A DNA stretch of 64,000 nucleotides from Streptomyces sp. NBC_01460 (GTDB lineage Bacteria > Actinomycetota > Actinomycetes > Streptomycetales > Streptomycetaceae): positions 4,402,001 to 4,466,000 of the forward strand of contig NZ_CP109473.1 in NCBI RefSeq assembly GCF_036227405.1. Direction: 5' to 3'. The translations under genes and the position numbers were made by a program. Positions within the stretch are counted from its first letter, which is position 1, and each line of letters begins with the position of its first letter. This document shows, piece by piece, positions 1 to 64,000 of the stretch. Below the pieces are notes generated by a model, which had not been told where the DNA came from, did not search any database, and was given only the letters and a program-made list of their open reading frames with translations.

Positions 1-279
1 GCACCCGGGCTGCTCGACGCCTGCTGGGAGGCGCTGCCCCCGGGCGGCCGGCTGGTCGCCAACACGGTGACGCTGGAGTCGGAGGCGCTCCTCGCGGAGT
101 GGTACCGGCGGCTCGGCGGCGACCTGGTCCGCCTCGCGGTGGCCCACGCCGTGCCCGTCGGAGGATTCACCGGCTGGCGTCAGGCCATGCCCGTCACCCA
201 GTGGTCCGTACAGAAGCCCCCGCACGCCCCGCCCCCGCACGCCCCAGAACCCTCGCACGCCCCAGGAGACGACCAATGA
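1..279 (+). CDS. cobL: Precorrin-6Y C5,15-methyltransferase (CobL), 3' end only
   Basis: The frame is open from the window edge to a TGA at 277-279, so only about 92 C-terminal residues are visible. They read as the end of the CbiT (decarboxylating methyltransferase) half: [17 protein letters not shown] is a typical closing strand of a class I SAM methyltransferase, and [15 protein letters not shown] matches the usual CobL ending. CobL methylates C5 and C15 of precorrin-6B and removes the ring C acetate carboxyl. After the catalytic part comes a low-complexity tail of PPHAP-type repeats, encoded by a short GC-rich DNA repeat. The stop overlaps the next start (ATGA), so cobL and cobM are probably translationally coupled. 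The assignment rests on the fragment plus context. Confidence 0.8.
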
Positions 280-1025
280 CCGTGTACTTCATCGGTGCGG
301 GACCCGGCGCCGCCGACCTGATCACGGTGCGCGGCGCCCGCGTCCTCGCCGCCAGCCCGGTCTGCCTGTACGCGGGCAGCCTGGTCCCCCGCGAGCTGCT
401 CGCCTCGTGCCCGCCCGACGCGCGGCTCGTGGACACGGCCCTGCTGGACATCGACCAGATCACCGCCGAGCTGGTGCGGGCTCACGGGGAGGGCCACGAC
501 GTGGCCCGGCTGCACTCCGGCGACCCGTCGGTCTTCAGCGCCGTGAACGAGCAGATGCACCGGCTCGACGAGGCCGGGGTGCCGTACGAGGTGGTGCCCG
601 GGGTGCCCGCCTTCGCCGCGGCCGCGGCGGCGCTCAAGCGGGAGCTGACGGTGCCCACGGTCGGCCAGACCGTGATCCTCACCCGGATCGCCCAGCGGGC
701 CACGGCCATGCCGGAGGGCGAGGCCCTGGCCACGCTGGGCCGCAGCGGCGCGCTGATCGTGCTGCACCTCGCCGCGCGGTACGTGGACCGCGTGGTCGAC
801 GAGCTGCTGCCGCACTACGGGGCGGACTGCCCCGCCGCCGTGGTCGCCATGGCCTCGCGCCCGGACGAGATCATCCTGCGCGGAACGCTGGACTCCATCG
901 CCGGCCAGGTGAAGGAGGCGGGGGTCATCCGTACCGCGGTGATCATGGTCGGCCGGACGCTGGGCGCGGAGCAGTTCCGCGACAGCCACCTGTACTCCCC
1001 GGCGCGGGACCGCCACAGCTGCTGA
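276..1025 (+). CDS. cobM: Precorrin-4 C11-methyltransferase (CobM)
   Basis: 249 aa, the normal length for this tetrapyrrole methylase. It transfers a methyl group from SAM to C11 of precorrin-4 in the cytoplasm. The N-terminal strand-loop GAGPGAADL near residues 7-15 is the family signature. [12 protein letters not shown] near residue 80 is the second SAM-binding loop, and [13 protein letters not shown] follows near 110. I start it at ATG 276, which overlaps the cobL stop by four bases and begins exactly at the family N-terminus. A longer frame opens at 99 but runs through cobL. A hairpin follows the stop, shared with the convergent cbiD. Confidence 0.95.
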
Positions 1026-1035
1026 CGGGCGGGAA

Positions 1036-1058
1036 GGTGGGGCGGACGCCGCCCCACC
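1036..1058. terminator. Bidirectional hairpin between cobM and cbiD
   Basis: A perfect 10-bp GC stem (GGTGGGGCGG with its complement) and a 3-base loop lie between two convergent stops. There is no U-run, as is common in Streptomyces. It can serve both genes. Confidence 0.6.
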
Positions 1059-1063
1059 CTCGC

Positions 1064-2182
1064 TCAGCGCATCTCGCTGCGCCCGACCACGGCTCCCGCC
1101 CGGTCGATGCAGATGATGTCCACCGCGACCGGGGCTCCCCGTAGGACCGACAGTGCCTGGTCACGGGCCGCCACCGCGACCAGGTCCCCGAGCGGGACGC
1201 CTGCCGCCATGCACAACTGCAGTGCCGCGAGGCCGGTGTTGGCGACCTCGATCTCGCCCGCCAGCGCCTCGCTCGCGCCGCCCTGGCGGGCCAGCCGCGC
1301 CAGGAACGGCTTGTCGACCTGGGAACGGCCCGAGTGCAGGTCCAGATGTCCGGCGGCCAGCTTGGACAGCTTGGCGAACCCGCCGCAGATGGTCAGCCGC
1401 TCCACCGGGTGCCGGCGTACGTACTTCAGCACGGCGCCCGCGAAGTCCCCCATGTCCAGCAGGGCGATCTCCGGCAGCCCGTACTCGGCCACCACCGTCT
1501 TCTCCGAGGTCGAGCCCGTGCACCCCGCGACATGACGGTGTCCGGCCGCGCGCGCCACGTCCACCCCGCGGCGGATCGAGTCGATCCAGGCGGAGCAGGA
1601 GTACGGCACCACGATGCCCGTCGTGCCCAGGATCGAGATCCCGCCCAGGATGCCCAGGCGAATGTTCCACGTGAAACGTGCGATCTCCTCGCCGTCGTCC
1701 ACCGAGACCGTGATCTCGACGTCGCCGGTGGAGCCGTGTTCCGCCGCCACCCGCGCGATGTGGTCCCGCATCATCTGGCGGGGGACGGGGTTGATCGCGG
1801 GCTCCCCGACGTCGAGCGGCAGCCCGGGGAGCGTCACCGTCCCCACGCCGGGCCCCGCCCGGAACACCACGCCGGACCCGGCGGGCAGCAGCCGCACGGT
1901 GGACCGCACCAGGGCACCGTGGGTGACGTCCGGATCGTCGCCCGCGTCCTTGACCACACCGGCCGTGGCCCGCCCGTCGCCGAGCTCCTCCACCGCCAGG
2001 GCGAAGGCGGGCTCCTGGCCCTTGGGCAGGGTGATGGTCACCGGATCGGGGAACTCGCCGGTCAGCAGGGCGGTGTACGCGGCTGTGGTCGCCGCCGTCG
2101 CACAGGCCCCGGTCGTCCATCCGGGCCGCAGACCGGTGTGCTTGAGTTGGGCGGTGCGCCCGCCCTGCGCCTCACTGCTCAT
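1064..2182 (-). CDS. cbiD: Cobalt-precorrin-5B (C1)-methyltransferase CbiD
   Basis: 372 aa. CbiD is the C1-methylating enzyme of the anaerobic corrin route. The N-terminal LRPGWTTGACATAATTAAY is the CbiD signature. GDDPDVTHGALV near residue 85, GGISILGTTGIV near 190 and GDFAGAVLKYVRRH near 250 also fit. I start at ATG 2182 (MSSEAQGG), because the ATG at 2209 would overlap the divergent cobK start. The gene contains a parS-like site at 1663-1678. Pairing CbiD with the oxygen-type enzymes CobG and CobN is notable; no CobF is visible, so CbiD presumably does the C1 step here. Confidence 0.93.
   Translation of the reverse strand: MSSEAQGGRTAQLKHTGLRPGWTTGACATAATTAAYTALLTGEFPDPVTITLPKGQEPAFALAVEELGDGRATAGVVKDAGDDPDVTHGALVRSTVRLLPAGSGVVFRAGPGVGTVTLPGLPLDVGEPAINPVPRQMMRDHIARVAAEHGSTGDVEITVSVDDGEEIARFTWNIRLGILGGISILGTTGIVVPYSCSAWIDSIRRGVDVARAAGHRHVAGCTGSTSEKTVVAEYGLPEIALLDMGDFAGAVLKYVRRHPVERLTICGGFAKLSKLAAGHLDLHSGRSQVDKPFLARLARQGGASEALAGEIEVANTGLAALQLCMAAGVPLGDLVAVAARDQALSVLRGAPVAVDIICIDRAGAVVGRSEMR
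1663..1678. other. parS-like ParB-binding site inside cbiD
   Basis: TGTTCCACGTGAAACG matches 15 of 16 bases of the Bacillus parS consensus TGTTNCACGTGAAACA, and 13 of 14 of GTTTCACGTGAAAC reported for Streptomyces. Chance occurrence in GC-rich coding DNA is low. The window's gene content is origin-proximal, where Streptomyces parS sites cluster. Confidence 0.75.
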
Positions 2183-2197
2183 GGATGGACCGATCGG

Positions 2198-2947
2198 ATG
2201 CCCTTGCACGTACTCGTCCTCGGCGGCACGACGGAGGCACGCCGGCTGGCGGAGTGCCTGGTGACCGCGGACGGGTTCCGGGTGACCAGCTCACTCGCCG
2301 GCCGCGTCGCCCGGCCGAAGCTGCCGCCCGGCGAGGTGCGCGTCGGCGGCTTCGGTGGAGCCGAGGGCATGGCCGAGTGGCTCCGCGCACACCACGTCGA
2401 TGCGGTCATCGATGCCACTCATCCCTTCGCCGGAACGATCAGTTTCCACGCGGCCTCGGCCGCCACCACGGTCCATGTTCCCCTGCTGGCCCTCCGGCGG
2501 CCCGGCTGGGTGCCCGTGGAGGGCGACCGGTGGCACCTCACCGATTCCCTCACGGGCGCGGCGGAGCTGCTGCCCGGGCTGGGATCGCGTGTCTTCCTCA
2601 CCACCGGACGCATGGGTCTGGCCGCGTTCGCCGCCCTGGACGCGCTGTGGTTCCTGATGCGCTCGGTGGATGCCCCCGACGCCCCGCATCCCGCGCGGAT
2701 GGAGGTCCTGCTCGACCGGGGCCCGTTCTCCCTGGAGGGTGAGCGGGAGCTGATCCGGCGCCACCGTGTCGACGTCCTGGTCACCAAGGACAGCGGCGGC
2801 GACGCGACCGCGCCCAAGCTCACCGCCGCTCGCGAGGCCGGGATCCCCGTGGTCGTGGTCTCCAGGCCGCCCGTCCCTCCGGGGGTGCCGGTGGCCGGGT
2901 CGCCGGAGGAGGCACTCGCCCTGCTGGGGGCCCTCGCGGGGCGGTGA
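2198..2947 (+). CDS. cobK: Precorrin-6A reductase (CobK/CbiJ)
   Basis: 249 aa, a usual length. It reduces precorrin-6A to precorrin-6B with NADPH. The N-terminal HVLVLGGTTEARRLAE near residue 3 is the family's nucleotide-binding start. VIDATHPFA near 70, LALRRPGWVP near 100 and LVTKDSGG near 195 are the other conserved CobK blocks. ATG 2198 starts exactly at the family N-terminus, 15 bases from the divergent cbiD start, so the two promoters must overlap the neighbouring coding ends. A frame opening further upstream lies antisense to cbiD and is not used. Confidence 0.93.
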   Translation: MPLHVLVLGGTTEARRLAECLVTADGFRVTSSLAGRVARPKLPPGEVRVGGFGGAEGMAEWLRAHHVDAVIDATHPFAGTISFHAASAATTVHVPLLALRRPGWVPVEGDRWHLTDSLTGAAELLPGLGSRVFLTTGRMGLAAFAALDALWFLMRSVDAPDAPHPARMEVLLDRGPFSLEGERELIRRHRVDVLVTKDSGGDATAPKLTAAREAGIPVVVVSRPPVPPGVPVAGSPEEALALLGALAGR

Positions 2948-2993
2948 CCGCCGCGGTCGGTCGAACGGCCGGGAGGCCGCGCCCGCACCGTTC

Positions 2994-3776
2994 TCACCGG
3001 GAGGGAGACTCCGGCTCCCGGACGCGCCGGGCGAGGTGCACGGTCACGTCGGCCGTGACCTCCACCGTCCCGGGCAGGACCCGCATGATCCGTCCGAGCA
3101 CCTGCTCCCGCCGGGCGGCGGGCAGGACCAGGTAGGCCGAGACCGTCGAGAGCAGACCCACGTAGTCACGGGCCCCCATGGTCAGGCGGTGTGCGAGCAC
3201 GGACTGCTGGACATCCGTGAACCACCGGGACCGTCGGAGCTCCGTGCCCGGCCACTGCATGGCGTCCTCCGGAGGCGTCCCGTCCGGGGAGGGCACCTCG
3301 TCGCTCTCCATGAAGGGGGCCCGGGCCGCGCGGACGGCTTCCCGCACCGCCGCGTCGGACAGCTGGACCGGCCCGCCGAACGAGGCGAACACGCCGCCCG
3401 GCTCCAGCAGCCCGGCCATGCGCGGCCACCGGTCCTCGGGGGCGGTCCAGTGCAGCGCGGCCGCCGCGAAGACCAGCCCGTACCGCGTCCCCGTCGGCAG
3501 GTCCTCGAAGGCGGACCGCACCGTCGTGACCTCCGCGGGGACGTGTCCGCGCAGCTCGGCGAGCATGGCGCCGTCGGGCTCGGTCGCGGTGACCTCGATG
3601 CCCCGCCCGGCGAACAGACGGGTCGCCTTGCCCGTTCCGGCGCCGATCTCGAGGGCGGTCCGGACCGGCCGGTCCGCGTACTCCAGCACCCTGTCGACGA
3701 GTTCCACGGAGTACCCCGGGCGGAAGCGTTCGTACGACTCCGCGATCGGTCCGAAGCTCAGTGCGCGATCAGACAT
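2994..3776 (-). CDS. Class I SAM-dependent methyltransferase
   Basis: 260 aa. ALEIGAGTGKATRLFAGRG near residues 40-58 is SAM motif I. ATEPDGAML near 63 carries the acidic residue that binds the ribose, and GLVFAAAALHWTAPEDRW near 103 is motif III, typical of the methyltransf_11 group. The C-terminal half is a substrate cap. The substrate cannot be told from sequence. It sits inside the cob cluster but resembles general small-molecule methyltransferases rather than a corrin enzyme. I prefer ATG 3776, which has an AGGA 8 bases upstream; ATG 3785 is possible. Confidence 0.8.
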   Translation of the reverse strand: MSDRALSFGPIAESYERFRPGYSVELVDRVLEYADRPVRTALEIGAGTGKATRLFAGRGIEVTATEPDGAMLAELRGHVPAEVTTVRSAFEDLPTGTRYGLVFAAAALHWTAPEDRWPRMAGLLEPGGVFASFGGPVQLSDAAVREAVRAARAPFMESDEVPSPDGTPPEDAMQWPGTELRRSRWFTDVQQSVLAHRLTMGARDYVGLLSTVSAYLVLPAARREQVLGRIMRVLPGTVEVTADVTVHLARRVREPESPSR

Positions 3777-3882
3777 GGCGGACATCCTGGCATGATTCGC
3801 TGCTCCGGCCCGCGGCCCCGGTCCGCTTTCCGGAGAAGGGGAGCGGCGGTGACGCACCGTGGGTGCGCCACCGCCCGCCATG

Positions 3883-5409
3883 TCAGGCCTCCGGGTAGCG
3901 GCGCGGGGTCCAGACGATCTGCCGGCCGTCGCCGCGGTCCACCCACCGGGTCTGCGAGGAGCCGACGATGAGGATCGTCCGCATGTCCACCTCCAGCGGG
4001 TCCAGATCGGCCAGCCGCACCGTCCGCACGCTCTCCGTCGGGCCCCCGACGTCACGGCCGAGCACCACGGGGGTGTCCGGTGAGCGATGCTCCAGCAGCA
4101 GGTCGCGGGCCTTGCCGACCTGCCATGTCCGGCTGCGGGAACCGGGGTTGTACAGCGCCATCACCAGGTCGGCCGCGGCCGCCGCGCGCAGCCGCTCCGC
4201 GATGACCTCCCACGGCTTGAGCCGGTCCGAGAGCGACAGGGTGGCGTAGTCGTGGCCCAGAGGTGCGCCGGCCCTGGCGGCGGCGGCGTTGGCCGCGGTC
4301 ACCCCGGGCAGCACCCGCACGGCGATGTCCGCGTACGCGTCCTGGGTGGCCACCTCCAGCACTGCCGTGGCCATCGCGAAGACCCCGGGGTCGCCCCCGG
4401 ACACCACGGCGACGCGGCGTCCGCGGCGTGCCAGGTCGAGGGCGAACTCCGCGCGTTCGGACTCCACCTTGTTGTCGGATCCGTGGCGCAGCTGGCCGGG
4501 GCGTACGGGCACCCGGTCCAGATACGTCGTGTAGCCGACCACGTCGTCGGCGGCGGCCAGCGCCCCGCGCGTCTCCGGCGTCAGCCACAGCGGTCCGGCG
4601 GGGCCGGTTCCCACCACGACGACCTCGCCGGTGCCGGGGCTCCGCTCGGGACGGGGCGCGTCGATCCGGCTTGGCAGCACGGCGACGGCGAAGTACGGCA
4701 CGGAGTCCGCGTCGGTGTCCGCCAGGGCTCCGGTCCGCTCCCCGGCCATGGTGGCGCGCTCGACGTAGCGGGCCTCGGACAGCCGGCCGGATGCCTCGAA
4801 GGCCCGGCGTACGGCAGGGAACGTCCGCCCCAGCTTCATCACCACGGCGGAGTCCGTGGCTGCCAGACGTGCCGTCAGCTCCTCCTCCGGCAGGGTGCCG
4901 GGAAGGATCGTCAGCACCTCCTCGGCCTCCACCAGCGGGGTGCCGAGACGGGCCGCGGCGGCGCTGACCGACGTGACACCGGGGATGACCTCGGTGGCGT
5001 AGCGGTTCGCGAGGCGCTTGTGCATGTGCTGGTAGGAGCCGTAGAAGAGCGGGTCCCCCTCGGCGAGCACCGCGACGGTGCGACCCGCGTCGAGGTGCAC
5101 CGCGAGACGGGCGGCGGCCTCGGCGTAGAACTCGTCCAGCGCGCCCCGGTAGCCGCCGGGGTGGTCCGTCGTCTCCGTCGTGACGGGGTAGACCAGCGCC
5201 TCCTCGATGTGGTCGGCGCGGATGTACTGCGCGGCGATCGAGCGGGCGATGGAGCGGCCGTGCCGGGCGGAGTGGTACGCGACGACGTCGGCCTCACCGA
5301 TGACCTGCACGGCCCGCACGGTCATCAGGGCGGGGTCGCCCGGGCCGAGACCGACCCCGTACAGCCGCCCGGTGCCCGTGGTGCCGTCGGTCCGCTGCTG
5401 CTCGGGCAT
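3883..5409 (-). CDS. cobIJ: Fused precorrin-2 C20- and precorrin-3B C17-methyltransferase (CobIJ)
   Basis: 508 aa, two tetrapyrrole methylases in one chain. Residues about 12-245 are CobI: LYGVGLGPGDPALMTVRA, then AEGDPLFYGSYQHMHKRL, then IPGVTSVSAAAARLG. Residues about 265-505 are CobJ: VVVVGTGPAGPLWLTPE, then VSGGDPGVFAMA, then ALYNPGSRSRTWQ. The first half makes precorrin-3A; the second does ring contraction with C17 methylation after CobG. The fusion is common in actinobacteria. The start is ATG 5409 with GGAGGAG upstream, two bases after the cobH stop; a much longer frame extends upstream through cobH and is not used. It forms an operon with cobH and cobG. Confidence 0.95.
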   Translation of the reverse strand: MPEQQRTDGTTGTGRLYGVGLGPGDPALMTVRAVQVIGEADVVAYHSARHGRSIARSIAAQYIRADHIEEALVYPVTTETTDHPGGYRGALDEFYAEAAARLAVHLDAGRTVAVLAEGDPLFYGSYQHMHKRLANRYATEVIPGVTSVSAAAARLGTPLVEAEEVLTILPGTLPEEELTARLAATDSAVVMKLGRTFPAVRRAFEASGRLSEARYVERATMAGERTGALADTDADSVPYFAVAVLPSRIDAPRPERSPGTGEVVVVGTGPAGPLWLTPETRGALAAADDVVGYTTYLDRVPVRPGQLRHGSDNKVESERAEFALDLARRGRRVAVVSGGDPGVFAMATAVLEVATQDAYADIAVRVLPGVTAANAAAARAGAPLGHDYATLSLSDRLKPWEVIAERLRAAAAADLVMALYNPGSRSRTWQVGKARDLLLEHRSPDTPVVLGRDVGGPTESVRTVRLADLDPLEVDMRTILIVGSSQTRWVDRGDGRQIVWTPRRYPEA

Positions 5410-5411
5410 GC

Positions 5412-6038
5412 TCACTCCTCCTCGCTGGCGATCGCGTTGAGGGCGGCGGCGGCGATGGCGCTGCCACCGCGCCTGCCCCGCACGACGAGGTGCTCCAGCC
5501 CCGACGGGTGCGCGGCCAGGGCCTCCTTGGACTCGGCGGCGCCGATGAAGCCGACGGGCACGCCGATGACGGCGGCCGGGCGCGGGGCTCCGTCCTCGAT
5601 CATCTCCAGCAGCCGGAAGAGCGCGGTGGGCGCGTTGCCCACGGCGACGACCGCGCCCTCCATCCGGTCCCGCCACATCTCCAGGGCGGCGGCGCTGCGG
5701 GTGGTGCCCAGCTTCGCGGCCAGCTCGGGAACCCCGGGGTCGGACAGGGTGCAGATCACGTCGTTGTCCGCGGGAAGCCGCTTGCGGGTGACCCCGCTGG
5801 CGACCATGGCCACGTCGCACAGGATCGGCGCGCCGGAGCGCAGGGCCGCGCGGGCGTCGGCGACCACGTTCGGTGAGAAGGCGAGATCGCGTACGAGATC
5901 GACCATGCCGCAGGCGTGGATCATGCGGACGGCGACCTGGCTCACGTCGGCGGGCAGCCCTGCCAGATCCGCCTCCGCGCGGATGGTGGCGAAGGACTGG
6001 CGGTAGATCGCCGGTCCGTCCTTCTCGTACTGGTGCAC
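5412..6038 (-). CDS. cobH: Precorrin-8X methylmutase (CobH/CbiC)
   Basis: 208 aa, the family's normal length. It moves the C11 methyl to C12, giving hydrogenobyrinic acid. Recognised blocks are IRAEADLAG near residue 20, [11 protein letters not shown] near 35 (with the catalytic histidine), [17 protein letters not shown] near 70-86, and [16 protein letters not shown] near 155. I chose GTG 6038 ([16 protein letters not shown]), where family members begin. The open frame runs 400 bases further upstream, but only through cobG. It lies between cobG and cobIJ in a three-gene operon. Confidence 0.93.
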
Positions 6039-6090
6039 AGTGCTGTCGCTTTCTTCATCGAACAGGCCGAAAGGGGGTGATGAGGGGTGG

Positions 6091-7446
6091 TCAGGAGCGT
6101 GCGCCCCGGGGTTCCGAGGTGCGTGCGCCCCGGGCTCCGGGGGTGTGTGCGCCCCGGGGTTCCGGGTTGGTGCCCCGGGCTTCCGCCACGGCCGCGGCGA
6201 GCGCCGCCGGGTCGTTCCGTACCGTCGCCGCCCCGGTGGCCGACTCCCCCCGCGCGTGGGAGATCCGGTGTCCGTCAGGGGTGGCGACCACGTCGATCCA
6301 CTCCCCGTGCGGATGACCGCAGCGGCGTTCGCACCCGGACCAGTACACAGGGAGCCGCCCGGGCGGCCCGACGGCGGCCCCCGCCTCGGCCCGCACGTCG
6401 GCCAGCGACTTCGCGCAGCCGGGCTGCCCGATACAGGCGCCCACACCGGACCACGGGGAGCCGGGGCCGGTGATCAGTCCGGCTGCGGAGAGCTCTTCCA
6501 GGAGGCCGTCCGCACGGTCGGGCGCGACCCCGGTGACGACGGCTCCGCGCCACGGGGTGAGCCGCAGTCCGCCGGCTCCCGCCAGGAGCCGCCACTGCTC
6601 CGGGTCCAGCCGTCCCAGCGGTACGCCGACGGACAGCGAGGCCTCGCGTCGGCCGCCCGGGACGCGCCCGTGCGCAGGGGGCAGCGCTTCGAGGGGGCGC
6701 GGGCGCCGGTCCGGGGCGACGGGGACCCCGGCCTCCCGCAGCCGTCGGACGACCTCGGCGGGCAACGCCGCGGCCGTGTCGTCCGGCAGGTCCTTCACCC
6801 GCCAGGCACCGGTCTCCCGCGCCGCGTCCAGGAAGGCTTCGGCGGCGGTCAGCGCGGCGCGGGGGGCGTCGGGGGCGGGCACCCGGAGGACGGCGTCACC
6901 GGGCCCGACGCGCAGCAGGCCGCCGTCGGCACCGAGGGCCAGCAAGGTGAGGTCGGCGCCGAGGGCGTCCACGTCACCGCGGCCGTCGTCGAGCGCGAAC
7001 AGGAAGCGTCCGGAGAGCGCCGTCGCGCCGTCACTCGCGCAGAGGAGGCCGTCCAGCCCGGTCAGCCAGGGCCGGACGTCGGCCGCCCCCAGCCCGTCGA
7101 GCCCGGAGAGCGGGGACGCGACCACGTTGCGTACCCGTTCATGACGTGCGGACGGCAGTAGCCCGGCCTCGTCCAGCAGGGCCGCCAGCTCCGTACCGCA
7201 GTCCGGTGCGAGGCCGCGCAGCTGCACGTTTCCGCGGGAGGTGAGATGCAGCTCACCGTCACCGAGGCGCTCGGCGGCCTGCCCCAGCACCCCTGCCTGG
7301 CGGGGCGTCAGCGCCCCGCCGGGTATGCGGATCCGTGCCAGCGCCCCGTCGTCCGCCCGGTGCAGCCGCAGTGCGCCGGGGCAGGCGTCACCGCTGCTCC
7401 GGGCACACGCGTCGCCCGGAGACCGGGACGGAAGGGAGGCGGGCAT
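6091..7446 (-). CDS. cobG: Precorrin-3B synthase (CobG)
   Basis: 451 aa, of the sulfite/nitrite reductase-like family. In the oxygen-type route it oxidises precorrin-3A to precorrin-3B, using an Fe4S4 cluster and a mononuclear iron. [14 protein letters not shown] near residue 70 is the ferredoxin-like half-domain motif. [14 protein letters not shown] and [10 protein letters not shown] near 345-395 provide the four cluster cysteines. I start at ATG 7446, since TATGCT seven bases upstream is a good -10 box and contains the alternative ATG at 7458. The last 25 or so residues are repetitive ([18 protein letters not shown]), encoded by a 24-bp tandem DNA repeat, and look dispensable. Confidence 0.92.
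6099..6184 (+). repeat. 24-bp tandem repeat at the 3' end of cobG
   Basis: Four units beginning GTGCGCCCCGGG (6099, 6123, 6147 and a shortened one at 6170) with spacings of 24, 24 and 23 bp. They encode the degenerate C-terminal tail of CobG on the minus strand. Confidence 0.8.
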
Positions 7447-7453
7447 GGCGGCG

Positions 7454-7459
7454 AGCATA
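7454..7459 (-). promoter_or_regulatory. Probable -10 box of leaderless cobG promoter
   Basis: TATGCT on the minus strand ends seven bases before ATG 7446, which would put transcription start at or next to the A of the start codon. No clear -35 box is seen. It decides the cobG start. Confidence 0.5.
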
Positions 7460-7582
7460 CCGACCGTGACCGTGGCCCACCCCTACGGTCACTGTGACCT
7501 ACGGGACATCCGCTGCCGCCCCCGGCCGACGGCGGGGGCCGTCTGGTCAGGACCCCCCACCCCCCGCCTACTATGCCTAGCG

Positions 7583-7715
7583 GCGGTCCGTTCGGCCCGC
7601 CATCGCCAGACGGCGACATGGGAGGAAGCCCGGTGAGATTCCGGCGCGGTCCCGCCACTGTGAGCCCGGCCCACCGGCCGGGCGAGTCAGGAACTCCTGC
7701 CGTCCGACACCGCCC
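7583..7715 (+). promoter_or_regulatory. Cobalamin (B12) riboswitch upstream of cobN
   Basis: The conserved core is present in order: GGGAGGAAGCCCGGTG at about 7620-7635, the CCGG partner, the B12-box core GCCACTG at 7654-7660, a GC-rich stem, and GAGTCAGGAACTCCTGCC at about 7684-7701. It lies on the cobN strand only. A possible -10 (TACTAT, 7569-7574) would start the transcript near 7581. Adenosylcobalamin binding normally represses the downstream gene. A purine-rich RBS (GAGGAAGG) follows at about 7731. The exact outer boundaries are approximate. Confidence 0.92.
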
Positions 7716-7750
7716 GGGGCGTGGACACCCCGAGGAAGGCCTGACGCCGC

Positions 7751-11350
<3,600 letters not shown>

Positions 11351-11355
11351 CCTCC

Positions 11356-11386
11356 GCTCCGGCCGGGGGAGCTCCCCGGCCGGAGC
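11356..11386 (+). terminator. Hairpin terminator after cobN
   Basis: A perfect 13-bp GC-rich stem (GCTCCGGCCGGGG) with a 5-base loop, starting six bases after the cobN stop, without a U-run. Confidence 0.65.
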
Positions 11387-11434
11387 TCGGCGTCCTGCCT
11401 TGCTGCCTCCGGGCAGGGGGTCCAAGCTTGTGGA

Positions 11435-12184
11435 ATGGGTGACCGAGCGGGCCACGCGCCCATAGCCTCTGTGCAGCACACGTTCCGCTTGATGGAAGCC
11501 GTGGCGGCGCACGAGGGCGGCGCGCCCGCGCATCAGCTGGCGCGGCAGGCGGGGCTGCCGCCGGACACGGCCCGGGAGCTGCTGCGGGCCCTCACACAGG
11601 ACGGTTACCTCCGCGTGCTGGAGGACGGCGGCTACGTCCTGGGCGACAAGCTGCACGGCGGGCACTCCGCGCAGGACCTGGTGAGCAGGGTCCGCCCCGC
11701 ACTGGCCGCCCTGCGCAACGACGTGTCGGCGGCGGCCTACCTCACCTTCTACGAGGAGGGCGAGATCCGGATCGCCGAGATCGTCGACGGCCCGAAGACA
11801 CCCAGGGTCGACCTCTGGGTGGGATTCCAGGACGCCGGGCACGCCACGGCGCTCGGCAAGTGCGTGCTGCGCGAACTGGATGCCGACGCGCGCGGCGAGT
11901 ACCTCTCGCGGCACACCCTCGCCGACCTCACGCCCCGCACCATCACGCACCGGGAGGAGCTGATCCGCGAGCTCGAGGGGTCGCTTCCGGCACCGGTGGT
12001 CATGGACCGGGAGGAGTACGACCTCGGCACGGTGTGCGTGGCGGTGCCCGTACGCAGCGGCGAGAAGCTCGGCTCGCTCGGCGTCTCCTTCCGGGCGGAC
12101 CGGATGTACCGCACCAGTCAGGTCCGCGAGAGCCTGCTGTCGACGGCGGCCCGGGTGACCAGGGGCCTCGCCCTCGGCGGCTGA
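11435..12184 (+). CDS. IclR-family transcriptional regulator
   Basis: 249 aa, the standard IclR length. The N-terminal winged helix-turn-helix spans residues about 10-70 (SVQHTFRLMEAVAAHEGGAPAHQLARQAGL is its first half; TARELLRALTQDGYLRVLEDGGYVLG is recognition helix and wing). The C-terminal effector domain runs from about 80 to 245, with VDLWVGFQDAGHATALGKC, the usual IclR ligand-pocket stretch, and AVPVRSGEKLGSLGVSF near the end. It stands alone after the cobN terminator and its target is not evident. ATG 11435 gives the family N-terminus; no convincing RBS is seen. Confidence 0.88.
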   Translation: MGDRAGHAPIASVQHTFRLMEAVAAHEGGAPAHQLARQAGLPPDTARELLRALTQDGYLRVLEDGGYVLGDKLHGGHSAQDLVSRVRPALAALRNDVSAAAYLTFYEEGEIRIAEIVDGPKTPRVDLWVGFQDAGHATALGKCVLRELDADARGEYLSRHTLADLTPRTITHREELIRELEGSLPAPVVMDREEYDLGTVCVAVPVRSGEKLGSLGVSFRADRMYRTSQVRESLLSTAARVTRGLALGG

Positions 12185-12188
12185 GAAC

Positions 12189-12398
12189 GTCCGGGAGCCC
12201 GCTCCGGCATCCGGGAGCTCGTTCGCTCCCGCCCTCGCCCGGCGTCCGGGGGCCCCGCTCCCGCCCTCGCCCGGCGTCCGGGGATCCCGCTTCCGCCCTC
12301 GCCGGCATCCAGGGGACCCCGCTTCCGCCTCCTCCAGCGTCCGGGGATCCTGCTCCCGCCTCCTCCGACGTCCGGGGTTCCCGCTCTCGCGACTCGGC
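12189..12398. repeat. Seven-unit degenerate tandem repeat, about 29-35 bp per unit
   Basis: Units begin at 12189, 12209, 12244, 12276, 12307, 12339 and 12370. Each opens with G/A-TCCGGGG and continues with a CCCGCTCCCGCC-like part. They fill the space between convergent genes (IclR forward, TetR reverse). The region from 12185 to 12444 holds no other feature I can support. Confidence 0.85.
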
Positions 12399-12444
12399 AC
12401 GGCGCCCGCGTGCCCTGCCCGATCCGCCGCTGTGGGCGGTGCCC

Positions 12445-13017
12445 CTACGAGGTGCGACCGCCGGCCGTGAGGGCCTTCAGCTCGTCCAGCACGTCCCGCA
12501 TGACCAGGGACATCGCGCGTTCCTCGGCCTCGCTGATCCACCGTTCGAAGCCGACCTTGAAGACGGCGATCCCCGTTTCGGCGCTCAGGCTCGCGGCGGG
12601 CTCCGGAACGCCGCGCCCGCGCAGGGCGTCGGCGAGCGCGGCGGACAGCGAATCGAGCTTGATCAGCTCGCGCTCCTGGAGTTCGGCGTTCGCGGTGATC
12701 ACGGCCTGCCGCTTACGGGCGTGCTCCCGGCGGTCGTCGAACATCTCCGACACCGCGTCGAGGCCCACCGCCAGCGCGTCGATCGGGGCCGTGTCCTCCG
12801 GGACGCCGGCCACCGCCCCGACCAGCAGGTCCCGAAGCTCCGTGCCGCCGAAGAGCACCTCGCGCTTGTCGGCGTAGTGCCGGAAGTAGGTCCGCTCGGT
12901 GAGCCCGGCCCGCTTGGCGATCTCCGCGACGGTGGTCTGCTCGAATCCGCGCTCGCTGTAGAGCTCCAGCGCCGCCTCGGCCAGGCGCCCGCGCGCGTTC
13001 GGCTCCCATCTACCCAT
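12445..13017 (-). CDS. TetR/AcrR-family transcriptional regulator
   Basis: 190 aa. The N-terminal helix-turn-helix at residues about 10-55 (LAEAALELYSERGF, TTVAEIAKRAGLTERTYFRHYADKREVLF) is classic TetR; the C-terminal part is the all-helical ligand domain. ATG 13017 has a -10-like TAGGAT six bases upstream, so translation is probably leaderless. It is divergent from the epimerase gene at 13103. The shared 85-base intergenic region carries a 19-bp palindrome and a repeated half that overlap both promoters, so it very likely represses itself and the epimerase. The inducer is unknown. Confidence 0.88.
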   Translation of the reverse strand: MGRWEPNARGRLAEAALELYSERGFEQTTVAEIAKRAGLTERTYFRHYADKREVLFGGTELRDLLVGAVAGVPEDTAPIDALAVGLDAVSEMFDDRREHARKRQAVITANAELQERELIKLDSLSAALADALRGRGVPEPAASLSAETGIAVFKVGFERWISEAEERAMSLVMRDVLDELKALTAGGRTS

Positions 13018-13037
13018 ACGGAGATCCTACGCGACGG

Positions 13038-13083
13038 CAGTCACTGACATCAGGTGTTACGGTGGATGTCAGTCACTGACATC
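13038..13083. promoter_or_regulatory. TetR operator pair between divergent genes
   Basis: 13065-13083 is a perfect 9+1+9 palindrome, GATGTCAGT-C-ACTGACATC. Its right-hand 14 bases (CAGTCACTGACATC) recur at 13038-13051, 32 bp away, about three helical turns. The left copy overlaps the -35/spacer of the regulator's own promoter. Confidence 0.75.
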
Positions 13084-13102
13084 GAGAGTTCCGGAGTCTC
13101 CC

Positions 13103-14026
13103 ATGCGCATCTTCGTGACCGGCGCGTCCGGCTGGATCGGATCCGCCGTCGTCCCCGAGCTCATCGGCGCGGGCCACCAGGTGGTCGGGCTCGCCCGTTC
13201 CGACTCCTCCGCGGTCGCGCTCACCGAGGCCGGGGCGGAGGTGGTCCGGGGCACCGTCGACGACCTCGGCGTCCTGCGGGAAGCGGCCGCCGCGGCGGAC
13301 GGGGTGATCCACCTGGCCTTCAAGCACGACATCGCCTTCTCGGGTGACTTCCTGGGTGCCGCGGAGGCCGACCGCCGTGCGGTCGACGCGTTCGGCGACG
13401 CACTGGCCGGCACCGGCCGCCCGTTCGTCATCGCGTCGGGCGTCGCCGGTCTCCTCCCCGGGCGGGTGGCGACCGAGCGGGACATGCCGACGATCGACGG
13501 CTCGCCGCTCTCGGTCCGGGCGGCCACGTCCCAGGCGGTGCTCGCCCTCGCCCCGCGCGGGATCCGCTCCTCCGTGGTGCGGCTCTCCCCCACCTGCCAC
13601 GGTGAGGGGGACAACGGCTTCACTGCGGCCCTCGTCGCCACTGCCCGGGCCCGGGGGGTCTCGGGCTACATCGGGGACGGCGCCAACCGCTGGCCGGCGG
13701 TCCACCGTCTGGACGCCGCGCGGCTGTTCCGCCTCGCGGTCGAGAAGGCCCCCGCCGGGTCGGTGCTGCACGGCGTCGCGGAGGAGGGCGTCGCGATCCG
13801 CGACATCGCCGGGGTGATCGGCCGCCACCTCGGCGTGCCGGTGACCTCCGTGGACCCGTCCGCGGCGGGGGAGCACTTCGGGTGGCTGGCCGGCTTCCTG
13901 GGCGTGGACGCCCCGGTGTCGCACGCCCTCACCGGCGAACTGCTCGACTGGCGGCCGACCCGGCCGGGCCTGCTCCAGGACCTGGAGGCGGGCCACTACT
14001 TCGACGCCCCCGCCGTCACGGCCTGA
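13103..14026 (+). CDS. NAD(P)-dependent epimerase/dehydratase (extended SDR)
   Basis: 307 aa. The N-terminal MRIFVTGASGWIGSAVVPEL is the Rossmann GxxGxxG nucleotide-binding loop. GVIHLAFKHDIAF near residue 72 is the NAD(P) adenine pocket strand. The usual YxxxK catalytic pair is not obvious, as in several atypical SDRs used on non-sugar substrates (HEDGAHWxxVHRxDAA-type; here NRWPAVHRLDAARLF near 195). I infer a reductase or isomerase of unknown substrate. ATG 13103 has GGAG about 7 bases upstream. It is divergent from, and probably controlled by, the adjacent TetR protein. Confidence 0.82.
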   Translation: MRIFVTGASGWIGSAVVPELIGAGHQVVGLARSDSSAVALTEAGAEVVRGTVDDLGVLREAAAAADGVIHLAFKHDIAFSGDFLGAAEADRRAVDAFGDALAGTGRPFVIASGVAGLLPGRVATERDMPTIDGSPLSVRAATSQAVLALAPRGIRSSVVRLSPTCHGEGDNGFTAALVATARARGVSGYIGDGANRWPAVHRLDAARLFRLAVEKAPAGSVLHGVAEEGVAIRDIAGVIGRHLGVPVTSVDPSAAGEHFGWLAGFLGVDAPVSHALTGELLDWRPTRPGLLQDLEAGHYFDAPAVTA

Positions 14027-14050
14027 CGGCGTACGCCTCCCGGCTCCCCG

Positions 14051-14128
14051 GGTGGCCCGGACGGCCCGGGTGGCCCGGACGGCCCGGGCGGCCCGGACGG
14101 TCCGGCCGGTCCGGCCGGACCGGACCGG
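14051..14128. repeat. 18-bp GC tandem repeat with degenerate extension
   Basis: Three units of GGTGGCCCGGACGGCCCG type start at 14051, 14069 and 14087, followed by a GGCCGGTCC-rich stretch. It lies directly upstream of the VOC promoter element at 14124. Confidence 0.85.
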
Positions 14129-14169
14129 TCAGGAATCGAGAAGCGCGCGGTGCGAAGCCGCCATAACGT
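14124..14169 (+). promoter_or_regulatory. Duplicated promoter element, copy 1 (upstream of first VOC gene)
   Basis: A 21-base block at 14124-14144 (core GGTCAGGAATCGAGAAGC) is identical to 15299-15319. TAACGT at 14164-14169 fits a -10 box and ends six bases before ATG 14176, predicting a leaderless message. The block's end lies about where a -35 box would be. Confidence 0.65.
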
Positions 14170-14175
14170 CGTTCC

Positions 14176-14790
14176 ATGACCTCCCTCGCATCCGTCACCC
14201 TCGAGGTGGACGACCCCACCGCCGCCGAACGCTTCTACGCCGACGCCTTCGGCCTGGGCACGCAGCTACGCGTACGGGCCGCGGAAGCCCCGACGACCGG
14301 GTTCCGCGGCTTCACGCTGTCGCTCACGGTCTCCCAGCCGTCCACCGTCAACAGCCTCGTCGACTCCGCCCTGGAAGCCGGCGCCACCTCCGTGAAGCCG
14401 GCCGCGAAGTCGCTCTGGGGCTACGGCGGCGTCGTACAGGCCCCGGACGGCACCCTCTGGAAGATCGCCTCCTCGGCGAAGAAGGACAAGGGGCCCGCCA
14501 CCCGGCAGATCGACCGCTTCGTGCTCCTCCTGGGTGTCGAGGACGTGATCGCGACCAAGCGGTTCTACGTCGAACGCGGCCTCACCGTGGGCAAGAGCTT
14601 CGGCCGCAAGTACGTCGAGTTCGACACGAAGCCGGGCCCCGTCTCCCTGGGCCTCTACGGTCGCGCCGCCCTGGCCAAGGACGCAGGGGTCGCGCCCGAC
14701 GGCACCGGATCGCACCGGATCGCGATCGGCAGCGACATCGGACCCTCCACCGACCCGGACGGCTTCACGTGGGAGAAGGCCTCGGACTGA
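14176..14790 (+). CDS. Two-module VOC (glyoxalase/bleomycin resistance-like) protein
   Basis: 204 aa with two vicinal-oxygen-chelate half-domains. The first (residues 1-98) opens ASVTLEVDDPTAAERFYADAFGLG and ends GVVQAPDGTLWKIAS. The second (from about 110) opens IDRFVLLLGVEDVIATKRFYVERGL and ends IGPSTDPDGFTWEKAS. Metal-ligand positions are poorly conserved, so enzymatic or binding roles are both possible; I do not name a substrate. It is probably leaderless. The AraC gene that follows and the second VOC protein share its promoter block, suggesting one small regulon. Confidence 0.8.
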   Translation: MTSLASVTLEVDDPTAAERFYADAFGLGTQLRVRAAEAPTTGFRGFTLSLTVSQPSTVNSLVDSALEAGATSVKPAAKSLWGYGGVVQAPDGTLWKIASSAKKDKGPATRQIDRFVLLLGVEDVIATKRFYVERGLTVGKSFGRKYVEFDTKPGPVSLGLYGRAALAKDAGVAPDGTGSHRIAIGSDIGPSTDPDGFTWEKASD

Positions 14791-14897
14791 GCCGGGCACG
14801 GCCCGTCCTCGCCCCCACACCCGCCTGGCGTCCCGGCCGCCGGGACTCCCGGCAGAACACGCTGCGCGGCGCCCGTGGACATGGCACGATCGCGCAG

Positions 14898-15347
<450 letters not shown>

Positions 15348-15352
15348 CCAGC

Positions 15353-15763
15353 ATGGACATCACCATTCACACGAGCGTCCTCCCGCACGACGACCCGGAC
15401 GCAGCCCTCGCCTTCTACCGCGACACCCTCGGTTTCGAGGTCCGCAGCGACGTCGGATCCGGCACGATGCGCTGGATCACGGTCGGCCCCGCCGGGCAGC
15501 CGGGTACCTCCATCCTCCTGGCACCGCCGGCCGTCGACCCGGGCATCACCGAGGACGAGCGCCGCACCGTCGTCGAGATGATGGCCAAGGGGACCTACGG
15601 CTGGATCCTCCTGTCCACCCCGGACCTGGACGCCACCTTCGAGAAGCTGCAGGCCGGCGACGCCGAGGTCGTCCAGGAGCCGACCCTGCAGCCGTACGGC
15701 GTGCGCGACTGCGCCTTCCGCGACCCGGCCGGCAACCAGATCCGCATCAAGGAAGTGCGCTGA
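15353..15763 (+). CDS. VOC-family protein (single module)
   Basis: 136 aa, one glyoxalase/bleomycin-resistance fold: SVLPHDDPDAALAFYRDTLGFEV at the N-terminus, RWITVGPAGQPGTSILLAPP in the middle, and YGVRDCAFRDPAGNQIRIKEV closing. The conserved FRDPAGNxIRI ending, with the metal-ligand region near it, is well kept, unlike in the first VOC protein. A perfect 20-bp hairpin follows the gene. Function is inferred only at family level. Confidence 0.85.
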   Translation: MDITIHTSVLPHDDPDAALAFYRDTLGFEVRSDVGSGTMRWITVGPAGQPGTSILLAPPAVDPGITEDERRTVVEMMAKGTYGWILLSTPDLDATFEKLQAGDAEVVQEPTLQPYGVRDCAFRDPAGNQIRIKEVR

Positions 15764-15800
15764 GCACGTCCTGTCCGCAGCCGTGACGGACGGGCAGGTC

Positions 15801-15843
15801 CCGGACCGGGGGTCCTCACCCGTGGTGAGGACCCCCGGTCCGG
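15801..15843. terminator. Strong bidirectional hairpin terminator
   Basis: A perfect 20-bp stem (left arm 15801-15820, right arm 15824-15843) with loop CGT, between the convergent VOC gene and the secreted protein gene. Confidence 0.85.
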
Positions 15844-15862
15844 GGCGGTGGGCCGGGCGCCC

Positions 15863-16987
15863 TCAGCTGCCCGCCGCCTCCGGCGACGCCGTGGACCGCT
15901 CGATCAGGCCGTTGACCGTCTGGTCCCCGTGCGCGTCCATCGGTGTGGAGTACTCGCCGACCGCCCAGAAACCGCCGGAGCCGCCCGCCGGGGCCAGGTC
16001 GTTGAACGTGTAGGAGGGCCACCGGGTGTCGCCGTCGGGTGCCGGTCCCCCGGCCTCCTTCGTCCAGGTGGTGCCGTCGTAGTGCCAGAAGACCGGGTCC
16101 GCGTGGGCGGGTTCGGCCTGGTCGTTGCCGGTGACCCAGAGGCCGCCCCGGCCGTCTGGGGCGAGGGCGCGTACGTAGAAGGTGGCGAGCGCCCCGGTGA
16201 TGTCCTCCCAGGCGGAGCCGTCCCAGTGGGCCACGCCCGGCACGGGTTCGGTGACATCGGGGTCCTCGGCCCATCCGGCGACGTAGACGCTGTCGGGGGA
16301 CGCGGCGGCGATCTTGGCGGTGTCCGTGCCGGCGCGCACGGGCGGCTGGTCCATCAGCGTCCACGTGGTGCCGTCCCAGTGGTACGTCACCGGGTGGCCG
16401 CCCTTGACCGGGTACTGCATCCCGGTGGCGTAGGCGTCGTCCGCCGAGATCGCGTCGATGTCCCTGATGTCCACGCGGGCGGGCAGCGCGAAGGTCTTCC
16501 AGGTGCCGCCGGTGTACGTGTAGAGCGCGTTCCCGCCCTTGAAGAGCCGCCCGGGGACGGCGTCGATCGGCACCTCGGGCCAGGAGTCGTCGGCGGGTCC
16601 GGCGGCGGTGACGCTGTTCCAGCGTTCGCCGTCGAAGTGCACGAGCGCCTGGCCCCTGCCCACCGAGCCGTAGGCCCAGACGTCGTCGGCGGAGACGGCG
16701 CTCACCGCCGACCACTGCCAGACGGCCGGGAGCCCCGGAGCGGTGTCCTCGGCCCACCGCTCGCCGTCCCAGCGCATGATGACGCCCGCGCCCGCCTTGC
16801 TCCCGACCGCCCACGCGAGGTCGTCGTCGACGGAGGAGACGGACAGCAGGGAACCGGCGGAGCTCTCCCCGGAGAGGGAGACCTCCCAGCCGGGTGCCTC
16901 GGCCGCGCCCGCTCCGCCGGCCACGAGCAGGGTGGAGGCGAGAGCCGACGAGACGGCCGCGGAGCGTATGAGGTGCCGTACGAGCAT
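15863..16987 (-). CDS. Secreted beta-propeller-like protein
   Basis: 374 aa from ATG 16987, which gives a good signal peptide (MLVRHLIRSAAVSSALASTLLVAGGAGAAEA, residues 1-31) with AAGGAAA upstream. A start 90 bases earlier would place 30 residues before the signal. The mature protein has at least six repeats with a DGxxW core (RWDGERW, HFDGERW, TYTGGTW, HWDGTTW, HWDGSAW, HYDGTTW) spaced about 45-55 residues apart, with SADDVWA/SADDAYA-type links. This is the pattern of an extracellular propeller built of kelch-like blades. No catalytic signature is seen; a binding role is likely. Confidence 0.78.
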   Translation of the reverse strand: MLVRHLIRSAAVSSALASTLLVAGGAGAAEAPGWEVSLSGESSAGSLLSVSSVDDDLAWAVGSKAGAGVIMRWDGERWAEDTAPGLPAVWQWSAVSAVSADDVWAYGSVGRGQALVHFDGERWNSVTAAGPADDSWPEVPIDAVPGRLFKGGNALYTYTGGTWKTFALPARVDIRDIDAISADDAYATGMQYPVKGGHPVTYHWDGTTWTLMDQPPVRAGTDTAKIAAASPDSVYVAGWAEDPDVTEPVPGVAHWDGSAWEDITGALATFYVRALAPDGRGGLWVTGNDQAEPAHADPVFWHYDGTTWTKEAGGPAPDGDTRWPSYTFNDLAPAGGSGGFWAVGEYSTPMDAHGDQTVNGLIERSTASPEAAGS

Positions 16988-17260
16988 CAGAGGGCTTTCC
17001 TTCACGGTGAGTTGACGCTTTCCCGAGTGCCGGACGAGGCCCGTGGCCCGTCGGCAAAGGGCCAGACTCCTGGTCACGTCCGATGGTTGTAGCGGCTGGT
17101 CAAGGTGGTGGTGGCGCCCCGGGTCGACCGGCGTACCGGGGATGAGTGATCACAAAAGCGTGACGGGATCAACACTGAACACCCAATTTCCTTCACAGGG
17201 TCTTCACTTGCTGTCATGCTGCTCCGGCTGAAACCAGAACCATCAGATGGAGCACCTCAC

Positions 17261-17761
17261 ATGGCTGACACTCAGCCCACCACCGCGTCCGTTCCGGGCG
17301 TCCAGAGTCCGGCCGGAGGCGTCGTCGAGCCGACCGCCGCCGGCGCGCCCGACGTCAGGCTGTCCGGTCTGGCCATGAAGCGCCGCGGCCCCGTCGCCGT
17401 GTGGCTCGGCCTGACCCTCATCACGTTCGGGATCTACCAGCTGGTCTGGTACTTCAAGATCCACAAGGAGCTGCAGGAGTTCGACCGGCGCAGGCCCCTG
17501 AGCCCGGGCGGCAGCGTGCTGGTCCTCATATTCCTGGGCTGGACCGTGATCGCTCCGCTGATCTCGTTCAACAACACCGGGAAGGCCATCGCGAACGCCC
17601 AGCGCGCGGCCGGCCTGCCGGTGACGTGCAGCCCTGCCGCGAGCATGTGGCTGGCGTTCGTCTTCGGCCTGAACACCTGGTACATGCAGCGCCAGCTCAA
17701 CCTGGTCGTCGAGGCCTACCCGGGCGCCGCCCCGGGCACCGAGGTCTCGCTCGCGGCCTGA
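17261..17761 (+). CDS. DUF4234 membrane protein
   Basis: 166 aa from ATG 17261. The N-terminal 45 residues are hydrophilic and low-complexity. RRGPVAVWLGLTLITFGIYQLVWYFKIHKELQEFD is the DUF4234 signature with a membrane span. A second span follows (VLVLIFLGWTVIAPLISF), and WLAFVFGLNTWYMQRQLN near 145 may be a third. The family's function is unknown. A hairpin at 17791-17825 follows. The ATG at 17216 in the same frame is less likely, as it lacks family similarity. Confidence 0.78.
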   Translation: MADTQPTTASVPGVQSPAGGVVEPTAAGAPDVRLSGLAMKRRGPVAVWLGLTLITFGIYQLVWYFKIHKELQEFDRRRPLSPGGSVLVLIFLGWTVIAPLISFNNTGKAIANAQRAAGLPVTCSPAASMWLAFVFGLNTWYMQRQLNLVVEAYPGAAPGTEVSLAA

Positions 17762-17790
17762 TTCCGGAAGAGCGCCACATCACGGCGCCG

Positions 17791-17825
17791 CCGCCGGTCC
17801 GTGCCCTGGCGGCACGGACCGGCGG
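17791..17825 (+). terminator. Hairpin terminator after the DUF4234 gene
   Basis: A 15-bp perfect stem (CCGCCGGTCCGTGCC and its complement) with a 5-base loop. The remaining space up to 18061 shows only an RBS (GGAGGGG near 18048) for the next gene. Confidence 0.75.
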
Positions 17826-18061
17826 CAGGGGGCGCCTCGCTCCGTCCTCCTCCTCCGTCGCCGGGCCCTCGTGCATCGCAGTCCGCAGCGGTTGCCGCAC
17901 AGGGGAGCAGGAGGGTTCCGGCGCGCCGGGCGGTCGTCGTCACACCGCCCCGCCCGCAGCGCTCTTCTCAGCTCAGCCCTCGTCGGTCATGCTTGCCCGC
18001 ACGAACCGGGCCGGGTGTCGTCGGCCCGGTGCTCGGACGTCGAAGCGGAGGGGAGCGCGCT

Positions 18062-18781
18062 GTGTCACTTGATCTTGCGGTCGACCTGACCGCGTCGCTC
18101 ATAGCCTTCCTCGTCGGTTACGGGACCCGCAATCTCCTGACCTACTACCGGAACAGCCGTCCGGTCGCGCGTCTGTGGAGGATCGACAGGCACAAGCCCG
18201 TGACCGCTGTGGTCGGCAGCGTGAACGGGGGAAAGGCGCTCTGGGAAGCGGACGCCCTGGCAGCCATGAGCATCCGTCTCAGTCTTGCCCGCGACCTCAA
18301 GATCCATTCGGTGGGGACCGTGAGCTCGTCCTCCTTCAGGATGGCCGCATACGCCGAGGACAACGTGGTTGTCATCGGCGGGCCCGCGATGAACGAGGTG
18401 TGGGAGACCTATGCCAACAGGCTCGACGCTCCGTACGAGTTCCGGATCATTGACGACAGATACCGGATCGTGGCCAGAGAAGGTGACGCGTCGTTCGGCG
18501 AGACGAGGAGCGTCGAAGGCAAAGAGGATCACGCCTTGGTGGTCTTCGCCTGCAACCCCTTCGAGCCCCGCAGCCGCGTGGTCATGATGGCGGGTTGCGG
18601 CTACCTTGCCACCTTGGCCGCACCCCTGGTCCTCTCCCCCGAGTTCGCCAGGGAGCTCAATCGACGCTTCGACACCGCCAAGCCGTTGGCACTGGTGCTC
18701 TCAATGGAAGACGTGCGTGGCTACATGCCCAAGCCCAAGATCGTTGCGTGGGCTCAGTTCGTCCAGCCGTCCCAAGGCTGA
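18062..18781 (+). CDS. Unrecognised membrane-anchored protein
   Basis: 239 aa from GTG 18062, with GGAGGGGAG 6 bases upstream. The first 25 residues (LAVDLTASLIAFLVGYGTRNLLTYY) form a membrane segment. The rest alternates strands and helices like a Rossmann-type fold: VTAVVGSVNGGKALWEADALAAM near 45, NVVVIGGPAMNEVWETYANRL near 100, and VVMMAGCGYLATLAAPLVLS near 180. The GGPxxN and GxGxxATLAA patterns suggest a nucleotide-like ligand, but I cannot name a family. Codon use is less GC-biased than in its neighbours, and it lies next to an accessory patch, suggesting acquired DNA. A degenerate nucleotide-sensing (SLOG/TIR-like) role is possible but unproven. Confidence 0.7.
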   Translation: MSLDLAVDLTASLIAFLVGYGTRNLLTYYRNSRPVARLWRIDRHKPVTAVVGSVNGGKALWEADALAAMSIRLSLARDLKIHSVGTVSSSSFRMAAYAEDNVVVIGGPAMNEVWETYANRLDAPYEFRIIDDRYRIVAREGDASFGETRSVEGKEDHALVVFACNPFEPRSRVVMMAGCGYLATLAAPLVLSPEFARELNRRFDTAKPLALVLSMEDVRGYMPKPKIVAWAQFVQPSQG

Positions 18782-18869
18782 ATCGGATTCCTCCGGACGA
18801 GTGTGGGAGTGATCGTCCGCCCTGTGGCTCCGAGGCCGCGGTGCCGACGAGGTGCACGGCTCCGGGCGG

Positions 18870-19400
18870 TCAGGCGGAACATGGCCTGCCCTGGAAGAGC
18901 TGACTGGTGTGCCAGGACGGGTGGTCGGCGGCGATCGGACGGACGCCCGGCTGGGGGCGATCACCGGACGGCCGGCGAATGCGATGACGTGCTCGTGGGC
19001 GGAGGTACTGCGGCCGACGAAGATCGGTGAGTCCAGAACGCGGTGGCTCTCGCTGAGACCGAGCACGCCTTGGTCGAGCAACTTGTGGTGCAGTGAGCAG
19101 AGGCACGGCCCGTTCTCGACGTCGTCCGGGCCATCGAAGACCCACCAGCGCGCATGGCCGGCCTCAAGCCCGACCGGCACCGCGCCGATCCTCCCGTCGT
19201 ATCCGCAGAAGGCACACCGGTACTCGTAAGCCGTCAGGACCAGGTCCCGCATCCGCCAGTCCCGCTGCCTGCGCGCTCGGGCTCGGTCCGCTCTCGGCCT
19301 CCTCCGGCGCCAAGCCGACGGCTTCGCAGAGTTCACCGTGGAGCGACGGCGGAAACTGAGATCGAGCAGTACCCGTCTCATGCGGCCGAGCAGGGCGGCT
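18870..19400 (-). pseudogene. HNH endonuclease relic (phosphorothioate-dependent McrA type)
   Basis: The centre reads RDWRMRDLVLTAYEYRCAFCGYDG, then PVGLEAGHARWW, then ENGPCLCSLHHKLLDQGVLGLSE, a zinc-finger HNH nuclease core of the ScoMcrA/SprMcrA type, which cuts modified DNA. It is broken at least twice. The upstream segment FPPSLHGELCEAVGLAPEEAESG is in a different frame (around 19300-19370), and the C-terminal PQPGVRPIAADHPSWHTSQLFQG is in a third frame ending at 18870. The large N-terminal domain is missing; similarity stops about 100 bases before the tRNA-Ser repeat at 19505. Core cysteines and histidines remain, so decay is fairly recent. Confidence 0.75.
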
Positions 19401-19504
19401 CCCGTCGCAGCGCCGTGCGGAGCTCCGGCGGCATCCGCCCGGCGGCGCCGGTTGCGCGTAGCTCCTTGACCCCGGTCCCAGGGCTGCCCTGACCGAAAGG
19501 GCTG

Positions 19505-19625
19505 AGCCCACGTCGAAGGGCCCCACCGCAAGCGGTGGGGCCCTTCGACGTATTGCCCGGTGAGAGCAATGGCGGAGGATACGAGATTCGAACTCGTGAG
19601 GGGTTGCCCCAACACGCTTTCCAAG
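19505..19625 (-). repeat. Direct repeat 1: 3' part of tRNA-Ser(GGA) plus its terminator (attL-like)
   Basis: 121 bases matching 21802-21923 with one substitution and one missing C. It holds the tRNA terminator hairpin (19514-19547) and the tRNA 3' half up to the anticodon loop, where identity ends. This fragment is not a functional tRNA. It marks the far end of an element integrated into the tRNA gene. 19626-19749 holds nothing I can identify. Confidence 0.88.
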
Positions 19626-19749
19626 TCTTCGCTCGGCTGTTCGGCAACAGTCGCGGGCGTCAGGACCTGTGGCGGAGCCGGCGGCTACAGGCTCGATGAA
19701 CTGTGGTGAACACCTGCGAATGAGACCGGAACTGAGACCAGGCGCTCGT

Positions 19750-20172
19750 TCATTTACCGGACACCGGGCCGTACCACTGCATGGCCTGACCGGTGATTGC
19801 GGCGATACATTCGAAGTCGTGGTCGCGGTGCAGGAGGGTCAACCCCTGGAGTTCCGCTGTGGCGGCGACGACGAGGTCAACAGCTCCTGCACTGCGGTGC
19901 TGACCGCGTTGGGTCAGCAGCTCCTGAACCCGCCAGGCGCGGTCGTACGCGCGGTCATCGACGGGCACCCAGCCGAACAGCAGCCGCATGTCCTCGATGC
20001 CGCGCGCACGGTCGGCGGCGGAGCGGGCGCTGTAGAAGAACTCCAGCTCGGTAACGGGGCAGGTCGCGATGAGCCCTGCTGTGGCGGCCTGATCCCATCC
20101 GTACTGTTCGGCGTCGTCGCGGAAGAATCGGGCGAGCGCACTTGTGTCGATCAGGAACTGCGCCGCGCTCAC
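19750..20172 (-). CDS. vapC: VapC-type PIN-domain ribonuclease toxin
   Basis: 140 aa. The PIN fold keeps the acidic site: D9 (FLIDTSALAR), E42 (PVTELEF), D99 (GAVDLVVAATA) and D116/D118 (LLHRDHDFECIA). VapC toxins are Mg-dependent RNases, usually acting on tRNA or rRNA, and are silenced by the partner antitoxin. The start (ATG 20172) overlaps the antitoxin stop by four bases, the usual coupled order. The gene looks intact and is the only apparently functional cargo inside the tRNA-Ser repeats. Confidence 0.9.
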   Translation of the reverse strand: MSAAQFLIDTSALARFFRDDAEQYGWDQAATAGLIATCPVTELEFFYSARSAADRARGIEDMRLLFGWVPVDDRAYDRAWRVQELLTQRGQHRSAGAVDLVVAATAELQGLTLLHRDHDFECIAAITGQAMQWYGPVSGK

Positions 20173-20384
20173 CGCCGGTAGTCCCTTTTCTCCTCGAAGG
20201 CATTCAGATCGAACGCGCCCTCGCCCGCTGCGGCCCGCAACCGAGTGAGAGCGAGAGCCCGTCGGCGGTTGTCGAGCACCTCGCGCAGAGCGGTGTTGAC
20301 GGTCTCCTTCTTGGTGCCGGTCCCCAGCGCCTGAGCCACGTCGGCCAGCAGCTCGTCGTCCAGGTCGATCACTGTTCGACTCAC
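20169..20384 (-). CDS. vapB: VapB-type antitoxin
   Basis: 71 aa from GTG 20384, with a strong AGGAGG six bases upstream. SRTVIDLDDELLADVAQALGTGTKKETVNTALREVL at residues 2-37 is a ribbon-helix-helix DNA-binding motif as in the Streptomyces/Mycobacterium VapB2 group. The C-terminal AAAGEGAFDLNAFEEKRDYRR is the flexible part that wraps the toxin. It binds its own promoter; two short palindromes lie just upstream. It is translationally coupled to vapC. Confidence 0.9.
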   Translation of the reverse strand: MSRTVIDLDDELLADVAQALGTGTKKETVNTALREVLDNRRRALALTRLRAAAGEGAFDLNAFEEKRDYRR

Positions 20385-20396
20385 TCGTGTACCTCC

Positions 20397-20429
20397 TGAT
20401 ATATCAACTGTGGAGTCAAGTATATCTTG
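20397..20429 (-). promoter_or_regulatory. vapBC operator/promoter region
   Basis: Two inverted repeats lie just before the vapB RBS: TGATATATCA (20397-20406, perfect) and CAAGTATATCTTG (20417-20429). Both are AT-rich against a very GC-rich background. On the minus strand TATACT inside the second is a good -10 box. Ribbon-helix-helix antitoxins commonly bind such paired palindromes. Confidence 0.65.
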
Positions 20430-20569
20430 GTAGGGCGCCTTAGGTGATGTCGATGTCGCGGGCGGCCGGGAAGGTGGATCGGTGGCCGGGATCATGTTGC
20501 GGAATCGCGCAGTGGCGGTGACTCCTCCCAGCTCGTGATCACGTGCAGGCAGTACCGTCCCGGCGCGCG

Positions 20570-20609
20570 AAGAAGGCCTTGACCGGTCGGAACAGGTCAA
20601 GGCCTTCTT
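20570..20609. terminator. Hairpin upstream of vapBC
   Basis: A 15-bp perfect stem AAGAAGGCCTTGACC with a 10-base loop. It directly precedes a third copy of the att-flanking motif at 20612, just as a similar hairpin precedes it in the two tRNA-Ser repeats. It may be a terminator from another tRNA-like end. Confidence 0.6.
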
Positions 20610-20611
20610 GG

Positions 20612-20635
20612 TATTGCCCGGTGAGAGCAGTGGCG
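20612..20635 (-). repeat. Third copy of the 24-base att-flank motif
   Basis: 23 of 24 bases match 19551-19574 and 21848-21871 (TATTGCCCGGTGAGAGCA followed by A/G TGGCG). The match stops at the position where the tRNA body would begin. Confidence 0.75.
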
Positions 20636-20693
20636 TCGCCAGAAGCGCTGACCGAAGTCGTGCATGGTTCGGATCCCGGGAATGGCCAGTTAG

Positions 20694-21801
20694 CCTCGAT
20701 CTTTCGTGACGGTCCGTCGGCCTCTTCGGCGGGCCGTTTCGGTTGTTCGGCGGTGGCGGGCACGCTGATGGCCCGGCTGTCGCGTCGGGTGGGCGCCGGG
20801 TTCCACGGCTCCGGTCGGGGTGATGCTGCTCGCAGGGACGGGAACTGGCTGCTCAGCCGGGGTGCGGGAGAGCTTCGAGCCGCGCCAGGGCGTCGGTGAT
20901 CACGTCGGTCCAGGGCCAGTGGCGTGCGAACCTCAGGTGCCGGCGGCGGGCGGTCGTGACGATCTGGGCGGCGGCGGAGAGAAGGCGGAACCGGAGACGG
21001 CGGGGCTCCCACCTGCGGATTTCGCCGGTCAGAGCGAGCATCGGCATCCAGGCCAGCAGGTCCAGGGCGAGCTGGACGATCTCCAGCCAGATCTGGTTCC
21101 GCGCGGTGTCGTGCAGGGGGCAGGTTGCCCAGACCGGTGGCCCGCGCGGCCCGGATGCGGTCCTCGGTCCGTGCCCGCTGGCGGTGCCGCAGCTCCAGTG
21201 CCGCGATCGGCATGTCGGTGGTGTTGGTGGCGAAGCAGGTCAGCCGCAGTCCGTCATCGTCGGTGATCCGCAACTGGGCGCCGGGATGGGGCCGTTCCTT
21301 CCGCGCGATCAGCCGCATTCCCTTCGGCCAGCCCTTGCGGCAGCCGCCGGTGATCTCGGCGACCCACGCCCCGTCCCGGATCTCGCCGCCGGGCTCGATC
21401 GCTGCCGTCCGGGCCGGAGCGGGCACCTTGAGGACGGCCTGGTGAGTCTGCTCTGTGATGGTCATGCCGACCGAGTACGACAGCCATCGTCCGCGCTGGG
21501 CGAGCCAGGCGACGAACTCGTGGGTGCCGCCGCCGGAGTCGGTACGGATCAGCGTCCGGCTTCCGCGCCGGTACTTCTTCGGCGGTTGCGCCAGGGCGAG
21601 CCCAGCCGTGGTGATGTGGTCGGCGGCGGTGTTGCTGCCTGCGCTGCCCGGTCTGAGCAGGCCGGCGACCGGCTCACCGCTCCCGCCGCTTCCCCGATCC
21701 ACGAAGCCCATCAGGGGGTGGCGTCCGAAGGTCTTCTTCCAGGTCGCGGTGGCGTCCTGCTTCTCGGAGTAGGCCAGCACGAGTACCCCGCACTGCACGC
21801 C
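20694..21801 (-). mobile_element. Truncated IS1380-family insertion sequence
   Basis: It contains a broken transposase (20853-21801). About 140 bases past the transposase stop lies CCTCGATCTTTCGTGAC (20694-20710), which resembles a terminal inverted repeat of actinobacterial IS1380 elements. The other end is lost: transposase similarity stops at the edge of the tRNA-Ser repeat at 21802. Confidence 0.65.
20853..21801 (-). pseudogene. IS1380-family transposase, 5'-truncated and frameshifted
   Basis: Similarity begins mid-protein at VLVLAYSEKQDATATWKKTFG, right at the repeat border. It continues through LRPGSAGSNTAADHIT, RTDSGGGTHEFVAWL, GMRLIARKERPHPGAQL and RHRQRARTEDRIRAARATGLGNLP. Near 21100-21135 the frame shifts, and the C-terminus (MPMLALTGEIRRWEPRRLRFRLLS to the stop at 20853) is in another frame. 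The N-terminal third is missing. The remaining DDE-type acidic stretches are recognisable but the protein cannot be made. It is a relic inside the tRNA-Ser-bounded segment. Confidence 0.85.
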
Positions 21802-21923
21802 AGCCCACGCCGAAGGGCCCCACCGCAAGCGGTGGGGCCCTTCGACGTATTGCCCGGTGAGAGCAATGGCGGAGGATACGAGATTCGAACTCGTGAGGGG
21901 TTGCCCCCAACACGCTTTCCAAG
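21802..21923 (-). repeat. Direct repeat 2: 3' part of intact tRNA-Ser(GGA) (attR-like)
   Basis: The partner of 19505-19625. Here the identity continues into the complete tRNA gene beyond 21923. Its left edge coincides with loss of the IS1380 transposase 5' end. Confidence 0.88.
21811..21844 (-). terminator. tRNA-Ser terminator
   Basis: A near-perfect 15-16-bp stem CGAAGGGCCCCACCGC with a minimal loop, just downstream of the tRNA 3' end on the minus strand; also present in repeat 1. Confidence 0.8.
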
Positions 21924-21954
21924 CGTGCGCCCTAGGCCACTAGGCGAATCCTCC
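21867..21954 (-). tRNA. tRNA-Ser (anticodon GGA)
   Basis: 88 bases including an encoded CCA. The acceptor GGAGGAT/ATCCTCC, long variable arm (TTGGGGGCAACCCC) and T-loop GTTCGAATC are all present. The anticodon GGA is at 21918-21920. This is the intact copy at the integration-type site. Confidence 0.95.
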
Positions 21955-22078
21955 GCGGCAAACAATACAAGACGTTGGAGGGTGCTCGCGAACACGTTCC
22001 CCAAAGATCGTTCCCGGCCCTCCTCCGGGCGGGCAGTGGGTGGACGACGGGGGGCGGGTATCGGCTAAGGTGGGCGTC

Positions 22079-22165
22079 AGCCCCTCACGTGGCGCTATCT
22101 GACTGAACTCCCCCAGGGCCGGAAGGCAGCAAGGGTAGGTTGGCTCTGGCGGGTGCGTGGGGGGC
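22079..22165 (+). ncRNA. ffs: Small bacterial SRP RNA (4.5S-type, ffs)
   Basis: The Ffh-binding hairpin is unmistakable: CCCAGGGCCGGAAGGCAGCAA, then GGGTAG, with the GGAA tetraloop inside. The outer ends pair (GCCCCTCACGT with GCGTGGGGGGC). TAAGGT at about 22066-22071 fits a -10 box. It lies just upstream of dnaX, its usual actinobacterial neighbour. It forms the signal recognition particle with Ffh for membrane targeting. Confidence 0.93.
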
Positions 22166-22251
22166 CCTTGCGTGTCCGGGGTGTGGTTTCCCACCGGGCG
22201 CCCGGTCCCGGGCGGGACCGGTTGTCGGTCCGCCCCGATAACCTCGTATGT

Positions 22252-24489
22252 GTGTCGTCCCTTGCGCTGTACCGCCGCTATCGCCCCGAGTCGTTCGCCG
22301 AGGTCATCGGTCAGGAGCATGTCACTGACCCGCTGCAGCAGGCCCTGCGGAACAACCGGGTCAATCACGCGTACCTGTTCAGCGGGCCGCGAGGCTGTGG
22401 GAAGACGACCAGCGCGCGCATCCTCGCCCGCTGTCTGAACTGCGAGCAGGGGCCCACACCCACTCCCTGCGGTGTGTGCCAGTCCTGCCAGGACCTGGCG
22501 CGCAACGGGCCGGGGTCCATCGATGTCATCGAGATCGACGCCGCATCGCACGGTGGCGTGGACGACGCCCGTGACCTGCGGGAGAAGGCGTTCTTCGGGC
22601 CCGCGTCCAGCCGGTACAAGATCTACATCATCGACGAGGCGCACATGGTCACCCCGGCAGGGTTCAACGCCCTGCTGAAGGTGGTCGAGGAGCCGCCGGA
22701 GCACCTCAAGTTCATCTTCGCGACCACCGAGCCCGAGAAGGTCATCGGGACGATCCGGTCGCGTACGCACCACTACCCGTTCAGGCTGGTTCCCCCCGGG
22801 ACGCTCCGCGGCTATCTCGCGGAGGTGTGCGGCAAGGAGAACAGCTTCGTCGAGGACGGTGTGCTGCCGCTCGTGGTGCGGGCCGGAGCGGGTTCCGTGC
22901 GTGACTCGATGTCCGTCATGGACCAGCTGCTGGCCGGCGCGGGCGACGACGGTGTGACATACGCCATGGCCACCTCGCTCCTCGGGTACACGGACGGGTC
23001 CCTGCTGGACTCCGTCGTCGACGCCTTCGCGGCCGGCGACGGGGCGGCGGCCTTCGAGGTCGTGGACCGGGTGATCGAGGGCGGCAACGACCCCCGCCGC
23101 TTCGTCGCCGACCTCCTGGAGCGGCTCCGTGACCTGGTGATCCTGGCCGCCGTGCCGGATGCCGGGGAGAAGGGGCTCATCGACGCGCCCGCCGATGTCG
23201 TCGAGCGGATGCAGGCCCAGGCGTCCGTGTTCGGCGCCGCCGAGCTCAGCCGTGCCGCCGACCTGGTCAACGAGGGGCTCACCGAGATGCGCGGGGCGAC
23301 CTCGCCCCGGCTGCAGGTGGAGCTGATCTGTGCCCGGGTGCTGCTGCCCGCCGCCTTCGACGACGAGCGTTCGCTCCAGGCCAGGCTCGACCGGCTGGAG
23401 CGTGGGGCGTCCTTCGCCGCGGCCGGGCCCGGTCCCGCCGTGGGATACGTGCCGGGGCCCGAAGCCCATGGGCCCGGTGTCGGGATGCCCGCCGGGGGTG
23501 TCGGGGGTCCTGCCGCGGCCCGGGCGGCGGTCCGCGGTGAGGTGCCGGGCGGTGCCCCCGCCGATGCCGCCCCGCCCGTACCCGTGGCCGCGGAGCCCGT
23601 GGCCCCCCCGGTCGCCCAGCAGCCCCAGCCGGCCGTGGAGCAGGCAGCACCACCGGCCCAGGAGCCTCCGGCGCCCGCCGGTCAGCGCCCCGGAGCCTGG
23701 CCGGCCGCGGCCGGGGCCGGCAGCGGGGGTGGCGAGGCGGCGCGCCGGCCCGGCGGCTGGCCCACCGCGTCCACGCCCGGCAGCGGCGTGCCCCAGGCCC
23801 CCGCGCCCACGCCCCCTCCCGCCCCCGTCCGGGCCGCACCGGCCCCCGCAGCCGCACAGGCGCCCGCGCCGGGCGGACAGGACATGGCCCAGGGCGCCGC
23901 GCAGGTGCGGAACATGTGGCCCGACATCCTCGAGGCCGTGAAGAACCGGCGCCGGTTCACGTGGATCCTGCTCAGCCAGAACGCCCAGGTCACCGGCTTC
24001 GACGGCAGCACCCTGCAGATCGGCTTCCTCAACGCCGGTGCCCGTGACACGTTCTCGAGCAGCGGCAGCGAAGAGGTGCTCAAGCAGGCGCTCGCCGAGC
24101 AGTTCAACGCCAAGTGGCGGGTCGACGCGGTCGTCGACCCCTCGGGCGGCGGAGGTCAGCCCCCGCAGGCCGGTGGAGGCGGCGGCAGGCCTCCCGCCGC
24201 GCCGTACCAGCCCCCGTCGGCGCCCTCGGCCCCGTCGTACGAGCCCAGGCCCTCGGCCCCCGTCCAGCAGACACCGCCGCCCTCCCCGCAGCCCCCGCCG
24301 GAGCGGTCCGGGAGGTCCGAGCCGTCCTCGTACGACCGTGCGGCCCCGGAACCGCCGCGGAACGTCGCACCCGAGGACGACACCGCGGAGGCGGACGATC
24401 CCGACCTGGTCGACTCCGCGCTCTCCGGCCACGACCTGATCGTCCGCGAGCTGGGTGCGACGGTCGTCGAGGAATTCACTAACGAGTAG
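22252..24489 (+). CDS. dnaX: DNA polymerase III subunit gamma/tau (DnaX)
   Basis: 745 aa from GTG 22252. The clamp-loader AAA+ domain fills residues 1-365: SGPRGCGKTTSA (Walker A, K51), a zinc module of C64, C73, C76 and C79, IIDEAHMV (Walker B), and ATTEPEKV (sensor 1). A Pro/Ala/Gly-rich linker runs from about 390 to 545. A conserved block follows (WPDILEAVKNRRRFTWILLSQNAQV) with a second Pro-rich tail. It loads the sliding clamp and organises the replisome. No frameshift signal for a separate gamma form was noticed. TAACCT seven bases before the GTG suggests a leaderless message. SRP RNA lies upstream. Confidence 0.96.
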   Translation: MSSLALYRRYRPESFAEVIGQEHVTDPLQQALRNNRVNHAYLFSGPRGCGKTTSARILARCLNCEQGPTPTPCGVCQSCQDLARNGPGSIDVIEIDAASHGGVDDARDLREKAFFGPASSRYKIYIIDEAHMVTPAGFNALLKVVEEPPEHLKFIFATTEPEKVIGTIRSRTHHYPFRLVPPGTLRGYLAEVCGKENSFVEDGVLPLVVRAGAGSVRDSMSVMDQLLAGAGDDGVTYAMATSLLGYTDGSLLDSVVDAFAAGDGAAAFEVVDRVIEGGNDPRRFVADLLERLRDLVILAAVPDAGEKGLIDAPADVVERMQAQASVFGAAELSRAADLVNEGLTEMRGATSPRLQVELICARVLLPAAFDDERSLQARLDRLERGASFAAAGPGPAVGYVPGPEAHGPGVGMPAGGVGGPAAARAAVRGEVPGGAPADAAPPVPVAAEPVAPPVAQQPQPAVEQAAPPAQEPPAPAGQRPGAWPAAAGAGSGGGEAARRPGGWPTASTPGSGVPQAPAPTPPPAPVRAAPAPAAAQAPAPGGQDMAQGAAQVRNMWPDILEAVKNRRRFTWILLSQNAQVTGFDGSTLQIGFLNAGARDTFSSSGSEEVLKQALAEQFNAKWRVDAVVDPSGGGGQPPQAGGGGGRPPAAPYQPPSAPSAPSYEPRPSAPVQQTPPPSPQPPPERSGRSEPSSYDRAAPEPPRNVAPEDDTAEADDPDLVDSALSGHDLIVRELGATVVEEFTNE

Positions 24490-24610
24490 CGGGCCCCGCA
24501 CCGGCTGTGCCCCGCCTGCCCCGGGGCAGGGAGAGGCAGCGACCCCCCTCGGCTGTCCACGGAGCGGCGCCCGTCGAGGCGCCCTGCCCCCGGCGGCTAG
24601 GCTGCACCCC

Positions 24611-25864
24611 GTGAAGGTCCTCGTCATCGGCGGCGGCGCCCGCGAACACGCCCTGTGCCGCTCTCTCTCCCTCGACCCCGATGTCACCGCTCTGTACTGC
24701 GCCCCCGGCAACGCCGGAATCGCAGAGGTGGCCGAACTGCACCCGGTCGACGCGCTCGACGGCGACGCCGTCGCGCGCCTCGCCACCGAGCTGGGCGCCG
24801 AGCTGGTGGTCGTCGGCCCGGAGGCACCGCTTGTCGCCGGTGTCGCCGACGCCGTGCGCGCGGCCGGCATCCCCTGCTTCGGCCCCTCGCGCGAGGCCGC
24901 CCAGCTCGAGGGCTCCAAGGCGTTCGCCAAGGACGTCATGGCCGGTGCCAACGTCCCGACCGCCCGCAGCTACGTCTGCACGACCCCCGCCGAGATCGAC
25001 GAGGCGCTGGACGCCTTCGGCGCGCCGTACGTCGTGAAGGACGACGGCCTCGCGGCCGGCAAGGGCGTCGTGGTCACGGACGACGTCCGGGCCGCGCGTG
25101 CCCACGCCCTCGCCTGCGACCGCGTGGTCATCGAGGAGTTCCTCGACGGCCCCGAGGTGAGCCTCTTCGCGATCACCGACGGCACCACGGTGCTGCCGCT
25201 GCAGCCCGCCCAGGACTTCAAGCGCGCCCTGGACGGCGACGAGGGCCCGAACACCGGCGGCATGGGTGCCTATTCACCGCTCCCGTGGGCGGACCCGAAG
25301 CTGGTGGACGAGGTCATGCAGACCGTCCTGCAGCCGACCGTCGACGAGCTCCGCCGGCGCGGGACACCGTTCTCCGGCCTGCTGTACGCGGGCCTCGCGA
25401 TCACCTCGCGCGGTGTCCGGGTCATCGAGTTCAACGCCCGCTTCGGCGACCCGGAGACGCAGGTCGTCCTGGCGCGGCTGAGGACGCCGCTGGCCGGTGT
25501 CCTGCTCGGCTCGGCCAACGGCACCCTGGACACCGTCCCCGCACTGACCTGGCGCGACGACGCCGCCGTCACCGTGGTCATCGCCTCCCACAACTATCCG
25601 GACACGCCCCGGACGGGAGACCCCATCGAGGGCCTCGCGGATGTCGAGGCACAGGATGCGCCGCACGCGTTCGTCCTGCACGCCGGCACCCGGCAGGACG
25701 GCGACGCCGTCGTCAGCGCCGGAGGGCGCGTCCTCTCGGTCACAGCGACCGGCAAGGACCTCACGGAGGCCAGGGAGCGCGCCTACACCGCGGTGGGCCG
25801 GATCCGGCTCGACGGCTCCCAGCACCGTACGGACATCGCCCGTAAGGCCGCCGACGAGGCCTGA
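24611..25864 (+). CDS. purD: Phosphoribosylamine-glycine ligase (GARS, PurD)
   Basis: 417 aa from GTG 24611. An ATP-grasp enzyme that joins glycine to phosphoribosylamine, the second step of purine synthesis. VLVIGGGAREHALCRSL is the N-terminal signature; VVGPEAPLVAGVAD near 78, the ATP-grasp stretch YVVKDDGLAAGKGVVV near 140, and PNTGGMGAYSPLP near 215 follow. FNARFGDPETQVV near 275 holds metal ligands. TAGGCT (24598-24603) lies seven bases before the start, so translation is probably leaderless. A longer in-frame opening upstream overlaps dnaX and is not used. Confidence 0.96.
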   Translation: MKVLVIGGGAREHALCRSLSLDPDVTALYCAPGNAGIAEVAELHPVDALDGDAVARLATELGAELVVVGPEAPLVAGVADAVRAAGIPCFGPSREAAQLEGSKAFAKDVMAGANVPTARSYVCTTPAEIDEALDAFGAPYVVKDDGLAAGKGVVVTDDVRAARAHALACDRVVIEEFLDGPEVSLFAITDGTTVLPLQPAQDFKRALDGDEGPNTGGMGAYSPLPWADPKLVDEVMQTVLQPTVDELRRRGTPFSGLLYAGLAITSRGVRVIEFNARFGDPETQVVLARLRTPLAGVLLGSANGTLDTVPALTWRDDAAVTVVIASHNYPDTPRTGDPIEGLADVEAQDAPHAFVLHAGTRQDGDAVVSAGGRVLSVTATGKDLTEARERAYTAVGRIRLDGSQHRTDIARKAADEA

Positions 25865-25935
25865 CACCCGCTCGTCCCCGTGCCCGGCCCTCAAGGAAGG
25901 TGCCGGGCACAGGTGCGTCCGGCAGCCCCCTAGCC

Positions 25936-26078
25936 ACCGGGACGGCGGGCCCCGAGCCCCCCGGACGGCGGCCCCCTACCCCCGGGACGGCGGCCCCGAC
26001 CCCCGGGACGGCGGCCCCTGAGCCCCGAATCACGGGCTCCGAGCCCCCGGGACGGCGGCCACGTGGGCCCCGGGACGC
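25936..26078. repeat. About 22-bp GC-rich tandem repeat downstream of purD
   Basis: Six or so degenerate units with core CCCCCGGGACGGCGGCCCC. The space from 25865 to 26309 holds no gene I can support, only these repeats followed by unremarkable sequence and an RBS (GAGGGGG, 26291). Confidence 0.8.
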
Positions 26079-26309
26079 GAAGGCGGCGGTATCACCGAAC
26101 GCCTGTGGGCCCACCCGTCAGCAGCTTTGCCCAAAGCCATTCCATCGGGTGACGGCTCGGCCATCCGGATGACGCCCGCCGAGGGCCCAACTAGGGTGCG
26201 GCGCAAGCGTTCCGGCACTTGGCCCACCGGCATTGCGATGTCGGTGACGGGTGCCACAGTGGGGGAGTGACCAACACCGTCGCGGGGGCAGAGGGGGTGA
26301 CGTCCAGCC

Positions 26310-28037
26310 GTGTCCGGTACCGGTTCGGTTGAGGAGCTGGGTGCGCACGCAGCACAGGCCAGAGCCGTGGCTCTGCTGCGCATCCGCAGCAGAGCCACGG
26401 CCCTGGCGATCCTGCCGGCGGGCGTCGCCGTCGTGCTGCTCGTCGCGGGCGCCCAGGGGCACATCGGCCCGGGAGTGTGGTCCACGGTCACCTGGGTGGT
26501 GGTGGCCTGCGCGGTCGTCGTCCTGCTGCTCGCCGCGGCGGTCGCCGTCGCGGTGGCGCGCGCGAGGCCCGCGGTCAGCCCGACGGTGCCCCTCACCGAG
26601 GCTGCCGCCCCCGACCTCTATCGGCTGGTCAGGGACCTCGCCGACCGGCTCGACGTCCCGGCGCCGTCGGCCATAGCGCTGACCCCGGACTGCGACAGCT
26701 GGCTGGAGGACCGTACGCACCCCGCCGCCCGGCCCGACGCTCTCGAGGGGCGGGCCGGAGCCCGCCGGGGCCGCAGGGTTCCGGCGGCGCCCGTGCTCGT
26801 CATCGGCTCCCCCTTCCTGTGGTGGATGAGGGTCGCCGAGCTGAGAGCGGTCCTGGCGCCGGTCGTCGCGGGCACCGGGCCGTCCGCTCATCCCGACATA
26901 GCCGCCGCCCGCCGGTTCGTCCGCGCTCTGGACGCCGCGGTCGCCGACGCGGCGCTGCCCGGGCAGGGCGTCGTACGCAGGATCCCCTCGGCCTTCGTGG
27001 GGTGGATCGCCAGGGTGATGCTGCGCGGCTGTCGCGGCCACGCGGCGGAGATGGAGCGCTGTGTCGCCGCCGCCGCGTCGGGGCGCGCCCATGAGGTGGA
27101 CTACGGGCTGCGGATCGTCGCCCAGGAGCAGGTCGGGCTGGCCTACGCGGGCTGGGACCGGCTGCTGACCCGGGTCGCGCTGCCCGCCTGGCGGATGGGC
27201 CGCTGGCCCTCCCGGCTGGACGCAGGCGTCGTCTCGGCGCTCACGGAGCTCTCCCGGCGCGACCGGCTCGCCGAGGGCTTCACCTCCCGGCTGGGGGAGC
27301 GCCCCGCCTGCGATCTGATCGAGGAGCCGGGCGCGGCCGACGAGGCGGCCTCGCTGCTGGCCGCCCGTCTCTTCCACGGCGGGCCGGCGGAGACGGGTCC
27401 GGGCTGGTCCCCCGTCGACTGGCAGCAGTACCCGGAGGAGGTCGTGGACCGGAAGTGGCGTACGGAGGCCGCCCGGCTGCACCGGGTGCTCGACGCCATG
27501 GGAGTGGCCACGAGCGTCTCCGTGGGGGCGCAGGCCGCCGCAGCGGGCGCCGACGGCTCCGCGGTCCCCACCCTGGCGCGGGTGATCGACCACCTGGCGA
27601 CGCCGGGTGCCGACAGCGAGGCGCTCGCGGCGGGCATCGGCGCCGCCCTCGCCCGAGACGAGGAGAAGGCGACGCCGCGTCCCCGGGCCGGTGGCGGAGC
27701 CGCTCCGGACGGCGGGCCGTCCGGGACGGGCACCGACCCCCTCGACCTCTGGGGGCCCGTCCCGCTGCCGCTGTTCCCCCTCCAGCCGCCGCGTACGGGT
27801 ACGGAGCTGCTCACCGACCATGTCGTCGCGATGGTGTGCTGCGCCGCCGTGGACACGGCGGGGGCCGCGCCCGGGCTCGACTGGCTCGACGGCCCCGCCC
27901 TGCTGGTCGACGGCGGCCGCAGGTCCGACCTGGGCGCCCCCGTGCTCACCCTCGTCGAGGACGGGGACGCGGAGCCGCTGCTCTCCTGGCTCACCGCGGT
28001 AGGGGTGCGCACCGACAAACCCGTACGCCTGGGTTGA
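26310..28037 (+). CDS. Membrane protein with degenerate M48 peptidase-like domain
   Basis: 575 aa from GTG 26310. Two membrane spans at residues about 30-50 (AILPAGVAVVLLVAG) and 60-85 (VTWVVVACAVVVLLLAAAVAVAVA) precede a cytoplasmic region that follows the M48/HtpX plan: LYRLVRDLADRLDVPAPSAIALTPD, then PVLVIGSPFLWWMRVAELRAVLAPVVAG. In true M48 enzymes the last stretch reads ELRAVLAHEIGH; here the zinc HExxH is replaced, so it should not be a metalloprotease. The C-terminal 200 residues contain a Pro/Gly linker and no known domain. It may be a pseudoenzyme scaffold; the role is unknown. Confidence 0.65.
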   Translation: MSGTGSVEELGAHAAQARAVALLRIRSRATALAILPAGVAVVLLVAGAQGHIGPGVWSTVTWVVVACAVVVLLLAAAVAVAVARARPAVSPTVPLTEAAAPDLYRLVRDLADRLDVPAPSAIALTPDCDSWLEDRTHPAARPDALEGRAGARRGRRVPAAPVLVIGSPFLWWMRVAELRAVLAPVVAGTGPSAHPDIAAARRFVRALDAAVADAALPGQGVVRRIPSAFVGWIARVMLRGCRGHAAEMERCVAAAASGRAHEVDYGLRIVAQEQVGLAYAGWDRLLTRVALPAWRMGRWPSRLDAGVVSALTELSRRDRLAEGFTSRLGERPACDLIEEPGAADEAASLLAARLFHGGPAETGPGWSPVDWQQYPEEVVDRKWRTEAARLHRVLDAMGVATSVSVGAQAAAAGADGSAVPTLARVIDHLATPGADSEALAAGIGAALARDEEKATPRPRAGGGAAPDGGPSGTGTDPLDLWGPVPLPLFPLQPPRTGTELLTDHVVAMVCCAAVDTAGAAPGLDWLDGPALLVDGGRRSDLGAPVLTLVEDGDAEPLLSWLTAVGVRTDKPVRLG

Positions 28038-28069
28038 GCGGGGCTTCCGGGGCGACAGTCCCCTCGAGT

Positions 28070-28087
28070 TGAACGGTCGTCCGTTCA
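28070..28087. promoter_or_regulatory. Palindrome upstream of the dimethylformamidase-like gene
   Basis: TGAACGG-TCGT-CCGTTCA, a perfect 7+4+7 inverted repeat of TetR-operator size, about 170 bases before the start of the next gene. The regulator is not in the window. Confidence 0.45.
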
Positions 28088-28255
28088 CTTGGATGGTGAA
28101 ATGTCCCGTATATCCCCTCAATACGCGGAAGATCGGGCTCCGTGCACATCAATTCGCGACGAACGGTAACGGAGCGCGTGCGTAATGTGATGTGCTGGGG
28201 CTGGCGTCGGCGTCCGGCGCATCAGATGTGTCGGGGGACGAGGGAGGGGTGCGGG

Positions 28256-29719
28256 ATGGGGGCGGAGCAGATCCGGCGATGGGAATCGGGTGCCCTCGCG
28301 CACGCCGTCAGCGACCCCTTCGGGCAGGGCCCGCTGCCCTGGCTGCGAGGCAGCGAGAACTACTTCGACGACACCGGTCACGTCGTCCCCTGGTACGCCG
28401 ACCCCGACCTCGGCCGCGGCGGGGTCGGAGGCGGCACGCGGACCGCCGACGACGTGCACCAGCAGATCAAGGGCTTCGTGTCCCCCGGCGCGGCGGCGCC
28501 CGGTGAGGCGATCGACTTCCACATCACCGTGGACCCGCCCCAGCAGTTCTCCGTGGACGTCTACCGCATCGGGCACTACGCGGGCGACGGCGCCGCCAAG
28601 ATCACCACCAGTCCGCGTCTCTCCGGCATCGTCCAGCCGGGGCCGATGGCCGCGGAGCGGACGGTCTCCTGCCATCACTGGTGGCTCTCCTGGCGGTTGC
28701 AGATCCCCAGCTACTGGTCGGTCGGCGCCTATGTCGCCGTGCTCACCACCGCCGACGGCCACCGCTCGCACGTCCCCTTCACCGTCCGCGACGACCGCCC
28801 GGCGGACCTGCTGCTCCTGCTCCCGGACGTGACCTGGCAGGCCTACAACCTGTACCCGGAGGACGGCCGCACCGGCGCGAGCCTCTACCACGCCTGGGAC
28901 GAGCAGGGCAGGCTGCTCGGCGAGGAGGACGCCGCCGTCACCCTCTCCTTCGACCGCCCCTACGCGGGCGCGGGCCTGCCCCTCCACGTCGGCCACGCCT
29001 ACGACTTCATCCGCTGGGCCGAGCGCTACGGCTACGACCTCGCGTACGCCGACGCCCGCGACCTGCACGCCGGGCGTGTGGACCCCAGCCGCTACCGGGG
29101 CCTCGTCTTCCCCGGCCACGACGAGTACTGGTCGGTGCCGATGCGGCGTACGACCGAGCTCGCCAGGGACACCGGCACCTCGCTCGTCTTCCTCTCGGCC
29201 AACACCATGTACTGGCAGGTCGGCCTCGGTCCGTCGGCCTCCGGCGTCCCCGACCGCCTGCTCACCTGCCGCAAGCGCCGAGGCCCCGGCAAGTCCGCGC
29301 TCTGGCGCGAGATCGACCGCCCCGAGCAGCAGCTCCTCGGCATCCAGTACGCCGGCCGGGTCCCCGACCCCCACCCCCTGGTCGTGCGGAACGCCTCGCA
29401 CTGGCTCTGGGAGGCCACCGGCGCGGCCGAGGGCGACGAGATCGACGGGCTGGTCGCCGGCGAGGCAGACCGGTACTTCCCGCGTACGGCGCTGCCCGAT
29501 CACGAGAGCCGCATGCTGCTGGCGCACTCCCCGTACGCCGACGGCGACGGGGCCACCCGGCACCAGGAGACCTCGCTGTACCGCGCCCCGTCGGGTGCGC
29601 TCGTCTTCGCCTCGGGCACCTTCGCCTGGTCCCCGGCGCTGGACCGCCCCGGCCACGTCGACTCCCGTATCCAGAGGGCCACGGCCAACCTGCTCGACCG
29701 GATCTGCAAGCGCGACTGA
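28256..29719 (+). CDS. N,N-dimethylformamidase large-subunit-like protein
   Basis: 487 aa from ATG 28256 (MGAEQIRRWESGALAHAV), with GGGAGGGG 7 bases upstream. An earlier in-frame start at 28142 would add a low-quality stretch. The DMFase beta-subunit family is indicated by FVSPGAAAPGEAIDFHITVDPPQQFSVDVYRIG near 75-110, then LLPDVTWQAYNLY near 195, YDFIRWAERYGYDLAYADARDLH near 245, and VFPGHDEYWS near 285. Dimethylformamidase itself hydrolyses DMF with an iron site; most family members are uncharacterised. No small subunit is adjacent, so the reaction is uncertain. Confidence 0.85.
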   Translation: MGAEQIRRWESGALAHAVSDPFGQGPLPWLRGSENYFDDTGHVVPWYADPDLGRGGVGGGTRTADDVHQQIKGFVSPGAAAPGEAIDFHITVDPPQQFSVDVYRIGHYAGDGAAKITTSPRLSGIVQPGPMAAERTVSCHHWWLSWRLQIPSYWSVGAYVAVLTTADGHRSHVPFTVRDDRPADLLLLLPDVTWQAYNLYPEDGRTGASLYHAWDEQGRLLGEEDAAVTLSFDRPYAGAGLPLHVGHAYDFIRWAERYGYDLAYADARDLHAGRVDPSRYRGLVFPGHDEYWSVPMRRTTELARDTGTSLVFLSANTMYWQVGLGPSASGVPDRLLTCRKRRGPGKSALWREIDRPEQQLLGIQYAGRVPDPHPLVVRNASHWLWEATGAAEGDEIDGLVAGEADRYFPRTALPDHESRMLLAHSPYADGDGATRHQETSLYRAPSGALVFASGTFAWSPALDRPGHVDSRIQRATANLLDRICKRD

Positions 29720-29847
29720 GCCCTGGGTACGCAGGGGGCGGGACCGGCGGTCCACCCAGGGCCCGACGCGGGCGACCCCTGTCGTCGCGGCCCCTCCGCA
29801 TGCGGGACAATCGGAACGACTCCTGGATCAACCTACGCGGAGGCAGC

Positions 29848-30774
29848 GTGTCCGGTTTCGTAGAAAAGCCCGAGCCCGTGCAGGTGCCGGGGCTCACCCA
29901 CCTGCACACCGGCAAGGTGCGCGACCTGTACCGGAACGAGGCGGGCGACCTCGTGATGGTCGCCAGCGACCGCATGTCCGCGTACGACTGGGTCCTGCCC
30001 ACCGAGATCCCGGACAAGGGCCGTGTGCTCACCCAGCTGTCGCTGTGGTGGTTCGACCAGCTCGCCGATCTCGTCCCCAACCACGTGCTGTCGACCGAGC
30101 TCCCCTCCGGGGCGCCCGCCGACTGGGCCGGCCGCACCCTGGTCTGCCGCTCGCTGCGGATGGTCCCCGTCGAGTGCGTGGCGCGCGGCTATCTGACCGG
30201 CTCCGGCCTGGTCGAGTACGACGCGACCCGTACGGTCTGCGGCCTCGGGCTGCCGGAGGGTCTCGTCGACGGCTCCGAGCTCCCGGGCCCGATCTTCACC
30301 CCGGCCACGAAGGCCGCGGTCGGCGATCACGACGAGAACGTCTCGTACGAGGAGGTCGCCCGCGAGGTCGGCCCCGAGACGGCGGCCGTGCTGCGCCGTA
30401 CGACGCTGGACGTCTACGGCCGTGCCCGGGACATCGCCCGTGAGCGCGGGATCATCCTCGCCGACACGAAGTTCGAGTTCGGCTTCGCGCCCACCGCGGA
30501 CGGCGGCGAGGAGCTGATCCTCGCGGACGAGGTGCTGACGCCGGACTCGTCGCGCTTCTGGCCGGCGGAGAGCTGGGAGCCGGGCAGGGCGCAGCCCTCG
30601 TACGACAAGCAGTTCGTGCGTGACTGGCTGACCTCGCCGGCCTCGGGCTGGGACCGCCGCAGCGAGCAGCCGCCCCCGCCGCTGCCGCAGGAGATCGTCG
30701 ACGCCACCCGGGCCAAGTACCTGGACGCGTACGAGCTTCTGACCGGAACCGGCTGGCCCGACCGGGGCGTGTGA
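29848..30774 (+). CDS. purC: SAICAR synthetase (PurC)
   Basis: 308 aa from GTG 29848 with GGAGG five bases upstream. It condenses CAIR with aspartate using ATP. THLHTGKVRDLYRNEAGDLVMVASDRMSAYD at the N-terminus, VECVARGYLTGSG near 105, TKAAVGDHDENVS near 150, and IILADTKFEFGF near 205 with LILADEVLTPDSSRFW near 228 are family blocks. The longer frame upstream overlaps the dimethylformamidase-like gene. A hairpin directly after the stop also serves the opposing tRNA-Gly. Confidence 0.96.
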   Translation: MSGFVEKPEPVQVPGLTHLHTGKVRDLYRNEAGDLVMVASDRMSAYDWVLPTEIPDKGRVLTQLSLWWFDQLADLVPNHVLSTELPSGAPADWAGRTLVCRSLRMVPVECVARGYLTGSGLVEYDATRTVCGLGLPEGLVDGSELPGPIFTPATKAAVGDHDENVSYEEVAREVGPETAAVLRRTTLDVYGRARDIARERGIILADTKFEFGFAPTADGGEELILADEVLTPDSSRFWPAESWEPGRAQPSYDKQFVRDWLTSPASGWDRRSEQPPPPLPQEIVDATRAKYLDAYELLTGTGWPDRGV

Positions 30775-30778
30775 CGGA

Positions 30779-30811
30779 AGAAGGCCCCGGTCCTGAGGAC
30801 CGGGGCCTTCT
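30779..30811. terminator. Bidirectional terminator between purC and tRNA-Gly
   Basis: A 15-bp perfect stem AGAAGGCCCCGGTCC with loop TGA, followed by TCTCT. Confidence 0.85.
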
Positions 30812-30814
30812 CTC

Positions 30815-30890
30815 TGGAGCGGACGACCAGGTTCGAACTGGCGACCTCAACCTTGGCAAGGTTGCGCTCTACCAACTGAGCTACGTCCGC
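30815..30890 (-). tRNA. tRNA-Gly (anticodon GCC), copy 1
   Basis: 76 bases with encoded CCA. The acceptor GCGGACG/CGTCCGC, anticodon loop TTGCCAA and T-loop GTTCGAA are intact. The 73-base body is identical to 34795-34867. Confidence 0.96.
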
Positions 30891-30912
30891 GTGCGCCGTA
30901 GCGCGGTGCCTA

Positions 30913-31536
30913 CTATACCCAACCTCTCTCGCGTGCGAGACGCACCGCCGCATGACGGTTCTCCGCACCGAGCTTGGAGACGGCGGCCGACAGGTAGTTG
31001 CGCACCGTTCCCTGCGAGAGCGACGCCCGCTCCGCGATCTCCGCGACCGGCGCCCCGTCCGCCGCCAGTTCCAGCACCTCGGCCTCACGGGCGGTCAGCG
31101 GGGAATCCCCCGCGGAGATCGCGTCGGCCGCCAACTCCGGGTCCACGTATCGGTTCCCCGCGTGCACGGTACGGATGATCTCGGCCAGCCGCCGGGCGCT
31201 GACGGTCTTCGGGACGAACGCGCGGACGCCCGCCTCCAGCGCCCGTTTCAGATTCCCCGGCCGGCCGTGACTCGTCACGATCATGGTCCGGCAGCCGGGC
31301 AGCGCGTCCCGCAGCGATGTGGCGACCTTCACACCGTCCGCGCCCGGCATCTCCAGGTCCAGGACGGCCACATCGGGCCGGTGTGCCAGGGCCATCGCGA
31401 GCGCCTCGGGGCCGGTGGCCGCCTCGGCGACCAAGGCGATGTCGTCCTCCAGAGCGAGGAGCGCGGCCAGCGCGCCCCGGATCAGGTGCTCGTCGTCGGC
31501 GAGCAGGACGCGGACGGTCTCGGGGGCGGGCGTCAT
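30913..31536 (-). CDS. NarL/LuxR-type response regulator
   Basis: 207 aa from ATG 31536. The receiver domain (residues 8-125) has the acidic pair D14-D15, phospho-acceptor D60 (VAVLDLEMPG), T88 and K110 (FVPK). The C-terminal GerE/LuxR helix-turn-helix is at about 145-200 (LTAREAEVLELAADGAPVAEIAERASLSQGTVRNYLS). The start overlaps the kinase stop by four bases, so the pair is translationally coupled. It ends the operon ATPase-permease-kinase-regulator. A CATGAC/GTCATG palindrome upstream of the operon is a candidate binding site. Confidence 0.94.
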   Translation of the reverse strand: MTPAPETVRVLLADDEHLIRGALAALLALEDDIALVAEAATGPEALAMALAHRPDVAVLDLEMPGADGVKVATSLRDALPGCRTMIVTSHGRPGNLKRALEAGVRAFVPKTVSARRLAEIIRTVHAGNRYVDPELAADAISAGDSPLTAREAEVLELAADGAPVAEIAERASLSQGTVRNYLSAAVSKLGAENRHAAVRLARERGWV

Positions 31537-32789
31537 CGTGTCTCCAGCGGGGGGTGTGCGGGCTTCCGCGGTGAGGGCAGCGGGACCTCGGCGGTCAGGT
31601 GGAAGAGGCCGTCGCCCGTCGGTCCCGCCTCCAGTGAGCCGCCGACGGCGGCGAGCCGTTCCCGGAGCCCGTTGAGCCCGGATCCACCGCCGGGGAGGAC
31701 GGCCTTCCCCGGGATCGCCCCGTCGTTCTCCACCACCAGGCGGACCCCGTCCCGGGCGGTCTCCAGCCGGATGGCGCACCGCTGGGGATCGCCGTGCCGC
31801 AGCACGTTGGTGGCCGCCTCCCGTACGGCCCAGCCGAGGGCGGACTGCACCGCGGCGGGAAGCCGCTGCCCGCTGTCGCCGTGCACGGCGACAGCGATGC
31901 CGGCGGCTCGCAGGACGCCCTGGGCGCCCAGGAGTTCCGTACCGAGGTCGGCCTCCCGGTAGCCCCGTACGACGTCGCGGACCTCCTGCTGGGAGGCGCG
32001 CGCGATGCGCTGCACCTCGACCATCTGGTCCAGGGCCGTGGGTTTTCCGCGTTGCGCGAGCTCCACGGCCAGCTCGCTCTTCAGGGCGATCACCGCCAGA
32101 TTCCGGCCCAGCACGTCGTGCATGTCCCGTCCGAACCGCAGCCGTTCCTCCGCGACGGCCAGCCGGGTCTCCACGTCCTGGGCGTCGCGGAGCTTCGCCA
32201 TCACGTCCAGGGTCCAGGCGGAGAGACGCATGGTGACGGCGAACAGTCCGGTGCCGAAACAGACCCCCAGAAAGGTCTGGAGGACGAGGGCCCCGTCTCC
32301 GCCGGCCAGCGAAACACCCCCGCTCACCCCCGCCGCCACGGCGGTCAGGGCCACCGGGGGCGCCCACACGGGGGCGAGCAGGACGAGGGAGGCCGTGAGC
32401 GGCAGGGTCGCCGAGGCCAGGGCCAGCGGCAGCTCGGAGAACTCCTCCGGCCCGGCGTACGCCCCGAGTGCCAGCAGACCAGCCGTGTGCGCGAGCATCA
32501 GGGCTCCACCGAGCGCCGGCAGCGACGGTCCGACTGCCCGGCGTCCCAGGTAGCTCTGCAGGGCCCCGGCCAGCAGGGGGACGGAACAGAGGCCTTGAGC
32601 GACCGCGGCAAGGACCGTTCCGCCGATCAGCCAGACGGGTGCGCCGGAATGCCGTACCGGTCGCGTCACCGACAGCAGCACCGGGCACACGAGCGACATC
32701 CACACCAGGAAGTGCAGGGAGCCGCGCGTATAGAGATCGATCTTGTCGAAGCCGCTTCGGCCCTTCCAGCTCCGGATCCGTCCCCGCAC
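31533..32789 (-). CDS. Sensor histidine kinase (NarX/DesK-like)
   Basis: 418 aa from GTG 32789. About six membrane spans at residues 25-190, without a sizeable extracellular sensor loop, are followed by the HisKA_3 dimerisation region with phospho-histidine H224 (LRFGRDMHDVLGRNLA). The ATPase end is WAVREAATNVLRHGDP (N box) near 325 and GGSGLNGLRERLAAVGG (G box) near 370. This short-loop, membrane-sensing architecture with an adjacent ABC exporter is typical of systems responding to cell-envelope drugs. The stop overlaps the response regulator start; the start codon choice is weakly supported. Confidence 0.93.
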   Translation of the reverse strand: MRGRIRSWKGRSGFDKIDLYTRGSLHFLVWMSLVCPVLLSVTRPVRHSGAPVWLIGGTVLAAVAQGLCSVPLLAGALQSYLGRRAVGPSLPALGGALMLAHTAGLLALGAYAGPEEFSELPLALASATLPLTASLVLLAPVWAPPVALTAVAAGVSGGVSLAGGDGALVLQTFLGVCFGTGLFAVTMRLSAWTLDVMAKLRDAQDVETRLAVAEERLRFGRDMHDVLGRNLAVIALKSELAVELAQRGKPTALDQMVEVQRIARASQQEVRDVVRGYREADLGTELLGAQGVLRAAGIAVAVHGDSGQRLPAAVQSALGWAVREAATNVLRHGDPQRCAIRLETARDGVRLVVENDGAIPGKAVLPGGGSGLNGLRERLAAVGGSLEAGPTGDGLFHLTAEVPLPSPRKPAHPPLETR

Positions 32790-32819
32790 CTCGCGCGTCC
32801 CCCTCCCGGCCCGTCGGGC

Positions 32820-33590
32820 TCAGTCACGTGGATCCCATCGGAACCACCGCTGCACAGCAAACACCGCGAGCCCCGTCCAGACCAGGGCCGTCATGAGCGC
32901 GCCGAACACGTCGCCGCCCGCCGCACCGCCCAGCCAGCCCGCCCGGACGAGCGTCATCACCCCCGTCAGCGGCAGCAGTTCGCACAGTGACGCGGCCAGG
33001 TCCGGGAGGATCTCCAGCGGCACGAAGAGCCCGGAGCCCAGCAGCGAGACGAGGAAGAGCGGCAGCGTGGTCAGCTGGGCGGTCTGCACCGAGCGCGTCA
33101 GGACGGACGTCGCCGCGGCCAGCACGGCCATCAGCACGAGGCCCAGGAGCAGTCCGAGGATCAGCAGGCCGGGCCGTCGCGGCGCCGAGAGGCCGAAGGC
33201 GTACGTGCCGGCCACCACGATCAGTACGCACTGGACGAGGGCCAGGAGCGCCGCCGGGAGCGCCGTACCGGTGAGGATCTCGTGGTCGGAGACCTCCCCG
33301 GTGCGGAGCCGCTTCAGGACGAGCTCCTCGCGCCGGGCCACATAGGCGGCGACGAGGTTCATGTAGACGACCTGGAGCAGCACCATGCCGATGCCACCGC
33401 TCAGGGACGCCCCGGCGACGGTCACTCCCGATCCGCCGAGATCGATCTGCTCCAGCGTGGACTTCATCACCAGGATCAGTGCCGCCGGCATCAGCAGGGC
33501 GACGAACACCGCCGTCCTGTTCCGCGCGAGGAGCGTCACCTCGGCCCGCCCGAGTGCTCCCAGCCGCCCCGCGACCGTGGTTCCCGTCAT
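32820..33590 (-). CDS. ABC-2 type transporter permease
   Basis: 256 aa from ATG 33590, overlapping the ATPase stop by four bases. It has about six membrane spans: LLARNRTAVFVALLMPAALILVM near 20, then a cluster from 60 to 190 including MVLLQVVYMNLVAAYVARREELVLKRLRTGEVSD, a typical ABC-2 coupling region. RWFRWDPRD is the common permease ending. It should form an exporter with the ATPase encoded just upstream. A frame opening at 34001 overlaps the ATPase and is not used. Confidence 0.9.
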   Translation of the reverse strand: MTGTTVAGRLGALGRAEVTLLARNRTAVFVALLMPAALILVMKSTLEQIDLGGSGVTVAGASLSGGIGMVLLQVVYMNLVAAYVARREELVLKRLRTGEVSDHEILTGTALPAALLALVQCVLIVVAGTYAFGLSAPRRPGLLILGLLLGLVLMAVLAAATSVLTRSVQTAQLTTLPLFLVSLLGSGLFVPLEILPDLAASLCELLPLTGVMTLVRAGWLGGAAGGDVFGALMTALVWTGLAVFAVQRWFRWDPRD

Positions 33591-34549
33591 GCCGCCGTCA
33601 CCTTCTCCGCCTCCGTGTGCGTCTTCGCGATCTCGAGGAACGCCTCCTCCAGGGAGGCGGAGCGTGCGTCGAGCCCCCGCAGCTCCACGCCCGACTCGCG
33701 GGCCCAGCGCAGCAGTTCGTGGAGCGACTCCTGGAGCGGCCGCGTGCGGATGTCGACGTGCCGGCCGTCCGTGGCCCCGCGCAGCGCCGGAGGGAGCTGA
33801 TGCGCCGACACTCCTTCCGGGAGCCCGAAGCGGATCCGGGCGGGCCGGGCCGCGGTCACGTCCGCGATCGTGCCCGAGGTGACGATCCGCCCCTGGTGCA
33901 TGATGGCCAGCCGGTCGGCGAGTGCCTCGGCCTCCTCCAGGTAGTGCGTGGTCAGCAGGACGGTCGTGCCACCGTCCCGCAACTCCCGTACCAGCCGCCA
34001 TGTCTCACGCCTGCCCTCGGCGTCGAGCCCCGTCGTCGGCTCGTCGAGGAAGAGGACCTCCGGCCGGCCGAGCAGGGCCAGCGCCAGATCGAGACGGCGG
34101 CGCTCCCCGCCGGAGAGCTGTTTGACCCGGACCCCGGCCCTGGCCGTGAGGCCCACCAGGTCGAGCGCCTCGCCGGGAGGCCTGGCCCCGCTGGTGCAGC
34201 CGGCCCACATCCGCAGGGTCTCCGTGACGGTCAGGTCGGAGGGGAAGCCGCCCTCCTGGAGCATCACGCCGGTGCGGGGCCGCACGGCTGCCCGCTCGCG
34301 CCAGGGATCGTGACCGAGCACGCGGACCGTACCGCTGTCGGGGCGGGCCAGTCCTTCGAGCAGTTCGACGGTGGAGGTCTTCCCGGCTCCGTTGGTCCCG
34401 AGCAGGGCGAAGAGCTCACCGCGTCCCACGGAGAACGAGACCCCGCGCACCGCCTCGAAGCCTCCCGCGTAGGACCGCCGGGCCCCGGTCGCCTCGATCA
34501 CGGCGCCGGGTGTCCCGGTGCCGGCCGGAGGGAATTCGTCGTTGGTCAT
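33587..34549 (-). CDS. ABC transporter ATP-binding protein (drug-efflux type)
   Basis: 320 aa from ATG 34549. Walker A is LLGTNGAGKTSTVELLEG near 50-67, the signature is VKQLSGGERRRLDLALAL near 145, and Walker B is VLFLDEPTTGLD near 168, with TTHYLEEAEALADR (H-loop) near 200. The C-terminal 90 residues resemble the DrrA extension found in daunorubicin-type exporters. First gene of the four-gene operon; the whole unit looks like a self-contained drug-sensing and export module. The substrate is unknown. Confidence 0.94.
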   Translation of the reverse strand: MTNDEFPPAGTGTPGAVIEATGARRSYAGGFEAVRGVSFSVGRGELFALLGTNGAGKTSTVELLEGLARPDSGTVRVLGHDPWRERAAVRPRTGVMLQEGGFPSDLTVTETLRMWAGCTSGARPPGEALDLVGLTARAGVRVKQLSGGERRRLDLALALLGRPEVLFLDEPTTGLDAEGRRETWRLVRELRDGGTTVLLTTHYLEEAEALADRLAIMHQGRIVTSGTIADVTAARPARIRFGLPEGVSAHQLPPALRGATDGRHVDIRTRPLQESLHELLRWARESGVELRGLDARSASLEEAFLEIAKTHTEAEKVTAA

Positions 34550-34605
34550 GGCTCAAGACTTCCGCCCGCCGGAGGGCGCGGGCAGTGCGCGGTGTCATCA
34601 CTGCT

Positions 34606-34621
34606 CATGACAAACGTCATG
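34606..34621. promoter_or_regulatory. Candidate response-regulator site upstream of the ABC operon
   Basis: CATGAC-AAAC-GTCATG, a perfect 6+4+6 inverted repeat 57 bases before the operon start. The TGAC-N4-GTCA pattern is typical of NarL-family regulators such as DesR/LiaR types. Confidence 0.55.
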
Positions 34622-34753
34622 CGTCGGTGGCCGGGAGGGTCGTCACTCACGGGAACGGCCGTGGGCGACCGTGATCGCGGTGGGCGGCCGGAAAGGCCGT
34701 CGGCGCCAGGGGTGTTGTGGCCGGCCGGAATGGTCATCGGCAGCGGGAAACGT

Positions 34754-34787
34754 CAAAGACCCCGGTCGATATCGACCGGGGCCTTTG
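34754..34787 (-). terminator. Terminator downstream of tRNA-Gly copy 2
   Basis: A long stem (CAAAGACCCCGGTCGAT against its complement, one mismatch) directly after the tRNA 3' end on the minus strand. Confidence 0.75.
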
Positions 34788-34794
34788 AATCACG

Positions 34795-34867
34795 AGCGGA
34801 CGACCAGGTTCGAACTGGCGACCTCAACCTTGGCAAGGTTGCGCTCTACCAACTGAGCTACGTCCGC
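34795..34867 (-). tRNA. tRNA-Gly (anticodon GCC), copy 2
   Basis: 73 bases, identical in body to 30815-30890, without an encoded CCA. The two copies lie in the same orientation on either side of the ABC/two-component operon. Confidence 0.95.
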
Positions 34868-34946
34868 ATTGCCGCCACTCGGCTTTCACCGGTGGAGCGC
34901 TCACTACTCTACCTGATCCACTGAGTGGCCCGGTAAGGCAGTGCAG

Positions 34947-35018
34947 AGCGGGTGACAGGAATTGCACACTGCGCCTTCCCCCTGGAAGGGGGATGTTCTA
35001 CTACTGAACTACACCCGC
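34947..35018 (-). tRNA. tRNA-Gly (anticodon TCC)
   Basis: 72 bases, acceptor GCGGGTG/CACCCGC, anticodon loop CTTCCAG, no encoded CCA. It completes a small tRNA-Gly group. The 35019-35170 gap shows nothing else. Confidence 0.93.
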
Positions 35019-35170
35019 ACGCTGCGTCGGACCCGGCTTTTCGGCCTTGCCCTTCGGCGTGCTCCAGACTCTAGCCGACCTGCAGGGGTGTTGTGCAAGT
35101 CGGCTCCCCGAGGTGTCGTCCCCGGCGCCTGCGGGCGTCGTACCAGAACGGAACATTCCGGGCGCCGGTC

Positions 35171-35506
35171 TCAACTGGCGGCGTCGAACGCCTCGTAGAC
35201 CTTCTTGGGGATCCGGCCGCGGGCCGGCACCTCCATCCGGTGCGAGCGGGCCCAGGCGCGCACGGCGGCCGGATCGGGCGCGAGGGATGTGTGGTGGTAC
35301 GCCACCGGGTTCTTGCCGCGCTTGCCGCTATTTGTCTGCTTTCGGCCGGCCGAAACGTACGGCGCCAGCGTCTTGCGCAGCTTCTTTGCATTGGCGGAGT
35401 TGAGATCGATCTCGTACGACTTCCCGTCCAGGGCGAAGGTGACCGTTTCCGCCGCTTCTCCCCCGTCGATGTCGTCGGAGAGTGTGACCACGACCTGCTG
35501 AGCCAC
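35171..35506 (-). CDS. lsrL: Lsr2-family nucleoid-associated protein (probably the LsrL paralogue)
   Basis: 111 aa from GTG 35506 (AQQVVVTLSDDIDGGEA), with AAAGGA upstream. The N-terminal oligomerisation part spans residues 1-60 (VTFALDGKSYEIDLNSANAKKLRKTLAPYV). The C-terminal DNA-binding part ends VRAWARSHRMEVPARGRIPKKVYEAF, with the minor-groove hook RGR at 96-98. Lsr2 proteins coat and silence AT-rich, acquired DNA. Streptomyces carry two paralogues; the gene order here (next to purSQL) matches the locus of lsrL, not lsr2, from my memory of S. coelicolor and S. venezuelae. A frame extends upstream, but only Lsr2 begins at this GTG. Confidence 0.88.
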   Translation of the reverse strand: MAQQVVVTLSDDIDGGEAAETVTFALDGKSYEIDLNSANAKKLRKTLAPYVSAGRKQTNSGKRGKNPVAYHHTSLAPDPAAVRAWARSHRMEVPARGRIPKKVYEAFDAAS

Positions 35507-35893
35507 GGATATCGGTCCTTTCCTGCGGCACCGTCGCGCCTGACATGCGCTGATGCCGGCCTTCCGGCGGCTGGGCGGATACGGATCGACCATGTCGACT
35601 GTTCCGGGACAATCGTGCTTTCCCCGGTATTCATTTGTACAGCGGCGGGAGCCGCATTGTGAAGCCCGGCCAATTGCATCCGCGTGTTGCCTCCGTGTGC
35701 CCGCGTGCAATCAGCGTGAAGATTTTTTTCCCAGGACTTTCCCCTGGGCCGTCGCGGCCCGATATCTCGGCGTGATCGGGGCCGGTGGATATCTACCCGC
35801 GTAGAATTTCAGGCCAGGTACGCTGAGTGGACCCGCGGGGATCTGGGGAACCCCTCGGAGACACAGCCGCACCACACCACATCGGGAGTGCCA
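35507..35893. other. Divergent intergenic region, lsrL and purS
   Basis: About 390 bases, noticeably AT-richer than the surroundings around 35590-35740 (including a run of seven T at about 35721). No gene is supported. TACGCT near 35820 could be a -10 for purS. Lsr2 proteins bind such AT-rich DNA, so self-regulation is plausible. Confidence 0.5.
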
Positions 35894-36145
35894 GTGGCAC
35901 GCGTCGTAGTCGACGTCATGCTCAAGCCGGAGATCCTCGACCCGCAGGGACAGGCTGTGCAGCGCGCACTGCCCCGTCTCGGCTTCGACGGAATCGCGGA
36001 CGTTCGCCAGGGAAAGCGTTTCGAGCTCGAGGTCGAGGGGCCGGTCGACGACGCCGCCCTCGCCCGCATTGACGAGATCGCCGAGACCTTCCTCGCCAAC
36101 ACCGTCATCGAGGACTTCACCGTCACGGTGGAGGAGGAGAAGTGA
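35894..36145 (+). CDS. purS: FGAM synthase subunit PurS
   Basis: 83 aa from GTG 35894 ([21 protein letters not shown]). It is the small connector of the three-part formylglycinamidine synthase, linking PurQ and PurL. The whole protein is the PurS fold: [24 protein letters not shown] then [14 protein letters not shown] prefer this GTG to the one at 35888, since GGGAG is then correctly spaced. The stop overlaps the purQ start, giving a tight purS-purQ-purL operon. Confidence 0.95.
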
Positions 36146-36818
36146 CCACCCGTATCGGCGTCGTCACTTTTCCCGGCACGCTCGACGACCAGGACAGCCT
36201 GCGGGCCGTGCGGATCGCGGGTGCCGAGCCCGTATCCCTGTGGCACCGCGACAAGGACCTCCAGCAGGTCGACGCGGTCATCCTGGCGGGCGGATTCAGT
36301 TACGGCGACTATCTGCGCGCCGGCGCCATCTCGCGCTTCTCGCCGGTGATGGAGACCGTCATCGAGCAGGCGAAGGCCGGTCTGCCGGTCCTCGGCATCT
36401 GCAACGGTTTCCAGATCCTGACCGAGGCACACCTGCTGCCCGGCGCGATGCTGCGCAACAACCACCTCCACTTCATCTGCCGCGACCAGAAGCTGCGGGT
36501 GGAGAACGCGGAGACCGCCTGGACCTCGGACTACACGGCGGGTCAGGAGATCTCCGTACCGCTGAAGAACGTGGACGGCCGCTACACCGCCGACGAGCGC
36601 ACGCTCGACGAGCTGGAGGCCGAGGGTCGCGTCGCCTTCCGTTACGCCGACGTCAACCCGAACGGCTCGCTGCGCGACATCGCCGGCATCACCAACGCCG
36701 CGGGCAACGTCGTCGGTCTGATGCCGCACCCGGAGCACGCCGTCGAGCCGCTGATCGGCACCGGTCGCACCGACGGCCTGGGTTTCTTCACCTCGATCAT
36801 CAAGAAGCTGGTCAACGC

Positions 36819-36822
<4 letters not shown>
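36142..36822 (+). CDS. purQ: FGAM synthase glutaminase subunit PurQ
   Basis: 226 aa, GTG start overlapping the purS stop. A class I glutamine amidotransferase: the nucleophile is C87 in [11 protein letters not shown], and the catalytic His/Glu lie in [12 protein letters not shown] near 193-204. [18 protein letters not shown] near 45-62 is the oxyanion region. It supplies ammonia to PurL. The stop overlaps the purL start by four bases. Confidence 0.96.
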
Positions 36823-39068
<2,246 letters not shown>

Positions 39069-39085
39069 GTTTCTGCCTGTACCGA

Positions 39086-39116
39086 AGCCCCCGTCCGGGT
39101 CGACCGGACGGGGGCT
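39086..39116 (+). terminator. Terminator of the purSQL operon
   Basis: A perfect 13-bp stem AGCCCCCGTCCGG with a 5-base loop. Confidence 0.85.
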
Positions 39117-39137
39117 CCGTCGTTCCCGCGGTACCTG

Positions 39138-39166
39138 TTGATCAAGATTACGTAATTACGTAAGGT
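39138..39166 (+). promoter_or_regulatory. Promoter with embedded 16-bp palindromic operator
   Basis: TTGATC (39138-39143), 17 bases, TAAGGT (39161-39166), then seven bases to ATG 39174: a good sigma-70-type leaderless promoter. TTACGTAATTACGTAA at 39148-39163 is a perfect palindrome (two abutting TTACGTAA) filling the spacer and entering the -10, an ideal place for repression. Confidence 0.75.
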
Positions 39167-39173
39167 GGATGTC

Positions 39174-39701
39174 ATGAAGCTCGAGGAGCGCGTCGCCGAA
39201 CTGGAGCGACGCCTCGCGGTGCTGGAGTCGGCTGCCGGGAGCGGCAAGCCGGAGCTGGGGGTCGGGGACTTCTGGGCGCTGGACGGGCTCAAGGACCAGC
39301 TCGAGCAGGTCGGGGAGGCCGCGGCCGACGGCGGGGTGCTGTTCACGGGCGCGGTGAGGCTGCCGGCCGGCGAACGGCACGAGTGGCAGTACGGGGCCCT
39401 CACCACGGGGCTCCTGGGGAGCACGGAGGAGGACCGTCCCGACTGGGCGGAAGCCGCCGAACCCCTGGCCGCGCTCGGGCACCCGATCCGGCTGCGGCTG
39501 CTCCGCGAGATCCTCGGCGGCCGGCGTACGGCCGCCGAACTGGCCGAGCTGGACGACACGGGCACGACCGGCCAGATCTACCACCATCTGCGCCTGCTCA
39601 CCGGCGCGGGCTGGCTGCACACCACGGGGCGCGGGCGCTACGAGGTGCCCGGCCCGCGCGTGGTGCCGCTCCTGGTGGTGCTCACGGCCGCCCGGCCCTG
39701 A
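39174..39701 (+). CDS. ArsR-like winged-helix regulator with N-terminal coiled coil
   Basis: 175 aa from ATG 39174 (MKLEERVAELERRLAVLE); the ATG at 39165 overlaps the -10 box. Residues 1-20 form a short coiled coil. Residues about 90-160 form an ArsR/HTH_20 winged helix: AEPLAALGHPIRLRLLREILGGRRTAAELAEL then GTTGQIYHHLRLLTGAGWLHTTGRGRYEV. The middle section (WALDGLKDQLEQVGEAAADGGVLFTGAVRLPAG) may sense a ligand. The operator in its promoter suggests autorepression. The M23 peptidase gene follows at 29 bases and is probably co-transcribed. Confidence 0.82.
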   Translation: MKLEERVAELERRLAVLESAAGSGKPELGVGDFWALDGLKDQLEQVGEAAADGGVLFTGAVRLPAGERHEWQYGALTTGLLGSTEEDRPDWAEAAEPLAALGHPIRLRLLREILGGRRTAAELAELDDTGTTGQIYHHLRLLTGAGWLHTTGRGRYEVPGPRVVPLLVVLTAARP

Positions 39702-39730
39702 GACCGCACGCCGAGAACGAGGGGGACCCC

Positions 39731-40555
39731 ATGTCCGCACGCAAGGCCGCGATGATCCTCTACCGCTTCTGCTGGCTCGCCTTCGTCGCGCTGCTGGTGG
39801 CCGACCTCGTCGCCGACCGGCTCGTCCCGTACGGGCTGGTCCTCGTGCCCGCGGCGGCCGCGATCCTCATCGGCCTCCTGGTGGGCCGCAGACGTGCGGA
39901 CCTCGCGGCGGACCGGCCGGCCGTCGAGGTCGGCCCGCCGGTGACCGGGCGCTGGACCGCGCTCAACAGCCCGGCCGACAAGGTCCCCAGCCACGGCACC
40001 CACGGCTACGGGCAGACGTACGCCATCGACATCGTCGCCGAACCCGAGGAGGGAAGCCGTCCCCCCTTTCGGTGGCTCTGGCCGGTCGCCCGGCCCAACC
40101 GCGACTTCCCGGCCTTCGGCGCGCCGCTCCTCGCGGTGGCCGACGCCACCGTCGTACACGCGAGCGACGGCCGGCGTGACCACCTCAGCAGGAACTCCGG
40201 CCCGGCGCTGGCCTATCTGATGCTGGTGGAGGCGTCCCTGCGCGACATGGCGGGCGCCCGCTGGATCGTCGGCAACCACCTCGTCCTCGACCTCGGAGAC
40301 GGGACGTACGCCGCGTACGCCCATCTCCGGCGCGGGTCCCTCCGGGTGCGCGCCGGCGACACCGTACGGGCCGGACAACTGCTCGCCCACTGCGGGAACT
40401 CCGGCAACTCCACCGAGCCGCATGTGCACTTCCAGCTGATGGACCATCCGGATCTCGACGTGGCGCGGGGGATCCCCTTCACCTGGCGGGGCATCGGTGT
40501 ACCGGCCAACGGCGAGGTCTTCGCCGCCGGTGAGACCGTCGGCGACGGCTGGTAA
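39731..40555 (+). CDS. Membrane-anchored M23-family (LytM-like) peptidase
   Basis: 274 aa from ATG 39731. Two membrane spans at residues about 8-55 precede an extracytoplasmic domain. HGTHGYGQTYAIDIV near 85-100 supplies the HxxxD-type zinc ligands. HLVLDLGDGTYAAYAHLRRGSLRVRAGDTVRAGQLLAHCGNSG and EPHVHFQLMDHP near 180-240 form the lysostaphin-like barrel with HxH. M23 enzymes cut peptidoglycan cross-bridges. It probably shares the promoter of the regulator at 39174, which suggests a regulated cell-wall activity. Confidence 0.85.
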   Translation: MSARKAAMILYRFCWLAFVALLVADLVADRLVPYGLVLVPAAAAILIGLLVGRRRADLAADRPAVEVGPPVTGRWTALNSPADKVPSHGTHGYGQTYAIDIVAEPEEGSRPPFRWLWPVARPNRDFPAFGAPLLAVADATVVHASDGRRDHLSRNSGPALAYLMLVEASLRDMAGARWIVGNHLVLDLGDGTYAAYAHLRRGSLRVRAGDTVRAGQLLAHCGNSGNSTEPHVHFQLMDHPDLDVARGIPFTWRGIGVPANGEVFAAGETVGDGW

Positions 40556-40597
40556 CTTGCCCGGCGTCACGCGTTGTCGTCGTACGGGGGGCCGGTC

Positions 40598-41860
40598 ATG
40601 GACGATTCGAGCGCTGCCGGGATATCAGGGCCGGAGGGGGAGCCGCCCCGGCGGCTGCCGAAAGCCCTGAACGCACTGTTCTGCCTGGTCGCCGTGGCGG
40701 GCATCGGCCTGAGCGTCTGGGCCGTCGTCACGCAGCTGTCCGACCTGCGCGCCCGGTCCGAGAGCCGGGAGCGGATCGAGGCCGGGTGCGGCGGCCTCGT
40801 CGATCCGGACCTGGTGCTCGGGCTGCACGGCGACACCGACCGGGTGGAACTCGCGGACCGCTACCGGATCGACTCCACCCGGCGGGTCAGCAACTGTCTC
40901 GTGTACCGGGTGGGTGAGCCGGGGACGACGTACGGGCACTTCGCCCTGACCCTCACCATGTATCCGGCCGATCCGAACACCGACGAACGCCAGGTCGCTC
41001 TCGACGACGACCCCTTCGACCTGCGCCGCGGCGGCGTGGACGACGTCTCGGCCGCGGCCGACCACGCCGTGCCGCACCCCCTGGGCGACGGCGGCCTCGG
41101 TGAGTACGAGAGCCACATGGTGACGGCCAGGGCGCTGTGCGCGGACGGTGGGAAGATCTCCTCCGTCGAGGCCTCGGCCATCGCCAAGTACGCGGACGTC
41201 GCGACGCCCGAGGACCGCCGTACGCTCGCCGGTCTGGCGCGGCAGGCTGTGGAGCGGGCCGCCGCGGAGCAGGGGTGCCCGTCGAGGCTTCCCGCGCTGC
41301 CCGCCGAGCTCCCGGAGGCGGGGTTCGCCCTCGGCCCGGCGGACGCGGCCGGGGGCACCTGCGCCTGGTACGGGCGTCTCATAGCCGCCGAGGGGCGCGG
41401 CTCACTTCCCGACCGCGCGCTCGCGGCACCGGCGGGGAAGGCGAGCGCCCATGACGCCTGCCTGCTCGCACTCGGCGAGGACGAGACCCGGAGGATCTGG
41501 CCCGCCTACGAGAAGACCACGAAGCGCCCCCGGGACCTCCGTATCGTGCTGGCCAACTCTCCTCTGTGGGTGAAGACCGAGACCGTCGTCGGCGACGGCA
41601 CCCGGGGCATACGGACCGGTCTGCAGAACCGGACCGCGATCCGTCCCGGCACCGCCGGTACGGACGAGTTCGCCTGGTGGGCCTCCTCCGTGTGCGACGG
41701 CCGACCCGCCCTGCACCTGATGCAGGTGTCCTATCCGTACGACCGCATCCTCCAGGACCGGCTGGAGCCCCTGTTCAGGGCCTACGTCGACGACGCGACC
41801 GGACGCCGGGGCTGCACCGGTGTCGTCCTGCCCGGTGCGGCGGACTTCGCCGACAGGTGA
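40598..41860 (+). CDS. Unrecognised membrane-anchored extracytoplasmic protein
   Basis: 420 aa from ATG 40598, preceded by a G-rich RBS; a TTG 24 bases upstream is less likely. Residues 25-50 (ALNALFCLVAVAGIGLSVWAVV) are a single span. The rest is extracytoplasmic with two similar cysteine-containing halves: CGGLVDPDLVLGL with NCLVYRVG in the first, and GCPSRLPALPAE, GGTCAWYGRLIA and HDACLLALG in the second, as in exported lipoprotein-like DUF3558 relatives. No catalytic motif is seen. It is likely a cell-surface protein; the family is not recognised. Confidence 0.7.
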   Translation: MDDSSAAGISGPEGEPPRRLPKALNALFCLVAVAGIGLSVWAVVTQLSDLRARSESRERIEAGCGGLVDPDLVLGLHGDTDRVELADRYRIDSTRRVSNCLVYRVGEPGTTYGHFALTLTMYPADPNTDERQVALDDDPFDLRRGGVDDVSAAADHAVPHPLGDGGLGEYESHMVTARALCADGGKISSVEASAIAKYADVATPEDRRTLAGLARQAVERAAAEQGCPSRLPALPAELPEAGFALGPADAAGGTCAWYGRLIAAEGRGSLPDRALAAPAGKASAHDACLLALGEDETRRIWPAYEKTTKRPRDLRIVLANSPLWVKTETVVGDGTRGIRTGLQNRTAIRPGTAGTDEFAWWASSVCDGRPALHLMQVSYPYDRILQDRLEPLFRAYVDDATGRRGCTGVVLPGAADFADR

Positions 41861-41897
41861 GGGGGCGCTGTCGGACCCGCCGGTTACGCTCGCCTCC

Positions 41898-42695
41898 ATG
41901 CCACCGGCCAAGAAGCGCCCCCGCGCCTACGACGTCACCCGGACCCGGACCGCGGTCCTGGCCCAGTTCGCCCATGTGCGGGACGCGGTGCGCGCCCTGA
42001 CGCCCGAGCAGCTCGCCCTGCCGGGGCTGGGGGAGTGGACGGTGCGCGAGCTGGCGGCGCACCTGCCGATGACCCTGGAGCGGGTCAGCCAGGCCATGGA
42101 ACAGCCGGCGCCGGCAGGGCCCAGGCCGGAGACCGCCCTGCTGGAGTGGCCGTTCTCCACGGCCGGGAACGCCGCGGGGATCGCCGGCCTCACACGGGAG
42201 CCGGCCGAGGCGTGGCCCGATCTCGACGCGCTGTACGAGGAGACGTCGGCGCGGTTCTCGGAGCTGGTGCCCGCCGAGGCCGGCGACCGGCTGGTGACGA
42301 CCCGGTCGGGGGCGATGCGGCTGGGCGATTTCCTGGTCACCCGCACCGTCGAGCTCGTCGTCCACACCGACGACCTCCACCGGGCGACCGGCCTCGACAT
42401 CCCCTACGACCGTCAGGCGCTCGCCGCCTGCACCCGGCTGCTCGCCGACGCACTGGCGGACAAGGCACCCGGTGGCTCCGTCGAGGTGCGCGTCCCGCCG
42501 TTCGCCGTCGTCCAGTGCATCGGGGGTCCCAAGCACACCCGGGGGACGCCGCCCAACGTGGTGGAGACGGATCCGCTCACCTGGATCCGGCTGGCCACCG
42601 GGCGCACGGAGTGGGCCGAGGCGCTCGAAGCGGCGCAGGTCAGCGCCAGTGGTGAGCGGGCCGATCTCGCCCCGCTCCTTCCGCTGATGGGCTGA
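41898..42695 (+). CDS. Maleylpyruvate isomerase-type (DinB-like) protein
   Basis: 265 aa from ATG 41898, with TACGCT (41885-41890) seven bases upstream, so probably leaderless. The N-terminal DinB/MDMPI domain shows VRALTPEQLALPGLGEWTVRELAAHLPMTLERV near 35-65 and RTVELVVHTDDLHRATGL near 150, the latter carrying the metal-binding histidines of mycothiol-dependent isomerases. The C-terminal 80 residues resemble the sterol-carrier-like tail of TIGR03083 proteins (PLTWIRLATGRTEWAEAL). It probably acts with mycothiol as cofactor; the substrate is unknown. Confidence 0.83.
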   Translation: MPPAKKRPRAYDVTRTRTAVLAQFAHVRDAVRALTPEQLALPGLGEWTVRELAAHLPMTLERVSQAMEQPAPAGPRPETALLEWPFSTAGNAAGIAGLTREPAEAWPDLDALYEETSARFSELVPAEAGDRLVTTRSGAMRLGDFLVTRTVELVVHTDDLHRATGLDIPYDRQALAACTRLLADALADKAPGGSVEVRVPPFAVVQCIGGPKHTRGTPPNVVETDPLTWIRLATGRTEWAEALEAAQVSASGERADLAPLLPLMG

Positions 42696-42733
42696 GGGGG
42701 AACCGGATCGGCCACTCGATCCGTCCCAACGCC

Positions 42734-43570
42734 ATGCGCACACAACGTATGACCGTCAGCGTCCTGGCCCTCCTCGCCCTCGCCGCCTGCGGTACGGAGT
42801 CGGGTTCCGGAGCTGGATCCGGGGACTCCGGGGACGGCAGCGGCACCGTGCGGCCCGAAGCGCCCGTGACCGGTGTCCACTGGAACGTGTCCTCCCTGAC
42901 CGTCGGCGGGAAGAGGACCGCCGCACCCGAGGGCGCCCATGTCCGGATCGACTCCCGGGGGAAGGCCACCGGCAATCTCGGGTGCAACCGCTTCACCGCC
43001 GACGTCCGCATCGAGGGCAGCGCGATGACCGTCGGGCGGAGCACGTCCACCGACATGGCGTGCGAGAAGGACGTGCAGCGGTTCGAGACGGCGATGGCCC
43101 GTGCCTTCAGCGGCGAGCTCCAGGCCGCCGTGGCGGGCCGGAGCGACGAGAAGACCCTGACCCTGACCACCCCCGGAGGCGACTCGATGACCCTCACCTC
43201 GGAGCCGCCCGCCCCCCTCACCGGCACCGCCTGGAAGGTCACCGGCCTGGTGTCCGGCAGCACCGTCGCCTCCCTGCCCGCCGGTACGGAGGACAAGGCG
43301 CACCTCACCTTCGGCAAGGACGGCTCGGTGGAGGGAAGCCTCGGCTGCAACTCCTTCCACGGCAGGGCGACGGTCTCCGGCTCCACGCTCACCTTCGGCC
43401 CGCTCGCCTCCACCCGGAAGATGTGCCCGGGGCCCGAGATGGAGCTGGAGCGCGCACTGCTGGGTGTGCTGGAGGGCAAGGCGGCGTACACGATCGATCA
43501 CCGCTCCCTGTCGATCGAGGCGAAGAGCGGCAAGGGACTCGACGCGACCGCCCCGGCGGCCGGGACCTGA
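42734..43570 (+). CDS. META-domain lipoprotein
   Basis: 278 aa. The lipobox LALAAC puts the lipidated cysteine at residue 19. Two META (HslJ-like) domains follow: TGVHWNVSSLTVGGK to NLGCNRFTADVRIEG (residues about 45-140), and TGTAWKVTGLVSG to SLGCNSFHGRATVSG with STRKMCPGPEMELERALL (about 155-262). GCNxF and the paired downstream cysteine are conserved in both. These domains occur in surface proteins linked to stress or heat-shock responses; the precise role is unknown. A hairpin follows. Confidence 0.88.
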   Translation: MRTQRMTVSVLALLALAACGTESGSGAGSGDSGDGSGTVRPEAPVTGVHWNVSSLTVGGKRTAAPEGAHVRIDSRGKATGNLGCNRFTADVRIEGSAMTVGRSTSTDMACEKDVQRFETAMARAFSGELQAAVAGRSDEKTLTLTTPGGDSMTLTSEPPAPLTGTAWKVTGLVSGSTVASLPAGTEDKAHLTFGKDGSVEGSLGCNSFHGRATVSGSTLTFGPLASTRKMCPGPEMELERALLGVLEGKAAYTIDHRSLSIEAKSGKGLDATAPAAGT

Positions 43571-43588
43571 CGGGCCTTGAGCCGGTGG

Positions 43589-43625
43589 CCGGGGGCTGAC
43601 CGGCCTGGATCCGGTCAGCCCCCGG
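43589..43625. terminator. Bidirectional terminator between META lipoprotein and sulfatase
   Basis: A perfect 13-bp stem CCGGGGGCTGACC with an 11-base loop, between convergent stops. Confidence 0.75.
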
Positions 43626-43648
43626 CGATCCACTCGGTCAGGGCTGCC

Positions 43649-45112
43649 TCATGACCCCGTCGGATACGGCAGCAGGCCGGAGTTCGTCCTCTCCCACGAC
43701 GCCCGCAGCTCGGCCAGCCGCTGCGGTTCGGCCGCCGCTCGGTCGGCCTGTTCGCGCTGGTCGTCGTCCAGGTTGAACAGCTGGTCGGCCCCGCCCTTCC
43801 CCCGGTAGTACTTCCAGTCGCCGCGCCGCAGCGCCCGTTCGCCGCGCACCCGCCAGAACAGGTCGCGCTCCTTCGGCGCTTCGTCCCGCAGCAGGTACCC
43901 GGCGAGGCTGACGCCGTCCAGCGGGTGGGCGGGGTCGGGCCGCGCCCCGCCGAGCTCCAGCAGGGTCGCCGTCCAGTCGGGCGAGAACACCGGGACGTCG
44001 CTGACCTGGTGGGCGTCGATCCGCGCCGGCCAGCGCAGCACCGAGGGGACCCGGATGCCGCCCTCCTGGAGCGAGCTCTTGTTGCCGGAGAGCGGCCAGT
44101 TGTAGGAGAACCGCTCGCCCCCGTTGTCGCTGGCGAAGAAGACCAGGGTGTCCTCCTCCTGTCCCGACCGCTTCAGCGCCTTGAGCACCTCGCCGACCGA
44201 GCGGTCCAGGTCCTCGACCATCTCCGTGTACTTCTCGACCGAGCCGCCGTCGGCGTGCCAGAGGGCCGACCGGTCGCCCGCCTTGATGCGGCGGACGACC
44301 TCGGCACTGGCCTCCGTGTCCCCGTCGGCGATCCACGGCCAGTGCGGGGTGGTGAAGTTCAGGTTGAGCAGCCATGGCTTGTCGTGATCACGCTGCACGT
44401 ACTCGCTCGCGCGCTCCGTGAGGATCCGCGTGTAGTAGCGCAGGTCCTTGTACTCGGCATCGCCCTCGTACAGGTCGTACTCGCCGCCCAGGCCGAGCTT
44501 GGAGTAGTACTCCAGCGCCCCGCCGAAGTTCCCGAAGAACTCGTCCCAGCCCGACCTGGTCGGGCTGTAGTCCGGCAGGTAACCGCAGTGCCACTTGCCG
44601 ATGAGCGCGGTGGCGTAGCCGGCGCCGCGCAGCAGGGACGCCAGGGTCGGGTGGGTGGGTTCGAGCCCCACGGACCGGTCGGCGATGGGCTCGGCGAGCC
44701 CGCCCTTCGTACGCCCCGGGTAGCGCCCGGTGTAGAGGCTGAAGCGGGTGGGGGAGCAGGTGGCGGACCCGGAGTAGGCGTCCGTGAACCGCACGCCCTG
44801 GCGTCCCAGCTTGTCCAGGTTGGGGGTACGGATGTGCGGGGCGCCGTACGAGGAGAGGTCCGCCCAGCCGAGGTCGTCACCCAGGATGAACAGGATGTTG
44901 GGGCGGCGCGCGTGCTTGTCGCGGGCGGCGCGGAACGGACGCTCGCCCGGTGCGCCCTCGGGCGAGCCTGCGGGGGCGGCGGACGCCGGGGCGGCCTGCA
45001 GCCCCGTGGCGGCGACCGCGGCGGTCGCGCCCACGGCGGTGGTGAAGGCGCGTCGGCTCAGAGGCGAGCCGGAACGTTCCGCCGCATGGGCATGCGCATC
45101 GTGCGAGGTCAT
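43649..45112 (-). CDS. Tat-exported sulfatase
   Basis: 487 aa from ATG 45112 with CAGGAG 6 bases upstream. A twin-arginine signal (PLSRRAFTTAVGATAAVAATGLQAA, RR at 20-21) sends it out folded. The catalytic formylglycine cysteine is C119 in ATCSPTRFSLYTGR; metal ligands include D79-D80 (ILGDDLGW) and the later ASDNGG. GKWHCGY near 190 has the conserved Lys/His pair. It should release sulfate from organic sulfate esters outside the cell. A 30-aa cysteine-rich leader peptide lies upstream on the same strand, implying control by sulfur or cysteine supply. A formylglycine-generating enzyme is not in the window. Confidence 0.94.
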   Translation of the reverse strand: MTSHDAHAHAAERSGSPLSRRAFTTAVGATAAVAATGLQAAPASAAPAGSPEGAPGERPFRAARDKHARRPNILFILGDDLGWADLSSYGAPHIRTPNLDKLGRQGVRFTDAYSGSATCSPTRFSLYTGRYPGRTKGGLAEPIADRSVGLEPTHPTLASLLRGAGYATALIGKWHCGYLPDYSPTRSGWDEFFGNFGGALEYYSKLGLGGEYDLYEGDAEYKDLRYYTRILTERASEYVQRDHDKPWLLNLNFTTPHWPWIADGDTEASAEVVRRIKAGDRSALWHADGGSVEKYTEMVEDLDRSVGEVLKALKRSGQEEDTLVFFASDNGGERFSYNWPLSGNKSSLQEGGIRVPSVLRWPARIDAHQVSDVPVFSPDWTATLLELGGARPDPAHPLDGVSLAGYLLRDEAPKERDLFWRVRGERALRRGDWKYYRGKGGADQLFNLDDDQREQADRAAAEPQRLAELRASWERTNSGLLPYPTGS

Positions 45113-45307
45113 GAGGTCTCCTGGGCAGGCTTCGGCCACCGGTCGGGGCGGGGCGCGAGGGGGGATGGGCGCGGCGGAGCCCGTCAGGAGCGGGCGCGCG
45201 CGGCGGACCCGCTCATGAGGGGCGGAAGGGGAGAAAGAAGGAAATGCGTACGCGCGTACCGGAGTTCGGGACGAATGCCCTGGAAGGACTCCGGGGGTAC
45301 GGCAGGC

Positions 45308-45400
45308 TCAGGCGCAGCGACAGAGGGCGCTCGCGACACGTCCCAGATCGACGTGGCGGCGCTCCACGAGCGTGACCGAATGATCACCGAGGGGCTGCAT
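45308..45400 (-). CDS. Cysteine-rich leader peptide upstream of the sulfatase
   Basis: 30 aa, absent from ordinary gene calls because of its size. Its ending RRHVDLGRVASALCRCA matches the short actinobacterial leader peptides (consensus near RRHVDLxRxSSxxC-RC) found before sulfur and cysteine genes. The two cysteines two residues from the end allow ribosome stalling when cysteinyl-tRNA is short. ATG 45400 lies about two bases from the predicted transcription start. 195 bases separate its stop from the sulfatase start, enough for an attenuator; I did not resolve the alternative hairpins. Confidence 0.85.
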   Translation of the reverse strand: MQPLGDHSVTLVERRHVDLGRVASALCRCA

Positions 45401-45408
45401 GAGGGAGG

Positions 45409-45437
45409 AGCCTGCCAACGGGCCATGGGCCTGTCAA
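45409..45437 (-). promoter_or_regulatory. Promoter of the leader peptide/sulfatase unit
   Basis: A perfect -35 TTGACA (minus strand, 45437-45432), a 17-base spacer, and CAGGCT (45414-45409). Transcription would start near 45402, right at the leader ATG (45400). Confidence 0.75.
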
Positions 45438-45877
45438 CGGGGGTCTCGAACTGCGGACATCTGTCTCACATGGCAGATCTCCGCGCCGGCGGCCTCCTGC
45501 CCTCCCGGGTGCACCGGTGCGGACCGGCGGGCCGCAGAGGCGGCTCGCGGGGTCCCGGCAGGGACCCCGCAGTGTGAGGCTCACCACGAAACGAGCGTTC
45601 GGCCACCACCTGGCCCACCAGCGGTCCGGGCCCACCCGGTGCCACGGGAAGGGCACTCGCGGAGCGGGGCGGCGCCCCTGCCCGACTCGCCGGTAACCGG
45701 CCTCCATCCCGGCCCTCGGCGGCTCCGAGGGCCACTGGGGCCGAAAGGGGGACCGCGCCGGGGTCACCCGGAGTGATCACCCGACGCCGGGCCCGGAGCC
45801 CGCCGCAAACGCACCGCCGTCACGCCCGCGGCCTTTGCGGGACGGTCGTCCAATTCGGACCGGTGGTCGATCTCGCC
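45438..45877. other. Long divergent gap between leader peptide and purF
   Basis: No gene supported. A perfect hairpin GCGGGGTCCC-GGCA-GGGACCCCGC sits at 45547-45570. The purF promoter is at the right end. Confidence 0.5.
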
Positions 45878-45883
45878 TACACT
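45878..45883 (+). promoter_or_regulatory. Probable -10 box of leaderless purF
   Basis: TACACT ends seven bases before the GTG start at 45891. A weak TTCGGA-like -35 lies about 17 bases further up. Confidence 0.55.
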
Positions 45884-45890
45884 CGGTGCC

Positions 45891-47417
45891 GTGCCTCGTG
45901 GTGATGGACGACTCAACCACGACCTGCTCCCCGGAGAGAAAGGCCCCCAGGACGCTTGCGGCGTCTTCGGTGTCTGGGCTCCGGGCGAAGAGGTCGCCAA
46001 GCTCACCTATTTCGGACTGTATGCCCTGCAGCACCGTGGACAGGAGTCCGCGGGCATCGCAGTGAGCAACGGGTCCCAGATCCTGGTCTTCAAGGACATG
46101 GGACTGGTCTCGCAGGTCTTCGACGAAACGTCTCTGGGATCGCTCCAGGGCCATATCGCGGTCGGTCATGCCCGCTACTCCACCACCGGTGCCTCGGTGT
46201 GGGAGAACGCGCAGCCGACGTTCCGTGCCACCGCGCACGGCTCGATCGCCCTGGGTCACAACGGCAACCTGGTCAACACGGCCCAGCTCGCCGAGATGGT
46301 CGCCGACCTTCCCCGTAAGGACGGGCGTGCCACCCAGGTCGCGGCGACCAACGACACCGATCTGGTGACCGCGCTGCTCGCCGGCCAGAGAGACGACGAC
46401 GACAAGCCGCTCACCATCGAGGAGGCCGCCGCAAAGGTGCTCCCCGAGGTCAAGGGCGCCTTCTCGCTCGTCTTCATGGATGAACACACGCTCTACGCCG
46501 CCCGTGACCCGCAGGGCATCCGCCCGCTGGTGCTCGGCCGTCTCGAGCGTGGCTGGGTGGTGGCCTCCGAGTCCGCCGCCCTCGACATCTGCGGTGCCAG
46601 CTTCGTCCGCGAGATCGAGCCGGGCGAGCTCGTCGCCATCGACGAGAACGGCCTGCGCACCTCGCGCTTCGCGGAAGCGAAGCCCAAGGGCTGCGTCTTC
46701 GAGTACGTCTACCTGGCCCGTCCCGACACCGACATCGCCGGGCGGAACGTCTACCTCTCCCGCGTGGAGATGGGCCGGAAGCTGGCGGCCGAGGCCCCCG
46801 TCGAGGCCGATCTGGTCATAGCGACCCCGGAATCGGGAACCCCCGCGGCCATCGGCTACGCCGAGGCGAGCGGAATTCCGTTCGGAGCCGGACTGGTCAA
46901 GAACGCCTACGTCGGTCGGACCTTCATCCAGCCCTCGCAGACCATCCGCCAGCTGGGCATCAGGCTCAAGCTGAATCCGCTCAAGGAAGTCATCAAGGGC
47001 AAGCGGCTGGTGGTCGTGGACGACTCGATCGTCCGCGGCAACACCCAGCGCGCCCTGGTGAGGATGCTCCGCGAGGCGGGGGCCGCCGAGATCCACATCC
47101 GGATCTCCTCCCCGCCGGTGAAGTGGCCCTGCTTCTTCGGCATCGACTTCGCGACGCGGGCCGAGCTGATCGCCAACGGCATGTCGGTCGACGAGATCGC
47201 CACCTCCATGGGCGCCGACTCGCTCTCGTACATCTCGATCGACTCGATGATCGAGGCGACGACGATCGACAAGCCGAATCTCTGCCGCGCCTGCTTCGAC
47301 GGCGAATACCCGATGGAGCTTCCGGACCCGGAACTGCTCGGCAAGCAGCTGCTGGAGACGGAGCTGGCGGCCGGACCCGCCGCGACCGCGGCGTCCGACG
47401 CACTGCGTCGTCCGTGA
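45891..47417 (+). CDS. purF: Amidophosphoribosyltransferase (PurF)
   Basis: 508 aa from GTG 45891. It catalyses the first committed purine step, making phosphoribosylamine from PRPP and glutamine. A propeptide of about 22 residues precedes the catalytic nucleophile C23 (DACGVFGVWA), as expected for the self-processed form. The N-terminal glutaminase continues with LYALQHRGQESAGIAV and GHARYSTTGAS. The C-terminal PRTase has VVVDDSIVRGNTQRALVRMLREAGA near 385 as the PRPP loop. CxxC near 465 (NLCRACFDG) and C435 region suggest an Fe-S cluster-bearing form. purM follows 60 bases later, likely in the same unit. Confidence 0.97.
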   Translation: MPRGDGRLNHDLLPGEKGPQDACGVFGVWAPGEEVAKLTYFGLYALQHRGQESAGIAVSNGSQILVFKDMGLVSQVFDETSLGSLQGHIAVGHARYSTTGASVWENAQPTFRATAHGSIALGHNGNLVNTAQLAEMVADLPRKDGRATQVAATNDTDLVTALLAGQRDDDDKPLTIEEAAAKVLPEVKGAFSLVFMDEHTLYAARDPQGIRPLVLGRLERGWVVASESAALDICGASFVREIEPGELVAIDENGLRTSRFAEAKPKGCVFEYVYLARPDTDIAGRNVYLSRVEMGRKLAAEAPVEADLVIATPESGTPAAIGYAEASGIPFGAGLVKNAYVGRTFIQPSQTIRQLGIRLKLNPLKEVIKGKRLVVVDDSIVRGNTQRALVRMLREAGAAEIHIRISSPPVKWPCFFGIDFATRAELIANGMSVDEIATSMGADSLSYISIDSMIEATTIDKPNLCRACFDGEYPMELPDPELLGKQLLETELAAGPAATAASDALRRP

Positions 47418-47477
47418 CCCGGACCGACCGGTCGCTGCTCCACCAGCCCCGTATTCCCACACGAAAGATCCCGGGCC

Positions 47478-48551
47478 ATGTCTGAGACAACAGGTGCTTC
47501 CTACGCCGCGGCGGGCGTCGACATCGAAGCCGGTGACCGCGCCGTCGAGCTGATGAAGGAGTGGGTGAAGAAGACGCAGCGTCCCGAGGTCGCCGGCCTC
47601 GGCGGTCTCGGCGGATTCGCCGGCCTCTTCGACGCCTCGGCGCTCAAGCGTTACGAGCGCCCGCTGCTCGCCTCCGCCACCGACGGTGTCGGCACGAAGG
47701 TCGATCTGGCCCGGCAGATGGGCGTGTACGACACCATCGGGCACGACCTCGTCGGCATGGTCGTCGACGACCTGGTCGTCTGCGGCGCGGAGCCGCTCTT
47801 CATGACCGACTACATCTGTGTCGGCAAGGTGCATCCCGAGCGTGTCGCGGCCATCGTGAAGGGCATCGCCGAGGGCTGTGTCCTGGCGGGCTGCGCTCTC
47901 GTCGGCGGCGAGACGGCCGAGCACCCGGGCCTGCTGGGTCCCGACGACTTCGATGTCGCGGGTGCCGGCACGGGCGTCGTCGAGGCCGACCGGCTGCTGG
48001 GTCCGGACCGTATCCGTAAGGGTGACGCCGTGATCGCGATGGCGTCGTCCGGTCTTCACTCCAACGGGTACTCGCTCGTGCGCCACGTGGTCTTCGACCG
48101 GGCCGGCTGGACCCTGGACCGTCAGGTCGAGGAGTTCGGCAGGACGCTCGGCGAGGAGCTCCTGGAGCCCACCAGGATCTACTCCCTGGACTGCCTGGCA
48201 CTGACCCGCACGACCGAGGTGCACGCCTTCAGCCACGTCACCGGCGGCGGCCTGGCCAACAACCTGGCCCGGGTGATCCCGGACGGGCTGCACGCGACGG
48301 TCGACCGTGGCACCTGGACGCCCGGAGCCGTCTTCGACCTGGTCGGCAAGGCCGGACAGGTCGAGCGGCTGGAGCTGGAGAAGACGCTCAACATGGGTGT
48401 CGGCATGATCGCGGTCGTCCCGGCCGACTCGGTGGACGTGGCTCTGACGACGCTGGCCGACCGGGGTGTCGACTCCTGGGTGGCCGGTGAGATCACCGAG
48501 CGCGGGGACCACACGACGGGCGCCGAGCTGACCGGCGGCTACGCACGGTAG
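47478..48551 (+). CDS. purM: AIR synthetase (PurM)
   Basis: 357 aa from ATG 47478. It closes the imidazole ring (FGAM to AIR) with ATP. YAAAGVDIEAGDRAVELMK at the N-terminus, FDASALKRYERPLLASATDGVGTK near 50-75, DLVGMVVDDLVVCGAEPLFMTDYI near 90, and VGGETAEHPG near 138 are diagnostic. FSHVTGGGLANNLARV near 250 begins the last conserved block. 60 bases after purF; two hairpins follow the stop. Confidence 0.97.
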   Translation: MSETTGASYAAAGVDIEAGDRAVELMKEWVKKTQRPEVAGLGGLGGFAGLFDASALKRYERPLLASATDGVGTKVDLARQMGVYDTIGHDLVGMVVDDLVVCGAEPLFMTDYICVGKVHPERVAAIVKGIAEGCVLAGCALVGGETAEHPGLLGPDDFDVAGAGTGVVEADRLLGPDRIRKGDAVIAMASSGLHSNGYSLVRHVVFDRAGWTLDRQVEEFGRTLGEELLEPTRIYSLDCLALTRTTEVHAFSHVTGGGLANNLARVIPDGLHATVDRGTWTPGAVFDLVGKAGQVERLELEKTLNMGVGMIAVVPADSVDVALTTLADRGVDSWVAGEITERGDHTTGAELTGGYAR

Positions 48552-48561
48552 GACGCCATGA

Positions 48562-48592
48562 CCGCCGGTCCGGGACACCACCGGACCGGCGG
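48562..48592 (+). terminator. purM terminator
   Basis: A 12-bp perfect stem CCGCCGGTCCGG with a 7-base loop, 11 bases after the stop. Confidence 0.8.
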
Positions 48593-48660
48593 CGATGGGC
48601 GCCCTCGCCTCGCGCGTCGATCGCGCGCGCACGCCGTCCGTCCGTGCCGGGACAGCACAG

Positions 48661-48690
48661 AACCCGGTCCGGGCAGGCCCGGACCGGGTT
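48661..48690 (-). terminator. Terminator of the DUF3073 gene
   Basis: A 13-bp perfect stem AACCCGGTCCGGG with a 4-base loop, 18 bases after the DUF3073 stop on its strand. Confidence 0.8.
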
Positions 48691-48707
48691 GATGTGTCAG
48701 CGCGAGG

Positions 48708-48965
48708 TCAAGCGCCGCGGCGCTGTGACGACGGACCGGACTGGTCGTCCTCGTCCGCGTCCTCGTCGTCGTTGTACTGATCCGCGTACTGTGCGTACGG
48801 GTCATCTTCCTCGTCGTCGTCCTCGAACGGCTCGGCGTTCGGTGGCTGACTCGAAGGTGATGCGCCCAGCTCATTGGCCAGACGCGAAAGGTCGGTCCCG
48901 CCGCTGCTGTACTTCAGCTGACGGGCGACCTTTGTCTGCTTGGCCTTTGCCCGGCCGCGCCCCAT
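48708..48965 (-). CDS. DUF3073 family protein
   Basis: 85 aa from ATG 48965 with GAGGGGG upstream. The basic N-terminus GRGRAKAKQTKVARQLKYSSGGTDLSRLANEL is the DUF3073 core; an acidic, disordered tail (EPFEDDDEEDDPYAQYADQYNDDEDADEDD) follows. The charge split suggests nucleic-acid or ribosome association, but the function is unknown. The gene is conserved next to purM and vdh in Streptomyces. Confidence 0.93.
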   Translation of the reverse strand: MGRGRAKAKQTKVARQLKYSSGGTDLSRLANELGASPSSQPPNAEPFEDDDEEDDPYAQYADQYNDDEDADEDDQSGPSSQRRGA

Positions 48966-49322
48966 GGCTCGACCCCCTCGGTGACGGGGCTCGACGGCCC
49001 CAGAGTCTTGACACGCGTTCATGTTTCAGGACGGACTCTCGGCAGAGAGACCGCGCCCGTGGCTTTAACGGTACCTGCTTCCTCGGCCATACGGTACGCC
49101 GCCCGCATCACGCGCCTCGGTGCAGGACCGCAGAGGAGCCCTTCCTCGCTGGTCAACCCCGATTTTAACCTCTTGCGGACGGCCGACCCGCCGACCGGAG
49201 TGAGTCTTGTCTCCCCGCGGCCCGCCGGCCCTCCTCCCGCCCGCGCGCGAGCCCCCGTCACCGGCCCTTCCGAACGGGGCGGTGGCGAGGGCTCGGCGGC
49301 TCGACGCGGCGCGCGGGAGCCG
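48966..49322. other. Intergenic region upstream of the DUF3073 gene
   Basis: About 360 bases between the DUF3073 start and the end of vdh. No gene, and no strong hairpin or repeat; it presumably contains the DUF3073 promoter. Confidence 0.5.
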
Positions 49323-50420
49323 TCAGGGGCGGCGGGCGTCCGCCATCCGCTGCTCGGCGATGCGGTCGGCGGCGGCGGCCGGCGGAATCCCGTCCGCCTT
49401 CGCACGTGCGAATATGGCCAGCGTGGTGTCGAAGATCTTCGTGGCCTTCGCCTTGCACCGGTCGAAGTCGAAGCCGTGGAGCTCATCGGCGACCTGGATC
49501 ACGCCTCCGGCGTTCACCACGTAGTCCGGTGCGTACAAAACCGATCGGTCGGCAAGGTCCTTCTCGACGCCGGGGTGCGCGAGCTGGTTGTTGGCCGCGC
49601 CGCACACCACCTTGGCGGTGAGCACGCGGACGCTCTCGTCGTTCAGCGCGCCGCCGAGTGCGCACGGGGCGTAGATGTCGAGGCCCTCGGTGCGGATCAG
49701 CGCGTCCGTGTCCACGGCCACCGAGACCTCGGGGTGCAGATCGGTGACCCGGCGTACGGACTCCTCGCGCACGTCCGTGACGACGACCTCGGCGCCGTCG
49801 CTCAGCAGGTGCTCGACCAGGTGGTGTCCGACCTTGCCGACACCCGCGACGCCGACCTTGCGGCCGCGCAGGGTGGGGTCGCCCCAGAGGTGCTGGGCCG
49901 AGGCCCGCATGCCCTGGAAGACGCCGAACGCGGTGAGGACGGAGGAGTCGCCCGCGCCGCCGTTCTCGGGGGACCGGCCGGTCGTCCAGCGGCACTCCCG
50001 GGCGACGACGTCCATGTCGGCCACGTAGGTGCCGACGTCACACGCCGTCACGTAGCGTCCGCCGAGCGAGGCCACGAACCGTCCGTAGGCCAGCAGCAGT
50101 TCGTCGGACTTGATCACGTCCGGGTCGCCGATGATGACGGCCTTGCCGCCGCCGTGGTCGAGGCCGGCCATGGCGTTCTTGTACGACATGCCGCGCGACA
50201 GGTTCAGCGCGTCCGCGACGGCCTCCTCCTCGGAGGCGTACGGGTAGAAGCGGGTCCCGCCGAGGGCCGGGCCCAGGGCGGTGGAGTGGAGGGCGATGAC
50301 GGCCTTGAGGCCGCTGGCGCGGTCCTGGCAGATCACGACTTGCTCGTGACCCCCCTGGTCCGAGTGGAAAAGGGTGCGCAGGACATCAGCCGGGACGGGC
50401 ACGCCGGTCACATCGGTCAC
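49323..50420 (-). CDS. vdh: Valine (branched-chain amino acid) dehydrogenase
   Basis: 365 aa from GTG 50420 with GGGAG upstream. NAD-dependent oxidative deamination of valine and related amino acids, feeding branched-chain starter units for fatty acids and antibiotics. The substrate site is near [45 protein letters not shown] (residues 52-95) with the catalytic lysine in SYKNA/GGGKAV. The Rossmann domain has [28 protein letters not shown] near 175-205. [11 protein letters not shown] near 312 closes the site. The order vdh-hypothetical-bldC is the one I know from S. coelicolor. Confidence 0.96.
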
Positions 50421-50595
50421 TGTGGTGACTCCCAAGTACGAAGCGCGGAAGACCCTCCTGAAGGTGGGGAGGGCCCCGGACCGACCGGCAGCGGACGGTC
50501 CGACTGGGCAAGAGCGTAAGTCCTCGTGACACGTAGATCTGTTCCCGTGCCCGGGATCACCCCCCTGTGGAGTACGGGCGTGACACGATTCCGGC

Positions 50596-51441
50596 ATGTC
50601 GGTGGTGTCTTCGGTGCTCGTCCCTTATGCGTCCTACCTGCGGGTGTACGAGCCGCTCGCCGCCTTCCGCGAACCCGAGCGGAGCCACTGGACGCGGTAC
50701 GCGCGGCGCTCGGAGCTCCCCACGGCGCAGGACGAACTGCGCCGCTCCCTCGCGGATCTCGTTCCCACCCCGCCGGTGGCGGTGCCGGTGCACGAGAGCG
50801 CGGACGCCTTCGTCGCGGTGGTCGACGGCGCGATCTGCGTCTGCCCGTGGCGGACCCGGATGCGGGGCTGGCTGGCCATGGGCGAACTGGGGGGTCTGTT
50901 TCCGGCCACTGTGCTGGACGCCGTGCTGCCCCCGGTGGTGCGGGGACAGGTGGCGGCGGACTACGAGCGGTGGGCCGAGCGGAACCCGGACGCCCGCCCC
51001 TGGATCCGGACCACGGTCTGGCACGTGCCGGTGCGCTGGTTCGTGCTGTTCGACGACGAGGAGCGGGAGTACGTCGCCGCCGGTGCCGGGGTGGAGCGAC
51101 CGCTGCTGCGGTACCGGACCCCGATGGTGCAGGCGCGCCGTCGGCTGGCCAGGGCGCTGCGGACGCTGCGGGAGACGGTGGACGAAGGGCCGCTCACCGA
51201 GGGCCTCGTGGAGGTGGGGCGCTGGCTCGAGGAGTTCCATCCGCGCGCCATGGTCGAGCTGGACTACGGCGGCCTGGTCCACGCCCTGAGCGGCGAGCAG
51301 CTCGCCGGGGACCGCTCGGCCGCGGACGTGGCCGAGGGCATCGCGGCGCTGCGCTCCGGGGACAGCGATGCGGCGGGTGTCGCGTACGGGCGTCTGGCCG
51401 ACCGCTGGCGCGCGGTGCGCGACCTGCAGTCCTCCAACTAG
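50596..51441 (+). CDS. Conserved Streptomyces hypothetical protein
   Basis: 281 aa from ATG 50596. Soluble, with no signal peptide and no motif I recognise. [23 protein letters not shown] at the N-terminus is followed by an alpha/beta region ([20 protein letters not shown] near 140) and a helical C-terminus ([51 protein letters not shown]). It occupies the conserved slot between vdh and bldC. No RBS is obvious, so it may be leaderless. Function unknown. Confidence 0.85.
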
Positions 51442-52101
51442 TCCGAAGCGGTGTGAATTGGGCCGCACCGTCGCATAGAGGGGCTTTCCGCAGGGAAGAG
51501 ACATCCTGTGAGGTGTCCGACATCTGTCGGCGCCGAGGAAGCCGGGCGGAGGTGAACGGGGATGCCATGCGGCGAACTGACGGGCCATGAACCGGCGTCG
51601 AGTGTGACGCGTGCGACAGGTGGGACGGGAGTCAACCTGTGGGCGCCGGGACCTACGTCCTGAACCGGGCCTTTGCCTCAAGCGTGACGGACAGCACTAA
51701 CGGGGCCCTTGCGCCCTTCCCTACTCCTCATGCCAAAATAGGACAAGGAGTCCGGGGAGGACTCTGTCCGCCCAACTATGGGCGGAATGCTCAGCATTGC
51801 ACGCTATGGGGGGTCTGACGACTTCTGACGACTCCTGTTCGCCCTGTGACTGATCGTTACTGGGGCGTGACTGTCCGCTATGGCATGGTCCATCGGCTTC
51901 CGTCGCTGATGAACACCTGGGAGGGCAATTCCATCGGTTTGGCCGACGTGGCTGGACGGATGGTGTAGTTGTAGTGCCGAGGACAAGCCGTTCGTCCTAT
52001 AACCGACTCGGCCCGCGTCCGCCATTTCGGGCAACGCGGGTCAAGGTGCAGAATTTAGAGGAAAGAACCGAGAAGGTTCGGTTCTCCCGAGGAGGCCGCT
52101 C
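51442..52101 (+). promoter_or_regulatory. Long untranslated region upstream of bldC
   Basis: 660 bases without a supported gene. Features: a perfect hairpin TCCGCCCA-ACTA-TGGGCGGA (51767-51786); tandem TCTGACGACT (about 51812 and 51822); TATAAC near 51999 as a possible -10; and an 8-bp hairpin AGAACCGA/TCGGTTCT (52064-52085) ending five bases before the GGAGG RBS, where it could affect ribosome access. An AATTTAG stretch at 52052 recalls AATT-type BldC sites. Confidence 0.6.
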
Positions 52102-52308
52102 ATGACCGCTCGCACCCCTGATGCCGAGCCGCTGCTGACCCCGGCTGAGGTTGCCACGATGTTCCGCGTGGACCCGAAGACGGTCACCCGTTGGGCAAAG
52201 GCTGGCAAGCTCACGTCCATCCGCACGCTCGGTGGGCATCGCCGGTACCGCGAGGCAGAGGTCCGCGCACTGCTTGCGGGTATTCCGCAGCAGCGCAGCG
52301 AGGCCTGA
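52102..52308 (+). CDS. bldC: Developmental regulator BldC
   Basis: 68 aa from ATG 52102 with GAGGAGG. It is a single MerR-like winged helix: LLTPAEVATMFRVDPKTVTRWAKAGKLTSIRTLGGHRRYREAEVRALL spans nearly the whole protein. BldC binds head-to-tail on AT-rich repeats and delays sporulation in Streptomyces. The sequence matches the known protein closely. It is a single gene with a long leader and a strong terminator 130 bases downstream. Confidence 0.97.
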   Translation: MTARTPDAEPLLTPAEVATMFRVDPKTVTRWAKAGKLTSIRTLGGHRRYREAEVRALLAGIPQQRSEA

Positions 52309-52440
52309 CACACCCCTGTCGCCGCAGCCACAACAGGGCGCTGAAGGGTCCCCCAACCCCCGGCGTCCGCACTCATAGCTCCATACGACGGGTGCCCGCC
52401 CCAACGGGTGCCATGCCTGTGACATGCGGGTTCGTCGTTC

Positions 52441-52480
52441 GATCGCGCTGGACTCCGCCGGGTCCAGCGCGATCTTTTTT
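52441..52480 (+). terminator. Rho-independent terminator after bldC
   Basis: A 13-bp stem GATCGCGCTGGAC with an 8-base loop, followed by six T (52475-52480), the clearest U-tailed terminator in the window. Confidence 0.9.
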
Positions 52481-52828
52481 GTGCCCGGGGCCGGGAGGTG
52501 CTCTCCGCGGGCGGGTCCGCCGGCGCCCGAACGGCTCCCGCTGCTGCCCGAACCTGCCGACGGGTCGGTTTGCGGGAGGTCCTGTGCGACTCCGGGCGGG
52601 CCTGTTCGAGGCTGTTCGCCCGGTCCCGGGCGCCGTGGGACAGCTCGGGCGGAACGGTCCGGGATGTACGCCCACGGCAGTGCAATGGCACATATTAAAT
52701 TCGCCAGTTGTAGGAAGTACGTAAAGTGCCCCCTGCGAAAAACTGGTGTGGTGACTCCCGTCACACCCGTGCGGCCCTGCCACCTACGAGCCTGCCACCG
52801 GGTGTGCGTGCCTGGCTGCGGGAGATGG
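52481..52828. other. Intergenic region with an AT-rich patch
   Basis: No gene supported. 52687-52730 is strikingly AT-rich, bounded by inverted GGCAC/GTGCC, with ATATTAAATT and GTACGTAAAGT inside. No adjacent gene needs a promoter there. Confidence 0.5.
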
Positions 52829-53245
52829 TCATGTCGTGGGGGGACCTTCGTCCCCGGGGCGGATCTCGGGGCGGTCCTCGGGGCGGACCTCCGGGCGGAG
52901 TTCCGGGCGCGTCTCCGGCCCGGCCTCCGGTCGGAGGCCGGGAAGGGCCTCGGGGCCGCCCGCCTGTCCTCGGTTCCGTGACGGAGGCAGGTGGGGGAGG
53001 GGTGTCGCCCCGCTCCCCGCCGCAGGGGCTCCGGCGGCCGTCTCCGGGGCGCGCGACGGATCGGCCGAGTTGCCGGGCTCGCCGGGCGCGCACGGCGCCT
53101 GTGGGGCCGTCAGGGGTTCCATGGCGAGCCGCAGCAGGCGGTGGCAGATCGGACAGTGCCGGGTGAGGTGGCGGTAGCCGGAGGCGGCCGCCAGGTGGGC
53201 GCGCAGCAGCGCGCGGGTCTCGTGCCTTTCCGTGGGCGCAGACAT
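52829..53245 (-). CDS. DUF6274 family protein with repetitive C-terminus
   Basis: 138 aa from ATG 53245. RHETRALLRAHLAAASGYRHLTRHCPICHRLLRLAMEPL (residues 8-46) is the conserved part, with a CPICHRLL motif that could bind metal. After residue 50 it is low-complexity, ending in tetrapeptide repeats of the RPEx kind (RPELRPEVRPEDRPEIRPGDE). These come from a 12-bp DNA repeat at 52856-52930. Only the N-terminal third looks constrained. Function unknown. Confidence 0.82.
   Translation of the reverse strand: MSAPTERHETRALLRAHLAAASGYRHLTRHCPICHRLLRLAMEPLTAPQAPCAPGEPGNSADPSRAPETAAGAPAAGSGATPLPHLPPSRNRGQAGGPEALPGLRPEAGPETRPELRPEVRPEDRPEIRPGDEGPPTT
52856..52930. repeat. 12-bp tandem repeat encoding the RPEx tail
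   Basis: Six units starting with GGGGCGGATCTC-type sequence, diverging to the right. They keep frame (12 bp = 4 codons) within the DUF6274 gene. Confidence 0.85.
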
Positions 53246-53345
53246 ACGTGCGGCCTCCCGGTGGACCCGGCCGCCCCGGGCCGAGGGAAACAGGGGCGGA
53301 CTCCGTCCTACGGAGTTACCCGCGGCGGACGCCGGCGTCAAGACG

Positions 53346-53384
53346 AACGAAAGCCCGGATCCAGGGGATCCGGGCTTTCGTTCA
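53346..53384. terminator. Terminator of tRNA-Asp copy 1
   Basis: A perfect 18-bp stem (53346-53363 and 53367-53384) with loop AGG, just downstream of the tRNA on the minus strand. Confidence 0.85.
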
Positions 53385-53388
53385 CTGC

Positions 53389-53463
53389 GGTCCTGACGGG
53401 ATTTGAACCCGCGGCCTCCACCTTGACAGGGTGGCGAGCACTCCAAACTGCTCCACAGGACCA
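53389..53463 (-). tRNA. tRNA-Asp (anticodon GTC), copy 1
   Basis: 75 bases, acceptor GGTCCTG/CAGGACC, anticodon loop CTGTCAA. Identical in body to 59585-59659. No encoded CCA. Confidence 0.95.
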
Positions 53464-53577
53464 GGTTTTCGCTTCCGGCCTTGCGGCTGGCTGCGAAGAC
53501 AGACTCTACAGGAGGTCCCGGGGCAGGTCGAACTCACTCACCGTGCGGACGTCACTACGGCCCGGTGGAGGGCCGGT

Positions 53578-56500
53578 TCACGGTGCGGCCGCGTCGATCG
53601 CCTTCACGATCCGCTTGTCGGAGACGGGCTGTGCGGTGCCCAGTGCGTGCGCGAAGTAGCTCACCCGGAGCTCCTCGATCATCCAGCGGATGTCCAGGAC
53701 CTCCTGGGGCACGGGCCTTCCCTGCGGCAGCTGTTCGAGCAGCCAGGCGTACTCGTCCTGCATCTCGTGGACCTTCTCCATGCGCGTGGTGTCGCGCTGG
53801 ACGTTCGTCGGCATCTGCTGCAGCCGGCGGTCCTCGGCGACGAGGTAGCGCATCAGGTCGGGCAGTCTGCGCAGTCCGGTCGCGGTGACGAACCCGGGCG
53901 GTACGAGGCGGGCCAGGTGGTCCCGTACGTCCGTCACGTTGTTGATCAGGACCAGGCTGTTCGTCGACTTCAGGCGGCGCTCGCAGGCCTGCCAGGCGGC
54001 CAGGATCTGCTGCACCTGGCCGATGGTGCGGACGGTGAGGTCCACGAGGTCGGCGCGGACCTTGTCGTACAGCTTCCGGAACGACGCCTCGTCCCAGGCC
54101 GGGCCCCCGTGCGCGGCGATCAGCCGGTCGGCCGCCGCCGTCGCGCAGTCGTCGAACAGCGCCTGGATGGAGCCGTGCGGATTGCGGGACAGCGCCAGCT
54201 TCTGCTGGTTGGTGAGCTTGTCCGAGGCGAATTTGGCCGGATTCACCGGGATGTTCAGCAGGATCAGCTTCCGCGTTCCGCGCCACATCGCCTGCTGCTG
54301 CTCGGCCTCCGTGTCGAAGAGCCGTACGGCGACGGTCTCGCCCTGGTCGGTGAGGGCCGGATACGCCTTCACCGGCTGGCCGGCCCGCCGGGTCTCGAAG
54401 ACGCGGTTCAGGGTGCCGATGGTCCAGTCCGTGAGGCCCGAACGCTCGATGGACTCGCCCGACGGCCCCGCGGTGGCCGCGGCCGCCTTGGAGAGGGCCT
54501 GGCGGGCCTTGGGGCGCAGCTGGATCTTCAGCGCGTCCAGGTCCTTGTCCTCGGCCACCTTGCGGCGCCGTTCGTCGGTGATCCGGAAGGTGATCTTCAG
54601 GTGGTCGGGGATCCGTGACAGGTCGAAGTCGTCGGCCGTGACCGGGACGCCGACCATCCGCTGGAGCTCGCGGGCGAGCGTGAACGGCAGGGGTTCCTGG
54701 AGCGGGACGGCCCGGTCGAGGAACTTGTCCGCGTAGTTCGGCGCGGGGACGTAGTGCCGGCGGATCGGCTTGGGCAGCGAGCGGATCAGCTCGGTGACCA
54801 CCTCTTCGCGCAGGCCCGGGATCTGCCAGTCGAAGCCCTCGGAGGTGACCTGGTTGAGCACCTGGAGCGGGATGTGGACGGTCACACCGTCGGCGTCCGC
54901 GCCCGGCTCGAACTGGTAGGTCACCCGGAACTTGAGCTTCCCCTGCCGCCAGGAGTCCGGGTAGTCGTCCTTGGTGACGGCCCCGGCCTTCTCGTTGATG
55001 AGCATCGAGCGCTCGAAGTCGAGCGCGTCCGGCTCGTCGCGGCGCTTGTGCTTCCACCAGGAGTCGAAGTGCGCCCCGGAGACGACGTGCTCCGGGATCC
55101 GCCCGTCGTAGAAGTCGAAGAGCGTCTCGTCGTCCACGAGGATGTCGCGGCGCCTGGCGCGGTGCTCCAACTCCTCGACCTCGCCGAGCAGTTTGCGGTT
55201 GTCATGGAAGAACTGGTGGTGGGTGCGCCAGTCGCCCTCGACCAGGGCGTTGCGGATGAACAGATCGCGCGACGCCTCCTGGTCGATACGGCCGAAATTG
55301 ATCTTGCGCTGGGCGACGATCGGCACTCCGTAGAGCGTGACCCGCTCGTACGCCATCACCGCTGCCTGGTCCTTCTCCCAGTGCGGCTCGCTGTAGGTCC
55401 GCTTCAGCAGGTGCTCGGCGAGTGGCTCGATCCACTCCGGTTCGACCTTCGCGTTGACGCGTGCCCACAGCCGGGACGTCTCGACGAGCTCGGCCGACAT
55501 CACGAAGCGCGGCTGCTTCTTGAAGAGCGCGGAGCCCGGGAAGATCGCGAACTTGGCGCTGCGCGCGCCCAGGTACTCGTTCTTCTCGGTGTCCTTCAGG
55601 CCGATGTGCGACAGCAGCCCGGCCAGCAGCGAGGTGTGCACCGCCTGCTCGGGCACGCCCTCGTCGGCCCGGGGCTCCTCGACGGCGATGCCCATCTGCT
55701 TGGCGACCGTACGGAGCTGCGCGTAGATGTCCTGCCATTCCCGGATCCGCAGGAAGTTCAGGAACTCCTGCTTGCACATCCGGCGGAAGGAGGACGAGCC
55801 GCGCTCCTTCTGCTGCTCGCGGACGTAGCGCCAGAGGTTCAGGTACGCCAGGAAGTCGGAGGTCTCGTCCTTGAAGCGGGCGTGGTTCTGGTCGGCCTGC
55901 GTCTGCTTCTCCGAGGGCCGCTCACGCGGGTCCTGGATGGAGAGCGCCGCCGCGATGACCATGACCTCGCGGGCGCAGCCGTTCTTGTCGGCCTCGATGA
56001 CCATGCGGGCGAGGCGGGGGTCCACCGGCAGCTGCGAGAGCTTGCGGCCCAGCGGGGTGAGCCGCTTCTTCGGATCCTTCTCGTCCGGGTCGAGCGCGCC
56101 GAGCTCCTGCAGCAACTGGACGCCGTCGCGGATGTTGCGGTGGTCCGGCGGGTCGATGAAGGGGAACTTCTCGATGTCGCCGAGGCCGGCCGCGGTCATC
56201 TGGAGGATGACGGAGGCGAGGTTGGTCCGCAGGATCTCGGGGTCGGTGAACTCCGGACGGGTCAGGAAGTCGTCCTCGGAGTACAGCCGGATGCAGATGC
56301 CGTCCGACGTACGGCCGCAGCGGCCCTTGCGCTGGTTGGCGCTGGCCTGCGAGATCCGCTCGATCGGCAGTCGCTGGACCTTGGTGCGGTGGCTGTAGCG
56401 GGAGATGCGGGCGTTGCCCGGGTCGATCACGTACTTGATGCCGGGGACGGTCAGGGAGGTCTCCGCGACGTTCGTCGCCAGGACGATCCTGCGTCCGGTG

Positions 56501-57510
56501 TGGCGCTGGAACACGCGGTGCTGCTCGGCGTGCGAGAGGCGTGCGTAGAGGGGGAGCACCTCGGTGTGTCTGAGGTTGCGCTTGTTCAGCGCGTCCGCCG
56601 TGTCGCGGATCTCCCGCTCACCGGAGAGGAAGACGAGGACGTCGCCGGGGCCCTCGTGGTCCAGCTCGTCCACCGCGTCGCAGATCGCGGTGATCTGGTC
56701 GCGGTCGGAGTCCGAGGAGTCCTCCTCGAGAAGGGGGCGGTAGCGGACCTCCACCGGATACGTACGCCCGCTGACCTCCACGATCGGCGCCTCGCCGAAG
56801 TGCTTGGCGAAGCGCTCCGGATCGATGGTCGCCGAGGTGATGACGACCTTCAGGTCGGGGCGCTTGGGCAGCAGCCGGGCCAGATAGCCCAGCAGGAAGT
56901 CGATGTTCAGGGACCGCTCGTGCGCCTCGTCGATGATGATCGTGTCGTAGGCGAGGAGCTCGCGGTCCGTCTGGATCTCGGCCAGCAGGATGCCGTCCGT
57001 CATCAGCTTCACGAAGGTCGCGTCCGGGTTCACCTGGTCGGTGAAGCGCACCTTCCAGCCGACGGCCTCGCCGAGCGGGGTCTTCAGCTCGTCGGCGACG
57101 CGCTCGGCGACGGTGCGTGCCGCGATCCGGCGGGGCTGGGTGTGCCCGATCATGCCCCGGACGCCGCGCCCCAGCTCCATGCAGATCTTGGGGATCTGGG
57201 TGGTCTTGCCCGAGCCGGTCTCACCCGCGACGATCACGACCTGGTGGTCGCGTATCGCCTCCAGGATGTCGTCCTTCTTCTGGCTGACCGGAAGCTGTTC
57301 CGGGTACGACAGGGCGGGAATCCGCGCGGCGCGTCCCGCGAGCCGCTCGGCCGCCTTCCCGGCCTCGGCCGAGATCTCGTCCAGCACGGACTGGCGGGCC
57401 TCGGGCTTGCGGATGCGGCGGGCACCCTCGAGGCGGCGGCCGAGCCGGTGCGCGTCGCGGAGCGAGAGCTGCCCGAGCTGGGTCTGGAGATCGGCGAAGG
57501 AAGTAGACAT
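53578..57510 (-). CDS. hrpA: DEAH-box ATP-dependent RNA helicase HrpA
   Basis: 1310 aa from ATG 57510, the normal HrpA length. Motifs in order: Walker [15 protein letters not shown] near 97, [19 protein letters not shown] (Ia), [19 protein letters not shown] (II) near 192, [10 protein letters not shown] (III), [18 protein letters not shown] (V), and [14 protein letters not shown]-like [23 protein letters not shown] (VI) near 392. The winged-helix/ratchet and OB regions follow, then the long HrpA-specific C-terminus. Bacterial HrpA rescues stalled ribosomes and processes mRNA. It is a single gene; an antisense frame inside it is not coding. Confidence 0.96.
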   Translation of the reverse strand: [1310 protein letters not shown]

Positions 57511-57613
57511 ACGGATCCCAGGATCTCACCCGGGCGCGAGGAGTGGCGAACGTATTTCACCCGGGCCGCGTCAGGCGTGTCCCGGAGGGCTCCACCCCCG
57601 GGCCGGTGGTCAC

Positions 57614-57649
57614 GGAACGGTACGAAGTCGTCACAGCACGTACCATTCC
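57614..57649. promoter_or_regulatory. Inverted repeat between hrpA and the DsbA-like gene
   Basis: GGAACGGTACG (57614-57624) and CGTACCATTCC (57639-57649), ten of eleven bases complementary, spaced by 14. It lies between two divergent starts; the rest of the gap shows nothing else. Confidence 0.4.
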
Positions 57650-57804
57650 GGGCAACCGACCACCCGTCCCGTACAAGGCGGTCCCATGTCCCGGGAGATA
57701 CCCGCTCCCGCCGAACGCTCCGCGCAGGGGGCGCCGGCGGGCCCCACCCTCCGCTCTCCCCTCGTACGCCCCGCTCGCCCCCACGCACCCGCACGGAGCG
57801 CCGC

Positions 57805-58584
57805 ATGACCACGCCCGCCCGCCGCCCCTCACCCTCCGCGAAGGAGCCGTCCTCCCTGAGGAAACCGCTGCTCTTCGGCCTCGTCGTCGTGCTCGCCGCC
57901 GGGCTGCTCGGCTTCGTGTCCTACCGGGCGACCGCCCCGGACGCACCCGCCTCCGACACCCCGGCCGCCACGGCCACCGGACCGGACCCGGACGTCTACC
58001 GGGAGCTGGCGGAGCTCGCCCGGCGCGACCCGGGCGACAAGCTGGCACAGGGGCGCGCCGACGCCCCGGTCGTCCTGATCGAGTACGCCGACTTCCAGTG
58101 CGGCTACTGCGGGAAGTTCGCCCGGGACACCGAACCCGAACTGATCAGGAGGTACGTCGACGACGGCACCCTGCGCATCGAGTGGCGGAACTTCCCGATC
58201 TTCGGCACGGCGTCCGAGGCGGCCGCCCGCGCCTCCTGGGCGGCGGGGCGGCAGGACCGCTTCTGGGCCTTCCACCGGGCGGCCTACGCCGAGGACGCCA
58301 AGGAGAAGGGGTTCGGCGCGGACCGTCTCAGGGCCCTCGCCCGCCAGGCCGGCGTGAAGGACCTGGACCGCTTCACGCGGGACGCCGGCAGCGCGGCGGC
58401 CACCGAAGCGGTCACGGAGGACCGGGATCAGGCGTACGGCATCGGGGCCACGTCCACCCCGTCCTTCCTCGTCAACGGCCGTCCTCTGGCCGGAGCCCAG
58501 CCCATGGCGGTCTTCACCCAGGCCATCGAAGCGGCGGCGGCGGAGGAAGCGAACGTCGGGAACGCCGGGGACCCCGCGAAGTGA
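57805..58584 (+). CDS. Membrane-anchored DsbA-like thiol oxidoreductase
   Basis: 259 aa from ATG 57805. One N-terminal span (LLFGLVVVLAAGLLGFVSY, residues 22-40) and a linker precede a DsbA/thioredoxin_4 domain. The active pair is C99-G-Y-C102 (YADFQCGYCGKF), and ATSTPSFLVNGRPL near 220 holds the cis-proline. It should form or reshuffle disulfides outside the membrane. The stop overlaps the next start (GTGA), coupling it to the CcdA-like protein, its probable redox partner. Confidence 0.92.
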   Translation: MTTPARRPSPSAKEPSSLRKPLLFGLVVVLAAGLLGFVSYRATAPDAPASDTPAATATGPDPDVYRELAELARRDPGDKLAQGRADAPVVLIEYADFQCGYCGKFARDTEPELIRRYVDDGTLRIEWRNFPIFGTASEAAARASWAAGRQDRFWAFHRAAYAEDAKEKGFGADRLRALARQAGVKDLDRFTRDAGSAAATEAVTEDRDQAYGIGATSTPSFLVNGRPLAGAQPMAVFTQAIEAAAAEEANVGNAGDPAK

Positions 58585-59426
58585 CCCCGGACATCGGTTA
58601 CTTCGCCGCCCTGCTCGGCGGCCTGCTCGCCCTCGTCAGCCCGTGCAGCGCCCTGCTGCTCCCGGCCTTCTTCGCCTACAGCGTCGACTCGGCCGCACGG
58701 CTCCTCACGCGTACGGGAATCTTCTACGCCGGTCTCGCCACCACCCTCGTCCCGCTCGGGGCCGCCGGCTCCTACGCCGGCCGGCTCTTCTACGGACACC
58801 GGGACGCCCTCGTCCTGGGCGCGGGCTGGCTGATCATCGGGCTGGGGGTGGCCCAGATCGCCGGGCGGGGCTTCGCCTCCCGGCGGATGACGGAGCTCAG
58901 TGGCCGGATCCGGCCCACGAAGGCCTTCTCCGTCTACGCCCTCGGCGCGGTCTACGGGCTGGCGGGCTTCTGCGCCGGACCCGTCCTCGGCAGCGTCCTC
59001 ACGGTGGCAGCCGTCAGCGGCAGCCCCGTCTACGGGGGGCTCCTGCTCGCCGTGTACGCCCTCGGCATGGCCGTCCCGCTGTTCGTGCTCGCCCTGCTCT
59101 GGGACCGCTTCGACCTCGGGCGGAGGGCCTGGCTGCGCGGCCGGCCGCTGCGCGCCGGGCGCTTCGAGGTGCACAGCACCTCGCTGCTCTCCGGCCTCTT
59201 CTTCGCCGGCCTCGGGGTGCTCTTCCTCGTGTACGACGGGACGACCGCGCTGCCCGGACTCCTGGACGTGGACGCCTCGTTCGCCGTGGAGGGATGGGCC
59301 CGGCGCGTGGGCGAGCGGGTGTCGGACACGGCGGCGCTGGGGGCCGCGGTGGTCGTGGTGCTGCTGATCCTCGCGGTGCAGGTGTGGCGCAGGCGTTCCG
59401 GCCGGAAGGAGGAAGAGGCGGTCTGA
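58581..59426 (+). CDS. CcdA/DsbD-like membrane electron-transfer protein
   Basis: 281 aa from GTG 58581. Six or seven membrane spans. LLALVSPCSALLLPAFFAY near 12-30 and YGLAGFCAGPVLGSVLTVAAV near 130 each carry the single conserved cysteine of CcdA-type transporters (SPC and FCAGP). These proteins carry electrons across the membrane to thioredoxin-like partners, here most likely the DsbA-like protein encoded just upstream. The frame opening at 57543 is antisense/overlap and not used. A hairpin follows. Confidence 0.9.
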   Translation: MTPDIGYFAALLGGLLALVSPCSALLLPAFFAYSVDSAARLLTRTGIFYAGLATTLVPLGAAGSYAGRLFYGHRDALVLGAGWLIIGLGVAQIAGRGFASRRMTELSGRIRPTKAFSVYALGAVYGLAGFCAGPVLGSVLTVAAVSGSPVYGGLLLAVYALGMAVPLFVLALLWDRFDLGRRAWLRGRPLRAGRFEVHSTSLLSGLFFAGLGVLFLVYDGTTALPGLLDVDASFAVEGWARRVGERVSDTAALGAAVVVVLLILAVQVWRRRSGRKEEEAV

Positions 59427-59452
59427 GGACGGCCGGACGCGCCGGAGCACGA

Positions 59453-59483
59453 CGAAGGCCCCGTCCACCGGACGGGGCCTTCG
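59453..59483. terminator. Bidirectional terminator before the tRNA cluster
   Basis: A 14-bp perfect stem CGAAGGCCCCGTCC with loop ACC, between the CcdA-like gene and tRNA-Phe. Confidence 0.85.
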
Positions 59484-59485
59484 GG

Positions 59486-59562
59486 TGGTGGCTGGGGCCG
59501 GGATCGAACCGGCGACCTATCGCTTTTCAGGCGATCGCTCGTACCAACTGAGCTACCCAGCC
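59486..59562 (-). tRNA. tRNA-Phe (anticodon GAA)
   Basis: 77 bases with encoded CCA; acceptor GGCTGGG/CCCAGCC (minus strand), anticodon loop CTGAAAA. Confidence 0.95.
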
Positions 59563-59584
59563 ACGCAGCTCATACGGGCTGCAG

Positions 59585-59659
59585 CGGTCCTGACGGGATT
59601 TGAACCCGCGGCCTCCACCTTGACAGGGTGGCGAGCACTCCAAACTGCTCCACAGGACC
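59585..59659 (-). tRNA. tRNA-Asp (anticodon GTC), copy 2
   Basis: 75 bases, identical in body to 53389-53463. Lies between tRNA-Glu and tRNA-Phe in one probable transcription unit. Confidence 0.95.
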
Positions 59660-59667
59660 AAGCTAAT

Positions 59668-59687
59668 GTGCGAGACAAGTCTCGCAC
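59668..59687. other. Hairpin between tRNA-Glu and tRNA-Asp
   Basis: A perfect 8-bp stem GTGCGAGA-CAAG-TCTCGCAC in the tRNA spacer; possibly a processing signal. Confidence 0.5.
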
Positions 59688-59698
59688 ACGGTAAAGCG

Positions 59699-59771
59699 TG
59701 CCCCCAACGGGATTCGAACCCGTGCTACCGCCTTGAAAGGGCGGCGTCCTGGGCCACTAGACGATGAGGGC
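59699..59771 (-). tRNA. tRNA-Glu (anticodon TTC)
   Basis: 73 bases, acceptor GCCCTCA/TGGGGGC with a G-T pair, anticodon loop CTTTCAA, T-loop GTTCGAATC. First of the Glu-Asp-Phe group. Confidence 0.94.
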
Positions 59772-59851
59772 TAAGGGCCCACCTGCGCGCTTTCCAGCGC
59801 GTCGGGGACGTGAGAAGCATATGGGATGCGGGGAGGTATCGCCAAAACGGT

Positions 59852-61381
59852 TTACGGGGAGGTCGTCGAGACGCTCGGCGAAGGGGACGGACTCTTGAGG
59901 TTCTCCTCCGGGAGATGGCGGCTGACCTCGGCCGTCGTGAGGCCCAGACCGCCGAGGGTGATCTCGTCCCAGGCCTGCAGATGCCGGGTGGAGCGGTCGA
60001 GATAGAGCACCGAGGCGCGCACCTTCTCGGGCTTCTCGTTCTGCACGGCACGCAGTCCGCCGCCGCCCGCGGAGCCCTCGACCTTCAGCCGCGTCCCCAG
60101 CGGCAGCAGTTCGTTCACCCGGTGGTGCACATGGCCGGCCAGGACCAGCGGAACCGTTCCGTCCGTCTCCCGTGCCGCGTTCGGGTCGTGGGCCACCGCG
60201 ATGTCCACGGGGGTGCCCGCCCGCTTCTGGTCGCGCAGCGCCGAGGCGAGGCGCATGCCCGCCAGCTGCTCCGCCGCCTTGCCGCCGGTGGGGCGCGTGC
60301 GGTCCGGGGTGAACTGGGGGTCCCCGGTGCCCGCGATGCGCACCCCGGCCACGGTGACGGCCTTCCCCTCGTCCAGGACGTGCACGTTCTTCATCTTCTC
60401 CAGGTAGGCCTGGGTCTCCTTCGAGTCGTGGTTCCCCCGCACCCACACGTAGGGAGCGCCGAGGTCGCGGGCCGGGTCGAGGAAGCCGTTCTCCGCAGCC
60501 GTCCCGTGGTCCATCGTGTCCCCGGAGTCGATGATCACGTCGATCTCGTACTGCTCGACGAGCGAGCCGATGATGTGCCAGGCGGCCGGGTTGAGGTGGA
60601 TGTCGGAGACCTGCAGGACGCGGATGGTCGCCGGGTCCGGCTTGTACACGGGGAGCGTGGACGTGGCGTCGTACAACTTGGTGACGTTGGTGACGAGCCT
60701 GGCCAGCTCCTGCTGGTAGACGTCGAACTCGGTGACGATCGACCGGGCGTCACCCACGACCGAGGGGGCGCTGGAGAGCAGCCCCGAGAACTTGGGCTCC
60801 AGGACGGACTTCGGGTTCCAGGTGGCGTACGCGCTGACGCCCGAGGCGGCCAGCAGCGCCAGGGCCAGGCCCCCGGCGGCCAGGGCGCGGCGCGGGCGCC
60901 GGTAGACGACGAGGCCGAGGGCGGTGGCGCCGGAGACCACGGCCACGCAGGAGCGGACGGCCAGCTCCCGGGTGCCGGCGGCGACGTCGTGGGTGACCTC
61001 GTCCTGGAGACCGGAGAGGCGCTCGGGGTGCTTCACCAGGGCCTGCGAGCGCTCCGGGTCCAGCTGGTCCACGTCCACGTCCAGGCGCACCGGGGCGTGG
61101 TGGGAGTCCAGCTCCAGGGCGCCGAGCGGTGACACGTTGATCTTGGTGCCGCCGCTCACCGACGGCCGCAGCGTCATGGTCGTGTCCATGGGACCCACCG
61201 GCGTACGCACGCTGCCGACGACCAGGAGCCCGAGCCAGGCGCCCAGGACGACCACGGCCAGCAGACCGAGCGCGCGCTTCCAGGGGTGCGTGGCGGGGAC
61301 GAGCCCGCCGGCGGGGGCGGTGGTGCGCGGGCGACGGAGGCGGCGGACACGGGCGGCTGCGGCGTGGAACGGGCGTGCCAT
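59852..61381 (-). CDS. Membrane-anchored metallophosphoesterase
   Basis: 509 aa from ATG 61381 (MARPFHAAAARVRR); an upstream ATG at 61414 is possible. Two spans, at about 35-58 (ALGLLAVVVLGAWLGLLVVG) and 165-190, enclose an extracytoplasmic part of about 100 residues. The catalytic domain from about 240 has all metal motifs: VSDIHLN, DSGDTMDHG, VRGNHDSK, VAHDPN and AGHVHH. A Ser/Pro tail ends the protein. The family hydrolyses phosphoesters; the substrate is unknown. The stop lies 80 bases before the tRNA-Glu 5' end. Confidence 0.9.
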   Translation of the reverse strand: MARPFHAAAARVRRLRRPRTTAPAGGLVPATHPWKRALGLLAVVVLGAWLGLLVVGSVRTPVGPMDTTMTLRPSVSGGTKINVSPLGALELDSHHAPVRLDVDVDQLDPERSQALVKHPERLSGLQDEVTHDVAAGTRELAVRSCVAVVSGATALGLVVYRRPRRALAAGGLALALLAASGVSAYATWNPKSVLEPKFSGLLSSAPSVVGDARSIVTEFDVYQQELARLVTNVTKLYDATSTLPVYKPDPATIRVLQVSDIHLNPAAWHIIGSLVEQYEIDVIIDSGDTMDHGTAAENGFLDPARDLGAPYVWVRGNHDSKETQAYLEKMKNVHVLDEGKAVTVAGVRIAGTGDPQFTPDRTRPTGGKAAEQLAGMRLASALRDQKRAGTPVDIAVAHDPNAARETDGTVPLVLAGHVHHRVNELLPLGTRLKVEGSAGGGGLRAVQNEKPEKVRASVLYLDRSTRHLQAWDEITLGGLGLTTAEVSRHLPEENLKSPSPSPSVSTTSP

Positions 61382-61505
61382 TGGGCGCGTATGCCCCGTT
61401 CGGGCGGCGCGCATGCGGGCGGGGGCGGCGTTGTGGGCCGGGCGGGTGCCCCGGAGGGCGGGTGCGGCCCGCCCCTTCCCGCCGGAGGTACGTGACAATG
61501 GCGGG

Positions 61506-61859
61506 GTGCTGGAGATGACGCGCGAGGAGTTCGAAGAGCTGGTGAGCCTGGCTCTTGACCGGGTCCCGCCGGAGCTGATGCGGCTGATGGACAACGTCGC
61601 GGTGTTCGTGGAGGAGGAGCCGGAGGACCCGGAGGACCGGGAGCTGCTCGGTCTGTACGAGGGCACGCCGCTCACCGAACGCGGTGAGTGGTACGCCGGG
61701 GTCCTGCCGGACCGGATCACCGTCTACCGGGGGCCGACCCTGCGGATGTGCGAGACCCGCGAGGACGTGGTCGCCGAGACGGAGATCACCGTGGTCCACG
61801 AGATCGCCCACCACTTCGGCATCGACGACGAACGGCTGCACGAGCTGGGCTACGGATGA
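61506..61859 (+). CDS. Small metallopeptidase-like zincin (DUF1025 family)
   Basis: 117 aa from GTG 61506. The minimal zincin motif HEIAHHFGIDDERL near residues 97-110 has the HExxH pair, and the N-terminus MTREEFEELVSLALDRVPPELMRLMDNVAVFVEEEP is typical of this family. GACAAT just upstream fits a -10 of a leaderless message. The stop overlaps the next start (ATGA), so it heads a zincin-crcB-crcB operon. The substrate is unknown. Confidence 0.88.
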   Translation: MLEMTREEFEELVSLALDRVPPELMRLMDNVAVFVEEEPEDPEDRELLGLYEGTPLTERGEWYAGVLPDRITVYRGPTLRMCETREDVVAETEITVVHEIAHHFGIDDERLHELGYG

Positions 61860-62266
61860 CCGGCTCCTGGCGGGTCCTGGCGGCGGTCGCGGCCGGCGGA
61901 GCCGTGGGGGCCGTGGCGCGTCACGCGGCGACGCTCGCCTGGCCGGCCCCGGAGGACGGTTTTCCCTGGGTGGTCCTCGGCGTCAACGTCACGGGCTGCG
62001 CCCTGATCGGCGTGCTGATGGTGCTGACCGTCGAGCGGGGGACGGTCACCCGTCCGCTGGTGCGGCCGTTCCTGGGGGTCGGGGTGCTCGGCGGGTTCAC
62101 CACCTTCTCGACGTACGCCGCCGGCGTCGCCCGGCTGCTGGTACGTCAGGAGGTGCTGACGGCCATGGCGTACGCGGCGTCGACCACCGTGGCGGCGCTC
62201 GGCGCGGTGTGGGGGGCCGCCGTGCTCACCCGGACCCTGGTGGACCGGCGGGGGCGTACGGCGTGA
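61856..62266 (+). CDS. crcB: Fluoride channel CrcB/FluC, first copy
   Basis: 136 aa from ATG 61856, four membrane spans. GAVGAVARHAA near 15, VLGVNVTGCALIGVL near 40 (the pore asparagine), and LGGFTTFSTYAAG near 80 (the TTFS selectivity stretch) are diagnostic. Fluc channels are dual-topology dimers that export fluoride. The end overlaps the second copy (GTGA). Two genes in tandem usually mean a heterodimer with opposed topologies. Confidence 0.94.
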   Translation: MTGSWRVLAAVAAGGAVGAVARHAATLAWPAPEDGFPWVVLGVNVTGCALIGVLMVLTVERGTVTRPLVRPFLGVGVLGGFTTFSTYAAGVARLLVRQEVLTAMAYAASTTVAALGAVWGAAVLTRTLVDRRGRTA

Positions 62267-62646
62267 ACTGGCTGCTCGTCCTGGTCGGGGGCGCCGTCGG
62301 GGCGCCGCTGCGGTATCTGACGGACCGTGCGGTGCGCGCGCGGCACGGCGCGGGGCTGCCGTACGTCTTCCCGTGGGGGACCCTGGCCGCCAACGCGGCG
62401 GGAAGCCTGCTGCTCGGGCTGCTGACGGGGGCCTCGGTGTCCGACCCGGCCTTCGCCCTGCTGGCCACCGGCCTGTGCGGGGCGCTGACGACGTATTCGA
62501 CGTTCTCGTACGAGACCCTGCGGCTGGCCGAGACGGGGCGTGGTTTCCTCGCCGGGGCCAATGTCCTGGTGTCCCTGCTGGTGGGGCTCGGGGCGGTGTT
62601 CCTGGGGGCGGAGCTCGCGGGCGGCCCGGGGGGCGCCGGCGGGTGA
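62263..62646 (+). CDS. crcB: Fluoride channel CrcB/FluC, second copy
   Basis: 127 aa from GTG 62263. GAVGAPLRYLTDR near 10, WGTLAANAAGSLLLGLL near 37 (pore asparagine), and LCGALTTYSTFSYETLRL near 70 match Fluc, though the selectivity stretch differs slightly (TTYSTFS). It pairs with the preceding gene. No fluoride riboswitch is visible upstream of the operon. Confidence 0.94.
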   Translation: MNWLLVLVGGAVGAPLRYLTDRAVRARHGAGLPYVFPWGTLAANAAGSLLLGLLTGASVSDPAFALLATGLCGALTTYSTFSYETLRLAETGRGFLAGANVLVSLLVGLGAVFLGAELAGGPGGAGG

Positions 62647-62761
62647 GCCGGCCGGGCAGCGCGAGTGCCGGTGTCGTGGTGGGGCGTGTCCCCGGCGGGT
62701 GCGGGGGAGTTGGACACATCGCTCTCCCGTCCCCGTCTCTCCTCCCCGGAGGTGCCACCCC

Positions 62762-63325
62762 GTGCGCCAGTTGTCCGCCCGCGTCCGCTGGGCAGCCGTC
62801 ACCGCGCTGACGATCGCCGCGTCCACAGGCTGTGTGAGCGTCGGCGACGACGCCGGGAAGCCGTCTCCCTCACGTTCCGCGGACCAGGAGGGTGCCTCGG
62901 CGCGGCCGGGCGGCGGCACCGTGTCCGGTTCCGGCAGCGGCCGGTCCGGTTCCGGCGGCGGCCGCGCCGAGGCGCAGTCCGACCGGGGCTCCTCCCGCAA
63001 GCCGGACGCCAAGGCCTCGGGGCGGGCCCCGTCGGCCGGTGCCGAGGACGCCCGGCCCGCGCCCGGGGAGCCGGGTACCCCGCGACCGACCCTGGGCGGC
63101 CCTCCGCCCACCCTTGAGCCCAGCGCTCCGGGCCCGGGTGAGCCGCCGCCCCCGCCGGTCACTCCGGAGGCGCCTCCGCCCTCGCCGGAGCCCGAGCCCT
63201 CGCCCCCGCCGGAGCAGCCCTCGGCCTCGCCGGCCGCGCAGTTCCGGACGGACGCGATGGGGGCTCCGGGGCGGGTCGAGGTGTGGCCCACTCCGCGGGT
63301 GTCACCGCAGGTCGCGCCGGTGTGA
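62762..63325 (+). CDS. Proline-rich lipoprotein
   Basis: 187 aa from GTG 62762 with GGAGG 9 bases upstream. The signal ends in the lipobox AASTGC, with the lipidated cysteine at about residue 24. The mature part is almost wholly Ser/Gly/Pro/Glu-rich and without a fold, with PEPEPSPPPEQPSASP near the end. It is probably a cell-wall-spanning or spacer lipoprotein. The family is not recognised. Confidence 0.75.
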   Translation: MRQLSARVRWAAVTALTIAASTGCVSVGDDAGKPSPSRSADQEGASARPGGGTVSGSGSGRSGSGGGRAEAQSDRGSSRKPDAKASGRAPSAGAEDARPAPGEPGTPRPTLGGPPPTLEPSAPGPGEPPPPPVTPEAPPPSPEPEPSPPPEQPSASPAAQFRTDAMGAPGRVEVWPTPRVSPQVAPV

Positions 63326-63534
63326 GCGCGCTCCGGACCAGCCCGGTTTGCGCGAAGGGGGGGAGGGTGCGTATGGTAGTAGATCGTTTGATCCTATGCC
63401 CGGCGCCGACACAGAAGAGCGCCGTGTGGCGCGTACTCTCCCTTGCCGTGGCTGGACCGCATTGAGGCGGTCGAAATTGCGAAAACACGGAGTTACGGGC
63501 GCGTGCCGAGACTCCGGAAGGTTTCGCATTTCGC

Positions 63535-64000
63535 ATGTCAATTTCCAGTTCTGACCACACCGTCATGCCCGAGAGCACCGAGAACGTCGAGCTCATCGAG
63601 GTTGTCGAGGCCGCCGAGGCCGTAGTCGCCGAGGCCCCCGAGGCCGTAGTCGAGGAGACCTCCACCGAGGCCGCCGACGCCGAGCCGACCATCTCGTTCG
63701 CCGACCTGGGCCTGCCCGAGGGCATCGTCCGCAAGCTCGCGCAGAACGGTGTGACGGCCCCCTTCCCGATCCAGGCCGCGACCATCCCGGACGCCCTGGC
63801 CGGCAAGGACATCCTGGGCCGCGGCCGTACCGGCTCCGGCAAGACCCTCTCCTTCGGTCTGCCGACCCTGGCCGCGCTGTCCGGCGGCCACACCGAGAAG
63901 AAGAAGCCCCGCGCGATCATCCTCACGCCGACCCGTGAGCTCGCGATGCAGGTCGCGGACGCGCTGCAGCCCTACGGCGACGTGCTCGGCCTGAAGATGA
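63535..64000 (+). CDS. DEAD-box RNA helicase, 5' part
   Basis: About 155 residues are visible before the window ends. ATG 63535 (MSISSSDHTVMPE) fits the Streptomyces family; an ATG at 63565 is possible. An acidic, disordered N-terminus precedes the helicase Q-motif (SFADLGLPEGIVRKLAQNGVTAPFPIQAATI), then motif I GRGRTGSGKTLSF near 100 and PRAIILTPTRELAMQVADAL (Ia) near 125. A long 5' leader (63326-63534) may carry cold-shock-type control. Full length cannot be judged. Confidence 0.93.
   Translation, partial: MSISSSDHTVMPESTENVELIEVVEAAEAVVAEAPEAVVEETSTEAADAEPTISFADLGLPEGIVRKLAQNGVTAPFPIQAATIPDALAGKDILGRGRTGSGKTLSFGLPTLAALSGGHTEKKKPRAIILTPTRELAMQVADALQPYGDVLGLKM

Follow-up and report, generated by a model that had tools for sequence, protein, structure and literature searches.

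The window analysed here is a 64,000-nucleotide stretch of the Streptomyces sp. NBC_01460 genome (assembly GCF_036227405.1, contig NZ_CP109473.1, positions 4,402,001 to 4,466,000), and coordinates refer to it unless stated otherwise. On its minus strand, a 30-codon open reading frame (ORF) precedes a sulfatase gene, and the divergent upstream neighbour (45891, plus strand) is presumably purF. The features of the locus are the following:

45432..45437, minus strand: -35 hexamer TTGACA, read directly in the sequence.
45409..45414, minus strand: -10 element CAGGCT, after a 17-nt spacer behind the -35 and 8 nt before the ATG.
45308..45400, minus strand: leader ORF MQPLGDHSVTLVERRHVDLGRVASALCRCA, 30 codons, ATG at 45400 and TGA at 45310-45308, presumed leaderless.
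45372..45387, minus strand: inverted repeat GTGAT-N6-GTCAC within the leader, +14 to +29 of the presumed transcript.
45320..45355, minus strand: conserved core HVDLGRVASALC, in which H, D, L, R, A and C do not vary among 77 leaders.
45320..45322, minus strand: UGU codon of the invariant Cys (residue 27), the proposed sensor codon; TGT in 77/77 sulfatase leaders.
45314..45316, minus strand: second Cys codon, TGC (residue 29), not conserved.
45113..45307, minus strand: leader-to-sulfatase gap, 195 nt of sequence.
45230..45234, minus strand: UCUCC, predicted partner of GGAGA in the sulfatase Shine-Dalgarno (SD) sequence in the minimum-energy fold of 45113-45307 alone.
45185..45244, minus strand: pyrimidine-rich stretch, 75% C+T and 22% G, a possible Rho-loading and anti-SD region.
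45118..45122, minus strand: sulfatase SD AGGAG, 6-10 nt upstream of the ATG.
43649..45112, minus strand: sulfatase of 487 residues, ATG at 45112, PF00884 (Pfam 201.4 bits).

The original prediction had described a near-consensus promoter, a description that holds for the -35 hexamer only, because CAGGCT agrees with TATAAT at 2 of 6 positions. A generic promoter scan returned no match. We accepted this promoter because the position of TTGAC is conserved, 36-38 nt ahead of the leader ATG in all 77 sulfatase leaders, including that of the window. CAGGCT was also the commonest -10 hexamer (36/77 leaders, with the spacing chosen by script), and an SD-like stretch was present ahead of the leader ATG in only 10 of the 77. 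In the wider family, a strict TTGAC stood at leaderless spacing ahead of 57 of the 151 leaders for which a start candidate was available, compared with 1.0 expected by random placement. The spacing of the promoter suggests that transcription starts within a few bases of the leader ATG, in agreement with the start originally placed at the ATG, and that the architecture is leaderless.

The sulfatase contains CSPTR, which we take to be its active-site motif. Its proposed secretion agrees with a twin-arginine SRRAF at the N-terminus of the translation, as read by eye, but not with a Tat-signal model, which scored 8.8, below its cut-off of 16.7; the enzyme is probably secreted.

The leader peptide matched NCBIfam NF042934 ('putative leader peptide', cis_reg_atten), the model used by NCBI for naming such proteins, with 38 bits (E 8.7e-10; curated cut-off 27 bits) over positions 1-19 of 19. 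Over these full 19 positions, it showed no sequence difference from the family. The Ms4527A and Ms5788A leader models gave 27.6 and 25.2 bits, below their cut-off of 45. Using a profile built from 16 leaders of the same genome, we searched 80 related loci, taken as the best of 429 relatives, and found a like leader directly ahead of the sulfatase in 76. Strains of S. albidoflavus (L074) and S. griseus (L031) are among the carriers. The four loci without it correspond to two contig ends (L065, L104), a run of N (L064), and a deletion (L087). Because of the NF042934 score and this recurrence, the ORF cannot be attributed to chance, and the leader peptide announced by the original prediction stands. 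The deletion, in S. typhae (L087:3810-3990), removed the leader, leaving the TTGAC promoter and an ATGCAG that run in frame into the sulfatase N-terminus; this is a natural fusion in which the start codon of the leader would serve the sulfatase.

Within RHVDLxRxxSAxC, the residues R, H, D, L, R, A, and C were invariant in the 77 sulfatase leaders, while third bases varied at many core codons (first R: CGC 39, CGG 24, CGA 10, CGT 4). The LCRCA ending, previously presented as the hallmark of the peptide, was rejected as such, as it is not conserved among sulfatase leaders: a second Cys occupies that position in 47/76, and the invariant part is RHVDLxR..xA.C, with one Cys. The window leader has C-R-C and no run of adjacent Cys codons. 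When a ten-sequence alignment was read by eye, the leader stood out as the conserved part and the gap was less conserved. Seven plasmid records contain a similar peptide, of which six show no feature under it and one is without annotation (the gene table is incomplete). Judged by these comparisons, the leader is real, conserved and of a known family, and its sulfatase context is new as far as the literature searched shows.

The same genome contains 11 NF042934 matches over the cut-off and five more at E<0.01. The genes downstream resemble cysteine synthase, cystathionine beta-synthase, SsuD (twice), an NtaA/DmoA-type monooxygenase, sulfite/nitrite reductase, SsuA, mercaptopyruvate sulfurtransferase, cysteine dioxygenase, and a second sulfatase, although most of these NCBIfam names score below their curated cut-offs and some ORFs are cut by the locus end. 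By our reading of the family matches, sulfur-type genes lie behind 11 of the 16 leaders, and the matches gave no clear sulfur link for the genes downstream of L004, L006, L014, L015, and L016. The second sulfatase (L013; genome positions 7702899-7702952, minus strand) has its own NF042934-like leader, scoring 24.2 bits, under the cut-off, with TAGGCT 6 nt ahead of the leader ATG. At genome positions 689356-700721, an ABC binding-protein gene with a leader ahead of it (L006) lies between two further PF00884 loci, a possible sulfate-ester uptake cluster. Three other leaders (L005, L007, L011) lie within approximately 6.4 kb at 8236230-8242586, preceding monooxygenase-like and cystathionine beta-synthase-like genes.

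Each of the 41 Streptomyces genomes searched had 3-13 NF042934 matches, while none of the 14 control genomes had any. At least 89 of 118 class-sample genomes and at least 10 of 149 phylum-sample genomes matched, larger genomes being scored in part. A script selected the ORFs downstream of family leaders, some perhaps incorrectly. A cluster of 29 of the 156 Streptomyces leaders studied below precedes cysteine dioxygenase, its member in this genome being L003 (VRLWRRVHMDLVRYAGCVC). The direction of control in these leaders is puzzling, as cysteine dioxygenase consumes cysteine. At another locus (L247), a like leader with a Cys run precedes a sulfurtransferase-like gene.

The 156 leaders comprise the 16 of the same genome and 140 fetched from the best-scoring 150 matches listed, a set that favours high scorers; left out of the 150 were eight rows from the same genome, one on G022:C140, and one on G004:C1. 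The invariant Cys was encoded by TGT in 153 of the 156, including all 16 from the same genome; like the other leader counts here, this one is inflated by related sequences. The three exceptions were one symporter leader and two leaders of one unassigned type. The other Cys codons of these leaders were mostly TGC (TGC/TGT: 45/5 at core position 11, 35/2 at position 16, and 53/9 after the invariant Cys), so that the contrast with 16 UGU among 149 was extreme (Fisher p 1.5e-63, ignoring kinship). Only 57/156 leaders had a further Cys after the invariant one. The fair baseline is this within-leader 16/149, because rare codons occur more often in leaders than they do in genes (His CAT 40/155, Asp GAT 31/156). 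In genes, UGU was absent from 74 sulfatase ORFs (TGC 137/137, UGU 0/137), accounted for 4.6% of the 324 Cys codons of ORFs downstream of the 156 leaders, and was found 5 times vs 17 TGC among the 22 Cys codons of four window genes.

Outside Streptomyces, 32 loci were examined: L254 yielded no leader, the leaders of L289 and L290 were read where they had not been expected, and the three loci L282-L284 share one core peptide. The invariant Cys was TGT in 30 of 31 readable leaders, where the other Cys codons were 55 TGC vs 20 TGT; for leaders with a Cys run, the alignment determines which Cys is taken as the invariant one. Among 18 same-genus loci in the class/phylum set, 17 had TGT; for the remaining one (L248), the reading fell at a different position and gave no codon.

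UGU is not the sole codon preference in these leaders, since the Ser at core position 15 was AGC in 92/99, perhaps as a result of Ser/Gly (AGC/GGC) alternation at that position. RNA structure was considered as a cause of the UGU rule and rejected: in predicted folds of the 156 leaders, the third base of UGU was less paired than its neighbourhood (pairing probability 0.55 vs 0.63), and it had no common partner, the commonest offset (-64) occurring in 13/156. Structure may still play some part, because a U/C swap at this base shifted the predicted energy by at least 0.5 kcal/mol in 73% of cases (mean -0.32).

Two levels of sensing can be weighed against these counts. The nascent HVDLxRxxSA could itself render the ribosome sensitive to cysteine or some related compound, with the codon playing a minor part; TnaC is an arrest peptide that responds to tryptophan in this manner. 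Core residues that are conserved while third bases vary, across leaders before unrelated genes, are what such a sensor would leave behind, but a purely peptide-level sensor does not need the near-fixed UGU, and we consider this explanation unlikely. The near-fixed codon points instead to decoding, not to the peptide alone. A single tRNA-Cys(GCA) would read UGU by wobble. The chances seem to us about even that NF042934 leaders are single-codon sensors, in which a rare, wobble-decoded UGU has been fixed by selection at a single position throughout the class. Compared with the polycysteine runs of mycobacteria, a lone Cys codon offers little to sense with. The leader is ordinary as a kind; it is the UGU codon rule that is unexpected.

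The gap between leader and sulfatase ranged from 58 to 535 nt (median 146) in 74 loci, three of the 77 having been dropped because the sulfatase start was not settable by rule. The window gap (45113-45307), for which alternative hairpins had been anticipated, does fold better than shuffled sequences (z -2.23; 4 of 200 shuffles as good), but no conserved terminator emerged and the SD was freed only slightly in our models. Indeed, no intrinsic terminator-like site was found in 44500-46500, and by a loose rule only 8 of the 74 homologous gaps had one. An attenuator of the trp type, ending in an intrinsic terminator, would resemble this locus in having a leader ORF whose putative regulatory codon sits close to the stop; given these terminator counts, we regard such an attenuator as highly improbable. 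A search for known RNA families in 44900-45600 gave two matches, both far below gathering scores, and there was no defence-system annotation.

The gaps are rich in pyrimidines. The best 60-nt C+T content had a median of 0.75 in 73 sulfatase gaps vs 0.60 in 161 control upstream regions, taken from simple rule-based ORF calls, and was also raised in the wider leader set (0.68, n=133). The pyrimidine stretch of the window lies 63 nt downstream of the leader stop. Rho-dependent control fits these gaps because they are pyrimidine-rich and terminators are lacking. Leader control of the tna-like kind is Rho-dependent and likewise has C-rich, G-poor RNA after the leader stop; in that system the RNA is unstructured and sits at the stop. 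Any masking of the window's pyrimidine stretch by a ribosome would have to be indirect, because the stretch lies beyond a ribosome paused in the leader. Rho termination as the output step is tentative, slightly short of an even chance, and against it stand the 63-nt distance from the stop, the structured gap, and a mycobacterial system that has been described otherwise.

The output could also be translational, with the sulfatase SD masked by RNA pairing and freed, without Rho, by the paused leader ribosome, as in mycobacterial cysteine sORFs. Folding agrees with the masking: the predicted unpaired probability of the SD was low (mean 0.185, 71 loci), UCUCC of the pyrimidine tract pairs with GGAGA in the fold of the window gap, and in the full-length window fold the main partner of the SD lies in the leader (0.47). 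The available parts of PMC13236596 also describe a mechanism of this class. The predicted release is harder to reconcile with it. Placing a modelled ribosome at the Cys codon increased SD accessibility by only 0.064 on average over the 71 loci (0.28 to 0.31 in the window), with a gain above 0.1 in 20/71 and a decrease in two, and the main predicted partner of the SD was in the gap for 49/71 loci, compared with 17/71 in the leader and 5/71 in the coding sequence. On these models, we give the translational switch a slightly lower chance than Rho termination, perhaps one in three.

Many sulfatase leaders have GTGAY-N6-RTCAC within codons 5-10, which may be an RNA hairpin or a protein site. If a protein bound the repeat at +14 to +29, this operator could be the main control and the leader peptide secondary. 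A strict TGAY-N6-GTCA was present in 59 of the 77 sulfatase leaders, and nine of the ten family leaders with a like repeat (among 156) have sulfatase-type cores. In 70 aligned leaders, one pair of the stem covaries (18-25: CG 56, TG 9, TA 5), the remaining pairs are almost constant, and pairing is not maintained at the outer positions 13-30. The repeat could equally be an RNA hairpin or reflect in part codon constraint, the strict form is missing in 18/77 sulfatase leaders, and no cognate protein is known, all of which make an operator improbable as the main control.

The explanation that we favour, and hold to be likely, is that a short, leaderless ORF acts as a sensor of cysteine supply that governs the downstream sulfatase gene. 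The promoter, ORF, core, near-invariant UGU, family, and sulfur-gene company are read from the sequence, and we infer the remaining steps. RNA polymerase would start at or beside the leader AUG, and a 70S ribosome would load on this 5' AUG. When Cys-tRNA is scarce, the ribosome would pause at the UGU near the leader stop, perhaps with help from the nascent chain and its conserved HVDLxRxxSA. A ribosome held there would keep the transcript productive, so that the sulfatase is made and sulfate is freed from esters. With ample cysteine, the ribosome would finish and leave; Rho could then use the downstream pyrimidine-rich RNA to end transcription, and the same tract may pair with the SD and lower translation. 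Induction by starvation would be the direction of this control, but cysteine dioxygenase, behind 29 of the 156 leaders, is not expected to be starvation-induced.

Polycysteine leaderless sORF attenuators in mycobacteria were reportedly described by Canestrari and co-workers in 2020. According to the portions available, mycobacterial relatives reportedly respond to cysteine (PMC9031893), and the M. smegmatis system is said to work by attenuation of translation rather than through Rho (PMC13236596). With these attenuators (PMC9031893, PMC9094748, PMC13236596, each in the parts accessible), the window leader shares a short ORF (presumably transcript-initial in our case, judging by promoter spacing), a Cys codon near the ORF end, and a sulfur gene behind; it differs in having one invariant Cys where the mycobacterial leaders have a Cys run. 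The cys leaders of Mycobacterium, Propionibacterium, and Bifidobacterium (Seliverstov 2005, PMC1262725) likewise have a Cys leader without a terminator. The sections available of that paper suggested pyrimidine motifs at mycobacterial cys leaders as Rho sites, noted that these motifs are not conserved, and contained no Streptomyces cysteine leader. In Rhodobacterales, uORFC-8-2 before cysS (PMC8632094, in part) is also a Cys-codon uORF ahead of a cysteine-related gene, but with two tandem Cys codons, UGC dominant, and an intrinsic terminator. Synonymous codons of one amino acid act differently, as proposed for the leader, in the serine sensing of B. subtilis sinR (PMC3862929, in part), which sits in a repressor gene, unlike the leader peptide here.

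For S. lividans, the accessible text of PMC8079986 lists eight leader peptides, none assigned to cysteine. Its metL leader, assigned to methionine (Table 4), ends in GARCMCRRMCAF, with three Cys near the end, and whether it responds to cysteine might be worth asking. The literature searched consisted of partial texts and contained no NF042934 leader before a sulfatase, which does not imply absence in print. Specifically, the parts available of PMC8079986, PMC1262725, PMC4633059, PMC9094748, PMC9031893, PMC13236596, and PMC8632094 had neither a sulfatase leader nor a UGU rule.

A cysteine-sensing leader at this locus would tie an enzyme probably working outside the cell, beyond intracellular sulfur assimilation, to a widespread cysteine signal read by the ribosome. 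The UGU rule makes the sensing step testable by a single synonymous base, which would separate codon decoding from the nascent peptide. With family matches in every Streptomyces genome searched, the answer would bear on a whole set of sulfur genes. If the proposal is true, a synonymous codon choice would encode the set point of several to about a dozen operons in each Streptomyces genome, those of sulfatases among them.
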